64,000 nucleotides of DNA from Dryococelus australis (taxonomy: Eukaryota; Arthropoda; Insecta; Phasmatodea; Phasmatidae), in the NCBI GenBank assembly GCA_029891345.1, contig CM057009.1, positions 302,289,466 through 302,353,465 on the forward strand, in the 5' to 3' direction. Position numbers and translations under genes: made by a program. Positions within the stretch are counted from its first letter, which is position 1. Every line of letters begins with the position of its first letter. This document shows positions 1 through 64,000 of the stretch, in pieces. The notes beneath the pieces were generated by a model. It was not told the origin of the DNA and did not search any database. It was given only the letters and a program-made list of their open reading frames with translations.

Positions 1-442
1 GCCTGTGATTACTTACAAGCACCACTTCTTTTCATAGCTTCACTATAACATGATAGCTCATTGTTTACACTAAGAAAGCATGTTTCATAACCATTTAACC
101 AAGATGGTTTCCTTACCCTGTGCTGCCTTCGTTCCAAAGTGTCAAGATAATGTAGCTCTCCTTCCTCCCAACCACAGTCACTATTTTTGTTCTCTTGATT
201 GCCCTCTTATTAATGCTGCTTGCTTGTACTCATTTCTTATCCCTCTGGATGGCTAGTTGATTGATACTGCATACTTGTATTTATCTCTTTATTTTCACTA
301 CAACGGATTTCATGCTGCTGACTGTTCTCTCCTGTACCTTCCTCCTCTTCACCTGATGATTCCATAAATTCAACACTCTCCATACTGTTCTTTTGTTCAG
401 TGCCCCTATTTTTCTTTGAGAATATTACATCCCTCTTTATCT

Positions 443-1060
443 CTACCTTCCTTTCCCTTTAAGGTAAATTCTGTAACCTTTTATGTTTTCAGAGTAATCA
501 AGAAAGATGCCTGGTACAGACTTCACATTCCACTTCTTCCTTTTCTCCTTAAGTATATGTACATTTACTTCAATACCGAATACTTGTAGCTCTTCAATAT
601 TGAACACCTTCTGATCCCAAACTCCATATGGTGTTTTTCCACTGGTCCTACCTTTTCCAGTTCTATTCAAGATGAAAACTGCAGTGTTCACAGCCTCTGC
701 ACATAAGTATTTATTCAACTTCTTAGCACGTAACATTGTTGTAGTTCATCACTAACAAACTCTGTACTGTTTTCTGTACGTAATATTTTTATCTTCATTC
801 GAAATTGAGTATGTGCCATTTGTATAAACTTCTGTACATTCAATTTAGTTTCATCTTTGTGTTTCATAAAATACACAGACCTGTAGTTGGAGTAGTCATT
901 TTTTAAATAAATAAATATCTAGAACCTCCTACAGACTTAACTTCCATAGGCCCACATATGTCAGCATGTATAAGTTCATTAGGAAAGGTGGATAATGAGT
1001 TAATTTCACCAAGGGGAATTCTATGTTGTTTCCCTTCGAAGCATGCTTTACACTGAGCTT
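443..1060 (-). pseudogene. copia integrase, broken
   Basis: This is the integrase part of the copia relic. The frame starts with the Cys/His GAG-pre-integrase motif ending GKQHR and runs through an HADICGP block that carries the first catalytic Asp. It is broken by a stop and frameshift near 905-915. It then continues through an RTEN block, where copia integrases normally have RTDN, so the second catalytic Asp looks lost. The last 97 codons (443-736) are open and carry AVNTAVFILNRT, TPY and VFG blocks typical of the copia integrase C-terminal half. In a live element the enzyme would insert cDNA into chromosomes; this copy cannot. Confidence 0.87.
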
Positions 1061-1929
1061 GGGAAATGCAGAGTTATGAACTTTGATATTATTTCTTTTT
1101 AGCATTTGTGTAACAGAGTCAAAGTTCTAGTGGTCTAACTTCTCATGCCACAATAAGAATTGATCACTTGAGGTGGTTTCCCTCAGGCTGGTGATGGCAG
1201 CAACGTCATTAACATTGTATCTGAACTGTATATTGTACACTTTACCTCCCGCGTTGGTAACTGCTCCTACTTTTACCATATTTCATAAATTTATACAATT
1301 TGTTATCAGCTGACATAACAAAACCTCTATTTACTGCACTACTAACCGAAAACAAATTTGTTTTCAAGTCAGGCACATGTAACACATTGTTCAAACTAGT
1401 TTCTACTCAGCCCTGAACATCATAAGCCTGTAGTATTATCTGGCTGATGACTATAGTGCTAATTACTGACCCAACACCAATAACTACTGACTTTTCTTGC
1501 TGAAACTTTTTGTAGTGGATGAAGATTTTACGTTTTAAACACATGTGTTCATTGGCACCGCTGTCTACAAGCCACTAATTGTTTAATGAAAGTCCTGCCA
1601 TTGCCGATATTGATACAAAAAAGGCATTGCTGTTTTCTTCTTTTCTTAATCTGAACTTACAGTAGCGTTTGAAATTATCCATTTTTTTTTACTATAGAAG
1701 CACAGTTTGTCACTCTTAGCTTCACTTCCATAATCTTTCTTCAGTGTCCTTATTTTATTACATATAGTACATATAGTGCTCTTCTTTTCTCATCACTAGG
1801 GCTCTATACTCAGGAGGTTACCTTTCCTTTACCCTTTCCTCTTACACCAAGAGTCTTGCAGTTAGGTTATCAAGGCTATGTTTACTGTTCGGAGCTCACT
1901 CCCAAACATATACAAAATGTTGGTATCTT

Positions 1930-2395
1930 TCTGGCAGTGACATGATAACTTTCGTTATGATAAATTAATCAGCGACATTCTCTCCCAACTCCCTTAGCTT
2001 GTTCTGAAACTCTACTATTTTTTATATAAACGTTGACATATCATGACTCTCATCATACTTGTATGCAAATAAACTTTTCTGCGCCATATGGAGTCTCGTA
2101 TCACTCTTTTGCTCATAAACACTGAGTAATTTTCTTTATATATCGCTGGCTGTAGTACATGTAAATATGTGCAACTTTGCACTTTATGAAAGTCTCGTCA
2201 CTATCAGGCATTGAGCTTTTGCATCTTTCTTTGTCTATTCTAATTTTGAAGATCCCACCTCGGGTTTTGTTTCCGAGCCCTTTACAACACCATAGACATC
2301 TAGTCCCCGAAACAACACACTAACCTGAAATTTCCACACATTCCAGTTCTTAGTCCCTTCAAGCTTAATAACATTCGCTTATGTGTTTCCCTTCA
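1930..2395 (-). pseudogene. copia gag, broken
   Basis: The minus-strand translation shows conserved copia Gag blocks: a start-proximal LxGTxNWxxWKFQV block, GLDVYGVV, KKDAKAQ, TASDI, and SVYEQKSDTRLH followed by LFAYKYDE. At least three stops interrupt the frame. Gag would form the virus-like particle. No clear CCHC knuckle was found further downstream near 1700, so that region is either diverged or deleted. The assignment to the UBN2-type Gag family rests on block order, not on a search. Confidence 0.82.
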
Positions 2396-2400
2396 GGTGC

Positions 2401-5400
2401 TCCATTTTTCTAGGCATTTAACTATCTCTTCTGAGCTTGGCCAATTGTTCTAAGCCATACATTTAAAATGTCCACCATCACTCCTACAATGTTTACCGCC
2501 ACATTTTCCTCATGTGACACGCTGCCATGTATTACTTCTCAACAGCCTTTAGCACAATGATACACCATGTCTGGGCTCATAACCTGTTGGAGATGGGGAA
2601 TAAAACAAGGCAGAGGTGTCATTCTCTTTAGCTTTATTTTGCTGCTCTTTCATACATGAACAGTACCGTGTCGCCATATTGGACATACCACATAGGTTCA
2701 CAAGTAGAGTTGCAAACTTTTCATTTATCCTTTCAACAGGTCCGACCCTCGGCACTTAAAAACAGAAAAAGGTTCCGATATATTCTACTTACTATGGTTG
2801 ATTGAAGATACAAAGGACTATATAAAGTCTATCGAGGGTGGTCACAGAGCTGACCTCCCACACTACTGCTCTTTTCGCCTGCCCAGACCATGATGCCAAC
2901 ATGGCCACGACGAGGGTTCCAAGAGCCAGCACCAAGTATAAGTTGCTAACTACACGGTTTTTGATGCTTGCACTTCTAAAATCTAACATGAGATATTTCA
3001 CACTCTGAATATAATAAACATGTTGGTGACATCCCTGCGAGCCTCCAGGCATTCCTCCAGTTTCTCAAAGACATATTGCGGGGAATGTCATAGCACTTAC
3101 ACTGTAAGCAATGTGCTCCATGACTGTGCTGTGCAGTTCCTTTTAATAGAGTTGCTTTGCCATTACATTTCATACTAATTAAGTACCCTTGCAGGTCCTT
3201 GGCTGCTATTTAAGGATCCTTTAGAAAAGACGTCACATCCGCCACAATGGCGCCATAGAAACGCCACTTCCAATCTGCTCACACTACACTTGTGAAGTCC
3301 CTACATATCATGGTTTTCTACATGCTAAATGGGACTATGGCAACATCAGTTTGCCAGAAATACAAAATAAACTTATCACTGGTTGCTTTTCGTATGGACG
3401 AAACTTTAACATAGGCAGTGCAATGCTGTTACCTGCCTATTTAGGGTACATAGGGGCCACGATGCTCATTACAAAGGCAGTAGTGGCTTTGCGGGTATGC
3501 AGTGCCAGATCGTTAACGATTTGCTTTCAGGAGTTAGCTCTTTAAGGAAAATGACTAAATCTACCATTGTGAGATACGCGATCCAAGTCCCCGAGAAAAG
3601 CGACTTGTTTGTTCTCTGCGACCTACACCAGCAGACTCTCGGTAGTTCTCGTTGACCCTCGGCATGCTTTAGGTGCGATTAGTGACTGTGCAGTGCAAAT
3701 GGTCAAGGAAGTTGCAGAGTGAACCCTATGTTTACGCGAAGGTACTGTGGCTCGAGCAACCATCTTGCATCATTTGTTCCAAGAGGTAAATCTTGGAATA
3801 AATTGGCAAGCGGTCTGGATTGGCATCCCAATGAAAGCCACAGCCATCATGCACACCAGCTATTGGAGGGAACGTCTGACCTATTCGTGCCACGATGCCC
3901 GACTTCTCTCCAATGTGCACGACATCGACTAGACTGCTGGCCATTTCCACAGTGCTATGTGGCCTGAAGTGTTTTAACCCAACAGGCGATATTTTCTGTT
4001 AGTGCCCCCAGTTTTCATTTCACATTAGCCCACCAAGAGAGGTTGCAAGGAGGTGAAATGCTCAGGGGTCCGGGTCCCCGAGGGGCCCTGGTCGCGCCCG
4101 ATTCTTGAATTTTATTTATGAAATGAAGAATGAGGTAAAAATTTAATTTCGAAACTCAGAACTCTTTACTTTTGTTTGCATGCTGTTGTTGCTGTAAATT
4201 GTCGATTTTGGGTAGGGGAGGGGGTAGGGAGGATCACAATATGCATTGCTCAGGGGCCTGGAATTGATCTGGGTGGACCTGTTTCACATAATAACACAAA
4301 TGCATTGATTTTTCATTTTGTACAGTGCAATCGAGCATAACATCCCACACCCTTTCGAAGGAATACACTCGCCTAACTATGAAATATGCTGAAACAGTAA
4401 TTTACTTTATGTGGCACTCGCACACTTTAAACATCTCCATCAAAGATAAAGTAAATGATTAAAGTACCATTTGTCGAGCTGTTTTTGTAATTAGTGTTAA
4501 GTTAATGATGAAAAACAGCAAATGCGTTCCGCATCAGGAAACTGCCAATACTGGACGCACTTCATTTAATGTCATCTTGTAAGTGTGGCGGCATTCCAGT
4601 GAAATCACATTTACAACATTAAATAATGATTTTAGATGCACGATAAAGTCGCCAATGCATTAGAAATAATAATTAGCAATGTATAAAATCACCATTCATG
4701 TTACAATGATAGTTATTATCTGAATGTAATAAATTCCAAAGCGAATTCTGATGATGGCCTCGATCATCTTTCAACTAGGCCGATGCCATTTTTGCAGTTT
4801 GACCTCGGCAATCTACGCTATCATCTGCTTGGGAGTTAACCTAGCGTATGCCCCCATTGGCACATTCACCACTTGGTTGTTACACTGAGAGGCTGGAGAA
4901 GACCGGGTCAATTGTCACAGGAAGGCAACAGGAGTTGTGTCACAAATTCGGGCAGCAAAATTGACGGCTGTCAGGATGCGGAGAGGGTGTGTGTTATAGG
5001 AAAGACAGTATGTGAGGTTTCAGGGGTGTTGGCGATGAGGGAGCTGGCGACATTGGTGATCTCGGGGCGCTGCAGGCCGGCTCACCCTGATGTAATTTTC
5101 CAATGTTGAGTCATGTTGCAGTTGTTATTTATATATTCCTGATTCTCTATTTACAGTGGCTCCAAACCAGAGACCCATAATGGCTGGCTACACACCCTGG
5201 CGAATGGAGTTAATTATATGACCTAATTAATGAAGTGATTGAAACACATCTAATCTGCTGCTAGCCGGTGTTCTATTCTGGCTAACCACACGCCATTGCG
5301 AACTTGCATAATTGCTCAAAGCACACACACATATTGCAAAAATAACAGATTAGTTAACACTTGAAAAACATGTAGAACTTGGGTGGGTATTTTAAGGGTC

Positions 5401-7220
5401 CATGCCCTGAAGATCCGTGAGGCTATACACATAAATAAAATGCTCGGAGTTCATTCCACACATATATTTAGTGCACTGACTAAATACTCCACTGCTGGAA
5501 GCAACTTACATAAGTTATCGGGCACAGGCTGGCAGTAAGCCTACATGGTACAAAAGGCACAAAGCCACAAAAATGTTTACTGTGAAATAATTTTGCTTAC
5601 CTGGGCAATGAAAAACCACAGGGGAGTAGGGCAGGAATCTCTGGCAGCATAAAAATGAAAAGGTTCGGGTATCACATTATACTGTTGAAGTTAAGATGAT
5701 AAGATAATTGATGCACAAAAGTTACTAACCAGTGGAGTGCAAATGAGCCGCAGTCTTGTCCTCACGTGTCCTGGATGTTACTGACTGTTCTGCCTTGGCA
5801 CCAGATCCTCGACTGGCGTGGGAAAGAGGGCCGAGCTGGAGCTATTTTCTGTGACTCTTGCAAATCACAATGTTACACACTTTTTAACGTGCTTACATTG
5901 GAAATTGCAGAACATAACTAATTACCTTGCATTGCACAATACACGGGATTACACTTGCAAATGTGATGAGATGAAATGGAGATAAAACACATGTCATGTT
6001 CGGCGTACCGCCCCCCTGTTTTCCTTTAGTCCGTTTCCCTGCAGCACCCATTATTCAGAAACGCAGTACGTGTGCGCACTCTGCGCCCCTGGCAGCACAA
6101 GTTAAAGTGCAACACAAGGTTCAATGCAAAGAGCAGTGCTTGTGCTATTAATTAAAGCAAGGATTATATTTGTGGTTGTGTGGGAAGTTATCAAAGTAAG
6201 TACAAAGGTTTGTGTGCAGAGTAACATGTGTAGTAAAGTAGTTCCACATAGTGTGCTAGCCCGCCCAGCCAACTGGTATGCCACGCCCGACAAGATAGTC
6301 ATAGTTCGTCTTGCAAGGGGTGCAGTGCATTATGCCGTGGCTCGTGTTTTTGCACGCTCGAGCGGCATACAACTTTTGCTTTGATCATTTAACGGCAATA
6401 TACATTAATTAACCGCAACCACTTTTGTGTCAGCCGCCCGAGACTCAGCCCCTCGCACTCATCCAATGTTGTATCGCCTGGGGGGATTTTAGATTTAATT
6501 TAATACCATTGTGTAAACACATTTATATAATCTGTTTCTCCCATGCTGACAGGCTAAGTTCAGCAGTACTGTAAGTTGTCTCAACCGAGATGTGTAGAGA
6601 AACACCTAATAATGTAGTGAAGTCAAAATTACCACTAGTATTTTTATTAAGGTCGCCGCAAGGCATTTCATGTACGGGCGTTCTAGTGAAAAAAATTTTC
6701 AACCATGAATGTGAATAATGAAGCGTTTTAAGGGTCACGTGTAATTGCGGAGTAATTAACACTGTTGCACAGGTATGTGGGTAGTCCAAATATCCCACTG
6801 TGCTGTCAGCAAGAAAACAGATTTCAGAGGAGTACTAAAATCCTTGGAGGGATTATGCCATAGTCGTCAGCCGAACGACCCTGAGGAGAATGGGTCAGCT
6901 CTACCGACATCATCGACTTTATTCTGGTAAATAATATCTGGGCCCTAGGTTACAAAATCTATAACCTGTACTATACAAATTTAATATTCACTGCTCCTCA
7001 AATCTAACCTCAATCCTAATCTGACAGCCTGACACCATGTCAAAGTGACTGCCCGATCGTGTGACTGATATCATTCTACCCCCTTTTGGACACTTTGATT
7101 ATGTCTCAAAGTGTCGCCCAACTTTTTGGCGAATATCTCCAGAAACCTAATCAAATTTTTTTCTTCGCAAAATTTTTTGCATAAAATTTGATTTCATAAT
7201 TTTTCCAAAATTTTTTCCTA
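2401..7220. other. No gene recognised
   Basis: Only short, unconnected open frames occur here. A 68-codon minus frame at 2549-2755 sits just upstream of the copia gag and could be leader sequence. A few GC-rich patches (about 3,600-4,100, 4,850-5,100, 6,000-6,500) have no recognisable protein or RNA. The region looks like intergenic DNA with old, unidentifiable repeats. Confidence 0.5.
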
Positions 7221-7621
7221 GTATTTCATACAAATACCCACAACAAGGGAGTTGTGTGGTCAACCAGATGACCCGCAAAATCAATGGCAGCATCGTAACA
7301 CCTTCCAGATGTCCAGGAACTACCAGGAATGATGCACATGGCCAGTGAGAAAAGCACCCGAGAACAGCTAAGTGCCACCATTATTCGGTACAAGGGAGCA
7401 GTGGCAGGAAAGCGGCCATCTTTGGAGCGGTATGATGTCACAGCAGCAGGACAAACGACTGATGTGAGTTACCACCCGCCAACTCTCTCCACCCGCATCG
7501 CACCGAGGATGAGCTGGGAGAAACAAGAGGAAAGAGAAAAGAACAGAAGGAAGTTCCTCCCTCTTCTCCCATGCTCTCTACATGCTGGCGAACAGCTGAC
7601 AACCCACGCCGCACCACACGT

Positions 7622-8504
7622 CAGCAATACAGGCGAATCTTTAGTCGGGTCGGTGGTTAAAACATAATGCTTGAACCATGCTGTAAACAGATGCATCTGG
7701 ATCCAACCAGAAGAGTGACAATGAAACAGTGTTCCCAGAGGAGCTACTTTTGTCAGTTGTGTACTCATGTTTTTTCCAGGGAAAACCACTATAGGAGGGA
7801 CGTAGATGCCACCTGCACTCATGCAAACTATCACAGTTATTAACAGCCCCTCTCAGCTGATATGAGACTTCCAATTTGGCGTTTACCTATTAGACCAATC
7901 ACTTGGGCAACTTTTATTGCATGACTGCAAGTCCAATTTCATCTATGTTAAATATCGTAGTTGGTGAATAATTGTGTTTTTCGAAAAGGGTTTCCAGGAG
8001 ATCAAAAAATGCATTAACATTTTCTTTGGTGAATCCAACTGTCCTGGCGTAGGATATATCAGTCGGGATACGAAAGGAGATCTGTTGATTGTACCTCTTC
8101 ATAAACAGTTGAGCCATTTCCTTTCTACCATGTCATCTGCTTTGCTGAAGGGATGCCTGAGGTTATTTGTCACGGCTAACTGAAATGCCATCCTCCTTAA
8201 ATCTCCGCAGGTCAATCCCAACAAATTAGCTTCCATTGCCAGACAGTAATTCACAAGTTACGCTTCTAATTCAAGAGTTAGAACAATCTGACGAACCCAT
8301 TTTGTTATAGCAGCTTTCTGAGGATCCCCATAATTTCGTTACTCAACCTCATCAATATAGTTTTAGGAACAGAAAACCTTTTAGCTGCTTTTTTTATCCC
8401 ATTTTATTTTCACGCACTGCTGTTATAGCTTTTTCCATGGAATCGCCATTCCACTCTCTTTCCTTCTGCACTTTCTTCACACTTTTCTTCTTATTTGTAT
8501 CCAT
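7622..8504 (-). pseudogene. pogo/Tigger-type DDE transposase, broken
   Basis: The minus strand begins with an N-terminal helix-turn-helix of the psq/CENPB type: basic residues, then W, then MEKAITAV, and a KKAAKRFSVPKT block after one stop (8504 down to about 8340). It continues through GLTCGDLRRMAF and RYNQQISFRIPT, then a block ending IFNIDEIGL (about 7935), which carries the first catalytic Asp. After a frameshift comes GGIYVPPIVVFPG, then SGWIQMHLFTAWF, then SPVLL (about 7624). The expected DGH block with the second Asp is missing, and the sequence beyond about 7622 is unrelated. There are at least three frame changes. The family is the Tc1/mariner superfamily, pogo branch; it cuts and pastes DNA at TA sites. 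This copy is dead. Confidence 0.88.
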
Positions 8505-11140
8505 AGCTTGCTTCTGAAAATGTAAGAAAATAAACACATATGCTCGTGTTTGTTTTATTAAATACAAAAACAGATAGTCCGCCTGTGGCATGTGGTAACA
8601 TTTTTGTGTGGGTCAGCTGTCTCTCTGGGCCTGGAAATTGACATTTTTCGTTTACTACACCATTCCGGGCTGCATACCCTGCAGGACTCGCAGCTAAATT
8701 AACCGCCTGGCTGGGCGGATTTTGCGTGTTTTATGCCTAGATGTGCGGCAGCGATAAGAGAAACTAATTTATACATTTGGCATGCCTCGTCGCCTTTACA
8801 TGCAAGACACTGAACTGACATGCAGTCTTTCATTCGGCAACTCGTCTCTTTGTGACTTTTAGTGGTGGCCCTATGTTTTCTGTTATACACAATAGTCTAA
8901 TAAAGAGAAAGGAAAAGTGCATATTCCAATACAACCTTAGATCAACATATTGCGAACCGTGGTTATCGTACCTAAATATAACCACGAAAATTCTCATTTC
9001 AGGCATTTTAACTGTCCCATAATGTAACATAAGCCTTATAAGTTGAAATGTAAAATGGAAAATTATGGTCGGACGCGTGACAACTCTTACACACTGTTCA
9101 TAAACAGACACTATGTAGGCATGTGGAGTGGTTTTAGAATAAGCCCCTTTGTCTAGAAGCTCTTCAAAGCGCAAGGCGACATAGCCAGGTGGCACCCTTA
9201 ACTTTACAGAGGTGGTTATACATGTTTCACTACATTGTAGAGGAAACCACACTGCCACACACTCAAACAAGGCAGAAATTCTCGCGAAACTGATCCTACA
9301 ATTACTTTGTATGCATAACACACATTAACACTGTTCTGGAAGAAATAAATTCATTGTATACACACATTTCAAGCATTTCATGTAAAAATACAGCCAGAGG
9401 CGCGGCGGTGAGCCCTTCATATGGTATGCTGCAGTGGCCTCAGCGGGGCTTGGCTAGGAAATACATACTGACAACCCGCGAAACTTTACGCAATCCCTTG
9501 TGTTTATGTTGACATGGCACTCTAACAGCGGGAGGAGAGAAAAGGTGAAATGAGAGAAACGAAAAGACAGTATTCAGGAAAGTATAAATACATGGAAAAA
9601 GAGAGAACATTTAGAAGCTGTGGCCAATGATGTAAAGTTCTTTTTGAAATGTCTGACAATTTTTACAGGTCAGCAGTGATTGCCTATAGCGACAATGGAA
9701 TACACATTACTGCGATCCACTCAAGTAACATGAGAGGAGTCCACTCTAGGCACATGCCATGTTTTTGTTTTGTCAAACCAGTTTTCTCTCTTCTTATTAA
9801 AAACACTAAACTAAAACCATAAATCATTATTACTTGTTTGCATCCACCGCTATTCTACACAAGACATTTCTCTTACTTGCACGCAGAGACGATAGTATCG
9901 ATTCAAACACCTCTCGAGTAAACTTTGAATAATCGAAAATCACGAAACAAACACTATCACTTACGGGCCATGCGGCAAACATGCGAGGCTTCTTTTATAC
10001 TCCCACTGAGTCCGTCCGCAGTAGTTCACGGGCTCGCCGTTATATGCCAGAAACATATAGCACTTTTTAGAGAGGGGTCCACTCTAGGGGCAGGGGTCCA
10101 TGTTTGGTGCACTTCCTCTATGCTTATGTACCTTTCGGCACACGGATTGAGGGATGCGGATATTCGGGTTGGTCCACCACATTTGTTTACGTCACAGCCA
10201 GGGCTCGCAGCCGGTGGCCATGTTGGATGTTCGTCCCCCTCCACCCCTGGCTACATGTAACCCTAAAAATTACTTTAATAAAAAATTCTAATAAAAATAT
10301 TTTAATAACAAATTATAAAATGATTAAAACCCCCCTTTTACCACCATAACCATTCCACGCACACCTCCCTCCCAACCCTCCGAAGCATGGGCGGCGGAAC
10401 CAGTGCATCAGAGGGGTCAAATGATCCCCTAATAATCTGCTATGAGGGTCAGGTTCTCAAAATGAATACCACATTAGGCACAGAATAATTAAGTAGAAAG
10501 CACTGACTGTGTACCACAACGTGCTTTGCACTACACCAGTTTGTTTTTCATCTACTTAACGTGTACCTTCTTTTACGTAGATAATAACAATAAACGAACT
10601 AACCATATGCCACTCTAAAACCGAAAGTTTACAGAAACACGTTTAGTAAATAACATTGACGTTGGCAAACAGCTTCTGTCCGAAGCCCACCGAAGAGACA
10701 AAATTCACACGCAGTATAGTAGCATTTCTGCGGTCGACACATGTGTTGTCACTCTGCCGGATCACCTTACATTCCCCACCCACTGCAACTCAATACTCTT
10801 CCTTTCAATCTGCAACGACAATACAGACTGTCAAAATACATTCCGCAGCAGCTGGCAACCTGAAACTGGCAGCACTGCACTATGGGACTGTGCCACATGT
10901 AGATTCGACTGTATATTTATTTTTGTTATGATTTCTTCCTTGTTCGCGGCAGGTGGTAGCCCGGTATGTAACAAGCTGACGCTCGCTCGAATAGTGCGTT
11001 GAACTGGCAGTCAATACCGTGCTTCAGGGCCATCTATCAGTGTCTTTTAATGATATTTTTGTTGGATATTTTATTCCGGCTCCCGAACTCTTGTGCGTGC
11101 TTATATAATTAATACAGACGTAGTCATAGACCAATAGACC
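8505..11140. other. No gene recognised
   Basis: The longest open frame here is a 163-codon minus frame at 8830-9321 with no recognisable motif and no supporting neighbour. A phrase of about 35 nt sharing GTCCACTCTAGG occurs at about 9733-9767 and again at about 10071-10107. About 10,020-10,260 is GC-richer than its surroundings but shows no coding signature. The rest is AT-rich and featureless. Confidence 0.45.
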
Positions 11141-11145
11141 ATACA

Positions 11146-13790
11146 ATGAAAAGATAACAGCAACAGGTAACCGATTTCTTTCACAGAAAATCTAGATGTA
11201 TTGAAAATCGTGACGATATTGCTAGTGATGTAAATATTAGTGATAGTGGGTGTAAATATTTCTGGAGTGAAGATAAGGGTGCAGTACTTATAACTGATTG
11301 TAAACCAGACCCAGCAAGCACTAGCAGTAACAATAGTAAAAGTGATGCTGTGAGTATTCGTGATCGTGATTCTACATCTTTGTGTACTGAAGTTACGGGT
11401 GCTGTTCTTCAAAGGCTGTGTCCGAATTCGCATGAAGTACATACTTGTGCGTACCTGTCGATGGAAGTGACGTCTAAGTGCTATTCGAACAGCAAGTGAA
11501 GTATGCAAGTATACAATTAACCGAAGTTGTATACTTCTCTTATACTTGCGGAATGTGTGCCGCCATTTTGAGAAGCAATTTGTAGTTTAAAATTGATTTT
11601 TGACATAATTATTTGATTTAAAATTTAATAGGGCAACATTCCTACTTCGTAAACATAGAATTTTGAACTGAATATATAATTACCGCAAGTTTCACCTTAA
11701 AAAAAAGGTCTAAACAATAAATTCGTGTTAGGCCTATGTTCCTAACATACAGAAGCTAAGATAAAAAAAGCAATCCAAACTGCACTTAAATACAATAATT
11801 GCAAAGCAATAAAAATGTATGTAAATCAAATTTAAATATTTTAAAATACTTTATTAACTCCTAAAACTTTAGGGAATTATCAATTTCTTATTCGGAATAC
11901 ATGGACATTTAAAGTGGTTAGCTGGCTATTAACTAGCACCGAAGCCAAGAAGACTGTGTTTCCAAATTCATCATGTTTGATGCCAAGGGTAAGTGAAGTA
12001 CGCAAGGATGCAATTACACAAGTATATAACCGGAGTTCGGACACGGCTTAAGTGAGTCTAAATCAGACATAGCCACTGCAGACCTTATTGGAACTTCAAA
12101 GTTCACCTACTGTAAGTGGTAACTGTATAACTTTATCCCAGCCTTTAAGTAAACAGTATCCAAAAAATTTATAAGTGGAGTAGCTCGTTCTTTTAAAGCA
12201 GAATGGTACACGAAATACCCCTGGCTTTATTGGGATGATACATTAGGAACTGTAAAATGTTTTGTTTGTTTGCGAGCAAAAGAGCTTAACTTAAACGTTA
12301 TCACTAGGTCAAAAGTTGACCCAACCTTCATTGTTTCTGGATTTTCCAATTGGAAAAAATCTTCCGAGAAATTTTTATATCATGAAAATAGTGAATCTCA
12401 CAAAGGTTCCGAAGAAGCTCTTTTAGCTTTCAATCAAAGGCCAGTTTCAGCTAGGTTATCTGCCCAAGTTAAGAGGAAATGGAAAAAGCACAGAAAGCAA
12501 TCATTACAATTGTTTCAAGTATCAAATACTTAGCTACTCGTGGTCTTGCTTTAAGAGGCAAACAAGAAAAGGAGGGTAATTTGTATGAGCTACATGAATT
12601 AAGAGGAAATGAAATACCTGCCATTAAAGATAGGTTGTTCAAACGGCATAACTGGCTTTCCCATGATATCCAGAATGAAATACTGCAATTATTGTCTTTA
12701 ACAAGAGTGCGTTTATTTGAATCAAGACATAAAAAACAATAAGTACTTTGCTCTTATTGTAGATGAGACGATCGATATTTCGTTAAAAGAACAAGTTTCC
12801 ATTTCCTTGCGACACGTGGATTTTGATTTTGATGTATTTGATGATTTCATTGGGTTTTATGAGAGACCCTCAACTACGGGAGACACTTTAGCAGCTATTA
12901 TTGTAGATGTTTTGTTGAGGCTAGACCTACCTATAGAAGACAGTCGAGGTCAGTGCTATGACGGTGCTAAAAATATGGGTGGCCACATGAAAGGCGCCCA
13001 AGCTGTATTTAGTTCCACAGAGAATAGAGCTATTTACACACATTGCTTCAGCCATTCTTTAAACTTAGCTATCATTCATGTTTCAAGCATCGTAACTGAA
13101 TTTTCGAATGTTTTGGAAAATGTCCATACATTTGTGAAATTTTTTAATGAATCTGCCAGAACTGCTCTTGTCCTCAATTACAAAGCAGATGATGATCCAG
13201 CTTTGGCAAAACATACTATACTGAAACCTTTGTGCCCTACAAGATGGACTGTGCGATCCAAGTCTTTGAACGTAGTGAATTCTCAATATGAAACAATACT
13301 AAGTGTACTTGACAGCTTGAAATCCAAAGAGTCTGTTACAAATGGATTGTCTGCTTTCTTTGAGAAAACCAGCAGTTTATTTTACCTCACAGTGTCAGTA
13401 ATAGTTTTTGGTATTACAGAGGAACTTGCTGGAAATCTGCAAAACCTCAGACATCAGCATCACATCCACCTTGAGGCAAACTGAAGTAGTTATGGGGCAT
13501 CTTACTGACCTTAGAACAGAGGAAAAGTTCACTGAGTTGTGGGAGAAAGTTAAGAAACGAGGGGAAGATCTATATTTACATTAAGTTAGCCTCCCTCGTG
13601 TCCGAAAACCTCGAAAGTGCTCATAACACAACATAAATGTATCACCACCAGTACAATATTCAAGCGCCGAGAAGTTCTTAAGACAAAAGTACTTTGCCAT
13701 TATCGACAGCACTAAAAGCGAAATCGAATCACGTTTTTAACATCAAGAAATAGCTATTTACAAGGCAATTGAAGATTTTCTTGTAAAGTC
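11146..13790 (+). pseudogene. hAT-superfamily transposase (TTF zinc finger type), broken
   Basis: The frame starts at an ATG at 11146; its fourth codon is now a stop, followed by QQQVTDFF, a common hAT-type opening. An acidic and Ser-rich N-terminal stretch runs to about 11417, where a MITE interrupts it. After the MITE a TTF-type zinc finger is visible (about 12,180-12,400): an FKAEWY block, CFVCL, GFSNWK and an H-x4-H-like end. Frameshifts near 12,480-12,530 and 12,717 lead to a 255-codon open block (12,717-13,484) with the catalytic-core motif ALIVDETIDIS, then QCYDGAKNM, THCFSHSLNLA and LCPTRWTVR. C-terminal dimerisation-like fragments (RQKYF/FAIID region) extend to about 13,790. Without the MITE the gene would span about 2.0 kb, normal for the family. 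It is related to hAT elements resembling ZMYM-type host genes. Confidence 0.88.
11418..12044. mobile_element. 627-bp MITE inserted in the hAT relic
   Basis: The left end reads GTGTCCGAATTCG and the right end is the inverse, CGGAGTTCGGACAC, giving terminal inverted repeats of about 13 bp with one mismatch. GGCT flanks both ends directly (11414-11417 and 12045-12048), consistent with a 4-bp target duplication. The interior has no coding capacity and is AT-rich, with subterminal repeats of the form AAGTGAAGTAYGCAAG near both ends. It interrupts the N-terminal coding part of the hAT transposase, so it is younger than that element. The superfamily is not determined. Confidence 0.8.
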
Positions 13791-14310
13791 ATCGAATGGG
13801 GAGGTGGAAAACATTTGAGATTAAGTTCTACAAATTTGCCAGCACTTCAAGGGGATTTGAATGTCGAGAGGTTTACTAAGTAATTGGCTATGTTGACACA
13901 ACTTTGGTGAGGTTAAGGTTGGGAAGTATTGTAGAGGTATTTGTTACCCGACTAGGCGCATAACACCACATGTGGCTGTGTCGAGGTTGTTCGAGAGTTG
14001 GAGACTCTTGACGTTCTCAGGAACAGCGGGCTGATCTCCCCTCACATTTACTATCTGCAGTGTTTACTAAATGGTGGGTCTTTTAAAATCTGACCAGCAC
14101 AACTGATACTGAACTGCTGATTTATTGCATGACTGAAAGAATTACACTCATAACGCACTGTTAAAAATTCATGGTCGTTTCGGTGGGCTTTGGAGGATCC
14201 AATTCTCTGATGTGCCTTAATGTTTGGCGAAGGGGAAACACATGCAAATAGGGTCTTACTGAATTATCACACACTGGAAAATTGTAATCTTACAATGTGT
14301 ATGCTTATAT
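13791..14310. other. No gene recognised
   Basis: This stretch follows the hAT relic. It may hold that element's 3' terminal inverted repeat, but no partner could be identified by eye. Confidence 0.4.
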
Positions 14311-14312
14311 AG

Positions 14313-14546
14313 GCCATTCACGGTAAAGTGAGCACTTTTTAAGGCCCTCCCAACAGGCTTTAACCACTAATAAATATATCTTATTGCAGCATCAGGCATT
14401 ACATTTTGAAGGTGGTGAAATGTATACACTGTGTTTATTCGTCACAAAGCAATGTTTATATTAAAAAGCAGCAGGAGTATGGAAATAGGATGAAAGGAAA
14501 AATTTAGAAGGGCCTTAGAAAGTGCTCACTTTACCGTGAACAGCCT
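14313..14546. mobile_element. Short MITE with terminal inverted repeats of about 40 bp (family A, copy 1)
   Basis: The left end GGCCATTCACGGTAAAGTG continues through AGCAC and a run of T to AAGGCCC. The right end is its inverse (GGGCCTTAGAAAGTGCTCAC continuing to CCGTGAACAGCC), with only a few mismatches over about 40 bp. Both ends abut TATA, consistent with TA target sites. The interior of about 150 bp has no open frame. TA targeting and long inverted repeats suggest a Tc1/mariner-type non-autonomous element. Confidence 0.85.
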
Positions 14547-15329
14547 ATAATTACACTATCGTGATTTCAGACAACTAACATGCTTGGCAGAGTAGCAACT
14601 ATTTACATTTTCCCTGACCAAGTGACAATTCCCCGATATATCTCTGACTTTCCCCCGTCACATGAAGTTCCCTGACACTTCCCTGTTTCCTCTGAGGGTG
14701 AACATCCTGTATTGTTACGACCATAACGTATATTAATGCTCTATTTAACTCGATTTAACATGAAATGCTTTTTCTCTACAATTTCTAACCCTCCCCTCCA
14801 AACATTATTTTTCACAACATACACCAGCGCTCACGAATGCTGGTAATTATGAAGTACTTTATTTTTACTCTGCATAAGGTTACCACTATTTTATTCTAAC
14901 TTTTAGGGCAAACGTACCATCTGTTGTATGAAATATGCAACCACATATGGCCAAGAAAGACTGCAAGGGATCACCCAAGAGTGAAAATAAACAATAACAT
15001 GGCAGCATTAGGCTTATGTTAGTAACACACATTACAGATACTATTTATTATAAATTTACACCACAGCAGGAATATGAAAATTCTTGCCCCTCGGTATCCT
15101 GAGGTTATGTTTATCTGTTCAGCTTCTCAGTTTATTTTACAAATATTCATACCACACACCCCTAGCCTTACGATATTACTTAATCACGTCATTATAAGAT
15201 TGTAAACAAATTAGAGCAGTGGTTATAAGATTTTTTTTTTTACATTTATTTATTGTATGTAAAGGGGCATTACACAGATACTGGCATCCTTTACTCTTCC
15301 CCCGATACCTAACCTATCATGTGTTTGAT

Positions 15330-15725
15330 ACCAAAAAAAAAGACAAATACAATTAAATGAGGTTAGTACTAAATAGGAAATGCAGAATGCAATTTTAATA
15401 TTATTTGTATGCAAACACGTCGGAAATATGCTGCAGAAATCTATAAAACGCTCAGAATGTGATCCATATTTCTATGCACATTTATTAACCTGATAATTAT
15501 TTACACAACCTATTCACTGCAATATACACATTGATAACAAAAGAAAGATAAATACAACTCAATGGGGTTTGTAATACCTTGGAAATGAGGATTGAAATGG
15601 TAATATTATTTTAAGCATACACCTGGGAAATATGCTGCAGACGTCTAAACAATACTCAGAAATTTAATCTTAATTGAAAACACATTTATTAATTTTGTTA
15701 ATTATTTATACATACAGCAGAATGA
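15330..15725. repeat. Diverged tandem duplication, about 204-bp period
   Basis: The landmark GAAATATGCTGCAG occurs at 15423 and again at 15627. Surrounding phrases (GACAAATACAAYT, TAATATTATTT, CACATTTATTAA, AATTATTTA) repeat in the same order at both positions. The copies are perhaps 70-75% similar by eye. No coding potential was seen. Confidence 0.7.
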
Positions 15726-15901
15726 CATTTTGTAAATACTACTTATTAACTTTTAAAATTTGCGAACTTTATAACCGCAAAACGTACACGTTAATTTTCA
15801 CACCTGAAATAAAATATGGCAACTGTCGTTAAGTACGTAGTATTCTCCACAAGTATACAATTTCAAATACTTACCAAGTATACATACTGTGTGTACTATA
15901 C

Positions 15902-15995
15902 TAGGAATTTGAACAGCGCTAGTATACACCTGATGATGTCACTTCCGGCGACAAGTACCCTCAAGTATGCAATTTTCGAGAATTCAGAAACTGCC
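15902..15995. mobile_element. End fragment related to the 11.4-kb MITE, inverted
   Basis: Reverse-complemented, this stretch matches the left 100 bp of the MITE at 11418 in order: an SCTGAATTC-like start, a GCATACTT block, GTACYTGTCG, GGAAGTGACRTC, and a GCTRTTCRAA block. The far end of this second copy was not found, so it is a fragment or is too diverged to trace. Confidence 0.55.
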
Positions 15996-15999
15996 TTAG

Positions 16000-18715
16000 T
16001 GTAAACCAGTCAGTGTGGCCGTTAAACATATGTAAGTAGGGTCAAGACATTTTTCAGAGGTTGAATCCAAAATGACTCACTTTACAGAGAACATTGTATA
16101 CCAACCCAGCTGGCATTGAGCATGTTTTTGCAATTGGTTCTGTTAATCAAATGATAAAGTAATTCAGTTTTGCTTATGCTATCTATACTGTATTTTTATA
16201 ATTTTATCTCTAGTGCATATCGATAAGCATAACTCTACAGCAGATATTGATTGTCTTTGTTATATAAATCGTTGTATAGTTCAATAAATAAGACGGTGGA
16301 AAAAGTATTCTGAAATTTTTAGTATTGTTATTAAATATTTACATAATTATCAGCTTAGATGCTGAGTAAATGTCAAACTTAGGCCAATTAATGTTTTTCT
16401 TACAAGACAATATGGCAGATATATTACTGGATAACAATGTTTGAATAAACTGACACCAGTGTAAAAAAATTAAACAAATTTATATTAATACTAGAGGTAT
16501 AACTATTTTAACATGTAAGTCAATACACATGAAGCATTACTCTTACCATGTTTTAAATATATTGCTGAGGGTTTTTAATTAGGCCTACTTCATTACATGT
16601 TGTAATATGCTGTACTGCGGCCAAACGTCTGAATTTGGCGCCTACTAGCATAAGCACCAAAAAGATGGCCATTTTGATGAAGTACCATCTGTGGAAAAAT
16701 TACAAAGTTCGTTACCATCATATATGTCAAGCAGCTGAAATGTTGTTACCACTACATAACTTTCGTACACAGTTGCTTTTCCAACCACTGTAACTAACAC
16801 TTTGGGAGAGTACTTTGCAAAATTTGCACGAACAAGATAAGCAATTTGTGAATTTGGCTTCACTTGTGTTTACCAGTCAGGTGCATTACATAAGTTAATA
16901 CAGTTGGCGCATTTTGTATTACTCTCCTAAACTCAACATACATCAAATAAAAGTTGTTGTCACAATAAATTACGTTTAATTGCAGAGACGTAGTTTGAGT
17001 ACAAACAAAATTAACGTCACTCTTATTTAACTATATTTTTGTTCGTGCATACTTGTCTTTATCACTGGTATTAAATTTTTTTCGTAATTATGTGCTCTGA
17101 AAATAAATCAAATGCACAACTGTTGAATGCATAACTGTTGAAATTATAAATTTTTAAGTTTGAGCAGTAGTATATGACTGTGGTGAGATTTATTAGCTTA
17201 CCAACTTGTGTGTGTTAAAATATAAAGTCCCGTATTAGTGTTTCCAACATACAAAAGTGTTTTGAATATTATCATGTTGAGTAATTCAAACAACTGCAGC
17301 CAAATCTTAAGTACAGTTACCGACCATTTGTCAAAGCTATCAGTTGTATTTTATTTTAAAATCAGCAGTTTTAATTAAGTTTCAGTTATGATAACAACCA
17401 TCCCGCCATTCTCGTCTGAATCATTACACAAACAAATTAACAGTGCCAGAAAAACAGTAAATCCAAATTAACATTAATGAATGTTTATTCTCAGGATTTT
17501 ACTACATATCATATTAGTAGTTGTAAAAGAATATACATTTAGTAGGCTTGTGATTCACGAGTGCTATTAAGTGTGTTTCGTTGTGATTTTTCCCATCTGA
17601 CATGCTTAAGCAAATAACTGTGCGAAAGTAGTGTGTTTCTTTGCAACTATGTTGATATGAAGTTATAAAATATATTTATTGTACGGAAATAAGCGCATTT
17701 GTAGGATTTTGACAAATTGAATAGACATTAACGTGTCCTATATAAGCCTTATCAGCAATAAATCACTATTTACATGGGTGGGTACATAAAGTAATTTATA
17801 CTCTAGTTTTTGCGTGGAAAGTAAGTGTAGTAAATTTTACTATGCAGTATTGCATTGAAGGGCTTACGTAGGGCCTACTGCTGTCACCAGCCATTTAAAA
17901 TGCAAAACACCTACCTAAATGAAACCTAATGTCAGAATAGGTTGTAGTTTTTAATGTGACCCTGACTAATTAATATTCAAGCATAAACACCTAGCAATGT
18001 GATCATGACTAATTGATATTCAAGTATAAACACCTAACACTGAAACATACTGTTCAAGCGTAGCCAAACATTTTGCACTGATCCAGAGTTCCAGCACCAG
18101 CAGATGAGTTAATCACCAAAACAGCAATTCAAGTCAAGCCGGCTGTATTGTTGTTGGGTGTGTGTGTGTGTTTTTTTTTTAGCTTGAAGCGTTCTTGCAT
18201 CCGCAGAGCTTGGAATTTGCTATATAAATAGGGGCAGGTATTTTTCGCGATAATATTTACGGCCTTGCTAGACTTCAATATCCTACGTCCACAACCACAA
18301 CTTCCTTTGGTTATTGGACGCATGTCTACATGAGAAGACATTCGACTGTGAAGACTATTTGACTGAGCCAATCATAACGAAGTACTCAGATACTGATTCG
18401 CGGGCAGACACTCGAGTCACATGACATTTAAAATCATCCATCCACGAAAGAGCATAAAACTGGCCTTGAAATATTATCGTGAAAAACAACTGTCCCTACA
18501 TATAAACTAAAATGGGGTGTGCGTTTCGATGCACTACAGGGCGTCGGTACACACATGGTAATTCGTAATAGGGTTTTTTCCAGAAATCATGAAAATAATA
18601 CCTGAATATGTTAGATATGATTATTAGTTATCAAAATTACTAGGAATTTTGGAGGGGCTTCAAGTAGTTTTCTGTAAAAAAAATAAAGTATTATAGGGAA
18701 GAGGGTCATCAAAAA
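16000..18715. other. No gene recognised; AT-rich
   Basis: This is AT-rich DNA with only short accidental frames. The one visible structure is a tandem duplication at 17,956-18,041, listed separately. Confidence 0.5.
17956..18041. repeat. 43-bp tandem duplication
   Basis: Two adjacent copies, beginning GTGACCCTGACTAATT at 17956 and GTGATCATGACTAATT at 17999, share the following phrase TATTCAAGYATAAACACCTA. They differ at about five positions. Confidence 0.8.
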
Positions 18716-18719
18716 TTTT

Positions 18720-19215
18720 TTACCCCAAAATTGCCCTGATCTTCATAGCCCTGCCAACTATCGTTTTTGGGGTTTCTATTTGGAAGATGTTGATACCTAT
18801 AGTAAATTTGTGTTCTGTGTAATTAGTAGAGTGGAATTGTACCTCTTTCATGGATTTTTTTTCTTCGAAATAGCCCCTATTTTTAAGAACTACCCACACA
18901 CGAACACACACTGTTGTCATCCAACAATAGTGAAGCTACCTAGTTAGGTTACGGCTTCCTGTATTTAACGCAGCAAACCACATGTGTATACATAAATTAT
19001 ACCTACATAATTATGTGTTTTACCCCAATTTTCCCTATCTTTGTAGCCCTCCCCACCATCGCATTTGGTTAGTATGTACTGTGAATAGTGTGATGCCTCT
19101 AGTAAATTCTTGTTCTGTGTGATAAGTAATGTCAATATATGTATATCATTTTCTGGGTGGTTTTTAACCCCCACCCCCTCAAACCACCCTGCCGAAAAAA
19201 CCATATTCTGAATAA
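18720..19215. repeat. Two diverged direct copies of a repeat of about 180 bp, 300 bp apart
   Basis: Both copies begin TTTTACCCCAA and proceed through TAGCCCT, CCA-x-CATCG-like, a TAGTAAATT block, TTGTTCTGTGT and TCATGG/TCTGGG-like phrases to a C-rich end. Copy 1 spans about 18,720-18,900 and copy 2 about 19,020-19,200. The family is unknown. Confidence 0.65.
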
Positions 19216-19239
19216 TAACACTGTAGACTTGATTCAAGT

Positions 19240-20925
19240 GTTAATTTTTACAGTTACATAATCACTTAAGATGAACTCAGCTAATAAATGCTTTCAAATA
19301 TAGGAAAATGTAGGAAATAATATGCAATAAATTATTATTCAATTAAAAAAATTAAAAGCTGTCAACTAGGTATTTACAAAAGCAACCCGTATAAACACCA
19401 AACATGTATTACTGTGACCTAACTCAATTTCTCACTCAAGCAGTACACAGTGTACTTACAATAATTGCATCCACTTTCTTGAAACAATGGACAAGTCAAA
19501 GGAATTCTGTAGTGTACAGGGGCTACAAAAACAACCCATTTGGTAAATCAGAAACATTAGCCTATATTTTAATTTTCATGACAATTTCTTTGATCAGTAA
19601 TTAACAATAGTAGCCACAATCCAAGTGACTAAACAAAAGCTAAATATTATAACTAAAAGAAAATTTTGTTATCATCAGATTTTACTAATGCTGTTCATCA
19701 CTAATAATTGTAACTGCAATGACTGTAGTCTGAATGGAAAATTTCTAGTAATGGGGGAATAATTATTTATTTATTTCAACAAAATAGGGCCCTATTGTAA
19801 CAACTTATCATTAGGCTACTCACATTAGGCCTACTGCTGCAAGAGTTTTTTTTAAATACTTTGCTTTTTAATGGTTATGTTAAAGTAAAGTAATCTTTCT
19901 GGGCTTACCAGAAACATTATACACAGAAAATAATGATTCCCTAACTAGGCCTATAGGTAGGTAGCTAGGCCTACTTCGATTTAAGATTATTTTGGATTCT
20001 CCCAAATAAATTTAGATTAACTTTAGATGTTATACATTGAGAAATGATAAAAGTTATGTACACGGTTGTGTGTGTTTTCCAGGTATTAAAATGGTATTTT
20101 TCATTTTACTTTTTATAGTATTAATTTTCTTTGCAACTTTTTCAGCTCCTGGAATTCAGTTTTGTGGTGAGCCTATAAAGGCGAGATTTTAGCATCATTT
20201 TATTAATACTTTACACGTTCGCCAACCAATCTAAAGAATAGAAATACCTTTACAAATGTACATCTAACTAAATTTAAAACACCACAGAGTTAGAAACAGA
20301 TAAACTGAAGCTATGTGTTCCTACATTCTAACATGCATTAAGCATTTCAACGACAAGAAAGATGTGAGAAATATTATAAATTGTTAGTAACTTACCTAAG
20401 GCAACTGGAATTTGATGAAAATAACCAGTACTCCATTAATCTTCTAAAATACCATAAACACCAGATAAAATGGTTAATTTTGCACACCAGGCGGACGTAA
20501 GAAATGCGACGATCGACGAAATCATTAATCGTATTCCCTACTGCACAATGCGTGTAGCCGAGGAAACCAGAACGATTCTGAATGTGACTGTCCGAGTGTA
20601 TATTATCAATAGTCCCAAACATGTTTGGAACTTATCACACACATTTCACGTTTTCAGAAACAGTTTAGGAATCGTGGTATAAATGCATGCGAAAATATTT
20701 TACCAAACACACTTTATCATCATTCCTATATCCCGGTATTGTAATATTCCAAAAAAAATTACAGTTTACTCATATTACCCGAAAACGTGTCTAGCATGCT
20801 GAAGCTCCGAAGTACGAAGCGGTGTAGATATGATCTATTGTCGACCAGCCCACGCAACTCGAAGAGGAACACTGCACACTCGCTCGGGCTGGGGACGAAC
20901 ATTTATACGCGAAAACGCGGCTCGG
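19240..20925. other. No gene recognised
   Basis: This is AT-rich sequence. The phrase TAGGCCTA recurs several times (about 19,812-19,835 and 19,945-19,975). A 70-codon plus frame at 20,470-20,682 has no recognisable motif. The stretch just before 20,925 may be the 5' part of the gypsy pol that follows. Confidence 0.45.
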
Positions 20926-20929
20926 GAAG

Positions 20930-21900
20930 GTTAAGTGCCCCTTACCCCCCAAGTTGCAAGCATTTAGGGAAATTATTGATGAGTTGTTGGAAGCGGGGTT
21001 AGTTTTACTGTCAACGCCTGACTAGTGTTCTCCTGGATTCTTGGTATAATATAAAGATAGCAACAGATACAGATTGGTGGTAAATAATTCTCCGGTAAAT
21101 AACAAAGTATACAAGGATCCCTTTCCCTTGCCGACTATTGATTGCACGTCGCAGCATTTAAGAAAGTCCCATGTTTATTCAGTGGTGGACCTTAATAACA
21201 GCTTTCACAAGTATTTGTTAGATCCTTCTTGTTGGAAATACACTGCTTTCATTACACCCTGGAGTCAAAGTGAATTTACCCGTATCCTTACGGGATCAAA
21301 TTTTGGGAGTTAGTCTCTTCCGAGAGTTCTCGATCATGTTCTTTCATAATTTAAATATGAATTTGTTTTCAACTATATTGATGGTATAATAATGTATATT
21401 GATGATGTGGACTCACATAACCATTTACGTCAGGTATTTTCGAGAATGCGGGAAGTGGGATTAACAGTTGCCATTGAAATTTTTACGTTAGGTTCATGGA
21501 AAGTTAAGTTTTTGGGGTATATTTTATTGTGAAGGCCCAATAATTGCTCATTGATCCGGATCGGGTGACACCTGTAATTCAGTTTCCATGTCCCCGGACT
21601 TTAAAGAGAGTGCAGAAGTTTCTGGGAATATTAGGTCAGAATGCATGCTTCACAGAGCATTTTTCGGAATTAGCAGCACCCCTAAATTGTTTGAAGACGA
21701 AGGGGGTGGATTTTTCCTGGTGACCCGAGCAAAAAAATACTTTTTCCATTTTAAAGCAGAAGCTTTCTTTCCCTTCCCGAATTGCATATCCGGGATTTTT
21801 AACTCCGTTTCGTGGTTAAGGTGGATGCTTCATCTCGTGCCTTAGGGGTAGTTTTGAGTGAGAGGATGGATTTCGGGTTAGCTCCGGCAGCACGAGGCCT
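20930..21900 (+). pseudogene. gypsy reverse transcriptase and start of RNase H, broken
   Basis: The translation shows KLQAFREIIDELLEAG, the block before the polymerase fingers. It then gives VVNNSPVN, DPFPLPTID, VYSVVDLN (with the first catalytic Asp), FITPW, a residual GSNFG, and then FVFNYIDG. Here the usual F/YxDD catalytic box ends in Gly, so a catalytic Asp appears lost (about 21,373-21,384). KVKFLGYIL, RTLKRVQKFLG-like and KVDASSRALGVVLS blocks follow; the last is the start of the tethered RNase H. At least six frame changes are needed. It is typical Ty3/gypsy architecture. Confidence 0.88.
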
Positions 21901-22493
21901 ACTGAAGGGATCATATTGACTGTTGTGAACTTTCAAGAGTCTCTATTCTAGTGTATTTGGTTTATCTGTAATGTGTCATTTTTGACTTTTCTTAGATAAC
22001 AGTGGACTACTTAATATCAAAATTTGAGAGACCTTGTTTCAATACATTTTGAATAATATGAAATACTACCTACAATTACTGAAGGGGTCAAAATTACACC
22101 AGCCCAATATCTTATGTCTACAAGTATATTGTGAAATCCTTATGGTTGTCCCAAGGTGCTAAATACTAAACAACGGACTCATAGTGAAATTGGTAAAATT
22201 CAATAGGCTGTAATCGAGCTGGCAGATCATGTTGGCCTATATTTGTTTACACAACTTAACTTAATCACACACACATTCTAGGAATGTATATGGGCGTTTG
22301 TTGGCATAAAAACACACAGCTATGTTAATATTGTCTTGCTACAGGTGAACACTTGTAAGTAGTCTTTGTGTGGTTTCATTCTGCATTTGTTTTGTAGTAG
22401 AATAAACGTACTATACTGAATCACGTTCAGACAGACAAGGATGCGGAAACATCTGATGCTTGAATAGGTGCTAAAATATTTTCAGAAACTTTC

Positions 22494-25387
22494 TGAAAAT
22501 CACTCAGGGGATGAATTGAGTAGCGATGAAGAAGATAGAGACACTGAAATGAGTGAAGAGATTTGGGCAGCTCTTAACAGCGAGGTCTTGAGAGCCGATG
22601 AGGGTGGCTGAAGTGAATATGGAGCAGTGCCGATGAAGGGGCGGGGTAAATGGGAGATCCCCGAGAAAACCCACCGACCAACGGCATCGTCAGGCATGAT
22701 TTCTACTTGCAAAAGTGTGGTGATCCGGCCGGGGATTGAAACCGGTTCGCCTTGGTGGGAGGCGAGCCTGCTAATCGCTCAGCCACTGCGGCCCCTAGAG
22801 GTAATGAAGATTGTGTTCAGGAGAAAAGCAATTCAGATGAAGACAGTGATAATGCTTTTTTTCAAGTACCTAGTAATGTGCAAAAACGACGGAAATGTAG
22901 TAGTGATAGTACCAAACATCGGAAGGCGGCCTCCATTGAAACACAACGTCGTGAAGCAGGTAAATAAATCAGTTTCAGCTAATATTTTTACAGCATTGTA
23001 AAACAAAGATGTGGTTAGCTATCTTACTAATAACAGCAATATCTTAGGTTGTTTCTCTGGCATGTTGATGTATTTTTTGAAATCATAATATGAAAGGTGT
23101 GTCAAACATTACAAGTGAAGACTTTCCCACGTTTCCTTATTGTATTTTCATTACAGAATTATGTACTACACTAACCCTAAAAAACCTCATTATTCATTTT
23201 ACTTTTCATGGCATGGCATGGCTGATAGTGTTATTCACTGACGCATTTCCTAATTAAGAGTTACTCATCATTCATGTAAGTGTATCATGTATCTGAAGGA
23301 AGATACTTATCTGAGTATATTTTTGAAAGATCCATCACTTTATATGTAGTGAAAAATTAATTTTGTACAGGAATAAAGACCTATATTTATGTTATAATTA
23401 CTTCCTAGAGATTCTCTTGCTGAATGAAGTTAATTTTATTCTTTATTTGATAGTAAAAGGCATATTGCATTTCTGCTAATATTTTGGGATATGATATGAT
23501 CGTAATGCAAAATTAAACTTCTGTTATAGGAAAAGACGTCGGCACATACAGCTCACTTACAACTTCCACTAGTTCTGGTAGTACTGTTGGAAACTTGGGG
23601 GTGGAAACAGATGGGACTCCATGGCATAAAATACAGCCTTCTAAAACATCTGCAGGTAAATAAAATCATAGAAAAGTGAAGCAAACATTTTTTCTAATTA
23701 TTTTTCAATTATGAAATGTAATTATTTTGTAAAATGTTACTTTCAGGTAGACTCACTTAACAAAATGTTTTTCGTGAGGCGAGTGGTGCTACAGGTCACG
23801 CCAAGAGAAACATCACAGTTGGTAACATGTCAAGTGCTTGGCGTTTGATGGTAAGTGAAGGTATGCTACGTCACACCAAGCATTGTACTGAAACTTAGGC
23901 TCACAGAATACTAAGTAGTACATACTGGGAAATTACGTTGAACGAGCTCGATGCATGTACAGAAATTTTGTATGATCGGGGTGTGTATGGAGCAAAGAAT
24001 CGTCCAGTTGTCAGCTTATGGTTCTATACATGGTGACCAACATTTTTAGCCCATACGATGAGTCAGGATATATTAATTGAAATAATGAAATATATTTGAT
24101 TTGATGTCAAAGAGAAATGCTCTGAGCGCCTGACAACGGATAAATTTGCACTCGCATCTGAACTGTAAGAAAACTTAATAGAGAACTGTATTATTTGCTA
24201 TAAACCAGCGAAAAATGTGACCAACGATGAAACGCTCTTCCCCAGTAAAGCCAGTTGCCCTTTCACACATTACATGGCAAACGAACCAGACAAATTCGGC
24301 ATAAAGTTATGGCTTGCAGTTGATGTCGTTTTACATCTTATGGACACATTTCTAAACAAGGGACGAAATGTAACAACATATAGTTTTTTTAATATCTATA
24401 AAGCTTGCCGAGAAGCTCAAAGAGAAGACAACAAGTCTTGTAGGGACAATGCATCGATCCAGAAGAGAAGTGCCAAAGTCAGTAAAGTGTGTTCGTGAAG
24501 CTCTTCACCACACAACAGTATTAAACAACAATGATATAACACTTGCCGTCTACCAAGGTAAGGACAACAAAAATATAATTGTCTTGAGCACACTTCATAC
24601 ATGTGTAGAAATTGCAGACAATGAGAAGAAAACTCCCGAAAGTGTTTCGTATCATAACAACTTTAAGTATGGTGTGGATATATTGGATCAACTGCCACGA
24701 CAGTACTCTGTGAAATCTGGATCTCGGCGGTGGCTACTTCATGTGTTCTTCAATATTTTGGACCTAGTGGCAATAAATGCATGGATATGGTATAAGCAAA
24801 TGACTGGAAGTTGTGATAGCAGGCGAATCTTCATTCTCAAGCTATGTGAAGAAATTCGAGAAGAGCATATAAAGTCATGGAAAACTGTTACTCACATTGT
24901 ACCACAAAGAGCTAATGAGCCTGAGTCCAGTTCTGTGACAAAACACCATAAATGCCAAACAGACAAATACAGTGGAAACAAAAGAGCATCTACTTGTTTT
25001 CAATGTTACAGAGCTACATGCGGAAAGTGTACAAGAAAACAGCAAGTCACTTGAGTTGACTGTTTTCAAGGTAGGGATTAGTTGGCGTGAAGCTATTTCT
25101 GTGAGATATAGTTATAACTCGACAAATATCTTGATATAAAAAATAAATTCTGTTTTTTGAAAATTTTTTGAAAATTTCACAAGGAAAGTACCTAGTTATT
25201 GCATAATATAAGAGTTTTGAGAAGACAAGGAAAGTTATCTTGTTTTGCTGTATATTACTTAATATCATAAATCTATTAATTTTGTTTTGAAATATTATTT
25301 TTTATCTTTTTGTTTGTAATTGTTCTAATTATATGTGAATTATAGAATTATGTTACAAAAATTGATTAAAAATAATTATAGGGTTAA
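22494..25387 (+). pseudogene. piggyBac-like transposase relic with intron-like gaps
   Basis: The relic starts with an acidic N-terminal stretch (about 22,494-22,605), is interrupted by a SINE, and resumes to 22,959. Two gaps bounded by GT and AG follow (22,960-23,529 and 23,656-23,746). Core DDE sequence then runs from 23,747 to 24,498, with about five stops in an otherwise continuous frame. It includes TGHAKRNITVGN, a WEIT block, FPSKASCPFT and KLWLAVDV (first catalytic Asp). The segment after LAVDV is deleted by roughly 30 codons, and the expected second Asp position reads TTYSFF. After a frameshift, 24,449-25,054 is open: KYGVDILDQ (third catalytic Asp), SRRWLLHVF, and a Cys-rich tail CFQC-x5-CGKC. 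GGG-TTAA at 25,381-25,387 is a plausible 3' end. It is dead. Confidence 0.88.
22630..22797 (-). mobile_element. tRNA-derived SINE fragment inside the piggyBac relic
   Basis: On the minus strand the head (from about 22,797) reads GGGGCCGCAGTGGCTGAGCG, an A-box-like start, and then GGTTTCAATCCCCGG, a B-box-like arm. Beyond it lies the body phrase CCGAGAAAACCC (plus-strand sense), shared with the element at 62.2 kb. It separates two acidic coding pieces of the piggyBac N-terminus, so it inserted later. It is not a functional tRNA because no cloverleaf closes. Confidence 0.7.
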
Positions 25388-25439
25388 AATGACTACACTC
25401 AGTAATTATAGGTATACACCAATTGCCAGTAATTCTAGT

Positions 25440-26130
25440 GTTTACAGAAGCTGAATGGAAACTGGGTATTTATTAAAAGGAAATGTTAGTGTGCCTCTGC
25501 GAAATAGAAAAATTCTCTTCATAAATCGAACATGACGAATACGACTTATACACCTATAACATAGCTCTGTGTTGGGTGCTCAACCAACCACATAAATTGG
25601 GTAACTTGGGGCATTGGGTTTTGAGACGTTCCAGGTTTCGCTTTAAGGTGTTTCATAATTGCGCCTCCGACAATGAGGTAGCACCACCCTCTCACGTATG
25701 TATGAGTGTATTTATTTTGTGATCATGTTTCAGGAGGGGGAGGGGTGCCAGTGAGGCGACTTTAAATATTATTCATTGGTTTCCCGAATGCTTTATAAAG
25801 ATCTGTGAGAGTCAGGCCAACAATAGGTGGTGTGTGCAATTTTAGTCAGATTTGGCAGCTGGTGTGGTTATCCCCTTTGTGGAGAGAAATTGTGTATTTT
25901 ACTGTACTGAAAAAATGTATGTGGTAGGAAAATTGTAGCTCTCGAGTACTTGAGCCTAATGATTTTATATTATTTTCTTGATTCAGTGATTGGTGGGCAT
26001 CTAGGGATAAGCAAAACTTTACAGAAAATTGCTGTACATTTTGCCTGGTCAAATTTAAATGGAGATGTAGCAGCGTATGCAAGGTCGTGCCATGATTGTT
26101 AAAAAATGTGGGCAGGCTTTGCAGACAAAT
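25440..26130 (+). pseudogene. gypsy RNase H end and integrase zinc-binding domain, broken
   Basis: The first half ends the RNase H with blocks LCEIEKF, EHDEYDL, ALCWVLNQP, WVLRRSRFRF and SDNEVA. After a gap comes an integrase N-terminal domain with SVIGGHLGISKT, VHFAW, DVAAYARSCHDC, matching the gypsy H-x-H...C-x2-C zinc-binding pattern (about 25,975-26,110). Stops and shifts are present. It continues the polymerase fragment at 20.9-21.9 kb. Confidence 0.82.
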
Positions 26131-26169
26131 ATTGGTCAGTCCTGCCCATCCTCACATACACATGTTGGG

Positions 26170-26737
26170 TGTAGTACCCAGAAGCGGAGAGTGTCCATGG
26201 TAAAAGGAGATTGATCAGTGCACAGAGAGCAGCACTGCTGGGGGTCATGAAGGTCTACAGGAAAGCTTCAAATGAGGCCCTGCAAGTGGTCGCTGGGGAA
26301 GTCCCACTAGACCTCTTGGTAATTGAAATAGGTGAAATTGCCACAAGGAAATGGGGAGGAATATCCCCCGAGGAACTGAAGGCAAGTAAAGAAGCCACCA
26401 TGAGAATGAGGCAGGCTAGATGGGATAACTTGGATAAGGGAAGAACCACACATGTGATATTTCAAGATGTCCAGGAGAGGATGCATATGGGGAATGGCTT
26501 GTAATATTCATATACGCTGCACAGTTCGTGACTGGACATGGAAACTTTAGGGAGAAGATGTATTTAATGGGCGTGGTTGATCACCCAGACTGTGTGGTGT
26601 GTGGGGTGCCTGACAACCCAGCCCACACAGTAGAATGCCCCAAGATTGAGGATCTGAGAATTGAATTTGAAGGGAAACATGGAGGGGGAGAGGGATCAGA
26701 TAGAGGTCTACAGGCCCCCCTCCCAGCTGCTGTCTGA
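26170..26737 (+). pseudogene. R1-like non-LTR retrotransposon ORF2, 3' end
   Basis: An open block (26,211-26,504) reads ISAQRAALLGVMKVYRKASN followed by ALQVVAGEVPLDL. This matches the region after the reverse transcriptase in R1-clade LINEs. After one frame change, 26,528-26,737 gives TGHGNF, a C-x2-C in DCVVCG, and an H-x4-C, the C-terminal CCHC motif of the same clade. It is 5' truncated, as LINE insertions usually are, and sits inside the integrase gene of gypsy relic 1. Confidence 0.82.
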
Positions 26738-28425
26738 CAAAGGACGGAGCAAGCAAAAAAAAGGGATGGAGTTGCCCAAGTCTAGGTCCATAATGAGAAT
26801 TATACACCTGGAATAACAGGGAAACCACAGCCAGGGTGAAATGGAAAAGACAGAAGATGTGTGGCCATGTGCCTGGAACACAGTGTTGTTTGTTCTGGAG
26901 GACTTTGCCCGATTATCCTGTAGCATGAGTAAGCTCATGTGGGACAACAGATGAAGAACAGTCTGCGACATGAACCATGCCAGAGAAGTATGGGAAACAG
27001 TGGTACCTATGGAGGAGGTCCGATCTGAACAGCCGAGGGAAACCGAAGTTTACAGGGAGGTCTTCCTCTGTGGACAACTAGCTCAAGGGAATGAAGAAAC
27101 TCCTTCAACTGAGAGAGCTGTTACCATCAACAGGCTGGATGAGAACAACATGGTGTATGCAGCTGCACAGGTCTGGTCTGTAGGGGCGCACTTGAAAACC
27201 CACTGTGGTTGTATTATGAGATCGTACGAGGCACATACCTGTCTAGCTTAGAAGAGCCGAACACTTTGATGGCAGCCCTGGCCATGGTAGTCAGGTAAAT
27301 TATGGGGGGGGGGGGGGGTTAAGATCATCTTCCCCCGAATGGAGGCAGTTGATAGGATCGTCGTCGCCCAGGCGGGCCTGCCACAGCAGAAGGACGCATT
27401 CCTGAGCTTGCTCAGAGAGTACTATTGGCATACAGGAGAAAGATTCAACGAGTCTGAGATCTTTAAGGATGCTGTCTGTACATACGGGAGGCGTACCTTC
27501 GACTACAATAAGCCCTTCGCGAGGTACACTGTGGTCCAGTATCAGTCCTTCTTACCGGTCGGCATTCTACAACAAGAACGACCCAGCCCGATTAAGACAA
27601 GACAGTTTCCACTTGAGGAAACCAGTCTGAAGGAGGGACCCTGCAGGGGTAGGGTGATCGAAAAGGGGTCCACAGGACTCCCCCCCCCCCCGGCAGCACC
27701 TGACCATAGGTCTGGAAGAACTTAAAAGGGGAGAGTTCCATTGGTGAGAAATCCACCTCATATTCCCTCCCCCCTCCAAACCACCGATTTAGTCTTCCTG
27801 AATGCGTCTAACTACCCTATAAAAGACTCACTCTTGCAGGACAGTGAAGACGACCTTGGCAGATGGCACCAGTATGTGAACTTGGAATGAAATACAGAAC
27901 GATTAACAGGACCTCAAAGAGGCCAGAGGAGAATGAAATGAATGAATGTGTGTGTGAAAGAGAAACGTAACCGAAAATAAGAAGTGTGGTTTGACAATGC
28001 CCTCTGGGCCTGAGGGCTTAGTGGCGGGGAATGTTTCTGGTTACCAGGCATTCCCTAAAACTAAGTCCGTACACAGTCGAGCGCACTGGGCCGCGAAAGC
28101 ATTTAATGGGGTACCGTCATTTTAACGAGAAGGATATGCACGAATGGGGTAATTTTTTTTTGTGTGAGTGAGTAGTTTAGTGTTGTGATCTGTTTACTCT
28201 TTCGGACAGCATTACGGTTTCAAAATTGCAACGTTCCCAGTGGATCCTGAAGATTAAAGAGCTGATTTAGCTTTTGCTTTGCAGGGGTTAAATGTATCGG
28301 TTAGAAAGTAATGCTCTAGGTATGACCTTTTAATAGGTATCGGCCATCTAGAGGGGAGGATGGAGAGGCCAGCGACGGTTCGACCGGGAACTTTGTCAGT
28401 TGGTGGTTCAGGTTCCTTAAGGTCC
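26738..28425 (+). other. Sequence between LINE tail and gypsy integrase, unidentified
   Basis: This may be the 3' untranslated part of the R1-like element plus other debris. Two plus-strand open frames, 93 codons at 26,970-27,251 and 128 codons at 27,339-27,725, have coding-like composition but no motif I recognise. A run of 15 G (27,304-27,318) and a C run near 27,682 are likely polymerase-slippage tracts. Confidence 0.4.
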
Positions 28426-28429
28426 CTGT

Positions 28430-29210
28430 CAGGTTGTGCATTTGGACATTTTTGGGGCACTTTTTCGGCCGAGGAAGGGAAATATCTGTATTTTGATATG
28501 TTGCTAGACACATTTACTAAATTTGTTATTATTTTGCAGTTTCGTATTATGAAATTGCCTAATATAGTTAAGGCTCTGTAAAAACAAGTATGGAGAGTTT
28601 TTCGCGCTCCTGCTGAGATAGTCACTGACAACACGTGTTATTTTGTATCTAACATTTTACTTCTAGACCTTCCTATCCTAAAGGTAACCAGGAGGAAAGG
28701 TGTAGTAAATATCTGAAAGCTTGCTAAACGAATTTCTATGATAAATATCGTGTGACCTGGGATAAGAATTTAGTGTTCATTAATTTAGGAAATAATAGTG
28801 CATTGCACAATTCTACAGGGATCCCTCCATATCTCCCCTTCCTTGGTCACCATCTTGGCCATCCCCTCCTGAACCTCCCTCCCTTGTAATACCTTCTCAG
28901 TGAAGCTGATCGTGATCGTTTGCTGGAGGAGATCTTCCGCAGGCTCGAGGCAGTGAAGCGGGATACAGGTCATAAGATAAACCAGGCGAGAGTTCCCATA
29001 TTATTTAAGACAAGCAGCCTAGTCCTTTGTAAAATTTATCTTCTCACAGAGCTTGGCAGAGAAGCTGATCACTAAATTTATGTCTATAAGATACATAAAT
29101 TTTTAGGAGTAAATATAGTGTTACTTACACACTAAACCTCTACCCGTCAATTTCGTAAGTCGCATGTGAACCAATTAAAGCCTTATGTACAGACCAGTTG
29201 AAGACGTGTG
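28430..29210 (+). pseudogene. gypsy integrase core and C-terminus, broken
   Basis: The blocks GKYLYFDMLLDTFTKFVII (integrase core strand with the catalytic-Asp neighbourhood), VWRVFRAPAEIVTDN (second catalytic-Asp block) and a following CYFVS occupy 28,440-28,660. A C-terminal segment with KINQARVP, FKTSSLVL and a KPLPVNFVSRM-like end lies at about 28,960-29,170. Several frame changes interrupt it. It completes gypsy relic 1. Confidence 0.78.
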
Positions 29211-29219
29211 ATATTTAGT

Positions 29220-31840
29220 GGATAGGTCTTTTGTTGTGTCTTATGCTTAAAATTAACTGTAGGCGCTAGCATGTACCCTTTTCCTTTTCCCTCCCGAGTT
29301 TGATTTATCATCTTCTCATGCCTTGTTTGTATTGTCCTTTGGTACGCACGAGTCACGCTAAGCCATTCTTCCATCGCAGACTTCGAGCTCCGTCTGCCAC
29401 CTGAGAAGTTTTCCTGGTTCGATGCGAGTGGAGACTGTGTGTCTGCTTAGCTGTATGACTGCAACCTCCTTGTGTGCGCGCCCAAGAAGAGGTCTGCTTC
29501 TCAGGCACTGGGATGACCTTGGAAGGCTTCTGGCTGCCCACCGATTGTCTCCAGACACATATGACTTAGAGGAACTGGGAGGCTCTTATCTCAGATGCTG
29601 CCTTTGAAGATCACTGACCTTTTTTTTTACTGATTTATGAATTCAATATTCCGTCTGTGTACCTTACCTGAGACTTTGAACTGTGTGTCATAATTCAATA
29701 TTTGTTTCTAGATTAACTCTCCATCTATGTCTTTTGATTATCTCCGTTCTTCTGCATGTATTTGCCGAGATGTACTTTTATCGACAGTATTCGGACTTGG
29801 ACGAGAGTCATTATCGATCAGAGCATCTTTTTAGGGTGGAGAAGGGGTTGCACTGCTGGCGGCATCCACACTCAACACGGTGGCGCCACCTGCGATGGTG
29901 TTCATCAGCGAGCTCTGGTGTGTGCTCGGCTTCTTTCTTCTGTTTTCTCTCTGTACCCAATGTTCCTTGGTTCCCCTTCCTCCCCAAACCTGCGCATTGC
30001 CAGTCCAGTTGGTCTGCGCAAAGTTCAGGTGAAGCACTGGCCTCCAGAGCTGTCTTCCTGCTTGAGTTTCACAACAGCTCACTTCTTCTATGAGACTTAC
30101 CCATTTAAAATCTTTGCCTATGTACTATAAACCCGAGCGATAGTTTAGGGGCGTCCTAATTTCTAAAATGGTTAGTAGTGAGTGTATATGTTGGTGATAG
30201 GTGCTTTAATGTAGATATAGTCCTATTTTAATGTATTGTAGTGAATTAGGTGTTTTGAGGCATGCTGTAGTGAGTGTCGGTTTCTCTGAATATTTTTTGG
30301 GTCGCCGTTAAAAAATTTGGTTTTGTTAAACATAAGCCGCTTTATGGCAGCTACATTTCCATTTATTTTTTAAACGTTTTGTGTTTGTCTTGCCTCTCCA
30401 CTCCACAGCAAGTTTTAAATATTCTGAATTTTGGTAAATTATTTGTATGAAACACTCATGGCCCATTTTCATAGAAGTGCAGAATTAAGTGTGTTTTGGG
30501 TGCAGTTTTAATTAGGTTCTGAACAACCTATTTTAAATTTTGTGTATTTTTCTTCTTTTACCACGCTTAATAATTTCAATTATTTACGAAACAAGGACAT
30601 TGATGGGCTCTCTTTGTGCGCCCCTCATTTCATTATTGTGTGCACATCTTTAATATTTGCACCTTTGTATGTGAGGGGCATTACTGGGTCCATCAGTCCA
30701 CCCCCTTACTGTGCTACTTGTTTAATTTTATTGTAAGCACATATTAAATTAGTAATATTTTTAATAACACATTTTTGTATGCCAATGTCAGAGTGGTTAT
30801 GTGGTAAGCAGGCAGCGATTTACAAATTGTGCTGCCACATTAAGCCTATCGCACCTCACGCATTCCTAACTTTCAGTGGATTGAATTTCTGTGGTTATTT
30901 GAAAGAATTTTCGGTCTCAATGCCTTAGCCTTTCTCAACATGACTCGGGCAAGCGAGATTATTTAAGTTTCGACAGTCGAGAATTTTAGGAGATGTCAGT
31001 TCGGAGGATTGCGCGACCTTAATCGACAGGTGTGCGAGGACCAGAGAAATGACCAGCCAGCAGAGCGTCGAGTGGCTATGAAAGTGACCAGAGAGAGTGA
31101 AATCTGCGGACAACGAACATCGGTGCAGTGGAGAGAGGCTGGCAGGCAGGACTATTCATCTTGATGCATGGACGTAGGTCCTTAATATAAAATAACGGCA
31201 ACAGGCAGACTAAACATGTGTTAATAAGGAGAGTGAATTAAGTGACTATAAACAATATAGAGTCATGAAGAATGACATGAATTATAGTTGAGATATTTAT
31301 TAATTATTGCACTTACTGAGAATAACAAGATTTATAGTGAAATTAGATAAGATTAAACTTTGAATAATAACTATTTGGATAGATTAAAAATCTAATATAT
31401 AAATTTTACTTTTATTAAGATCTCCATCCCTCACGAACTTGAAAACGCCTCTCTGGTATCTTGTAACACTAATGTCAGGTGTAGGTTGGAGGCATTCAAA
31501 TGTAAATTAAGTTAGACCATTGGCATGTAATTAACGGTATTAAAACAACATAACTAATTGTAATAGATGTAGGCAAAAATAATTAAGACTGTTTCTGAAA
31601 GCTTCAGTGATTTCTAAATGAATAAACCAAAACTATCCTCATAAGCACTCTTTATTCTAAGGCGACATACAATGCACTACCTCGTTCCTGGCTGCCTGCC
31701 TTCAACTGGTCAAGAACAAAAATGGAGGGGGAACCAGTTCAGACAACATTTACCCTCACAAACCTGCAGCTTGTGTAACCTGGTTGTATCACAATAGACT
31801 CTTTAAACCTGCAGACAGTTCACACAATTCCAAACAATCA
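29220..31840. other. No gene recognised; candidate LTR or leader sequences
   Basis: The sequence up to about 30.1 kb is CT-rich with short open frames that match nothing I know. It could include the 3' LTR of gypsy relic 1. The stretch of about 30.78-31.84 kb directly precedes the gag of gypsy relic 2 and may be its 5' LTR and leader, but no TG...CA boundaries or second LTR could be confirmed. Confidence 0.4.
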
Positions 31841-31845
31841 TCCCA

Positions 31846-32166
31846 GTGAATGTAACTAAAAACATGTCTGAAGTACTGGAAGCACTGCGAGCATTAATTG
31901 AGGGATTAGATAGACAAGTGAGCACAAGCATTAATAACCTCGATAGCAAAATTAGTAGTGTGAAAGAAAGGGTAATTGAAAATCTAAATATCCAAATTAG
32001 TTCTATAAAAGAAAGTGTAAATGAAACTGTAAATAGTGTAAACGAGAATCTAATTAGTCAGATGAATAACGTAAATGATATAGTAGATAGGATACAAGAC
32101 ACAGTAAATGGGGATGTGGGCCAGAAAATAGATAATGTAGACAGGAAAATAGAAGGCATTATTTAG
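31846..32166 (+). CDS. Coiled-coil Gag N-terminal fragment
   Basis: This 106-codon open frame has heptad-like repetition of Ile/Val/Leu spaced by polar residues (for example INNLDSKISSVKERV and SIKESVNETVNSVNENL). That pattern predicts a long parallel coiled coil. A second frame piece with the same style (repeated MDSVNE and IVNKAN-like heptads) continues after a stop to 32,345. Its position before capsid-like and zinc-knuckle fragments on the same strand suggests the N-terminus of a retrotransposon Gag. Another explanation is an unrelated coiled-coil gene fragment. The start is the first in-frame codon of the open block. Confidence 0.55.
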   Translation: MNVTKNMSEVLEALRALIEGLDRQVSTSINNLDSKISSVKERVIENLNIQISSIKESVNETVNSVNENLISQMNNVNDIVDRIQDTVNGDVGQKIDNVDRKIEGII

Positions 32167-32599
32167 TTAGTGAATACAAGAGATGACTTATGGACGAGAA
32201 AATTGACAGTGTAAATGAAAGAATGGACAGTGTAACTGAAATAGTGAACAAGGCAAATGACAGGATGGACATCATAAATGAAATAGTGAACATTGAAAAC
32301 GAAAGCATGGATATTGTCAATAATGGTTTAAAACAAACAAACAATTAATACATTTGAGAAGGATTAACAAGAATTTATTGACCATCGGAGTTCCTCTATA
32401 ACCACACTAGAAGCCGAGAGAAGTGGAGAAATCGTGCAAGTCGTAAACAATACTCCACCTCGGAGGATAGCTAGAGGATCTATGACATAGGTATTGCACA
32501 ACCAGGTGTGGGGTAGGGGGTCACAATTAAGTCACCCTTTAAGATGCCATGACATCTTGGCAGGAGTACCAAAACCGTTTTGAAATAGTTGCCCCTCTA

Positions 32600-33232
32600 A
32601 ATGGCTGGTCAGACTAATAGGGGGCAAACTACATCGCCACTGTACTGCCCGACCACGCACTGAACGTATTGCAACCTCTGCTAGAGGGTCAGTGACTGTA
32701 GTGTTACACACTGGTGTCGGACTTGGACCTACTTTTCGGTGGTCGATACCAGCGAAATGCCCATCATGCACAACTGCAAAGCCGCATCCAGGGTCCAGGC
32801 GATACACTGCAGCAGCTATGACAAGACATCGTGCAGCTCGCTCACATATATCTGTAAATGTACCCAAAATAGGCTTGCGACATCATCGCAGTCGGCTACT
32901 TCATTAATGCCATTGCCGACACAGAGGTATAGCAAGTGCCAAGTGGTGTGTGTGGCTGCAACCCACTACATACAGGATGCCCAAGTCCGAGTATTGTAGG
33001 CGGAGTCAGTAAGCGAGGGGTCCGCAACTCAACGTTCGGTATATTCTATGATGCTGAACGAATGCGACGAAGACACCACGAAAAAGACACTGGAAGAGTT
33101 ACAGATCGGTGTGAGGGACATCGCTTCCAGAGTATATTCTATAGAGCTTTGCCACCCCTATCCATACATCCCGAGTGTTGTCTGTGTGGTGGGCCAGGGT
33201 ACCTGAGAGCCTACTGCACACAGCAGCAGTAA
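32600..33232 (+). pseudogene. gypsy Gag capsid and zinc knuckle, broken
   Basis: Blocks such as ALNVLQPLLEGQ, LLFGGRYQ, RIQGPGDTLQQL, QDIVQLA and YFINAIADTEV follow the usual order of the gypsy capsid region. CCLCGGPGYLRAYC at about 33,175-33,220 is a C-x2-C-x4-[H/Y]-x4-C nucleocapsid knuckle, with Tyr where His is expected. Several stops interrupt it. Gag would package the RNA. Confidence 0.68.
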
Positions 33233-33324
33233 CAGAAGCAGCAGCGGGAAAAGAGGCAGCGAGAAGCGAGTGAGAATAGAGCACATTAGGAAAACTTGTA
33301 AACACAGGTCTTGGCAGGAGAAGG

Positions 33325-34140
33325 TTGGTGACTGCTGGAGGAAAGACGCCAAATTTCTTACATGTACAGTTGGTGAAACATAATGTGGAGTCAATACTGG
33401 TGGAGGGGAGCTTAAATGACTTTCCTTGCCAGCAGGTCATCGACACTGATACAATCCACTACAGTAGTAAGACCAGACATCCTCGAGTCCTCCACCCAAC
33501 GATCGTCTGACGACAGTATGGAACGATTCTATTTGACTACATTAACAGGCGAGACCACATAGTGAGAGGTAAGAGAAAAGTGAACTTAAAAGCATGGTGA
33601 TCTTGGTCTAGATCACGATATTCACACAGTATAAATAGAGGATGAATTTCCTTTGTGGCTTGATGTACTATGAAGACTAAGACTTGTAATGTTTTAGGTA
33701 TGCAGTTCCAAGTTGGTAGTATCAACATTGCATGATCTTACCTCTCCAATTAGCTGCCCATTAGACTGTTGCCATTAAACTGTTGTGAAATTGTCATTAC
33801 AGGCAGAAGTCAAGGAAAATTTGTCCGATGTTTGGGGCTAATAGAGCCAGTAGATAAATGTGGCATTTTGCTAGGCAGTATCATCGTAGCAATAAATTTG
33901 GCCCCTTCAAAATCTGAACATTTTATAGTTAGAATGATAAATTTGTCCGATAGTGCCCTACATCTTGAGGAGGTGGCCATGGTAGGGGTTTCCAAGTAGG
34001 TCATATGGGTACTTACAAATGTTCCAGAAGCTTCTAGACTAAATCAATTTGAATGCCTGTTACTAGAATTACTAGATGAACTGTTGGAAACAACAATGGA
34101 AAAGCTTAACCAGTGACATGAGATGGCAGAGTAATAGAGA
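33325..34140 (+). pseudogene. gypsy protease-to-polymerase linker, broken
   Basis: A 61-codon frame (33,325-33,510) ends FPCQQVIDTDT, where a protease would read VIDTGA, so the active-site Gly-Ala pair looks mutated. A second open frame (33,769-33,999) ends VRMINLSDSALHLEEVA, which resembles the linker between protease and reverse transcriptase in mdg1-like gypsy elements. The reverse transcriptase should follow but does not. Confidence 0.6.
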
Positions 34141-34299
34141 TGCCTTCTCGTGCGAATGAAATGGCATTAGAAGAACTAATGTGACCTGCCAGCACATTTA
34201 TACTTACGAAATTGCATTACAATACTTCGGGGAAATATTCCTCACATCTGGTGGATGAAAATTTTTTTAATGAATATAGGTCTGCAAACACTTTGTTTC

Positions 34300-34650
34300 T
34301 TTACTACAGCCCATAATACATAATGTACAGTGTATGGCCCGCAGGCTGGATCATGTTACTGTGGAATGCCATCGCAGCTGTAATTTGCAGCCCCACGCCA
34401 CCTCCCGAGAATCCTGATATGAAAAATGCTAGACATTTATTTGTGGGGACATTTAAAGGAACTTGTGTGTGCAACCCCAGTGGACATAGTGGGCACCCTC
34501 CGTAACCATATCGTGGAGGGTTGCGAAACAAGCAGAAATTTTCTAGGGATCCATCAAAGCATCCGGATGTCCATGCAACAGCAGGTTGATGAACGTGTTG
34601 GTGCTGATGGAGGGCATTTTCAACATTTCCTTTAGTGCCGACGATAAGCT
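34300..34650 (+). pseudogene. mariner/IS630-type transposase C-terminal fragment
   Basis: The 69-codon frame at 34,426-34,635 reads IYLWGHLKELV, then TLRNHIVEGC, then GADGGHFQHFL. This matches the C-terminal end of IS630-Tc1-mariner transposases, whose usual form is an FLWGHLK block, an LR-x-RI helix and a final HFEHLL-like tail. It lies where the reverse transcriptase of gypsy relic 2 should be. The catalytic Asp region just upstream is not recognisable. Confidence 0.7.
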
Positions 34651-34829
34651 TTCACACATGCGTAACTCTTTCCTGTGCATTTCCTACTGTTCTTGGTGTA
34701 GTGCCGTAGTGAGAAGGGTTGTGTATCATGCAAACGAACACTGCGAACGCTGAAGAATGGCATAATTTACAGGAACTGGGAAAATAACGATTAAAATAAA
34801 CATGCTTACAGTTGGTCCTTCAAGAATGC

Positions 34830-35690
34830 AGGGTTCTCGAAATCTTGAAGGCGCTGCATTATACATCAGTCAGTGGGCATCTTGGTGTCAATAAAACCTT
34901 TAACACAGTTAGACTGAGAATCTAATGACTCCATTGTTGGAGGGATGTTGAGATGTGGTGCCAAATGTGAGACTCTTGTACTGTGAGGAAGGGCCCAAGG
35001 GCCATGGGACAAAGCCACCTCCATAAATACAATGTTGAAGTACTATTCGAGAGGATGGCAGTAGATATTCTGGGCCACTTGCCTGTCACAGTGACAGGTA
35101 ATCAGTATCTACTGGTGGTCCAAGATTACTTTACTAAGTGGCCTGAGGTCATTCCCATCCTAAACAAAGAGCACATACTGTGAACGATGCACTTATAGAG
35201 CAAGTATTCTAGAAGTTTGGTGTGCCACTAGAACTCCATTTCAATCAGGGCAGATATTTCGAAGCTGTTTTGTCCCAGGATGTAACAATGATTCTGGGAA
35301 TGAAAAAGTCTATAAATACGGCCTTAATGTAAGTCATTTGGAATGGTCGAGAGGCTTAACCTTCCTCTAGAGCAGTACATGTTGATCTTTGTGGCAGACA
35401 ACTAGAAAAACTGGGATTCAAATGTGCCATTGTTTCTCCCTAATTACTGATTGGAAGTTCACAATTCTACAAGGGTAAAAATATCCAGGATGCTGTTGGA
35501 AAGAGAGCTATGCCTTCCTAGTGGCCTGCTGTTTGCCCCACCTACAGAAGAGGAAACTGCTGCCCCTAATCATGGTAGCAAACTACGTCACAGACAAAAT
35601 TGATTTTATGTTTTTGCTGGTCAACACGTCAGGGTAAATATTGGCAGGTTGAAGATGCGGAATGACAGGGAATTGTTTTGTAATTAATAT
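34830..35690 (+). pseudogene. gypsy integrase, broken
   Basis: SGHLGVNKT begins the zinc-binding domain (about 34,870). A Cys pair and RKGPRA follow. The core has FERMAVDILGHLP with the first catalytic Asp and YLLVVQDYFTKWPE, open across 34,983-35,183. Downstream, in other frames, are FGVPLE-like, MVERLNLPLEQ and VGRLKMRNDRE blocks, the last a typical gypsy integrase C-terminus. Stops and shifts are frequent. Confidence 0.85.
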
Positions 35691-35699
35691 TTTTTAAAC

Positions 35700-36050
35700 C
35701 GCATGTGCAAAAAAACTAACAATAGTCCATTCACTGTTTCACTCCAACTTTCTGAATCCCTGCTAATGTTCTTGTTCTATTTCCGGCATATTCCTTTGCC
35801 TCATGCAAACAAAGCTTAGAAAATTGCACCAGAAGGCCAACATGCCAAATACGTGCATGGTCAGTGTAATTATATTTTGTGTAATTTATATTTATTACTA
35901 GGCATTACCAACAAATCTACTTTCTCTCTGCCTTTTTCATGTTAGTCATAAATGAAATGTTTTAATTTGTAGATACAATATAAATAAAAGTTTAATTTAA
36001 CCTATTATAAGGTTATTTAATATTTTGATATATTGTATAAACCGATTGTG
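35700..36050. other. No gene recognised; AT-rich
   Basis: This lies between the end of gypsy relic 2 and the foldback element. No motif was seen. Confidence 0.4.
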
Positions 36051-36245
36051 ATGTATTACATATTTAGGAAGAAATTAAATATGTCATGATTGAGGTGTTT
36101 TTTCAAAGGTTTGATATATAAATGAAGAAATCGCGAATAGACTATATAGTCAATTCGCAGTATCTTCGCACTGAACAAGATCTTTGAAAAATCACCTCAT
36201 ATATGTAATGTTTAATTATATCCTTAATATGTTGTGTATTTTTAA
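36051..36245. mobile_element. Foldback element, long imperfect hairpin
   Basis: A near-perfect 26-bp palindrome at 36,133-36,158 (arms GCGAAT and GACTATATAGTC) sits at the centre. Flanking arms of about 80 nt pair imperfectly: AGGAAGAAATTAAA, TGAGGTG and TTTTTCAAAG on the left match the inverse of phrases on the right in the same order. The whole can fold as one hairpin of about 195 nt. It is probably a foldback MITE; a precursor of small RNA is an alternative that needs expression data. Confidence 0.7.
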
Positions 36246-36799
36246 CAAACTTTTTATTCCTATGTTAACATAAAAAATATATTTTTTTGTTTCAATTGAA
36301 TTTTTACTTATAACATATGTGTAAATTAAAATATTTTACTCATAGCTAATATGATTAAAAATAGAGAGAAAATAGCTATGTTAGTAATGCATAGTAAGGA
36401 ATAGTTCTCATACAAAATATTATTAAACTGAGTGTGCATGAATGCGGCTCATGGTTCCTATGGTCTAATTTTGTAGACATAGTTAAGTTTTGTTTGTATC
36501 AGGCGAAGGAATATCCTGAAAGTTGAACTTAGAAGGGGCTTCAGAAAAGCTTGAAGTAGTCATGAATCGACTACAGAAAATTTACAAAGATTCCATGGAT
36601 TAATGAAAAGTCCATAATTTGATAATAAATGCATCCATATATTTACAGATAGTTTGGAGATCTTTTTATTAGCATCTTTCCATAAAACGACAGAACAATT
36701 TTTAAACAGTGAAATTACATGTAAATTCATATAGAGGACTCTAGAGGGTCTAGACAAATATATTTGTTTATCGACAGTGAGTTGCAAACTTTCCTACTG

Positions 36800-37482
36800 G
36801 AGTCAGAATGCCTTACCGACATGAAAGGGCGCCTTCTAAGTAGGTTCCGGACTTTGAACGGGACCGAATAAAATGCTTCCGTAAAGGAAGATTTTCGTAC
36901 TGCGAAATTGCAAATCATAAGGGTCACAATGCCTCGACGTTGATGCGAGTGTGGAAGCTGTTGACTGAAGAGAACAGGGTGAGTTAAACTTCCGGAACCG
37001 GCAGTCGAAATATGATTACAGCATGGAATGACAAACACATTATCCGCATGGCAGTGACGGATCATTCACCTTCGTCTCAAGTATTATCAGAATTTTGGAA
37101 CACTGCAACATGTCTGACATGGTCTACTTACAAGGTTTAATGGTGTCTGTTTCGTAGAGAACTGTGTGCATCCATTCTTGAGTGGATGGTTCCCTCGAGC
37201 TTGATCTATAGATGTCTCAGGCTACAATCGGCTCACGAAAATACCCACTGGCATACAGCGTGGTAACATGTGTTTAAGGATGAGTGCTGCCTGAACTTGG
37301 ATTACAAAGTTGGCCACAAACACATTTGACAAAATCAAGGTTAGTGCCATCTTGCAAAATGTATTGTCCAACATCATACTGTACGAACAGTGGGTATGAT
37401 TGTTAGGGATCAATTACGTGACATAGGCGATCTCGGTTGCTACTAATTGTCGACACTCTCAACAACAACCGCTACACCAAAT
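36800..37482 (+). pseudogene. Tc1/mariner transposase relic
   Basis: The translation gives a helix-turn-helix region with DFERDRIKCF, GRFSYCEIANHKG and TLMRVWKLL. It continues with NDKHIIRMAVTDHSPSSQVLS, RRELCASI and RLQSAHENTHWH, followed by a DECC block with the first catalytic Asp. The last parts are TVGMIVRDQL and LLIVDTLNNNRYT. At least five stops interrupt it. The coding match stops exactly at a palindrome (37,460-37,511). It is a Tc1-like cut-and-paste element, dead, lying next to the 3' end of the parvovirus-like insert. Confidence 0.85.
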
Positions 37483-37511
37483 TGTGAAATTTGGTGTAGC
37501 AGTTGTTGTTG
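37460..37511. repeat. 52-bp palindrome
   Basis: Arms of 24-25 nt (CAACAACAACCGCTACACC and its inverse) pair with one mismatch around a 3-nt loop GTG. It marks the point where the Tc1/mariner reading frame ends and lies about 250 bp beyond the capsid stop of the viral insert. It could be a rearrangement scar of the mariner or a terminus of the insert. Confidence 0.85.
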
Positions 37512-37757
37512 CCATCAGGGCAGTCATGGGATGATAGACTAGGCGTAGGTCGTCTTTTGGATGACGTTATTGGGAGGGAAATGTAAGGATGTGAGGATCG
37601 GATGTATACATGTTGGGAGAAGTTGGGCATCGGATGTATACTATTCCACATCACCTTAGACATAAGTCTGGAGGTTGTATACAAGATGCATTATCTCAAA
37701 TATTTAAAGACCATGAGATTCCCCAGTAGGCATATTATGTGGTCTTAATACTGACAT

Positions 37758-38820
37758 TTAAATGATATTTTTCATATTGTGTCCAGGATAGAACATTTTA
37801 CACTCACGATCTTTGGTCATCTGTCCTTGTGGGAGAACACAATAGTCACGGCCCTGTAATTCACGTTTACTGAAAGGTTCAGTAACTAATGTGTAATCCA
37901 TAAGAGTTTGTACACGTAGTCGGAATCTGAACTTCATCGTTCCAGTTTCTGTGGGAATTTCAGGAGCGGAGAGAAAGATAGCTGGAAATGTGAAACTATT
38001 ACGAATAGCACCTTTGTTTAGCAAGTCCCATGTTTCACTGTAGTTTTGTTTGTCATTTATCATCCAAGTAGTACCACTCGCGCCTGGAATGCAACCTTGC
38101 CAGAATAATGAACGTTTCTTTTGGTTATCAGGAATGATGTGAGGCATGTTGTTAAATGGAATGTGAAATTCCTTAGTGTGACCAACAGCCAATTCCTCGT
38201 AAGTGAGAGGATCCTGTTTGTCATAGGCTGCCATTATGTCCATAGATGTACGTCTATATGGTGGACGGACTTCAAGTTCGCTAATAGTTAGTTCAACCGA
38301 AGTGCGGTCTGCTTTACCAATTATTAAATTTTGGGATGATTCAAAGTCCCATGTAGTGGTTGATGTAGAGCCCTGAGTTAGAAGCCTTTGACGTGTTGTA
38401 GCTTGGTTGTGGATAGAAAACTTTAGAGAATGTATTTGAAGTAATGTACTCATGTTCATTAAATCAGCAAATGTTTTTGTATAGTTGTGTAGTTCATCTG
38501 TTGGTTTTAATCCGAATGTACCGGTCCAGAAGCCAAGGGATCTGTATGGTATGATAATAACACGTGGATCCTGACTGAAATCTGCGTCCCACCAGTAAGA
38601 GAGGTAATGAACCATGGATTACTTGTTGGGCTCTTGAGAAATAATTTGAAGGGATTGTTTCATGCATGTTGTACCCATAGCCGTCTTGACTTTGTTGAGC
38701 TGTTTGTCCAGCGCTAGCAGATGCTCCTTCTGTTTGACTGTCAATGTTCTTGTCTTGAGTAGGCGTTGGATTTGTTGCGATAACAGAAGGCCGACCAGAT
38801 GCATGTTTCGGTTTCGGCAT
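37758..38820 (-). pseudogene. Parvovirus-like capsid protein, frame broken once
   Basis: The start is chosen at the ATG at 38818-38820, just after the NS1 stop at 38834-38836. The first part is hydrophilic and rich in Ser, Ala, Gln and Thr, like a disordered capsid N-terminus. The frame shifts by one nucleotide somewhere near 38,610-38,660. The second part is a continuous 285-codon open frame (37,758-38,615) with a jelly-roll-like alternation of polar and hydrophobic residues. It contains FWTGTFGLKP, PYRRTSMDIM and FWQGCIPGAS. Combined length is about 350 codons, near the small capsid proteins of shrimp and mosquito hamaparvoviruses. In a virus it would form the T=1 shell. No phospholipase A2 motif is visible, as expected for this subfamily. 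The assignment rests mainly on position and size. Confidence 0.7.
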
Positions 38821-38833
38821 TCTGGAACACACA

Positions 38834-40810
38834 TTAGTCCGTCATGTCGTTAATGTCAACTCTGTGTAAAGTCATTTGTCTAGTAACTAAGTCACTGTAA
38901 GATAAAAGTCTGTCAAGTGTGTCTGAATGTAAGGGAATGTACTTGTCGGAAATTTGGTTTTCTGGAATGGCTTCAATTATGTCAGCGATGGCATGAAAGT
39001 GTAAGAGCATGTGGTTGTGGAGGTCAGTAGTTGTCAAGTTGTGAGGTGGTTGTTTGATGGTTCCTCTTGTGGTGAGATGCTCGATGGTGTTGGATAGGAT
39101 GTGTTTCTTTATCCTTATAGAAAGTGGAGCTTTCTCACCAGTTTCGCACCACGCCCACAGTTCCTGATTAGTTGTGATGAAAATGGGTATGCGTTCTATG
39201 ATCTCTTTGTCTTGGTGTTTCATGTCAGTGTTCGTCTTCGTACCTTCAAGTAACAGTTTCCAGTTTCCAACCGACGTGTTGTCGATACAAGGTTCTTCGA
39301 AGAGAACACTTGTAGCGTTCGGCAACTGGTCGAGATGGAAACCGGATCTGTCGTGTTCTCTGCTTATTTGTGTGGGATTTAGTGGCTCAGTCAGAAGTCG
39401 CACAATCATACTTTTGCCCGTGTTTGTAGGTCCTAGGATAACTAGTCCGTTGACCTTCTTGAGCATCATTGTTTGTATGATTATGAAGTCGCTGTAAAAT
39501 GTGGGGATGTCAATATTATTTTTCGTGAAGAATGTGTGGAGCCATTCAATGTTTTCTATTTGGTGTGCCGAAAGAGGTTCGTGTTTTATGTGTTCACAAT
39601 AATTAGTGTTTTTAATTGCAATGTTCTTTTCAGTGTTGCGGTACTTGATGATTTGACGTGTATATGAAGGAAGTGAAGTACCGCAGATTTTGAGAAACTG
39701 TATTTTTTCCTCGTATGAGATTTTGCTAATGAACTTCTCATACGATTCACAGTCGTATTTGTTTACTGCTGCATTTAGTGTGTCTACAATGTTGTTTCTA
39801 TAATTTTGATAATTGTCTGTATATTCATTGTTTGCCCGTTTTTTTGCTTCCACATATGGTTCACAGATTGTTTCTATGGGTGCGTCTGTTTCGTCAATGT
39901 TGTTGAGCATGGCTAAGAGTGATTTCATCGGTCCAGAACAAATTCCAAACTTGAGGAGCGTTGCGATACCTTCGCGAATGCAATATGCAATGAATCGCGC
40001 AAGGTTGCGGACTCGTTGTATACTGCTATTTGCTTCTGTAGTTCTCGCATCGCTGAGATTAAGGGCCTTGACAATTCTTGTAAGTGTTCTGGATTGATTG
40101 TTGAACTTTGCTGGGAAGATGATGTGGACGTGGTCGGTGTGTTTGAAGATGATAAAGGAGGGTTGTTTTCTTGTGGAGGTGTTGTTTGATTTGATGGACT
40201 GCCATTCACTGTTGTTGCAGTGGACGACGAAGGTGTAGTAGTCGTGTGTGTGTCCGTCTGCTGTTCTGTCTCCGTTTCCATCGCTTGTGCTGGGTTGTGG
40301 CCCATTATCGTGTGTGTCCAGTTCGCCGTCATCGGTAAGGTCCACTGTGGGGCTACGTCTTGTTGGCGACGTATTTCTATGGGTATTTTGTTGATCGGGG
40401 AAAGCGAAGCCAGGACTATCAAATTCTTGTCCATCGTTCCCACTTGTGTCCATGGTTCTTGAGCGTTTAATTGCTGAATGTATAGTGTTGTCGGCATCCA
40501 TGCGCTCAAGTGATCTAGTGTTGTCCTTAGAATTGTTTCCCTCACTTCTCGGTTGCTTACGTTTGTTAGATTCAGAAAGCATTCGTTTAAAGAGCCTTCT
40601 TTTTGAAGGATTTGAAGGTGAGATGGTATGTGGTTTAGAGGCTCCCTTTCCGTGAATTGGTGGAGTGGTGTTATTTGTGATCCTAGGCTCTGGAGTTGTT
40701 GGTTTGCTAGTACCCGCCTTATCGGTTGTGTCTGGAGGCGCAGTATGTATCTGCGCGGTGGTACTCTGAATCTGATGCCCCTCGTGTTCTCCAGATAGGC
40801 TACTTCCCAA
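38834..40810 (-). CDS. NS1: Parvovirus-like NS1 (HUH endonuclease and SF3 helicase)
   Basis: This is an uninterrupted 658-codon frame. Residues 1-190 are low-complexity and rich in Ser, Thr, Asn and Pro with basic clusters (SKRRLFKRM). The HUH nickase follows, with HVH at about 227-229 and the candidate catalytic Tyr in RFIAYCIREG (about 276). The SF3 helicase has Walker A GPTNTGKS (460-467), Walker B LFEEP (about 503-507), a B' loop LLEGTKTNTDMKHQD (about 520-534) and motif C ITTNQ (about 545-549). All key residues look present. NS1 nicks and unwinds parvovirus DNA during rolling-hairpin replication in the nucleus. The open frame begins just after a TAG and its first codon is TTG; the first ATG is residue 77 (40,580-40,582), which would give 582 residues. 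Translation from that ATG, a non-AUG start, or splicing are all possible. The N-terminal 295 codons overlap NS2. Confidence 0.85.
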   Translation of the reverse strand: MGSSLSGEHEGHQIQSTTAQIHTAPPDTTDKAGTSKPTTPEPRITNNTTPPIHGKGASKPHTISPSNPSKRRLFKRMLSESNKRKQPRSEGNNSKDNTRSLERMDADNTIHSAIKRSRTMDTSGNDGQEFDSPGFAFPDQQNTHRNTSPTRRSPTVDLTDDGELDTHDNGPQPSTSDGNGDRTADGHTHDYYTFVVHCNNSEWQSIKSNNTSTRKQPSFIIFKHTDHVHIIFPAKFNNQSRTLTRIVKALNLSDARTTEANSSIQRVRNLARFIAYCIREGIATLLKFGICSGPMKSLLAMLNNIDETDAPIETICEPYVEAKKRANNEYTDNYQNYRNNIVDTLNAAVNKYDCESYEKFISKISYEEKIQFLKICGTSLPSYTRQIIKYRNTEKNIAIKNTNYCEHIKHEPLSAHQIENIEWLHTFFTKNNIDIPTFYSDFIIIQTMMLKKVNGLVILGPTNTGKSMIVRLLTEPLNPTQISREHDRSGFHLDQLPNATSVLFEEPCIDNTSVGNWKLLLEGTKTNTDMKHQDKEIIERIPIFITTNQELWAWCETGEKAPLSIRIKKHILSNTIEHLTTRGTIKQPPHNLTTTDLHNHMLLHFHAIADIIEAIPENQISDKYIPLHSDTLDRLLSYSDLVTRQMTLHRVDINDMTD

Positions 40811-41082
40811 TGTTTGCTACTTGTCCCTCCCACTCCATGGAATTTGAATCCTTGATCGATTGTTGTTTGTATTTGTGTGGAGTCTTGTGAGAGTTCCTTA
40901 CCTGGGGCCGTGACAATGATTTCGTCTACTTCACAGTAGTCTTCAGCAGCGAGGTCGTCCAAGTCTGGTGTTGAAAACTCTTGCGCAAAAGGACACTGCC
41001 CGCAAGAAGAACCGCAAATGATGCACTGGCAATAATACTCACAATGGCCGCACCGACCGTGTTGCAAGCAGTACGTGTACAT
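39925..41082 (-). CDS. NS2: Parvovirus-like NS2, Cys-rich N-terminus, overlapping NS1
   Basis: This is an uninterrupted 385-codon frame from an ATG at 41,080-41,082. It begins 272 nt upstream of the NS1 open frame and overlaps it by 886 nt in another frame. The first 30 residues contain eight Cys and two His (pattern C-x5-C-x2-C-x3-C-x-C-x2-C-x3-C-x2-C), which suggests metal binding. The middle (about 35-230) is mixed and may be folded, with an acidic DDLAAEDYCEVDE patch. Residues 250-330 are Thr/Ser/Gln/Pro-rich and probably disordered. In penstyl-type viruses an NS2 frame of similar size (about 360 residues) starts upstream of NS1 and overlaps it; its function there is poorly understood. 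A TATA box lies 29 nt upstream of the ATG. Confidence 0.75.
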   Translation of the reverse strand: MYTYCLQHGRCGHCEYYCQCIICGSSCGQCPFAQEFSTPDLDDLAAEDYCEVDEIIVTAPGKELSQDSTQIQTTIDQGFKFHGVGGTSSKHWEVAYLENTRGIRFRVPPRRYILRLQTQPIRRVLANQQLQSLGSQITPLHQFTEREPLNHIPSHLQILQKEGSLNECFLNLTNVSNREVRETILRTTLDHLSAWMPTTLYIQQLNAQEPWTQVGTMDKNLIVLASLSPINKIPIEIRRQQDVAPQWTLPMTANWTHTIMGHNPAQAMETETEQQTDTHTTTTPSSSTATTVNGSPSNQTTPPQENNPPLSSSNTPTTSTSSSQQSSTINPEHLQELSRPLISAMRELQKQIAVYNESATLRDSLHIAFAKVSQRSSSLEFVLDR

Positions 41083-41110
41083 AATGAATAAGCGTTATTG
41101 ATGCGCGGGA

Positions 41111-41120
41111 ATATATATAG
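41111..41120 (-). promoter_or_regulatory. TATA box upstream of the NS2-like frame
   Basis: CTATATATAT on the minus strand, followed by TCCCGCGCAT. It lies 29 nt from the NS2-like ATG, so transcription would start almost at the start codon, giving a very short leader. Parvovirus early promoters are TATA-containing, which fits, but use of this box is inferred. Confidence 0.6.
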
Positions 41121-41250
41121 TGGAGGGGTAATGATAGCGTATATGTAGAGGGGAATGATCTTTGCTCTGCGATAAGCGATAACCTTGTGTCAATGTCGTG
41201 CGCGCTAAGTAGTTGCGTAAGTTGTTTACGTAATGGTGAAGTATTGTGGC

Positions 41251-41292
41251 ACATGTCCTATCCGTACGTCCGGACGTAGGATGTTGTCATGT
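41251..41292. repeat. Hairpin 1 upstream of NS genes
   Basis: A perfect 14-bp palindrome TACGTCCGGACGTA is extended by ATCC/GGAT and ACATG/CATGT arms with a small bulge and an internal loop. It forms a hairpin of about 42 nt, 170 nt upstream of the NS2-like start. Confidence 0.8.
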
Positions 41293-41409
41293 GGGGGTAT
41301 ATGTCCTTTGAGGACTAGAGAATAGTCTATCATCCAATATACTAAAGAATTACTTTAAAAAGCCCTATATATACATCCTGATAGCTCCTCCGACCACGTG
41401 TTGGGTTTG

Positions 41410-41469
41410 CCAGCTCTAGTAGAGCTGGTCCAATAATATTGGACGCAAGCCAATAATATTGGACGCAAT
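41410..41469. repeat. Palindrome cluster: one 19-bp palindrome and two 20-bp tandem repeats
   Basis: CCAGCTCTAGTAGAGCTGG (41,410-41,428) is a perfect inverted repeat around one base. It is followed immediately by two tandem copies of CCAATAATATTGGACGCAA(G/T) at 41,430-41,449 and 41,450-41,469. Each copy contains a hairpin with arms CCAATA/TATTGG. Such compact nested palindromes are typical of parvovirus termini and of NS1 binding or nicking regions. That role here is inferred. Confidence 0.8.
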
Positions 41470-41639
41470 TCCTTCAGCACCCTCCTGGAGCCATATTCTA
41501 ACAAGGCAATGTCCGACCACATGTAGCGGGAAATATCCAGGTCTTCTTCGAAGCAAGGCAAAAACCGCTTCTTCTCTGGCCTGCACGTTCGTTCGATAAG
41601 TAACTTATATAACATGCCATTGTCATTTAGAAACTAGCC

Positions 41640-43590
41640 AATAATGCTCATTCAACAGACAATACCGATGACCAATGGACTCGGGTGGAAGCAGCCTTGC
41701 AGACGATTCCTCAGATATACATCCAAGGCCATTTGATTCCATGCCACAGAACATGTGCAGCTTATTGCAGCTGATGGAGGCTTTCAGCATACTGATATTT
41801 TGCAAGTCATTTTGTTGCATTTCCCTGCAAATGTGGAATTTTTGTTGCCCCAAAATAGCAATTTAAAGGCTAGCCTATGGTTGAATTAATTACTTTATTT
41901 CCTCAGCCTTCATGTACTGTGGGGGGAAGTTATCTGGGCGCGTCTTAGCGTGGTGAAACATAGAAGCGGGGTCGCCGGATAAAGGGGAAAAACGGGTTGT
42001 AAAGGGGAAAGGGGACACTCCACAAGACTATGGAGCACACACGCCCAGATACTTGCCGGCCACAGTATGTGTACGCATGTGTATACACATAGAGTGAGGG
42101 CACGGGTAGCAGAAAGGTGAGCAGGTTGTGCACACATGGAGGAAGGTGACTAAATGTGCGCTGTCCACAGATTTGACATATAGTATTTGTTCGAGAGTTT
42201 TCACATGTGTTCATGGTGGTGAGACGAACATTGGCAAACATGTGTGGAAGACTTAGCAATATCCAGCAATATGGAGCAACAATTTTAAATTCTAGCTTTG
42301 TTGCAGTCTCTCATTAATCTTAAGATTACACACTTTTAATAGCCCGACTGAGTTTTACTTTTCAATTAGTTATGCATCTTCAGTTGCAAGTAAAATTAAC
42401 CTTGTAGTGGATGTAATGATTGGCAACAAGACGACGATACACTGACTATGTGAAAATATTAGAAGCGTACATATGTTATTACTGACAGTTCTTATTCTTA
42501 TGCGTACTCAAGTAATTTTTAGTGACATACATAAGGACACAGAGAGAAACAGGAGAAGTGACAGAATGAAGAGGTATTGGAAAGAGCGAAGGCGCCCTGG
42601 ATAAATCACTCGTGATCCTGACGCGTCATAACGAACTAGAAGAAGAAAGACGCTGATCTACATTTCCTAATCAGCTTCTGTCATTATTGTAAGTTATCCA
42701 GTATAAGCAGTTAGTGGCGGGTATTTCTCAAAAATGTATTTCTAAATGACTCAACCATGAACCCGCCCACCTGTAGTGTTCTTATAGAGCACTTCACTCA
42801 GTCATAGAGAACTCCCACGTGTTTACCAGGAATGTGGACAATTTTTGTAAGTTAGTACAGGTAAGATCATTTTCATATAAATGGGGATGGAAATGCATAG
42901 GTATAAACCTTGTCTAAAGTATCTCCATCTTTCTTTCGAAAGAATGCACAGTAATTTTTAATGGAAATCATCCAGTGATGTAGAAAAGTGGTTGTCATTG
43001 CAGTTTAGTTTTTCTCCTGTATTGAGGACAATATTAAACAGTAAATAAATATGTTGACATGCCTGAATCAAATATAACTTATGCACCACACGTTTTAGTG
43101 TTAAAGAAATTACAAGGTAAAGGGAATATAATAGTTAATATTAGTAATATTTACATGTTTAAACTAGTTTTATTCACTTTGATTTTAGCCATGAGAGTCT
43201 GTTTAGTAAGATTACTAATGTTTAGTAGTAATTTTTTCTAGATAGCACGATCACTCAAGGTAATAAATATAAACTTTATGGCCAGCTCTAGTTGATTCAG
43301 ATATCGAATTGTATGAAAATAGGCTAAGACAGAAAAGTTAATAGCTGCATATTCCCATTCCTTGCTTGTTTGCTTCCCTACTGCTGCGAGAATATTAACC
43401 GAACGTTGAAAATATTCCAGCCTATAGAAGCATACAGTATAAAATAAGCACCCAGTACATATCTACATTAGTATGAAGAATAACTATATGGTTTAATGCC
43501 TTACTAAGACCACAGATTTCAAAATTGTTGACTAATAAAACTCGTATATTTTTATGAATACTACAAAAAGAATTGATGACATGTATTTGT
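41640..43590. other. No gene recognised
   Basis: Short frames only. A 63-codon plus frame at 41,675-41,866 and its antisense have no known motif. The sequence from 42.3 kb onward is AT-rich and featureless. Confidence 0.45.
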
Positions 43591-43592
43591 AT

Positions 43593-44020
43593 AGGCTGTT
43601 CATTGTTAAATGAGCAGTTTTGAAAGCCCTGCTTAGGATCTACTTGTATACACGTTGTGCATTCTTCCGCCTGTTGTAAAATTAACATTGCCCTGGGTCT
43701 CATCACTTTATTCACGCGTCGGTCATATGAAAATGTGAAATTATTAAAAAAGTATATTATCTAAATATTTTACAAATCTGCTCATTTTTACACTCCGATG
43801 CATTAAAAAACAGAAAGCGAGAAAATCATTTTAATTTATCGCAAATAGTTACCAAACACTTTTAATTCGGCGTTAGAATATGTAATAACAACCCATCCAT
43901 CATTACCAACTTTGCTGTGAAAATGTCACTCGGTGCCCCTATTAATGCATATTACACACAGGGGCAGTGACTTTTTTCTAAGGTTCATTTCTAATGTGCT
44001 CACTTTATCGTGAACAACCT
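43593..44020. mobile_element. MITE with long terminal inverted repeats (family A, copy 2, diverged)
   Basis: The left end AGGCTGTTCATTGTTAAATG continues through AGCAGTTTTGAAAGCCC. The right end is the approximate inverse: AAGGTTCATTTCTAATGTGC continuing to CTTTATCGTGAACAACCT. Both match the ends of the 14.3-kb element, with about 75-80% identity by eye. The interior is longer (about 350 bp) and non-coding. TA flanks the left end. Confidence 0.72.
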
Positions 44021-44295
44021 TTTAATGTGTGTTTTTCTAGAGTACTTAATGAGGGCAAAAATTCTAGTCCATTTTGTCCATGGAGATGTTAATTTTACAT
44101 GTGGCTGGGTAATGTTACATGGCGAGAAGACATGAGAATATGAGCAGGGCTCTCGGTATACTCAGTAAACAAAGAAAGTAGCTGTACTAGTGCAGACACG
44201 CATCTAAAAACAGCGCCGTCTGTAAAGGAAGAGAGAGAGTTAGGAGCGAAGGCGAGATCAATGAGAGACCGGAACATGTGCACAAGCAGGTAGTC

Positions 44296-44301
44296 TTTAT
44301 T
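44296..44301 (-). terminator. Polyadenylation signal of the lipocalin gene
   Basis: AATAAA on the minus strand lies 26 nt beyond the lipocalin stop codon, giving a very short 3' untranslated region. It is a canonical signal in the right place and orientation; cleavage would be expected near 44,275. Confidence 0.75.
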
Positions 44302-44326
44302 CGTGGATAAGTGAGACAAGTACAGC

Positions 44327-44457
44327 TCAGCGGTGCTCGTGTGCAGGGCAGTCCGCTTGGTCGTTGGTGATGTAGTCGGCCGTCGGCAACAGTGCACTTG
44401 CCTGCTGCAGCACCGAGGCGCTGGGGTTCTTATCTCGCGTTAACAGGAAGTCCACCT
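44327..44457 (-). CDS. Lipocalin final coding exon
   Basis: The acceptor TTGCAG precedes AG-GTG-GAC. The exon is 131 nt, begins with two bases of a split Glu codon and encodes VDFLLTRDK to the end at TGA (44,327-44,329). The tail ADCPAHEHR ends with a His-rich tip. A polyadenylation signal follows 26 nt later. Confidence 0.9.
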
Positions 44458-46122
44458 CTGCAACAGCCACAGATCACATCACTGCCAAATTTATACTGCA
44501 CCGCCCGGGCAGAATCACCTGTACTCTAACTAACGAAATCCATGATTTGGCAACTATCGCTCGGATGTCGCAGAGCCAAACAATAAGATTACTTACAACA
44601 TTGTTAATAACGTAGAAAATAACTGTGAGTTAAACTCCCAGCCCCTCCCTGCGCCACACACATCGCGACCCTTGCATTGTATTGTATTGGAAGGGTATAT
44701 TAACGTACCTTGGTTTTATGCCTGAAGGCTTATCAGGGGACGGCTTACGAAATAACTTGTGATCTAACTTAAACTAACACCTATGCGTTACCTGTGATTC
44801 AAACCCAGGACCTACCCCGCCCCAGACCGGCGGCTCCCCAACCGACTGCGCCATAAGGGGTCAGCGCAACTCTTGCAGGTTTTGCTTACTCGTAATGGAC
44901 CTATGTCAAATAGCCATACTGAATGTAAGATTTGTAACATTTTCAACTCTATATTTCATATTATAACACGAAATAATGCTTGCATTATTCTCCTACTGGC
45001 TGCAAAACAATGGGGTGGCGGTTAATTAGTGGCACTCTCCTGATAATTTCCATTTGGCTTGACCTACATTTTTCATAGTTAATGAAATAAAAATAGTGAT
45101 TACCGGTATATGTCTTGTGCACGTTTCTGTTACTGTAGAGAATGCTTGTCCAACCACCCACTATCCCACAGAAGATCTTTCAGGTTAAGGAACCTCGTAC
45201 GAAAATTAAGAAAAAACACCATATATAACTGATTTTTCTCTACTCATAATATTTACGATATTTTAGATCAGAATTCGTTTTCCGCAGCAGTCTGCATCAT
45301 ATTTTGATACACTTTGTGTAAATATCAAATATTCCTATTGCACACTTTTGAAAAGACCAACATTAACTTTCACAAAAGAGTAAGGTAAGTTAGCGAGAAG
45401 ATTAAATACTGAAACATTAGAACGGAATGACAAATAGTACTAATAAATACAAAATAGCAATATGTCATATATTATTAACTGCTGTAATGGTTCCGATTGG
45501 TTTTTCTTGGTAAACAACTTATGTTTATCGACCGGAATAATTACATGCAGATGGGTAACTGCATACTCAAAGCAACAATACTCCCATAGTTGTAACGCTG
45601 CCTCTCGAAAGGGTGAGGTAGATCTCAAAGCAGAAACCTTCATTCTAGTGTTTTTCCCGCGTTTGAGGCCTAGATGTCTTGTTTGTTGGCAAAGCGTGTA
45701 ACCACGCAATGACCTCTTCACTTTGGGAACAAGATCGTAGTCACAGTATTTCGACGAGTGGTAGCACACATTGACGGATCTCATGCAGCGGATTGTATTT
45801 CTCGTCTGCTTCATCACTGTCAACTAACCGTAGACAACCTTGGAGACTATTTTGAAGTATGTTAAACAGCTCGTACACCTACGATACGTACCTGTTCAAA
45901 TGAGCGCATACAAGATGAACAAGAATACATTAACTAAACGGTGTTCTCAAACAGACATGTTTGTCTTTGTTCTTTTCGGGACATTCCGCATCCATACCTC
46001 AACATGTGTCATCTTTAAAACTTTAATGTCGTACACCATCAACTGTATATAATACATTTCCTATGTGGGATCATTTTTGGGATATAAACAATAGTTGCAA
46101 TGACTTCTGAATCAGCACTCGT

Positions 46123-46211
<89 letters not shown>

Positions 46212-46272
46212 ACCATACACACGCGAGGGCTGACTTCTGAATATACATACACTCGAGGGCTGATTCAGAAGT

Positions 46273-46313
<41 letters not shown>

Positions 46314-49300
46314 GTTAAAAAAATTTGTGTTGATTCAAGTGTTGTTGAGGTGAAAACGGCAGTTCGCTTTTGAATAAACAATGAAAGATCAAAGAGCAGA
46401 AATTAAAACATTGATGGAAACTGCTATCCTTCCGCAAGGAAAACCTAAACTCCAAAATACACGACTATAGTACACGGATGAAACTTTTTGCATAACTTGC
46501 ACAAATGTTAATTTATGAACGGGCGCGATAGAAAAAATTGAATGCTAACTGGTTTCGTGAGGTAGTTTATCATTACAAGTGATAAATATAAAACTTACTA
46601 CCAGCACTCCAGCTCATAATTTTTTACAGAACACTTTTATTGCACTACAAAAATTAGTTTTCACTATGAGATTGTATTATGTAGTTAAAGAAATGTTTGC
46701 TAAACATAAATATTATACAAACGGCATCTTATAACATGCGCATTAGCTGAATGGAAATAGATTCTTGAAATGTACCGTGACAGCAGACAAATTCTGCAGC
46801 GAGTAGTTCCCTAAACACTCGCCAAATGTGGTGAGCATGCAAAAGCGCATGTTACGGAATATTTTACGTGAAACCACACAGATGCAACAATAGTTTGAGC
46901 ATGGACATCCAGATTGATAAAGTACACTATACATTGCCGACAAGTTATGCTCTAATGGAATACAGATGTAGCGCCTTACATCTGGTTGAACGTAACTCCC
47001 TGACTACAACAAAGCTCTCTTGTTGGCAAGCCACACAGCCTGTTCTGGGGCGAAAACACCTGTGTGCAGGGGAATGAATTTTTAAATTGCGTAAAATAAA
47101 ATGCAATGCATGAACTCCTATAAATTATAACATTACTTTTATTTAGGGCAAAATTAATGTCCCAAACACCTAAATAATCAAATAATCATATACGTATCTT
47201 AAAATTATAAAAATTAATGAAAAATATTTGGGAAAATGCCAATTTTTCTTTTATATTTTCGAGAATTTCTACCTAGAAGATAATTGAGAAGAAACTAAAG
47301 CTGACATCATCGAAGTGTCATAGCCAGTTGATAATGTGGCTGTGGTGACAGCACAAAAAACTTGATGGACTTACCGAATGTATCATCGCTCTTGGGCTTC
47401 TTGCTGCAAATCCACACGACGGCATAATTATCATAGTCGGTACCCACGAAGTTCCACTTGTTGACACCTGCAGCAGAAGACAGATAGATAGAGAATGTTG
47501 CAGCGTACCTCTACTCTAGATGAGCTTGACATCCGTAACCAATAACGCTGTGTGTTTTACTTTCGTAAGTCACTTTTGCTATAAAGTGTCCACGAAAGTT
47601 AGATTACTCTTATACAGAATGTTCGATATATAAACGTCACAATTGAAGATGATGATAGAGGAGCCCAAGACAGGCAAATATTTCCAGTACATATGTGGTC
47701 CTATTCTGGACCATTTACTAATCACAATTTTTTTTCGGACCTACACTTCACTACACTAAGAATGCCATGATAGTGACAAAACTTATTGTTCTACTGAAGT
47801 GATGTATGTACAAATGGTAATTGAGTTGTGTAGCCATGTTACAAAACGCGATTCAAGTAATTGTCATTACAGCGACATAAAACATAATATTGTTTTTGCA
47901 TAAGTTATGGCTCGTCCAAAAATTTGTCACGAGTTTACAAGCAGGAAAAATTATGAACTAGTAATACAGCTTGGTTCGTTCTGAGGCAACGACATCGTAT
48001 ACCGGTGCCAGCCGCTGCAATATTGTGACGTCACTCGGTCGCCTTCTTGAAACTGGCTGACAATGACAGTGCCGTCATGACCATCAAAATAGCTCTTTTT
48101 CACTCCAAAATAACTTCAGAAACCGATGATTTTACCCCAACACTATCTTTCCCTCGAAATTAATAAAAAATTTGTTAAAATTCTTTACATTCCTTAAATA
48201 AACAAACCCTATTCAGGGCTCTTTTATGTGAGGCATAATGTGCCAAAATCAGCAACTTGGTGCAGAGTTTCTCCGAAAATGATCAAGAAGGACTCGACGC
48301 TGTGCGATGCATGAGTCAAAAAGCCTCCAAATCAGGAAGGAGGATTAAATACTCCGAGACAAGCTCAGCAGACCAGGACGAATATAGGCCATATTAGTTT
48401 ACATTATACATCCAAGTTCCCTGCAGAATATCCGTGACCTTGATCTTGGGATAACCTTAAACACAAAAATCGAGAAAAGCACAAAAAATGCATTAAAAAA
48501 TTTAAAATCGGGGAAAAATTATAGTAAAGAACACGAGACCTCGATGATAGTAGATGGCAATGAACCCGAAAAAAATCAAGACAAATTACAAAATTCTTTA
48601 AAAATTCCTAAATATCGGGGGGGGGGGGGGGGTAATTACATTTGTATTCCCAACTGCCATTTAGGATATCAGCGACTTTGACCCCTGGTGAACTCGAACC
48701 AAAAAAAAAAAAGAAAGAAAACCACTAAAAGTGAGGAAAAATCTAGAAATATTTCTAAAAAAATAAAATAAAAAGTGGAATTAAAAAAATAATCGGAAAA
48801 TTATGGGAGTTTGTGAGGAAATTATATAAATAAATCTTCAAAGACTTAAGTATTGAAGGACCAGTGTTAGATTCCTGTGATAATGGCGGAGCACACTTCC
48901 TCCTGACATGACGACCAGCAGATGACTGATACTCAGCACCAACTATTTCAATTTTTATATATTATTTAATCATATCTCTTCCACCTCACCTTTGAATTCC
49001 AAATGCTATCTATCGATTCCCCGCCCACCCAACTACGCCCTTTAAATGAATCATGGGCGACTGTCACAACAGCCCCCCCCCGCCCCTCATCAATCCATCA
49101 CGAGTTACACATAACAGCTCAACTCCCACCATTACCCCAAGACCTCGCTAGTGATTTAACGATGTAACATTTTTAGCTAATAATTGGTTGTTGGTCATTT
49201 GATATCTCGTCCTCTACAGATAATTAACGTAGCCAAAGGCACGCCATGTCACAGAGCTTTGTCTGATGCAAGAAGTGACAGATTGCACTCTCTTCCCTGG

Positions 49301-50006
49301 CATTTCTGGTATTAAGTCTGGTAAGCTAATTTACGTTATTCTCTTCAATCAAATTTAGCAGGTAGTAACGGACATGCTCGCAACTACACATATTTTTCGC
49401 CACCCACATAAAACGCATAAAATTTCGAATACCAGTACTGACCAGCAAACTACTGGAGTGAAGATATAAAGATGACACATTTGTTTATTGGCGTGCCCGT
49501 GACAAGCATCCCGACTACAAATTTGGTGGAACCATCATTGACTACAGCTGAACTTCCTACATTATCGATTATGCTATTCACAAACCCTTAGGCCAAGGCT
49601 CTTGAAACTTGGCATGTACGAACCCAACTCGAATGATAGGCAGTCTTATATTCCGTGCTCTTCTCAACCACAAATCCATCATTCCACCAATCTTTCCAAA
49701 TGAGCATACATTTTAAAAACATACATGAAATCATTCTTCAAACTCCTTCCTCAAAATCATTCATTCCTGAAAATGTTCATTGCTCATGATATTCTTCAGT
49801 TCATTCATAGGCAAAAATAACACTCAACCGACATTATACAACCTGAGAAAGACATAACACTTCAAATTGAACCATAGTCCTAGTGCAATTGCTCGCCCAA
49901 ATTTTACCTAAAAACTGACTCTTGCAATTGACTTTATATACCACTGAATTGGAAGTCTTTCAGAGAAGCAGTAGGGACTATATAAGATCTTAAACACACA
50001 TTATTA

Positions 50007-50100
<94 letters not shown>

Positions 50101-53100
50101 CCTCACTTTTTCCATACATTAGATCATTGCATATCTCAGATAATTGCAGATCGTGGATACTACTTAACGGTATTATTTTATATAACCCCTTTATTTAAGT
50201 TCACCGACGATTGAAGATATATCCTTAATGTGCGAGAAATCTCCAACTTGTTGCAAAGCGATCAAACGTCTGAGTCTATTACCATTTCCGTTTGGGTCTT
50301 CAGGAAATATGTAGTCCATGTTCTTGTATTCCGCCTTGTCTACAAAACTTTTTTCTGCAAATCCGGCGGAGATTTGCCCGAGGGCATCGACATAATCGCT
50401 ACTATTTACACCACCAATACTGTCTTCATTATCGTCTCCCATCCCTTACGTTTTTCAGAGGAGGCATTGCCTGCTTCTTGGTCCGCAAAGACATCAAAGA
50501 TTACCCTTTGCTTTGAAGAAGGAGTCTCGTTACCAAAATTAGTCTTTACAACTACTGGTGCTTCATTATTCTTTGAAGTTCGTTAAGTTGACGTGTTAGT
50601 TTAGTACATCTATATTTCGCACAAACCGACTGTATGACATGATTTTCTCTTGTATATAAGTAGTCTCTTCGTTTTCTGTGAACTCATTATGCAGAATACT
50701 ACATAGAAGGAGGGGGTAGCAATGTTGGTATATGCTGTTTCGTGGTAGGAGAGAGAACACACTTTTTGCAGACTTTGGTATATCTATGCAAGTTATCAAT
50801 TCGAGCGAGCTCTCCAGGACAATTATCGCAGCAAAAAATCTCATGTGATGGGTTTTTCAAATATTCACCCTTCTTGTGTCGCCACACATTGTAGTCGAAC
50901 GCATTAATTTTGTCGCTGTATCGGCACCATTGGCAATTCGACGATCAAGGTGTTGGGCACGACTCTACTTTTATCATGCTAAGTTGTAAGCCTTCGTATG
51001 CACAAATAATCTTCAATACAAGGAGATAACTCATACCATAAGCTAGTGTGCAACAAATGCATAACAGACGTCGGATTCGAGCATAAACATAGATTTTAAC
51101 CAATCAAATGTTTCGAATGATAGGGTTTATTATATTAAAATATTTACAGGGCCATATTTTTGAAAATAAGTTACTGAGCCACTTAAAACACATACTTCCA
51201 TACTACCATAGCACTACTTATGTGCAGAATTAGGTGAAAATCACTTGACTGGTCCCTGAAATATGGTATAAAAGCTCAATAATTTTCATGTAACGATCTT
51301 TATAAAAGAAGGACGAGAAAGTTATGTATTAGCAGATTCAATGATTGTAAACTGCCAGTATAAAAAGTAAGCTAAAATTGATTAGTCTTACGTAGTTTCG
51401 TAGATACAGAACACTGAGCAAAAATAATTTTATAGCAACCATTTTCAAAATGAGTGTGTGTCACATGCACATATTATATATATATACATATATATATATG
51501 TATATATATGTGTGTGTGTGTGTATATTATATATATATATTAAATCGCCTACCAAAATACAGCTCCAATACCAGATTTAGTAACGATGGGTTAATTGTTT
51601 CCTGAGATATGACATTAAATTAATTTTTATTGTGATGCTAACTTACAAAATGGGAGAAAAATAAGGCTTTTTAAAGATAAATTTAATGGTTGTAATTGAT
51701 ACTGCCAACATGCAATGTTAAGCTGGAATTTGTTTCGTTTATAATGGATATTGTGCTATAATATTTAAATAGTCACCATTTTGACAATAAATACCTGACT
51801 TAATTAAAACATGGCAGCTTACACCACCTGTTGTAGTGAAAATTGTTTGTCTAATTTGGTATACATCTTCCAATTTTTCCCCCAGATATGACATACAATT
51901 AATTTTTTTTCATGCGGCATGTTTTACAAAATGGCTTACAAAATATGTTCTGTGTAGACATGTGTGATAGTTTTAATATGTACTTCAAGTATACAAAATT
52001 AAGTTGTATTGATTACATTGTTATGACTATACAGAATTCTAAACTATGATGTCTATGTAGCTAGTATTTAAAAAATAAATGTCTGACATACTTAACACAT
52101 ACAATTTTTCATCACCTGCCACAGTAGTACGTGTTTACCAAATTTGGTAGGATTCTGTCTATTGTTTCCCGAGATATTACATAAAAATTAATTTATTCAT
52201 GTCGCGTTACCTTAGAAAAATGCGAATAAAAGACGATACATGTAGACACAGTTGATATTTGTAATATCTATTGCCAGCATACAGAGTTAAGATGGATATT
52301 GATAGCGTGGTTTCGATGATATAATATTCTAAGTTAAAATTTTTATTTAGGCATCATTTTGAAAATAGGCATCTTACGTCCTTAAAACATATCATTAAAC
52401 ATCATATGTCGCAGTACTACTTGCCAGTGATTGACCCACATCAAGAAAAACCACCCTGAAGGCGGTCGGGAAAGTGGATGCGTCGACCAGACCGTGTGGC
52501 TAGTGGAAGAGGCAGAGGTTTGCTGTCGGCTACCTGGGGAGTTGTAGGTGTCGCCAGTTCGGTGGCTGGGATGGGTGTGGCAAGATCATTAGGCAGATCT
52601 TCATTTGTGGAGTATGCTGGCTTGAGGCGATCAACGGAGACTGAGACCTGTTGGCCATTCATCTGGAGGGTTGCAGTCTTAGATGTCCAATGCTGCACTG
52701 GGAAGGGACCCTCATATGGAGGCTAAAGACATCCCCTGGTCACCTTGAGATGGATGAAGACTTCTGTTGTTGATGCTATATCCTTAGATGCTATATCCTA
52801 GTCGTGGTGGAGGAAATCTGCTCAAATGATCGGCTTAGTCAAATCAGCTATCACATAACGCCACACTAAATCTCACCTGAGTCCGAAGTCGAGCGTTAAT
52901 GTCATAAAGCCATACATTCCGTTAGTTGAGCCATTTGCTGCAAATGGAGAGTAGCTAGACTTTGGACGCCTGCCTGGTAACTGAGTGCATGGAAAAACAC
53001 AAATGTCCGCACCTGTGTCAACTAGAAACTATATTTTCGTCCCTATGTCCATGACGAAAAGGTGGCTACCAGAGGTTTGAAAGGGATCGCTGGCCACCAT

Positions 53101-56100
53101 CAATGAATCCCTCAGTCGTTTCCTTGGAGTAAGTACAGGGAATGGTAAATTTCCGTGTCTCATCACCGAAGTGCCGATGGTAGCAGCAGGCTCCAGGTAA
53201 ACTCTTTCTGCGGGAATGCTTGTGGCGCGATGCTGATGGAGAATGGTCCCGACGACCATCATGTCGGTCATAAGCTGCGACTGCTGTGATCTCCTGGCAT
53301 AATGCTGTAGCCACTTCACCAATTTTGGAGTTCATAAGCCGCGACATTTTTTCAAACATGGCCTCAAGTGAGGTGGATTCTGCCATTTGCAGCCTCGGAT
53401 TGGTGTTCGCAATGGCATCTGCGAGATCAGCGAGAGAATCAAGAGTGGAACTTACTTGGGTTGCTAGGATCGCTTGCATCGGTGGTGGAAGGCGGCCTAG
53501 CCACAACAACTTGAGAAGATCGTCGGCGACAGCTGTCCATGTTAGGTTTAGGAGGTGCCGTAGGAACTGCGAGGGCTTTCGGTCGCCGATCTCTTCACGT
53601 TCTAGCAGCTGTTTTGTTTTCTTGCGAGGCTCTCAGTCGTTTAATAATCTGTGTTTTGAGTTTAGTGTATTTGTCCTAGGCTGGAGGACGAATCAGAATA
53701 TCACGCACTGCAGTAGCATATTTACAGTCTATGTTGCCTGCCACAGCATTAAACTTCGTCTCGTTGGAAGTTATTCCAACAAGTGCGAGCATATTTTCCA
53801 CCTGTGCGAACCACATTTATGAGTCTAGGGCCCAGAAAGGCGGGATCCGTATAGCGACGCGATCGATGGAGACAGTTGATGATGGAGGGTCAGAAATGGC
53901 TAGTACTGTGTTCCAAGACCGACAGCAAAACTACCATGGGAGAAGGTGTAATGGTTCGCGGGAGCCCGAAACGAATGAACCGATATTGTCCCAGAATCAC
54001 TGTACTCCTTCTACCCACTTTTGCACGTATTCATAGTAGTTCCACGTGGCACGAAAGATAGATTCGGTATGTGGCGGATCGCAAGCTTGTTGGAGGCGCG
54101 GATGACCGTGCTGCTGCAGGACACTTGAGATTGCATCGGCCCGTGGAGCTATGTCGAGGCGCGCAGCGTGGAAAACGGATGTGTCGCGGAAGTTGGTAGC
54201 TCCCTCTACTCGCGAGCGCGGCAGACCGCAAGAATGTGTCGCGGCGACGGCGGCGAAGCGCGGGCGGAGTTCCTCGCGCGACGTGACGCGGGCTGAAGAG
54301 GCTCTGCTCGTGGGCGGGCGTCGTTTGTCTCTGCGCTGTAGTCCGTAACGGCAGGCTGTATGGCACGGCGGTTTGCTACCTACAGCGACACAGGCGGCGT
54401 AATCGTGTGACACATGTCACAAAACCCGGAATCCCTGCTTGCCTTGATCACGTCAGGGTCACCACTGCAGCTACCGAGCTACTTTAGTGCAAGGGCAAGC
54501 TAGGAACACAATGTAAACATAGTACGCGTCGTGTGTGTTGAGATTTTATCTACAACTCCCAAACAGTACACAAGCGCAAATGTCTGCTCGACTGGCGGCT
54601 ATGAACTGCCAGCTGCTCTCTTTGTCGCAACGAGCCTCGGGCTAGGAAATCCCCCGTCGGCTTAAAGATGATTGTGCGTGCTCACGCACACACACACCCC
54701 TTGTGACGAAACAGTTCACTAGTGCTCTCACCACAGTCCGTTAGCACACTGCGACAGCCAACAGCTTACACTCACTTACCCAGTGACCGTGGTGGCGTGC
54801 CACCACACATATCAAAGTCAATATGAGTTATACTGTGAATGAGAGTAATTACGCTCCATTCCAATTTTCATTTTAAAACATATTTTCATTATTAGTTCTT
54901 AATTTCTAATGCGGAAAATTATTTGGTATGAATTGCCTTCATTTTAAAAAGGTGAGTATAATCACTACTAGTGTGTTACTGATAAAATAATCGTAAACTA
55001 TATGGGATCAACACACTTCCGCTGTAAGAATGGAACACACATATTCAACTGGATGTAAATAAAAAAGTGTCCCGTGACTTAAATATTTGATTTGTTAAAA
55101 AAACGAAAGGAACAGAATGTATTAATAGTTAATGAAAGGATAAGGACAAGCTAAGTGTAAGGACTGTCATTTGATTTGATGAAGGAATAAACTGTCCCTA
55201 AAATACCAATTTATGCACTTATTTACACTGATAGTGGGTTTTGCTTATTGTATAATAACATAAAACAAATTAATATAATTTCTAAGGTCTGCACTGAAAG
55301 GACAACTCGGAAAATAGCTAATAAATAATATTGCGTTTATGATTATAGCAAACATCTCGTTCGAACCGAAGTGATTTGCCTAGATCGGTTTTTGAAAGAA
55401 GGCATAGAGAAAATGAAGAACCACGCAATGGTACTCTTATGCATAATCAAATAACGAGATGTTTCCTTCTAAGATAATATTCTTTCAGTATTTCTAACAG
55501 AAGAAATACTATACCTGGCTAACGCGTGCTAAGACAAACCTATCGCATTTATACAGTGATATAAAGTGTAGATCTTATAGTGCATGCGGCAAAGAACGAG
55601 ATGTTTCTGTCAAACCTGTTGACACGGGATGTCTTCTAGATTTTCCTGTATGAAAGCGCAAGTATTACTGGAAAGATGACCTTTCTTCAGACTGTCGAGG
55701 CAAAGCCATGACAAAAATGTCACCAAATTAATTTCCAACCCATGAATTTCATGCATTTTGATAGCAGTGGTGAGCAGAGTAAAATGGCCAGTGTTGTGGT
55801 GAAATGGCTATCAGTTGTTACTCCACCGGAGAGTGTTGCAGTCTGGCGGTGAAAATTTGAAACAGTTAAGATGAAAGTCATTAGTGTTGCGAGGACATCT
55901 GAGTTGTTTGTATTAAAAGTTATTGGTGTTATTAAAATTTGTGCGATTTTGTTCATGTCTGATGTACTGTAGGAGTTGAATACTGTCAATTTTATCTCAG
56001 TAAGTAGAAGTTATTTATTATTTACTACAGTCCAATTAAAATAATGTGTATTAGGTTTTAAATGCAAGTGTCATAAAATGTAGTAGCTTACTTAATCTCT

Positions 56101-57796
56101 ACTCTACAGGATACAAGCTTTTATGTAGTGGCGTCCAAAAGGGCTAATGGTTTGAACTTAGGGGTTAAATGAAACATTCGCCTCTTGGGAGTGCAATGGT
56201 TGCAGTTAACAAAAGGAGAAGTAGTAAAATTCGACAAGAAATGTAACGCTAGGCAGAACACCGTTGCTTCTAGCAGACAGCCGGAATATTAAGCTGAAGG
56301 TTTTTTTCAAATTCTCGGCAATGGCCGCAGCATGTTTGTACTGACTTTCGTGGCAAACTAGTATTAATTAGGTCCCCAGCTGATGAACGTAGATTATATA
56401 TCAAAAGGGGAAAAATTGTTAAATGCGAAGAACGTAAGGGACCAGTCAGTGGCCCCTTTACCCGGCATAGCAGGGTAAAGGGGCCATTTCATAAAAAAAA
56501 GTTAGAATTCCATAACAAATAACAATTTGCAGTATTTTGATATGAATATGTTTATTTGTGTATACAAAACGATATTGCATGAAGAGTGATATTATATTAT
56601 TGTTTTACTTGCATTAGACGATTTAAATACCATTTTACCTCACAGTGGCCACTTTAACCTGCCCCTCTCTATGTAGCATTATATTAATAATATTTTGTGC
56701 CAGGGGAAAAATACATTTTTAACTCTATATAACTGGAGCTAGTATTCCAATTTTCTCTGGAAGTTGCTTACATATGACGAAAACACGAAACATCCGCCAT
56801 ATAATGAGTTACATTTTATAATATCAAAATCTTGTAAAGGGAAACTGTACAGATATAGAAATACACATATTTGAAGACAAGTACACCATAGTATTAGTTA
56901 CCTGCCAGCACACCATTTTTGGCCCCAAAATTGGTCCAACGGTGAATGTGTGTCTATATATATATATATAATTTTAATGTTAACAATCTCAAATCATGAC
57001 AGATAAGCTAAGGGGAACTTGTTGGAAGCATATCGTAAGCGGAGTCAATACGTGACAAATTGGGGTGAATGTGGGTCACAAAAAATCGCATTTAAATCTC
57101 CCCCTATTTCAGTAGTGGGATGTTTCAGATAGTCAGTGGCGCCAACTGAACCATTGAACATTACAAACAACCTCGTTTTATAATTGAAGGAAATATAAAT
57201 GACGGTGCAAAGTCACCCGTGCTTACGGTACTTGATTTTTCGTTTTCTGCCTAGTCTGCAATGATTCTGAGCTCTACGTAATATGCAACGTAATAAACAA
57301 TTTTTTTTTTCCACTTCATCCACGATTTGTGAAAATGTTAAAATGGAAATTATTTTATCACCGATTATATGCTGTTACAGAAACTGCCACAGAAAACTGC
57401 ATATTTACATAGTTATTGTCTTATAAATGTTGAATTTTAATCCCACGAACACGTCACCCAATCCCAAATCTAACCAGTCCGTGAGTGGTTGAAATTACCT
57501 GCTTATGAATGATATGACTCAGGTTTTACTACTTAGGTAGTGATTCTGTATTTTATAATATCGCAACACTTACATGATAAACTTTATGATAAATTTAATT
57601 TTTAATTTTTAAGTAGGACATCATTAATCGAAATAAAAACTTCAGTTATAAGAAAGTGTACATGTGCTTATACCATGTGAAAGAAAGTGACTTACGTCCT
57701 TCATGTTCTCCCTCCTTGTGGTACTGGTACTTGGCCTCTGAGGCACCGGGGCTTATCTTGTGCATGTGGTTCGTCACGGACGTGTAGGATGAAGTC
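44327..57796 (-). CDS. Lipocalin (apolipoprotein D/crustacyanin-like), last three coding exons
   Basis: Three exons with consensus splice sites and compatible phases join into one 107-residue C-terminal lipocalin segment. The barrel part has AKYQYHKEG, then NKWNFVGTDYDNYAVVWICS, a strongly conserved lipocalin block. The C-terminal helix and tail follow, with a TNDQADCP end typical of insect and crustacean apolipoprotein D-like proteins. Lipocalins are secreted carriers of small hydrophobic ligands (pigments, pheromones, retinoid-like compounds) in an eight-stranded barrel. Cys in WIC and ADCP are the usual disulphide partners of N-terminal Cys residues. The N-terminal exons (signal peptide and GxW motif) were not found up to 64 kb and are probably upstream of the window. 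Introns are 2.9 kb and 10.2 kb, filled with repeats. No break was seen, so this is likely a live host gene. Confidence 0.92.
44671..44866 (-). mobile_element. tRNA-derived SINE in the lipocalin 3' intron
   Basis: The minus-strand head reads CTTATGGCGCAGTCGGTTGG, an A-box-like segment, and then GGTCCTGGGTTTGAATCAC with a good B-box. The body runs to a tail with repeated GTATTG-type units near 44,676-44,690. Its head differs from those of the two SINEs at 22.7 and 62.4 kb, so it may be a separate family. Confidence 0.72.
45680..45823 (-). pseudogene. Possible mariner transposase C-terminal scrap
   Basis: A minus-strand frame contains YCDYDLVPKVKRSLRG, similar to the third catalytic-Asp region of some IS630/mariner transposases (form DYDL-x-PK-x-K-x-x-LRG). 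Nothing on either side extends the match, so this is tentative. Confidence 0.4.
46101..46274. repeat. Microsatellite flanked by 27-bp inverted repeats
   Basis: TGACTTCTGAATCAGC at 46,101 is matched by its inverse ending at 46,274, and the pairing continues through CTCG and GTGTATG for about 27 bp in all. Between them are (TA)n of about 65 bp, (CA)n, and a partial third copy (GCTGACTTCTGAAT at about 46,229). A second CA/TA tract follows to 46,313. Confidence 0.8.
47375..47467 (-). CDS. Lipocalin penultimate coding exon
   Basis: The exon is 93 nt between acceptor CTGCAG and donor G-GTAAGT. It encodes VNKWNFVGTDYDNYAVVWIC and then SKKPKSDDTF. Phases (two bases in, one base out) match both neighbours exactly. 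The TDYDNYAVV block is the best family signature in the gene. Confidence 0.93.
47480..50010. repeat. Intron sequence with A-rich degenerate repeats and a G16 tract
   Basis: No gene is seen. From about 48,400 to 48,800 loosely related phrases recur (a CTGCAGAATATCCGTGACCT-like phrase, then GCCATTTAGGATATCAGCGA), separated by A-rich tracts, suggesting decayed repeats of about 240 bp. A run of 16 G lies at 48,617-48,632. Confidence 0.45.
50011..50098. repeat. (TA)n microsatellite
   Basis: About 88 bp of nearly pure TA, with one TT interruption at 50,059-50,060. Open frames reading IYIYIY across it are artefacts. Confidence 0.95.
50191..50960 (-). pseudogene. Unidentified decayed coding region with Cys-rich segment
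   Basis: Three minus-strand open blocks lie head to tail in different frames. The first (about 50,699-50,960) has CQWC, then FCCDNC and VCKKC, which looks like a zinc-binding domain. The second (about 50,600-50,700) is rich in Glu and Thr. The last (50,191-50,442) ends LRRLIALQQVGDFSHIKDIS and looks helical. Composition is protein-like and consistently oriented, but I recognise no family. It could be a decayed host gene, an unknown transposon or a viral relic. It lies within the large lipocalin intron, on the same strand, without matching splice structure. Confidence 0.4.
51130..52430. repeat. Tandem array, about 285-bp unit, five diverged copies
   Basis: The landmark phrase ATTTTGAAAATAAGT (with variants) followed by CTTAAAACA occurs near 51,151, 51,437, 51,777, 52,060 and 52,347. 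Spacings are 286, 340, 283 and 287 bp; the 340-bp spacing contains a TA/TG microsatellite at 51,474-51,540. Each unit also holds TTTCCCGAGATATGACAT, AATTAATTTTT, TTACAAAATGG and TTGCCAGCAT-like phrases in the same order. The last copy is cut by gypsy relic 3. The array has no coding potential. Confidence 0.8.
52441..53830 (-). mobile_element. Ty3/gypsy relic 3 with a large internal deletion
   Basis: On the minus strand Gag blocks come first (about 53,820-53,080): MWFAQVENMLALVGIT, a KPSQFLRHLLNL block, LLWLGRLPPPMQAILATQV, and SRLFV-like sequence. A protease block LVDTGADICVFP follows at about 53,000, with a stop just before it. The sequence then jumps to PPYEGPFPVQHW and SVSVDRLKPA, ending TRSGRRIHFPDRLQGG (52,441-52,735), which is the integrase C-terminus. 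Reverse transcriptase, RNase H and most of integrase, roughly 3 kb, are missing at about 52,750-52,850. It inserted into the 285-bp array. The 5' LTR may lie at about 54.4-54.8 kb. Confidence 0.85.
53831..54800. other. GC-rich stretch, possible LTR or leader of gypsy relic 3
   Basis: About 54,060-54,420 is strikingly rich in CG dinucleotides and opens several overlapping frames on both strands, none with a recognisable motif. Its position just upstream of Gag on the minus strand suggests the element's leader. A candidate LTR start, TGTGGTGGCACGCCACC (minus sense, about 54,790-54,806), is itself a short palindrome. No 3' LTR was found to compare. Confidence 0.4.
54810..57690. other. Intron sequence, no gene recognised
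   Basis: AT-rich. A possible small inverted-repeat element lies at 55,342-55,607, with ends CAAACATCTCGTTC and GAACGAGATGTTTCTG. A fragment near 56,860-56,960 shares phrases (TAGTTACCTGCCAGCA, AATTGGTCCA) with the repeat unit at 60.1-60.25 kb. Confidence 0.45.
57696..57796 (-). CDS. Lipocalin upstream exon
   Basis: The exon is 101 nt between acceptor TTTCAG and donor C-GTAAGT. It encodes TSSYTSVTNHMHKISPGASE and then AKYQYHKEGEHEG, strands of the lipocalin barrel. It starts with the third base of a split codon, so at least one more coding exon lies upstream. Confidence 0.85.
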
Positions 57797-57799
57797 CTG

Positions 57800-59850
57800 A
57801 AACAAGCCAACAAAACACGCTGCATAAAGCAAAGTTTCGCATGTCTTGCGTTAACCTTTCCATTCGTGCGAAAATACATTACAGATGAGCACAAGCGGCT
57901 TCGTGATTGTTTTAGTACGCTACGAGTTGCCTCCCTTTAGTATTAAACATATTGTTATGCTACTATTTTTTCGGCAAGAATTCTCGTTGGTAGTTAGGCG
58001 GACGATGCCATTTATTTTTAGTTTCAACAACTAAAGAGATCAAATTAAATCAGCACACGGTTTTTTTTTTATCATTTGAAATATACAGAAATGAATAACT
58101 GGTTACTTTTCAATCATAAATAGCAGATAATATACTGATAAATGATTGCCAATAAGTAATCAACCCATGCAGTTGACAATATTTTCCCTTCAGGTGGAAC
58201 ACAAACATGAAGATGAATGTGTAACAACATAAAGAGCTCTCTCATTTCTAGTTTTTATACCTTAATTATTATTCTGAGTAGATTTTGAATGATTTATATA
58301 TTATACACTCTCGTTCACTCAACTGGCACTAAGATATTTTATTCCCTTAGTAAACTAAACAAATGCTATTAATATATATTTCTTTATCTTTGAATAATTA
58401 TTTTTTAGCTGGTATACGATTTATTTCTACTTTTTGCAACCACAACTAAAATATGAATTAATATTTTAATAACCGTATATAATTGAAGAAGAAAGCTCTG
58501 AACCTTACAGCGAACACATATGTTTTTAAAAAAATACTATGTTCGCATTCACATTAATACAAAAAATTTGTGAAAGGTGTCATGACATGAAAAAAATTAC
58601 ATACCAGAATATGGTCCCCACTAGAAACCACAGAAAACACTTTAAATCACAAATTCGTTAACTAAAAATTTTGTGAGTTCAAGAATCAGCATTCCTTACC
58701 ATGATGCTTATCAAATATACATAAATTCTGAATAAATGTATACCACCCAGGATATAATCACTAATTCTTGGAAATTTCTGACATTCATCTCCGTCCCTGC
58801 ATACTTGTGATATTATGTATCATAGCAACACATAGGCTCATGTACGAGGGAATAAAAACATACCAACATCAAATAGACTCTTCTGAGAAATAATAAACCA
58901 ACGCTACAGTTCATCTTGGGCATTTAAATATCACTCTGTACTGTGTACTCTTAAGAGTACTTAGGATGTAGTTTAACGCAAACTATGGTAAATGATGACT
59001 TCGTGTTTATGGATGTCAATATAGAAGAGTATCATTGGGGATCAATATGTAATTTACTGTTTACTTTGACCTTCGTGCTCTAGAAAAGTGACAATTTTTC
59101 ACTTGCTTTAAGGTATAACAGTATAAAGACGGACAAATACGAACAAATTCAAAGCATATGGAATTGAAAAACTTTCAAAGAAGTGTTCTAAGGTCAGTGA
59201 AGATTGTTTGTACGCAGTGGTTAATCTCCCACTCTCAGACGACTCATTTAAGTGACTACAGACTGTGTGATAGTTTCCTTCTGCCATGTAACCATTCACG
59301 AGATGTTGGGATGCTGCGAGTATCTTAAATTTAGAGCAAATATCTTCTAAAAAGGACGCATAACTTTCCAGATATTTCTTAATGCCATGAGTCTGCACAC
59401 GTCATTGTGGCGTAAATTATGACATATTACATTCCCTCACAAAATTGGGGTAAGTCGATAGCCAGGATTGTTCTTTATTAATTTTTTTAAGCCTACAAAA
59501 ACCTGCACACTTAAATGAAAACGTTAAATATTAATTTATATCCCGCGCTCTGTTATGTTATTTAGTTAATATTAAATTACTAGCTTGTTAAAAGGTGGAA
59601 ATAAGTTTTCATAGCTACCTTTTCCGCGATCGCTTTTCTTCTTACTAGGATATCCCTGTCACCATGGGTTGCAGTTTATTTGTGTAAAGACATTACATTT
59701 ATCATAAGTATAATTTCAATGTAACCTAATTTTTAACAAGAAGTTATCAATATAAATAATTAGCCTAACTTCCTCCACACAAACATGCGAGAAAATATGA
59801 TTAAATAGGCCCTACTCTAAGAAAGAGGTAAATGCAACATGTTTGTCAAA
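57800..59850. other. No gene recognised; probable further lipocalin intron
   Basis: AT-rich. A 96-codon minus frame at 59,108-59,398 has no known motif. No exon with a lipocalin GxW motif was seen. Confidence 0.45.
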
Positions 59851-59859
59851 ATAAAATAA

Positions 59860-60255
59860 CTACATTGCCACCATTTAGAAAATAAGTGTCTAATTCACTT
59901 CAAACATATCACTTTACATGGCCTACCATAGTAATATTTGTTTATTGAATTTGGTGGTAGTTATTTGATTGTTGTCCCGAAAAATGACAGAAAACCTTAT
60001 ATTTCATGTGGTGTTATCTTACAAAATGGTGGAGAAAAATGTTAGAGGCTGTGTATTACTATTCCAAGATTGGTCGGAATTATTTAAATGTAATTGTATA
60101 TATGCCAAAATTACTTAAAATATTTGTAGGCCACCATGTGAAAATAAGTGGCTTGCATATTTACAATACACATTTTAACACAGCATACCACATTTTTAGT
60201 TACCTGCCAGCATGCAATGTTTGGTTGAAATTGGTCCATTTTATGGTGTATGCAT
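59860..60255. repeat. Second locus of the 285-bp repeat, about 1.5 units
   Basis: CCACCATTTAGAAAATAAGT (about 59,870) and CCACCATGTGAAAATAAGTG (about 60,131) are 256-261 bp apart. The intervening phrases CCCGAAAAATGACA, TTTCATGTGGTGTTA and TTACAAAATGG match the array at 51.1-52.4 kb in the same order. A clear unit end TGCCAGCATGCAATG follows. Confidence 0.75.
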
Positions 60256-60391
60256 AGTGTCCCAAATATTGACCGCCCACAATAACTCCGAACTGGAGCT
60301 CCTCATAAAAAAAGTCTGATAACAATTTTTACACGCTATTTAACTGATCCATCTGTCAATAAAAACTGCTGAAAACCAGTGAAAAAAAATG

Positions 60392-60464
60392 ACTGATGAA
60401 TCTGTGGAAAATGTCGCAGATCAATAAGTAAGGCAAATCTGGCATTTTTTACAGATTCATCAGT
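60392..60464. repeat. Hairpin with 22-bp arms
   Basis: ACTGATGAATCTGTGGAAAA (arm continuing TG) pairs with CATTTTTTACAGATTCATCA (arm continuing GT) with two mismatches around a loop of about 29 nt. Further ACTGAT/ATCAGT phrases in 60,340-60,540 suggest the remains of a larger inverted-repeat element. Confidence 0.7.
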
Positions 60465-60559
60465 TAAATTCACTGAAGTGACTGGTGAATTAGTCAGATA
60501 CTCTTGACTGATTGAAATAGTGAAATCCTCACTGATTCAGATTTAGAGTTTAGTGCCCG

Positions 60560-62210
60560 AAGGGCAGTACATCTGTTAACAATTTTTTCGTGATGTTAAG
60601 CATGTGTAATAATGTATTTGGAGTGTAATATGTGCCGTATAGAAACAGTTTCAGATTTCATCATAAGACGTATTCGTTTACTTGCGTAAGTATAGTAACT
60701 AGAAAATGCGCAGAATGTCTCTTTGTTATCAGATACTTTCTTTATTAGGCCTACACTGGAGAACGAAACAGTATGCCTACACTTCTTTCGTCGTATTGGT
60801 TGAAAACAAAGGCGGAGACTGCACAGCAAGTAAACAAATTATATAACTTCGGTGATTTAATCTTAACGTATTCAATATACACAGCTTAACCATGCTGCCA
60901 AGTGCACAAAACACACGCGTCTTCTAAATGCATACCGACACTTATTAATGACACACCTGAAGAACTTTTGGCTCCTTAACTTACACAAATGAGTGCTAAC
61001 GCGATATCAGCGCATGAAGCACTCGATAATATGTCAATATAAATATGTTATTGCACGATTTGACATGAAATGCGCATGTATGGTGGGGCAAAGTAAGCAT
61101 GGCATAGCTATAATACACGGTTAAACCAAGTTTTGCAACACGTGTATAAAGTCATTTAAAAAGTGATAACATGTTTTACACAGAGTATATATTTTTTTTA
61201 AATATTTAAAAACGAGTTATATACGATACATGTAAGCAATGTATGTAAACAGACTCATATTTGATGCTAGAAAGCCGGCAAAAAACGCCCCGATATTAAA
61301 ATAAACTATTTCCGCTGTCGTGAAATAGACAAGGAAGTTACAAACAAGTTCATACATGGCCACATTGTACAAAATGGCTAAACACCGCCGAACTGCCCCA
61401 CATCAGCTGATACATATCTTGGTTTTGCTATACAGCACAGTAAGCAACATATCTTGGTTTTGCTATACAGCACAGTAAGCAACATATCTTGGTTTTGCTA
61501 TACAGCACAGTAAGCGATAGTTGAAGGACTCTCCAGGTACATATGCCCGATTCATTATCAATCGATAATCCAGACCTTGTGCAGTTGAAGTGCAAGTCTG
61601 GCAGGAAGTTGAAGGACTTAGTAAGTACACTGATGCGTCTGCAGCGAGAGATCGGAACGACTTAATTGAATATTTCACATTTTACATAACGGAATTGAGC
61701 TATTGTCGATATCTGATCCATTACTTCTTCCCTCGCAGTTTGGCCCTTCTGGTTAACCAGTTGTCAATGTATTTTGTTTCTTGTTTTCTTGGTAAATTGA
61801 GCCAAATCTTTGGCTAATGACTCCAGCATATTCAGTCAGCTTCTGTGTCTGTCCGATGTTTGTGGCTTTCTGGCTGTGTTTTTCGAACGAGCCAGTAATA
61901 CTTTCATGCAGTGATACCTTGCCGTGAAGTCGTGCATCAAAAACCAAATAAAACTACCGAAGAACAAACAAAATTAATTAACCTTATAATAATTTTATGC
62001 CTATATGATTTATAGTTTAAATAAAAATTATGCTTACGTAATGTTTAACAGTAACAAACTGTTATTGTAACTTGTAAACATCAACGGTACGAGATCTTAT
62101 TTAATTGTTATTTTTTGAATTTGTAAAAATTGAGTAACAGAATTACTTTTAAGATATTATTTAATCCCACAAAAAATTTTAGGCCCAGGAAAAGTTTTTT
62201 TCTTTTTTCA
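60560..62210. other. No gene recognised apart from the 35-bp repeat
   Basis: AT-rich sequence. A 71-codon minus frame (61,463-61,678) partly runs through the 35-bp repeat and is probably accidental. Confidence 0.4.
61413..61517. repeat. 35-bp tandem repeat, three copies
   Basis: CATATCTTGGTTTTGCTATA plus the following CAGCACAGTAAGCAA occurs three times at 61,413, 61,448 and 61,483. The copies are essentially identical, so the expansion is recent. Confidence 0.95.
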
Positions 62211-62214
62211 AATC

Positions 62215-62504
62215 AATAAAATAACTCGAGTGGGGAGTGAACCCAGGGCGAAGCAACCCACTCCGAGTCACGGGTTTTCCAGTTGGGACCGGTAAGAGCC
62301 CGTCATCCCCGGACATGACATGAAATGAGATCCTAGGAAGGCGTGGCGCTGGAATGCGAGGACGGGGGAAACGGGAGTACCCCGAGAAAACCCGCCGGTA
62401 AGCGGCATCCTCCGGCACGAATCCCACATTCGAAAATCCGGGAGTGAACCCGGGTCGCTGAGGTGGGAGACGAGCGCCCTAGCCACTGTGCCGCCGCTGC
62501 CCCG
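62215..62504 (-). mobile_element. tRNA-derived SINE
   Basis: On the minus strand, from 62,504, GGGGCAGCGGCGGCACAGTG is followed by GGCTAGGGCGCTCG (A-box-like), and GGGTTCACTCCCGG (B-box) lies about 45 nt further on. Downstream body phrases, in plus sense GGGAGTACCCCGAGAAAACC and CGGCATCCTCCGGCA, match the SINE fragment in the piggyBac relic at 22.6-22.8 kb. No acceptor stem closes, so it is not a tRNA gene. Confidence 0.8.
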
Positions 62505-62509
62505 TAGTT

Positions 62510-64000
62510 TAATAATTAAGCTACGCAATAAAAATCTCAATTTTGTCTTTCAGGAAACACCAGCTCTGGTAGCTTTTAGGAATAACTGTGCAGTTTGTTT
62601 CCTTAGAGCTCATTTGAATTTCTTTACTAATCAGCGCCTGCCTTACAAACAGCACAACACATAAGGTCACACGGAAAAACTAATTTTAACTATTTTTTGT
62701 GAGCCCCTTTCTCCACGATTTATTTACAAACATGCTAGTAAATTATAAATGGAGTTGTATATGCCATTTTGGAGTTGCGCGTGTATGCAGACATGTAACA
62801 ATATCTTGAAGAAGAGACGTTATCTCTGTTACAGCGGCGAGATTTATAGAATAAAATTTACTTTACATACAATTGTTTCTGACGACGAGTAACGCATCAT
62901 TTGCGGGTAGTATAGCTTGAGAAACTTAGTTGGTCTTGATTTAATATTTGTGCGGTATATTAATTGTGTGTACTCTTAAGAAAATAGTTAGTATACTAAG
63001 TTTACTTGCCTTTCCATTCCATGTAAGTAAACCGCCACAAATACTACTTAAATGCCAGGATTGAAATTCACAAATAAAGGTCTAATTGCGATTGTCCAGA
63101 AAGGTAGAATATTACTGGGCAATTAGCCAAATATGAACGAATGTAAATAAGTCGGAATAATTGTAGGTGGAAATGTAGTTTATTTGTACTGTATGTAGGC
63201 ACACAGGAAGATGTAGTGGTAGATAAGAAACACTTTATGTAGTTTGGCTTATACGTAAATAGAAAGATATGTGGTTTCGAATGTAATTGTGTAAGCAGGC
63301 ATGTAATTAGTCATATACGTAACTTTGCAGATGTGTACGTAGAGACGTAGTGCATGTTAATGGCTAGCTGTTTCCTATTTTCCTACGTGGTCGGTACTTG
63401 ACTCTAAAATCTTGTTCATTTTCTGTATGCATATATGCGAGTTCGTAACTACATAAAATATATCTTGTATTCAAGCACTCTATTACGTAGGTACGCAAGA
63501 ATTCTAAGCAACACAGCTGGTGTTTTGGTACAATTTAGTGATAAATTTATCACTGGAAAATATAGCACTAATGGTTTTCATAAGGGAAATATATAAATTG
63601 GCTCATACAAGACGCTTGTATAGGATAAACTGTTTTTGGGGGTTCACATTTTTTTCATTGTGAAACCAAATATTTCGAATGTTTCTGCCATTACGATTAT
63701 TATCAGGAAATTTTTGATGTATTATTTATTAGTCATATACTGTGTAGTAAAATGCATGCTTTTTTTGTTATTTATACAGTATTGCACTGTGCAATAACAT
63801 TGATATTAGATACATTTTTAACATTCTAATAAATTCAGTATACTAAACTTTGAATTTTTTTAAATAACAATAATTTAAACGCCTTCAATTGTACAGTACA
63901 CACATTTCTAGCCTGAAGTGAAATTTGCAATTTGGAAAACCTTTTAATATTATTAATTTCTAAAAAGATAATTGTACTGAATTCTGAGCTTAGTTACCAA
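62510..64000. other. No gene recognised; AT-rich
   Basis: Low-complexity AT-rich sequence with many short ATGT/ACGTA-type phrases. Nothing with a protein or RNA signature was found up to the window end. Confidence 0.5.

What the first reader, a model, noticed from the sequence alone, without database searches (positions are those of the whole stretch)
37758..41469. Endogenous parvovirus-like element with two intact overlapping NS frames
The neighbouring transposons are riddled with stops, yet two viral frames of 658 and 385 codons remain open over 2.2 kb while overlapping each other. Frame order and sizes fit the Hamaparvovirinae (penstyl and brevi types). This implies a recent insertion, host use of the NS products, or an active virus mis-assembled into the contig.
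Basis: partly seen in the sequence, partly recalled or inferred. Interest (0 to 1): 0.9.

Follow-up and report, generated by a model that had tools for sequence, protein, structure and literature searches.

The report
Young parvovirus fossil, probable stick insect
A stretch of DNA, probably from a stick insect, carries frame-broken replication and coat genes of a parvovirus related to mosquito densoviruses, likely pasted as a nearly whole viral genome into an old transposon; the two "intact" replication frames are two genes whose starts were likely exchanged by a frameshift, so it is most likely a young viral fossil.

Summary
The frames exist, and the parvovirus call is right. On the minus strand, 38834-40810 (658 codons) is an NS1 body with nuclease and helicase motifs. 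39925-41082 (385 codons) overlaps it, and 37758-38615 is capsid.

"Two intact NS frames" is not borne out. The first ~90 codons of the 385-codon frame are the cysteine-rich start of NS1, as in Dryococelus australis PR048_010873 and mosquito densovirus NS1; the rest is NS2 body. A frameshift near 40.8 kb has likely exchanged the heads. A second splits the capsid gene near 38.6 kb.

No premature stop was found in about 3.3 kb, which bounds neutral change at about 1.8% of sites. The insert, about 37.5-41.47 kb, is genome-sized and appears to interrupt a decayed Tc1-type transposase; the right flank was tested, the left is by eye.

By identity the five nearest proteins are D. australis gene models on four scaffolds, so repeated endogenization is likely. 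A brevidensovirus-like stick-insect transcript was published in 2016 (PMC5013282). New member of a known kind. Open: host species, whether the frameshifts are assembly errors, expression.

The parts
37512..41469 (-). inserted parvoviral DNA (about 3.96 kb; left edge approximate, 37.49-37.51 kb)
   Evidence: homology to relatives' proteins 37761-41223; flanks and edge palindromes; that 37512-37757 is viral is inferred
38834..40810 (-). NS1 body: disordered N-terminal part, HUH nuclease motif, SF3 helicase; no ATG before 40582
   Evidence: Pfam Parvo_NS1 5.2e-11; best solved structures are papillomavirus E1 helicases, 2.8e-06; 83% to PR048_010873 over 89%; stop/ATG map; alignment
40812..41082 (-). 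NS1 head (cysteine-rich), first ~90 codons of the 385-codon ORF
   Evidence: 75 of 89 aligned residues identical to PR048_010873, in which the NS1 body follows directly; 11 of 30 identical to the NS1 start of three densoviruses (P0016, P0017, P0018); no match to P0023
39928..40809 (-). NS2 body, rest of the 385-codon ORF, overlapping NS1 in another frame
   Evidence: 61 of 211 aligned columns identical to P0008, 4e-14; tblastn of P0008 and P0002 in this frame
38611..38820 (-). capsid (VP) head
   Evidence: matches P0013 and P0014 from the same Met
37758..38600 (-). capsid (VP) body, in another frame than its head
   Evidence: Pfam AdSDV_VP1 1.4e-26; AdSDV capsid structure 8erk 1.4e-12; 264 of 280 residues identical to PR048_010873
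41112..41117 (-). TATA-like box about 30 nt before the first ATG (41082)
   Evidence: pattern scan; consensus match only, a second match at 41366
37460..37511 (.). strongest palindrome found in 37.3-41.9 kb, at the left edge (24-nt arms, 4-nt loop)
   Evidence: left-end fold z -4.50
41410..41464 (.). paired palindromes at the right edge, able to fold into a Y/T shape
   Evidence: folding energy of the whole right end is not exceptional (z -0.98)
37529..37541 (.). 13 nt shared, inverted, with 41323-41335 (possible remnant of terminal sequence)
   Evidence: 0 of 500 shuffles reach it between the two non-coding ends; an earlier gapped test over longer flanks was negative
36844..37487 (+). left flank: probable front part of a decayed Tc1-type transposase (by eye)
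   Evidence: HTH_38 E 0.072, below cut-off; motif recalled; not significant against L001 in any of 3 frames
41469..41830 (+). right flank: end part of a decayed Tc1-type transposase
   Evidence: motif 41502-41527, 2 mismatches, 0 of 100 shuffles; one of 3 frames aligns with the Tc1-like locus L001 better than 500 of 500 shuffles, but L001 was itself fetched by that motif

Best explanation
This is parvoviral DNA of the brevi type (mosquito and cricket densoviruses), likely an endogenous copy that entered the germ line of a stick insect as an almost whole viral genome during repair of a break in an old Tc1-type transposon, and that most likely now decays there without making virus. Shown: NS1, NS2 and capsid coding and their order, two frame breaks in the sequence as given, no premature stop, and close relatives among D. 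australis gene models. Inferred: the host (from best hits), the route of entry (an inverted 24-nt copy at the left junction, no exact target duplication of 7-12 nt, about 20-24 nt of target apparently lost), and the lack of function. The frameshift near 40.8 kb gives NS1's cysteine-rich head to the NS2 body and leaves the NS1 body without its own start, which is why two long overlapping frames look 'intact'.
For: Families and structures. Head exchange: PR048_010873 runs from the head (frame -2, ends at 40810) into the body (frame -1, from 40807) with one residue between. Three densovirus NS1s (P0016-P0018) begin with the same cysteine motif in the NS1 frame. The NS2-like relatives P0002 and P0008 and P0019 start without it, and an ATG at 40838 lies in the third frame. 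VP break: single proteins P0013, P0014 and P0015 span it. Youth: 0 stops over 3296 sites gives an upper 95% bound of 60 random substitutions, 1.8% (26 nt around the VP break and before VP left out). The differences from PR048_010873 look laid down under constraint: NS1 codons 421-545 differ at 4.8% against 13.6% expected without selection, 0 of 1000 simulations as low. Insertion. Copies: five D. australis gene models on scaffolds of four lengths.
Against: The left flank as transposase rests on recalled motifs: Pfam found nothing above cut-off in the read-through or joined flanks, and the comparison with L001 was not significant for any of 3 left frames. L001 was chosen by the motif tested, so one search is not independent of it. 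A gapped test for terminal repeats over longer flanks was negative; only a short exact inverted match stands out. Of 200 shuffles of the P0016 head the best (70) exceeds the observed 68 (P0017 best 50, P0018 best 44), and the head of P0023 does not match at all (27). The PR048 proteins are gene models, so direct joins could be model artefacts; that of PR048_010873 also reads part of the VP head in another frame. Placement next to the mosquito viruses is not decisive. Host and assembly were not identified: the genome search did not complete.
Confidence: 0.8

Rival explanations
1. The two frameshifts are assembly errors and the integrated copy has all three genes open, that is, a very recent germline insertion. 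(This shares the insertion with the best explanation and differs only on the frame breaks.)
For: No premature stop, only two length changes. The D. australis assembly was built from error-prone long reads and its authors mention indel errors that polishing might correct (PMC10268593, passages). The PR048_010873 model passes both points.
Against: The window has not been shown to be from that assembly. Two small length changes in 3.3 kb are also what a young pseudogene would show.
Confidence: 0.35
2. Host use: the NS1 body and/or the head-NS2 fusion are kept by selection in the insect.
For: Catalytic motifs kept, long open frames, divergence from the closest copy under constraint.
Against: That constraint can date from the time as viruses. 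NS1 lacks its start. The capsid is as free of stops as NS, which host use of NS alone would not predict. VP of the D. australis models ranges from 58% to 94% identity to the window, as repeated integrations would give.
Confidence: 0.06
3. An exogenous virus genome was mis-joined into the contig.
For: Genome-like length and edge palindromes.
Against: Two frame breaks, related gene models inside four large D. australis scaffolds, and transposase sequence running out of the right edge.
Confidence: 0.04

Closest known systems
Dryococelus australis gene model PR048_010873 (unnamed parvoviral insertion)
   Same: NS1 83% over 89% of the query, helicase part 130 of 137, VP 264 of 280 residues; similarity reaches upstream to 41223
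   Different: NS1 head and body in one protein; model fuses NS1 and VP; different sequence, so another locus or another species
Brevihamaparvovirus (now listed as Brevipenbrevirus): Aedes albopictus densovirus, Mosquito densovirus HB-3
   Same: NS1 with cysteine-rich head
   Different: 36% and 33% NS1 identity; the window copy is frameshifted and likely integrated
Acheta domesticus segmented densovirus (AdSDV)
   Same: capsid (1.4e-12); NS1 796 aa and NS2 379 aa, near the sizes here (PMC10267136, passages)
   Different: AdSDV has its NS and VP genes on two segments; here NS and VP lie on one stretch. Its NS1 was not compared
Aretaon asperrimus transcript GAWC01079978 (PMC5013282, passages)
   Same: stick insect, 4.2 kb, NS1 and VP; the authors liken the arrangement of this and of a stink-bug sequence to brevi- and ambidensoviruses respectively
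   Different: transcript of unknown origin, not compared here at sequence level

Membership tests
Parvoviridae-derived sequence | NS1 with SF3 helicase | tested here: met
   Parvo_NS1 5.2e-11, above cut-off; GxTNxGKS columns largely invariant in 11 rows
Parvoviridae-derived sequence | HUH nuclease motif in NS1 | tested here: met
   H-x-H aligned with relatives (P0003 and P0007 of 11 rows lack that part); motif name recalled
Parvoviridae-derived sequence | hairpin termini | tested here: inconclusive
   palindromes at both edges and a shared inverted 13-mer, but no gapped terminal repeat and ordinary folding energy on the right
Brevihamaparvovirus / Brevipenbrevirus | NS1 cysteine-rich head, overlapping NS2, AdSDV-type VP | tested here: met
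   the head is no longer in the NS1 frame; NS2 was compared with unnamed metagenome proteins, not with a mosquito NS2
Brevihamaparvovirus / Brevipenbrevirus | NS1 tree position inside the genus | tested here: inconclusive
   next to mosquito densoviruses and P0018 at 91/90, not starred; grouping with the clade of the termite gene P0007 not rejected, p-AU 0.097; penstyl and AdSDV NS1 not in the tree
Brevihamaparvovirus / Brevipenbrevirus | infectious particle with ssDNA genome | not testable with these tools
   sequence only
Endogenous viral element | host DNA on both sides | tested here: inconclusive
   right side tested, left by eye; no reads
   none of the proteins listed is named as a penstyl NS1, so none was knowingly in the trees
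Intact endogenous NS genes | each NS gene with own start in one frame | tested here: not met

The most novel reading that the evidence does not exclude
Stick insects host a living, undescribed brevi-type parvovirus lineage that repeatedly enters the germ line, and this copy is young enough that its cysteine-head/NS2 fusion is expressed as a new protein or as an antiviral RNA source.
Probability: 0.12. Interest if true: 0.65.

Novelty: new member of a known kind. Interest (0 to 1): 0.36.

Why it matters
It adds a near genome-length fossil with an upper bound on its decay to a virus group whose listed species are dipteran and orthopteran by name, and points to repeated capture in stick insects, among them D. 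australis, which is critically endangered (abstract listing). It also shows how one frameshift in overlapping genes can make two broken genes look like two intact ones, a trap for scans that score open frames.

Tried and rejected
Rejected: host exaptation as the first explanation (see rivals). Rejected: programmed frameshifting or splicing as the normal link between head and body, because PR048_010873 and three densovirus NS1s have the head in the NS1 protein; a short intron in the PR048_010873 model is not excluded.

Led nowhere: three scans of IMG/VR for relatives of NS1 and VP found none. The Rfam and tRNA scans were empty. PHROGs gave only 0.035 for the 385 frame. Pfam, NCBIfam and PDB searches of the flanks gave nothing above a cut-off or only unrelated weak hits. 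Ten IMG/VR loci found by a transposase motif showed no useful match. The whole-window search for other matches to the fetched proteins outside the element found only a repeat shared with P0012. CpG depletion does not mark the element (0.82; 11 of 53 other stretches are as high or higher). No exact direct repeat of 7-12 nt was found at the two edges; shorter or inexact ones were not sought. The first neutral simulation used the whole NS1 body and was replaced, which uses codons 1-545 only. The second tree leaves out 10 of the 27 rows of the first. Structure prediction was not used.
Full report
WHAT IS THERE. The minus strand of 37758-41082 holds three long frames. 38834-40810 (658 codons) matches Pfam Parvo_NS1 (5.2e-11) and the papillomavirus helicase family (2.5e-09). 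37758-38615 (285 codons) matches the densovirus capsid family AdSDV_VP1 (1.4e-26) and the solved capsid of Acheta domesticus segmented densovirus (1.4e-12). 39925-41082 (385 codons) has no Pfam match above a cut-off (best E 0.12). Open frames this long are not chance: 200 shuffles of the element never exceed 207 codons.

THE RELATIVES. Searches of 5.8 billion proteins with NS1, with VP and with an NS1 alignment returned 12, 3 and 22 proteins; one search scored only the 7999 candidates that share most words. Five are gene models of the Lord Howe Island stick insect, Dryococelus australis: PR048_010873, 008670, 020234, 023832 and 027446, on scaffolds of four different lengths. By identity (52-91%, two of them over less than a fifth of the query) they are the nearest five. 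Others are a gene of the termite Cryptotermes secundus, Aedes albopictus densovirus, Mosquito densovirus HB-3, a record named Ambidensovirus sp., and unnamed metagenome proteins. Against PR048_010873, VP is identical at 264 of 280 residues, the helicase part at 130 of 137, the nuclease part at 112 of 130, but the disordered NS1 start only at 148 of 190. The host is therefore probably a stick insect, possibly D. australis itself; I could not confirm this.

THE NS FRAMES ARE NOT INTACT. PR048_010873 aligns to frame -2 up to 40810 and continues, one residue later, in frame -1 from 40807. The NS1s P0016 (Aedes albopictus densovirus), P0017 (Mosquito densovirus HB-3) and P0018 begin with the same cysteine-rich motif, in the NS1 frame. 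They score 68, 68 and 66 against the window head; the best of 200 shuffles is 70, 50 and 44. The fourth tested, P0023, does not match (27). The NS2-like protein P0008 matches the later part of the 385-codon frame (4e-14), as does P0002 more weakly (3e-4), and both start without that motif. An ATG in the third frame at 40838 is a plausible old NS2 start; this step is inferred. So a small length change near 40.8 kb has likely exchanged the heads. The 658-codon frame has no ATG until 40582. In AdSDV one mapped transcript can express an N-terminally truncated NS1 from the second ATG (PMC10267136, passages), so a shorter NS1 from this copy is conceivable; that is untested. The capsid gene starts at 38820 in frame -2 and continues in frame -3 from about 38.6 kb, whereas single proteins of three relatives span that point.

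AGE AND CONSTRAINT. Over 3296 coding sites no premature stop is present (26 nt around the VP break and between NS1 and VP were left out). About 5% of random substitutions would make one, so at most about 60 substitutions (1.8%) have accumulated without selection, at 95%. The differences between window and PR048_010873 are spread as under purifying selection. NS1 codons 421-545 differ at 4.8% against 13.6% expected (0 of 1000 simulations as low) and codons 321-420 at 7.0% against 14.1% (14 of 1000 as low). Codons 191-320 are as expected (13.8% against 13.6%), and codons 1-190 are above (22.1% against 13.4%, 0 of 1000 as high). Conservative changes are in excess in NS1 (14 of 1000 simulations as high) and VP (24 of 1000); the two halves of VP do not differ. 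This constraint may lie wholly in the time as viruses.

THE INSERTION SITE. To the right of 41469 the plus strand reads as the end of a Tc1-type transposase. A degenerate pattern for its conserved motif (typed from recall) hits 41502-41527 with 2 mismatches and none in 100 shuffles. One of three frames of 41470-41830 aligns to a Tc1-like element in locus L001 better than all 500 shuffles, the other two do not; L001 had been fetched by that motif, so the two tests overlap. To the left, 36844-37487 reads by eye as the front of such a transposase in the same direction. This is recalled; the tests were weak or negative. Counting from the positions, about 20-24 nt of transposase are missing at the join compared with L001. 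At the left edge a 24-nt stretch is followed by its own inverted copy (37460-37511, 96%), the strongest palindrome found in 37.3-41.9 kb. The next strongest, at 41428-41464, lies at the right edge. A 13-nt sequence is shared, inverted, by the two non-coding ends (0 of 500 shuffles), though a gapped test over longer flanks was negative. No exact target duplication of 7-12 nt was seen. The picture fits capture of an almost whole, hairpin-ended genome during break repair; this is inference.

CLASSIFICATION. In a 17-row NS1 tree the window and PR048_010873 pair at 100/100 and stand next to the mosquito densoviruses and P0018 at 91/90, which is not decisive; a grouping with the clade that holds the termite gene P0007 is not rejected (p-AU 0.097). 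The 27-row tree gives a four-row D. australis/window clade at 98/96, two of whose rows are partial and long-branched, and its deeper placement is open (81/59). The genus, formerly Brevihamaparvovirus, is now listed as Brevipenbrevirus with species named dipteran and orthopteran.

NOVELTY. [quoted passage not shown] Searches for endogenous with parvovir and stick insect, and for endogenous parvovir with Phasmatodea, found only that paper, and Dryococelus with parvovir found none, in open-licence PMC papers only; other searches were seen as listings, in part. In the D. australis genome paper the word virus does not occur in the main text and viral occurs once, in a passage I did not see; it speaks of indel errors in its assembly (PMC10268593, passages).

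Noticed in passing
window 22563-22787 and 62347-62498: Two stretches that match a part of the D. australis gene model PR048_008670, a model that begins with an NS1 fragment; probably an interspersed repeat.
   Followed up: no
P0002, P0008 (JGI metagenome proteins): In these relatives the NS2-like part and the NS1 nuclease/helicase are in one protein, unlike the mosquito densovirus NS1s seen here; a real gene fusion or another frameshifted fossil.
   Followed up: partly
P0013 (PR048_020234): D. australis gene model that repeats parts of the capsid, as if tandem or rearranged viral copies lie at that locus.
   Followed up: no
L001 5400-7400: A Tc1-like transposon in a contig binned as a bacterial symbiont of a deep-sea mussel; probably host DNA in the bin.
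   Followed up: partly
window 35774-36528: Large imperfect palindrome just left of the element: 36058-36528 matches 35774-36232 in inverted orientation, 68% over 477 columns; possibly a foldback transposon.
   Followed up: no
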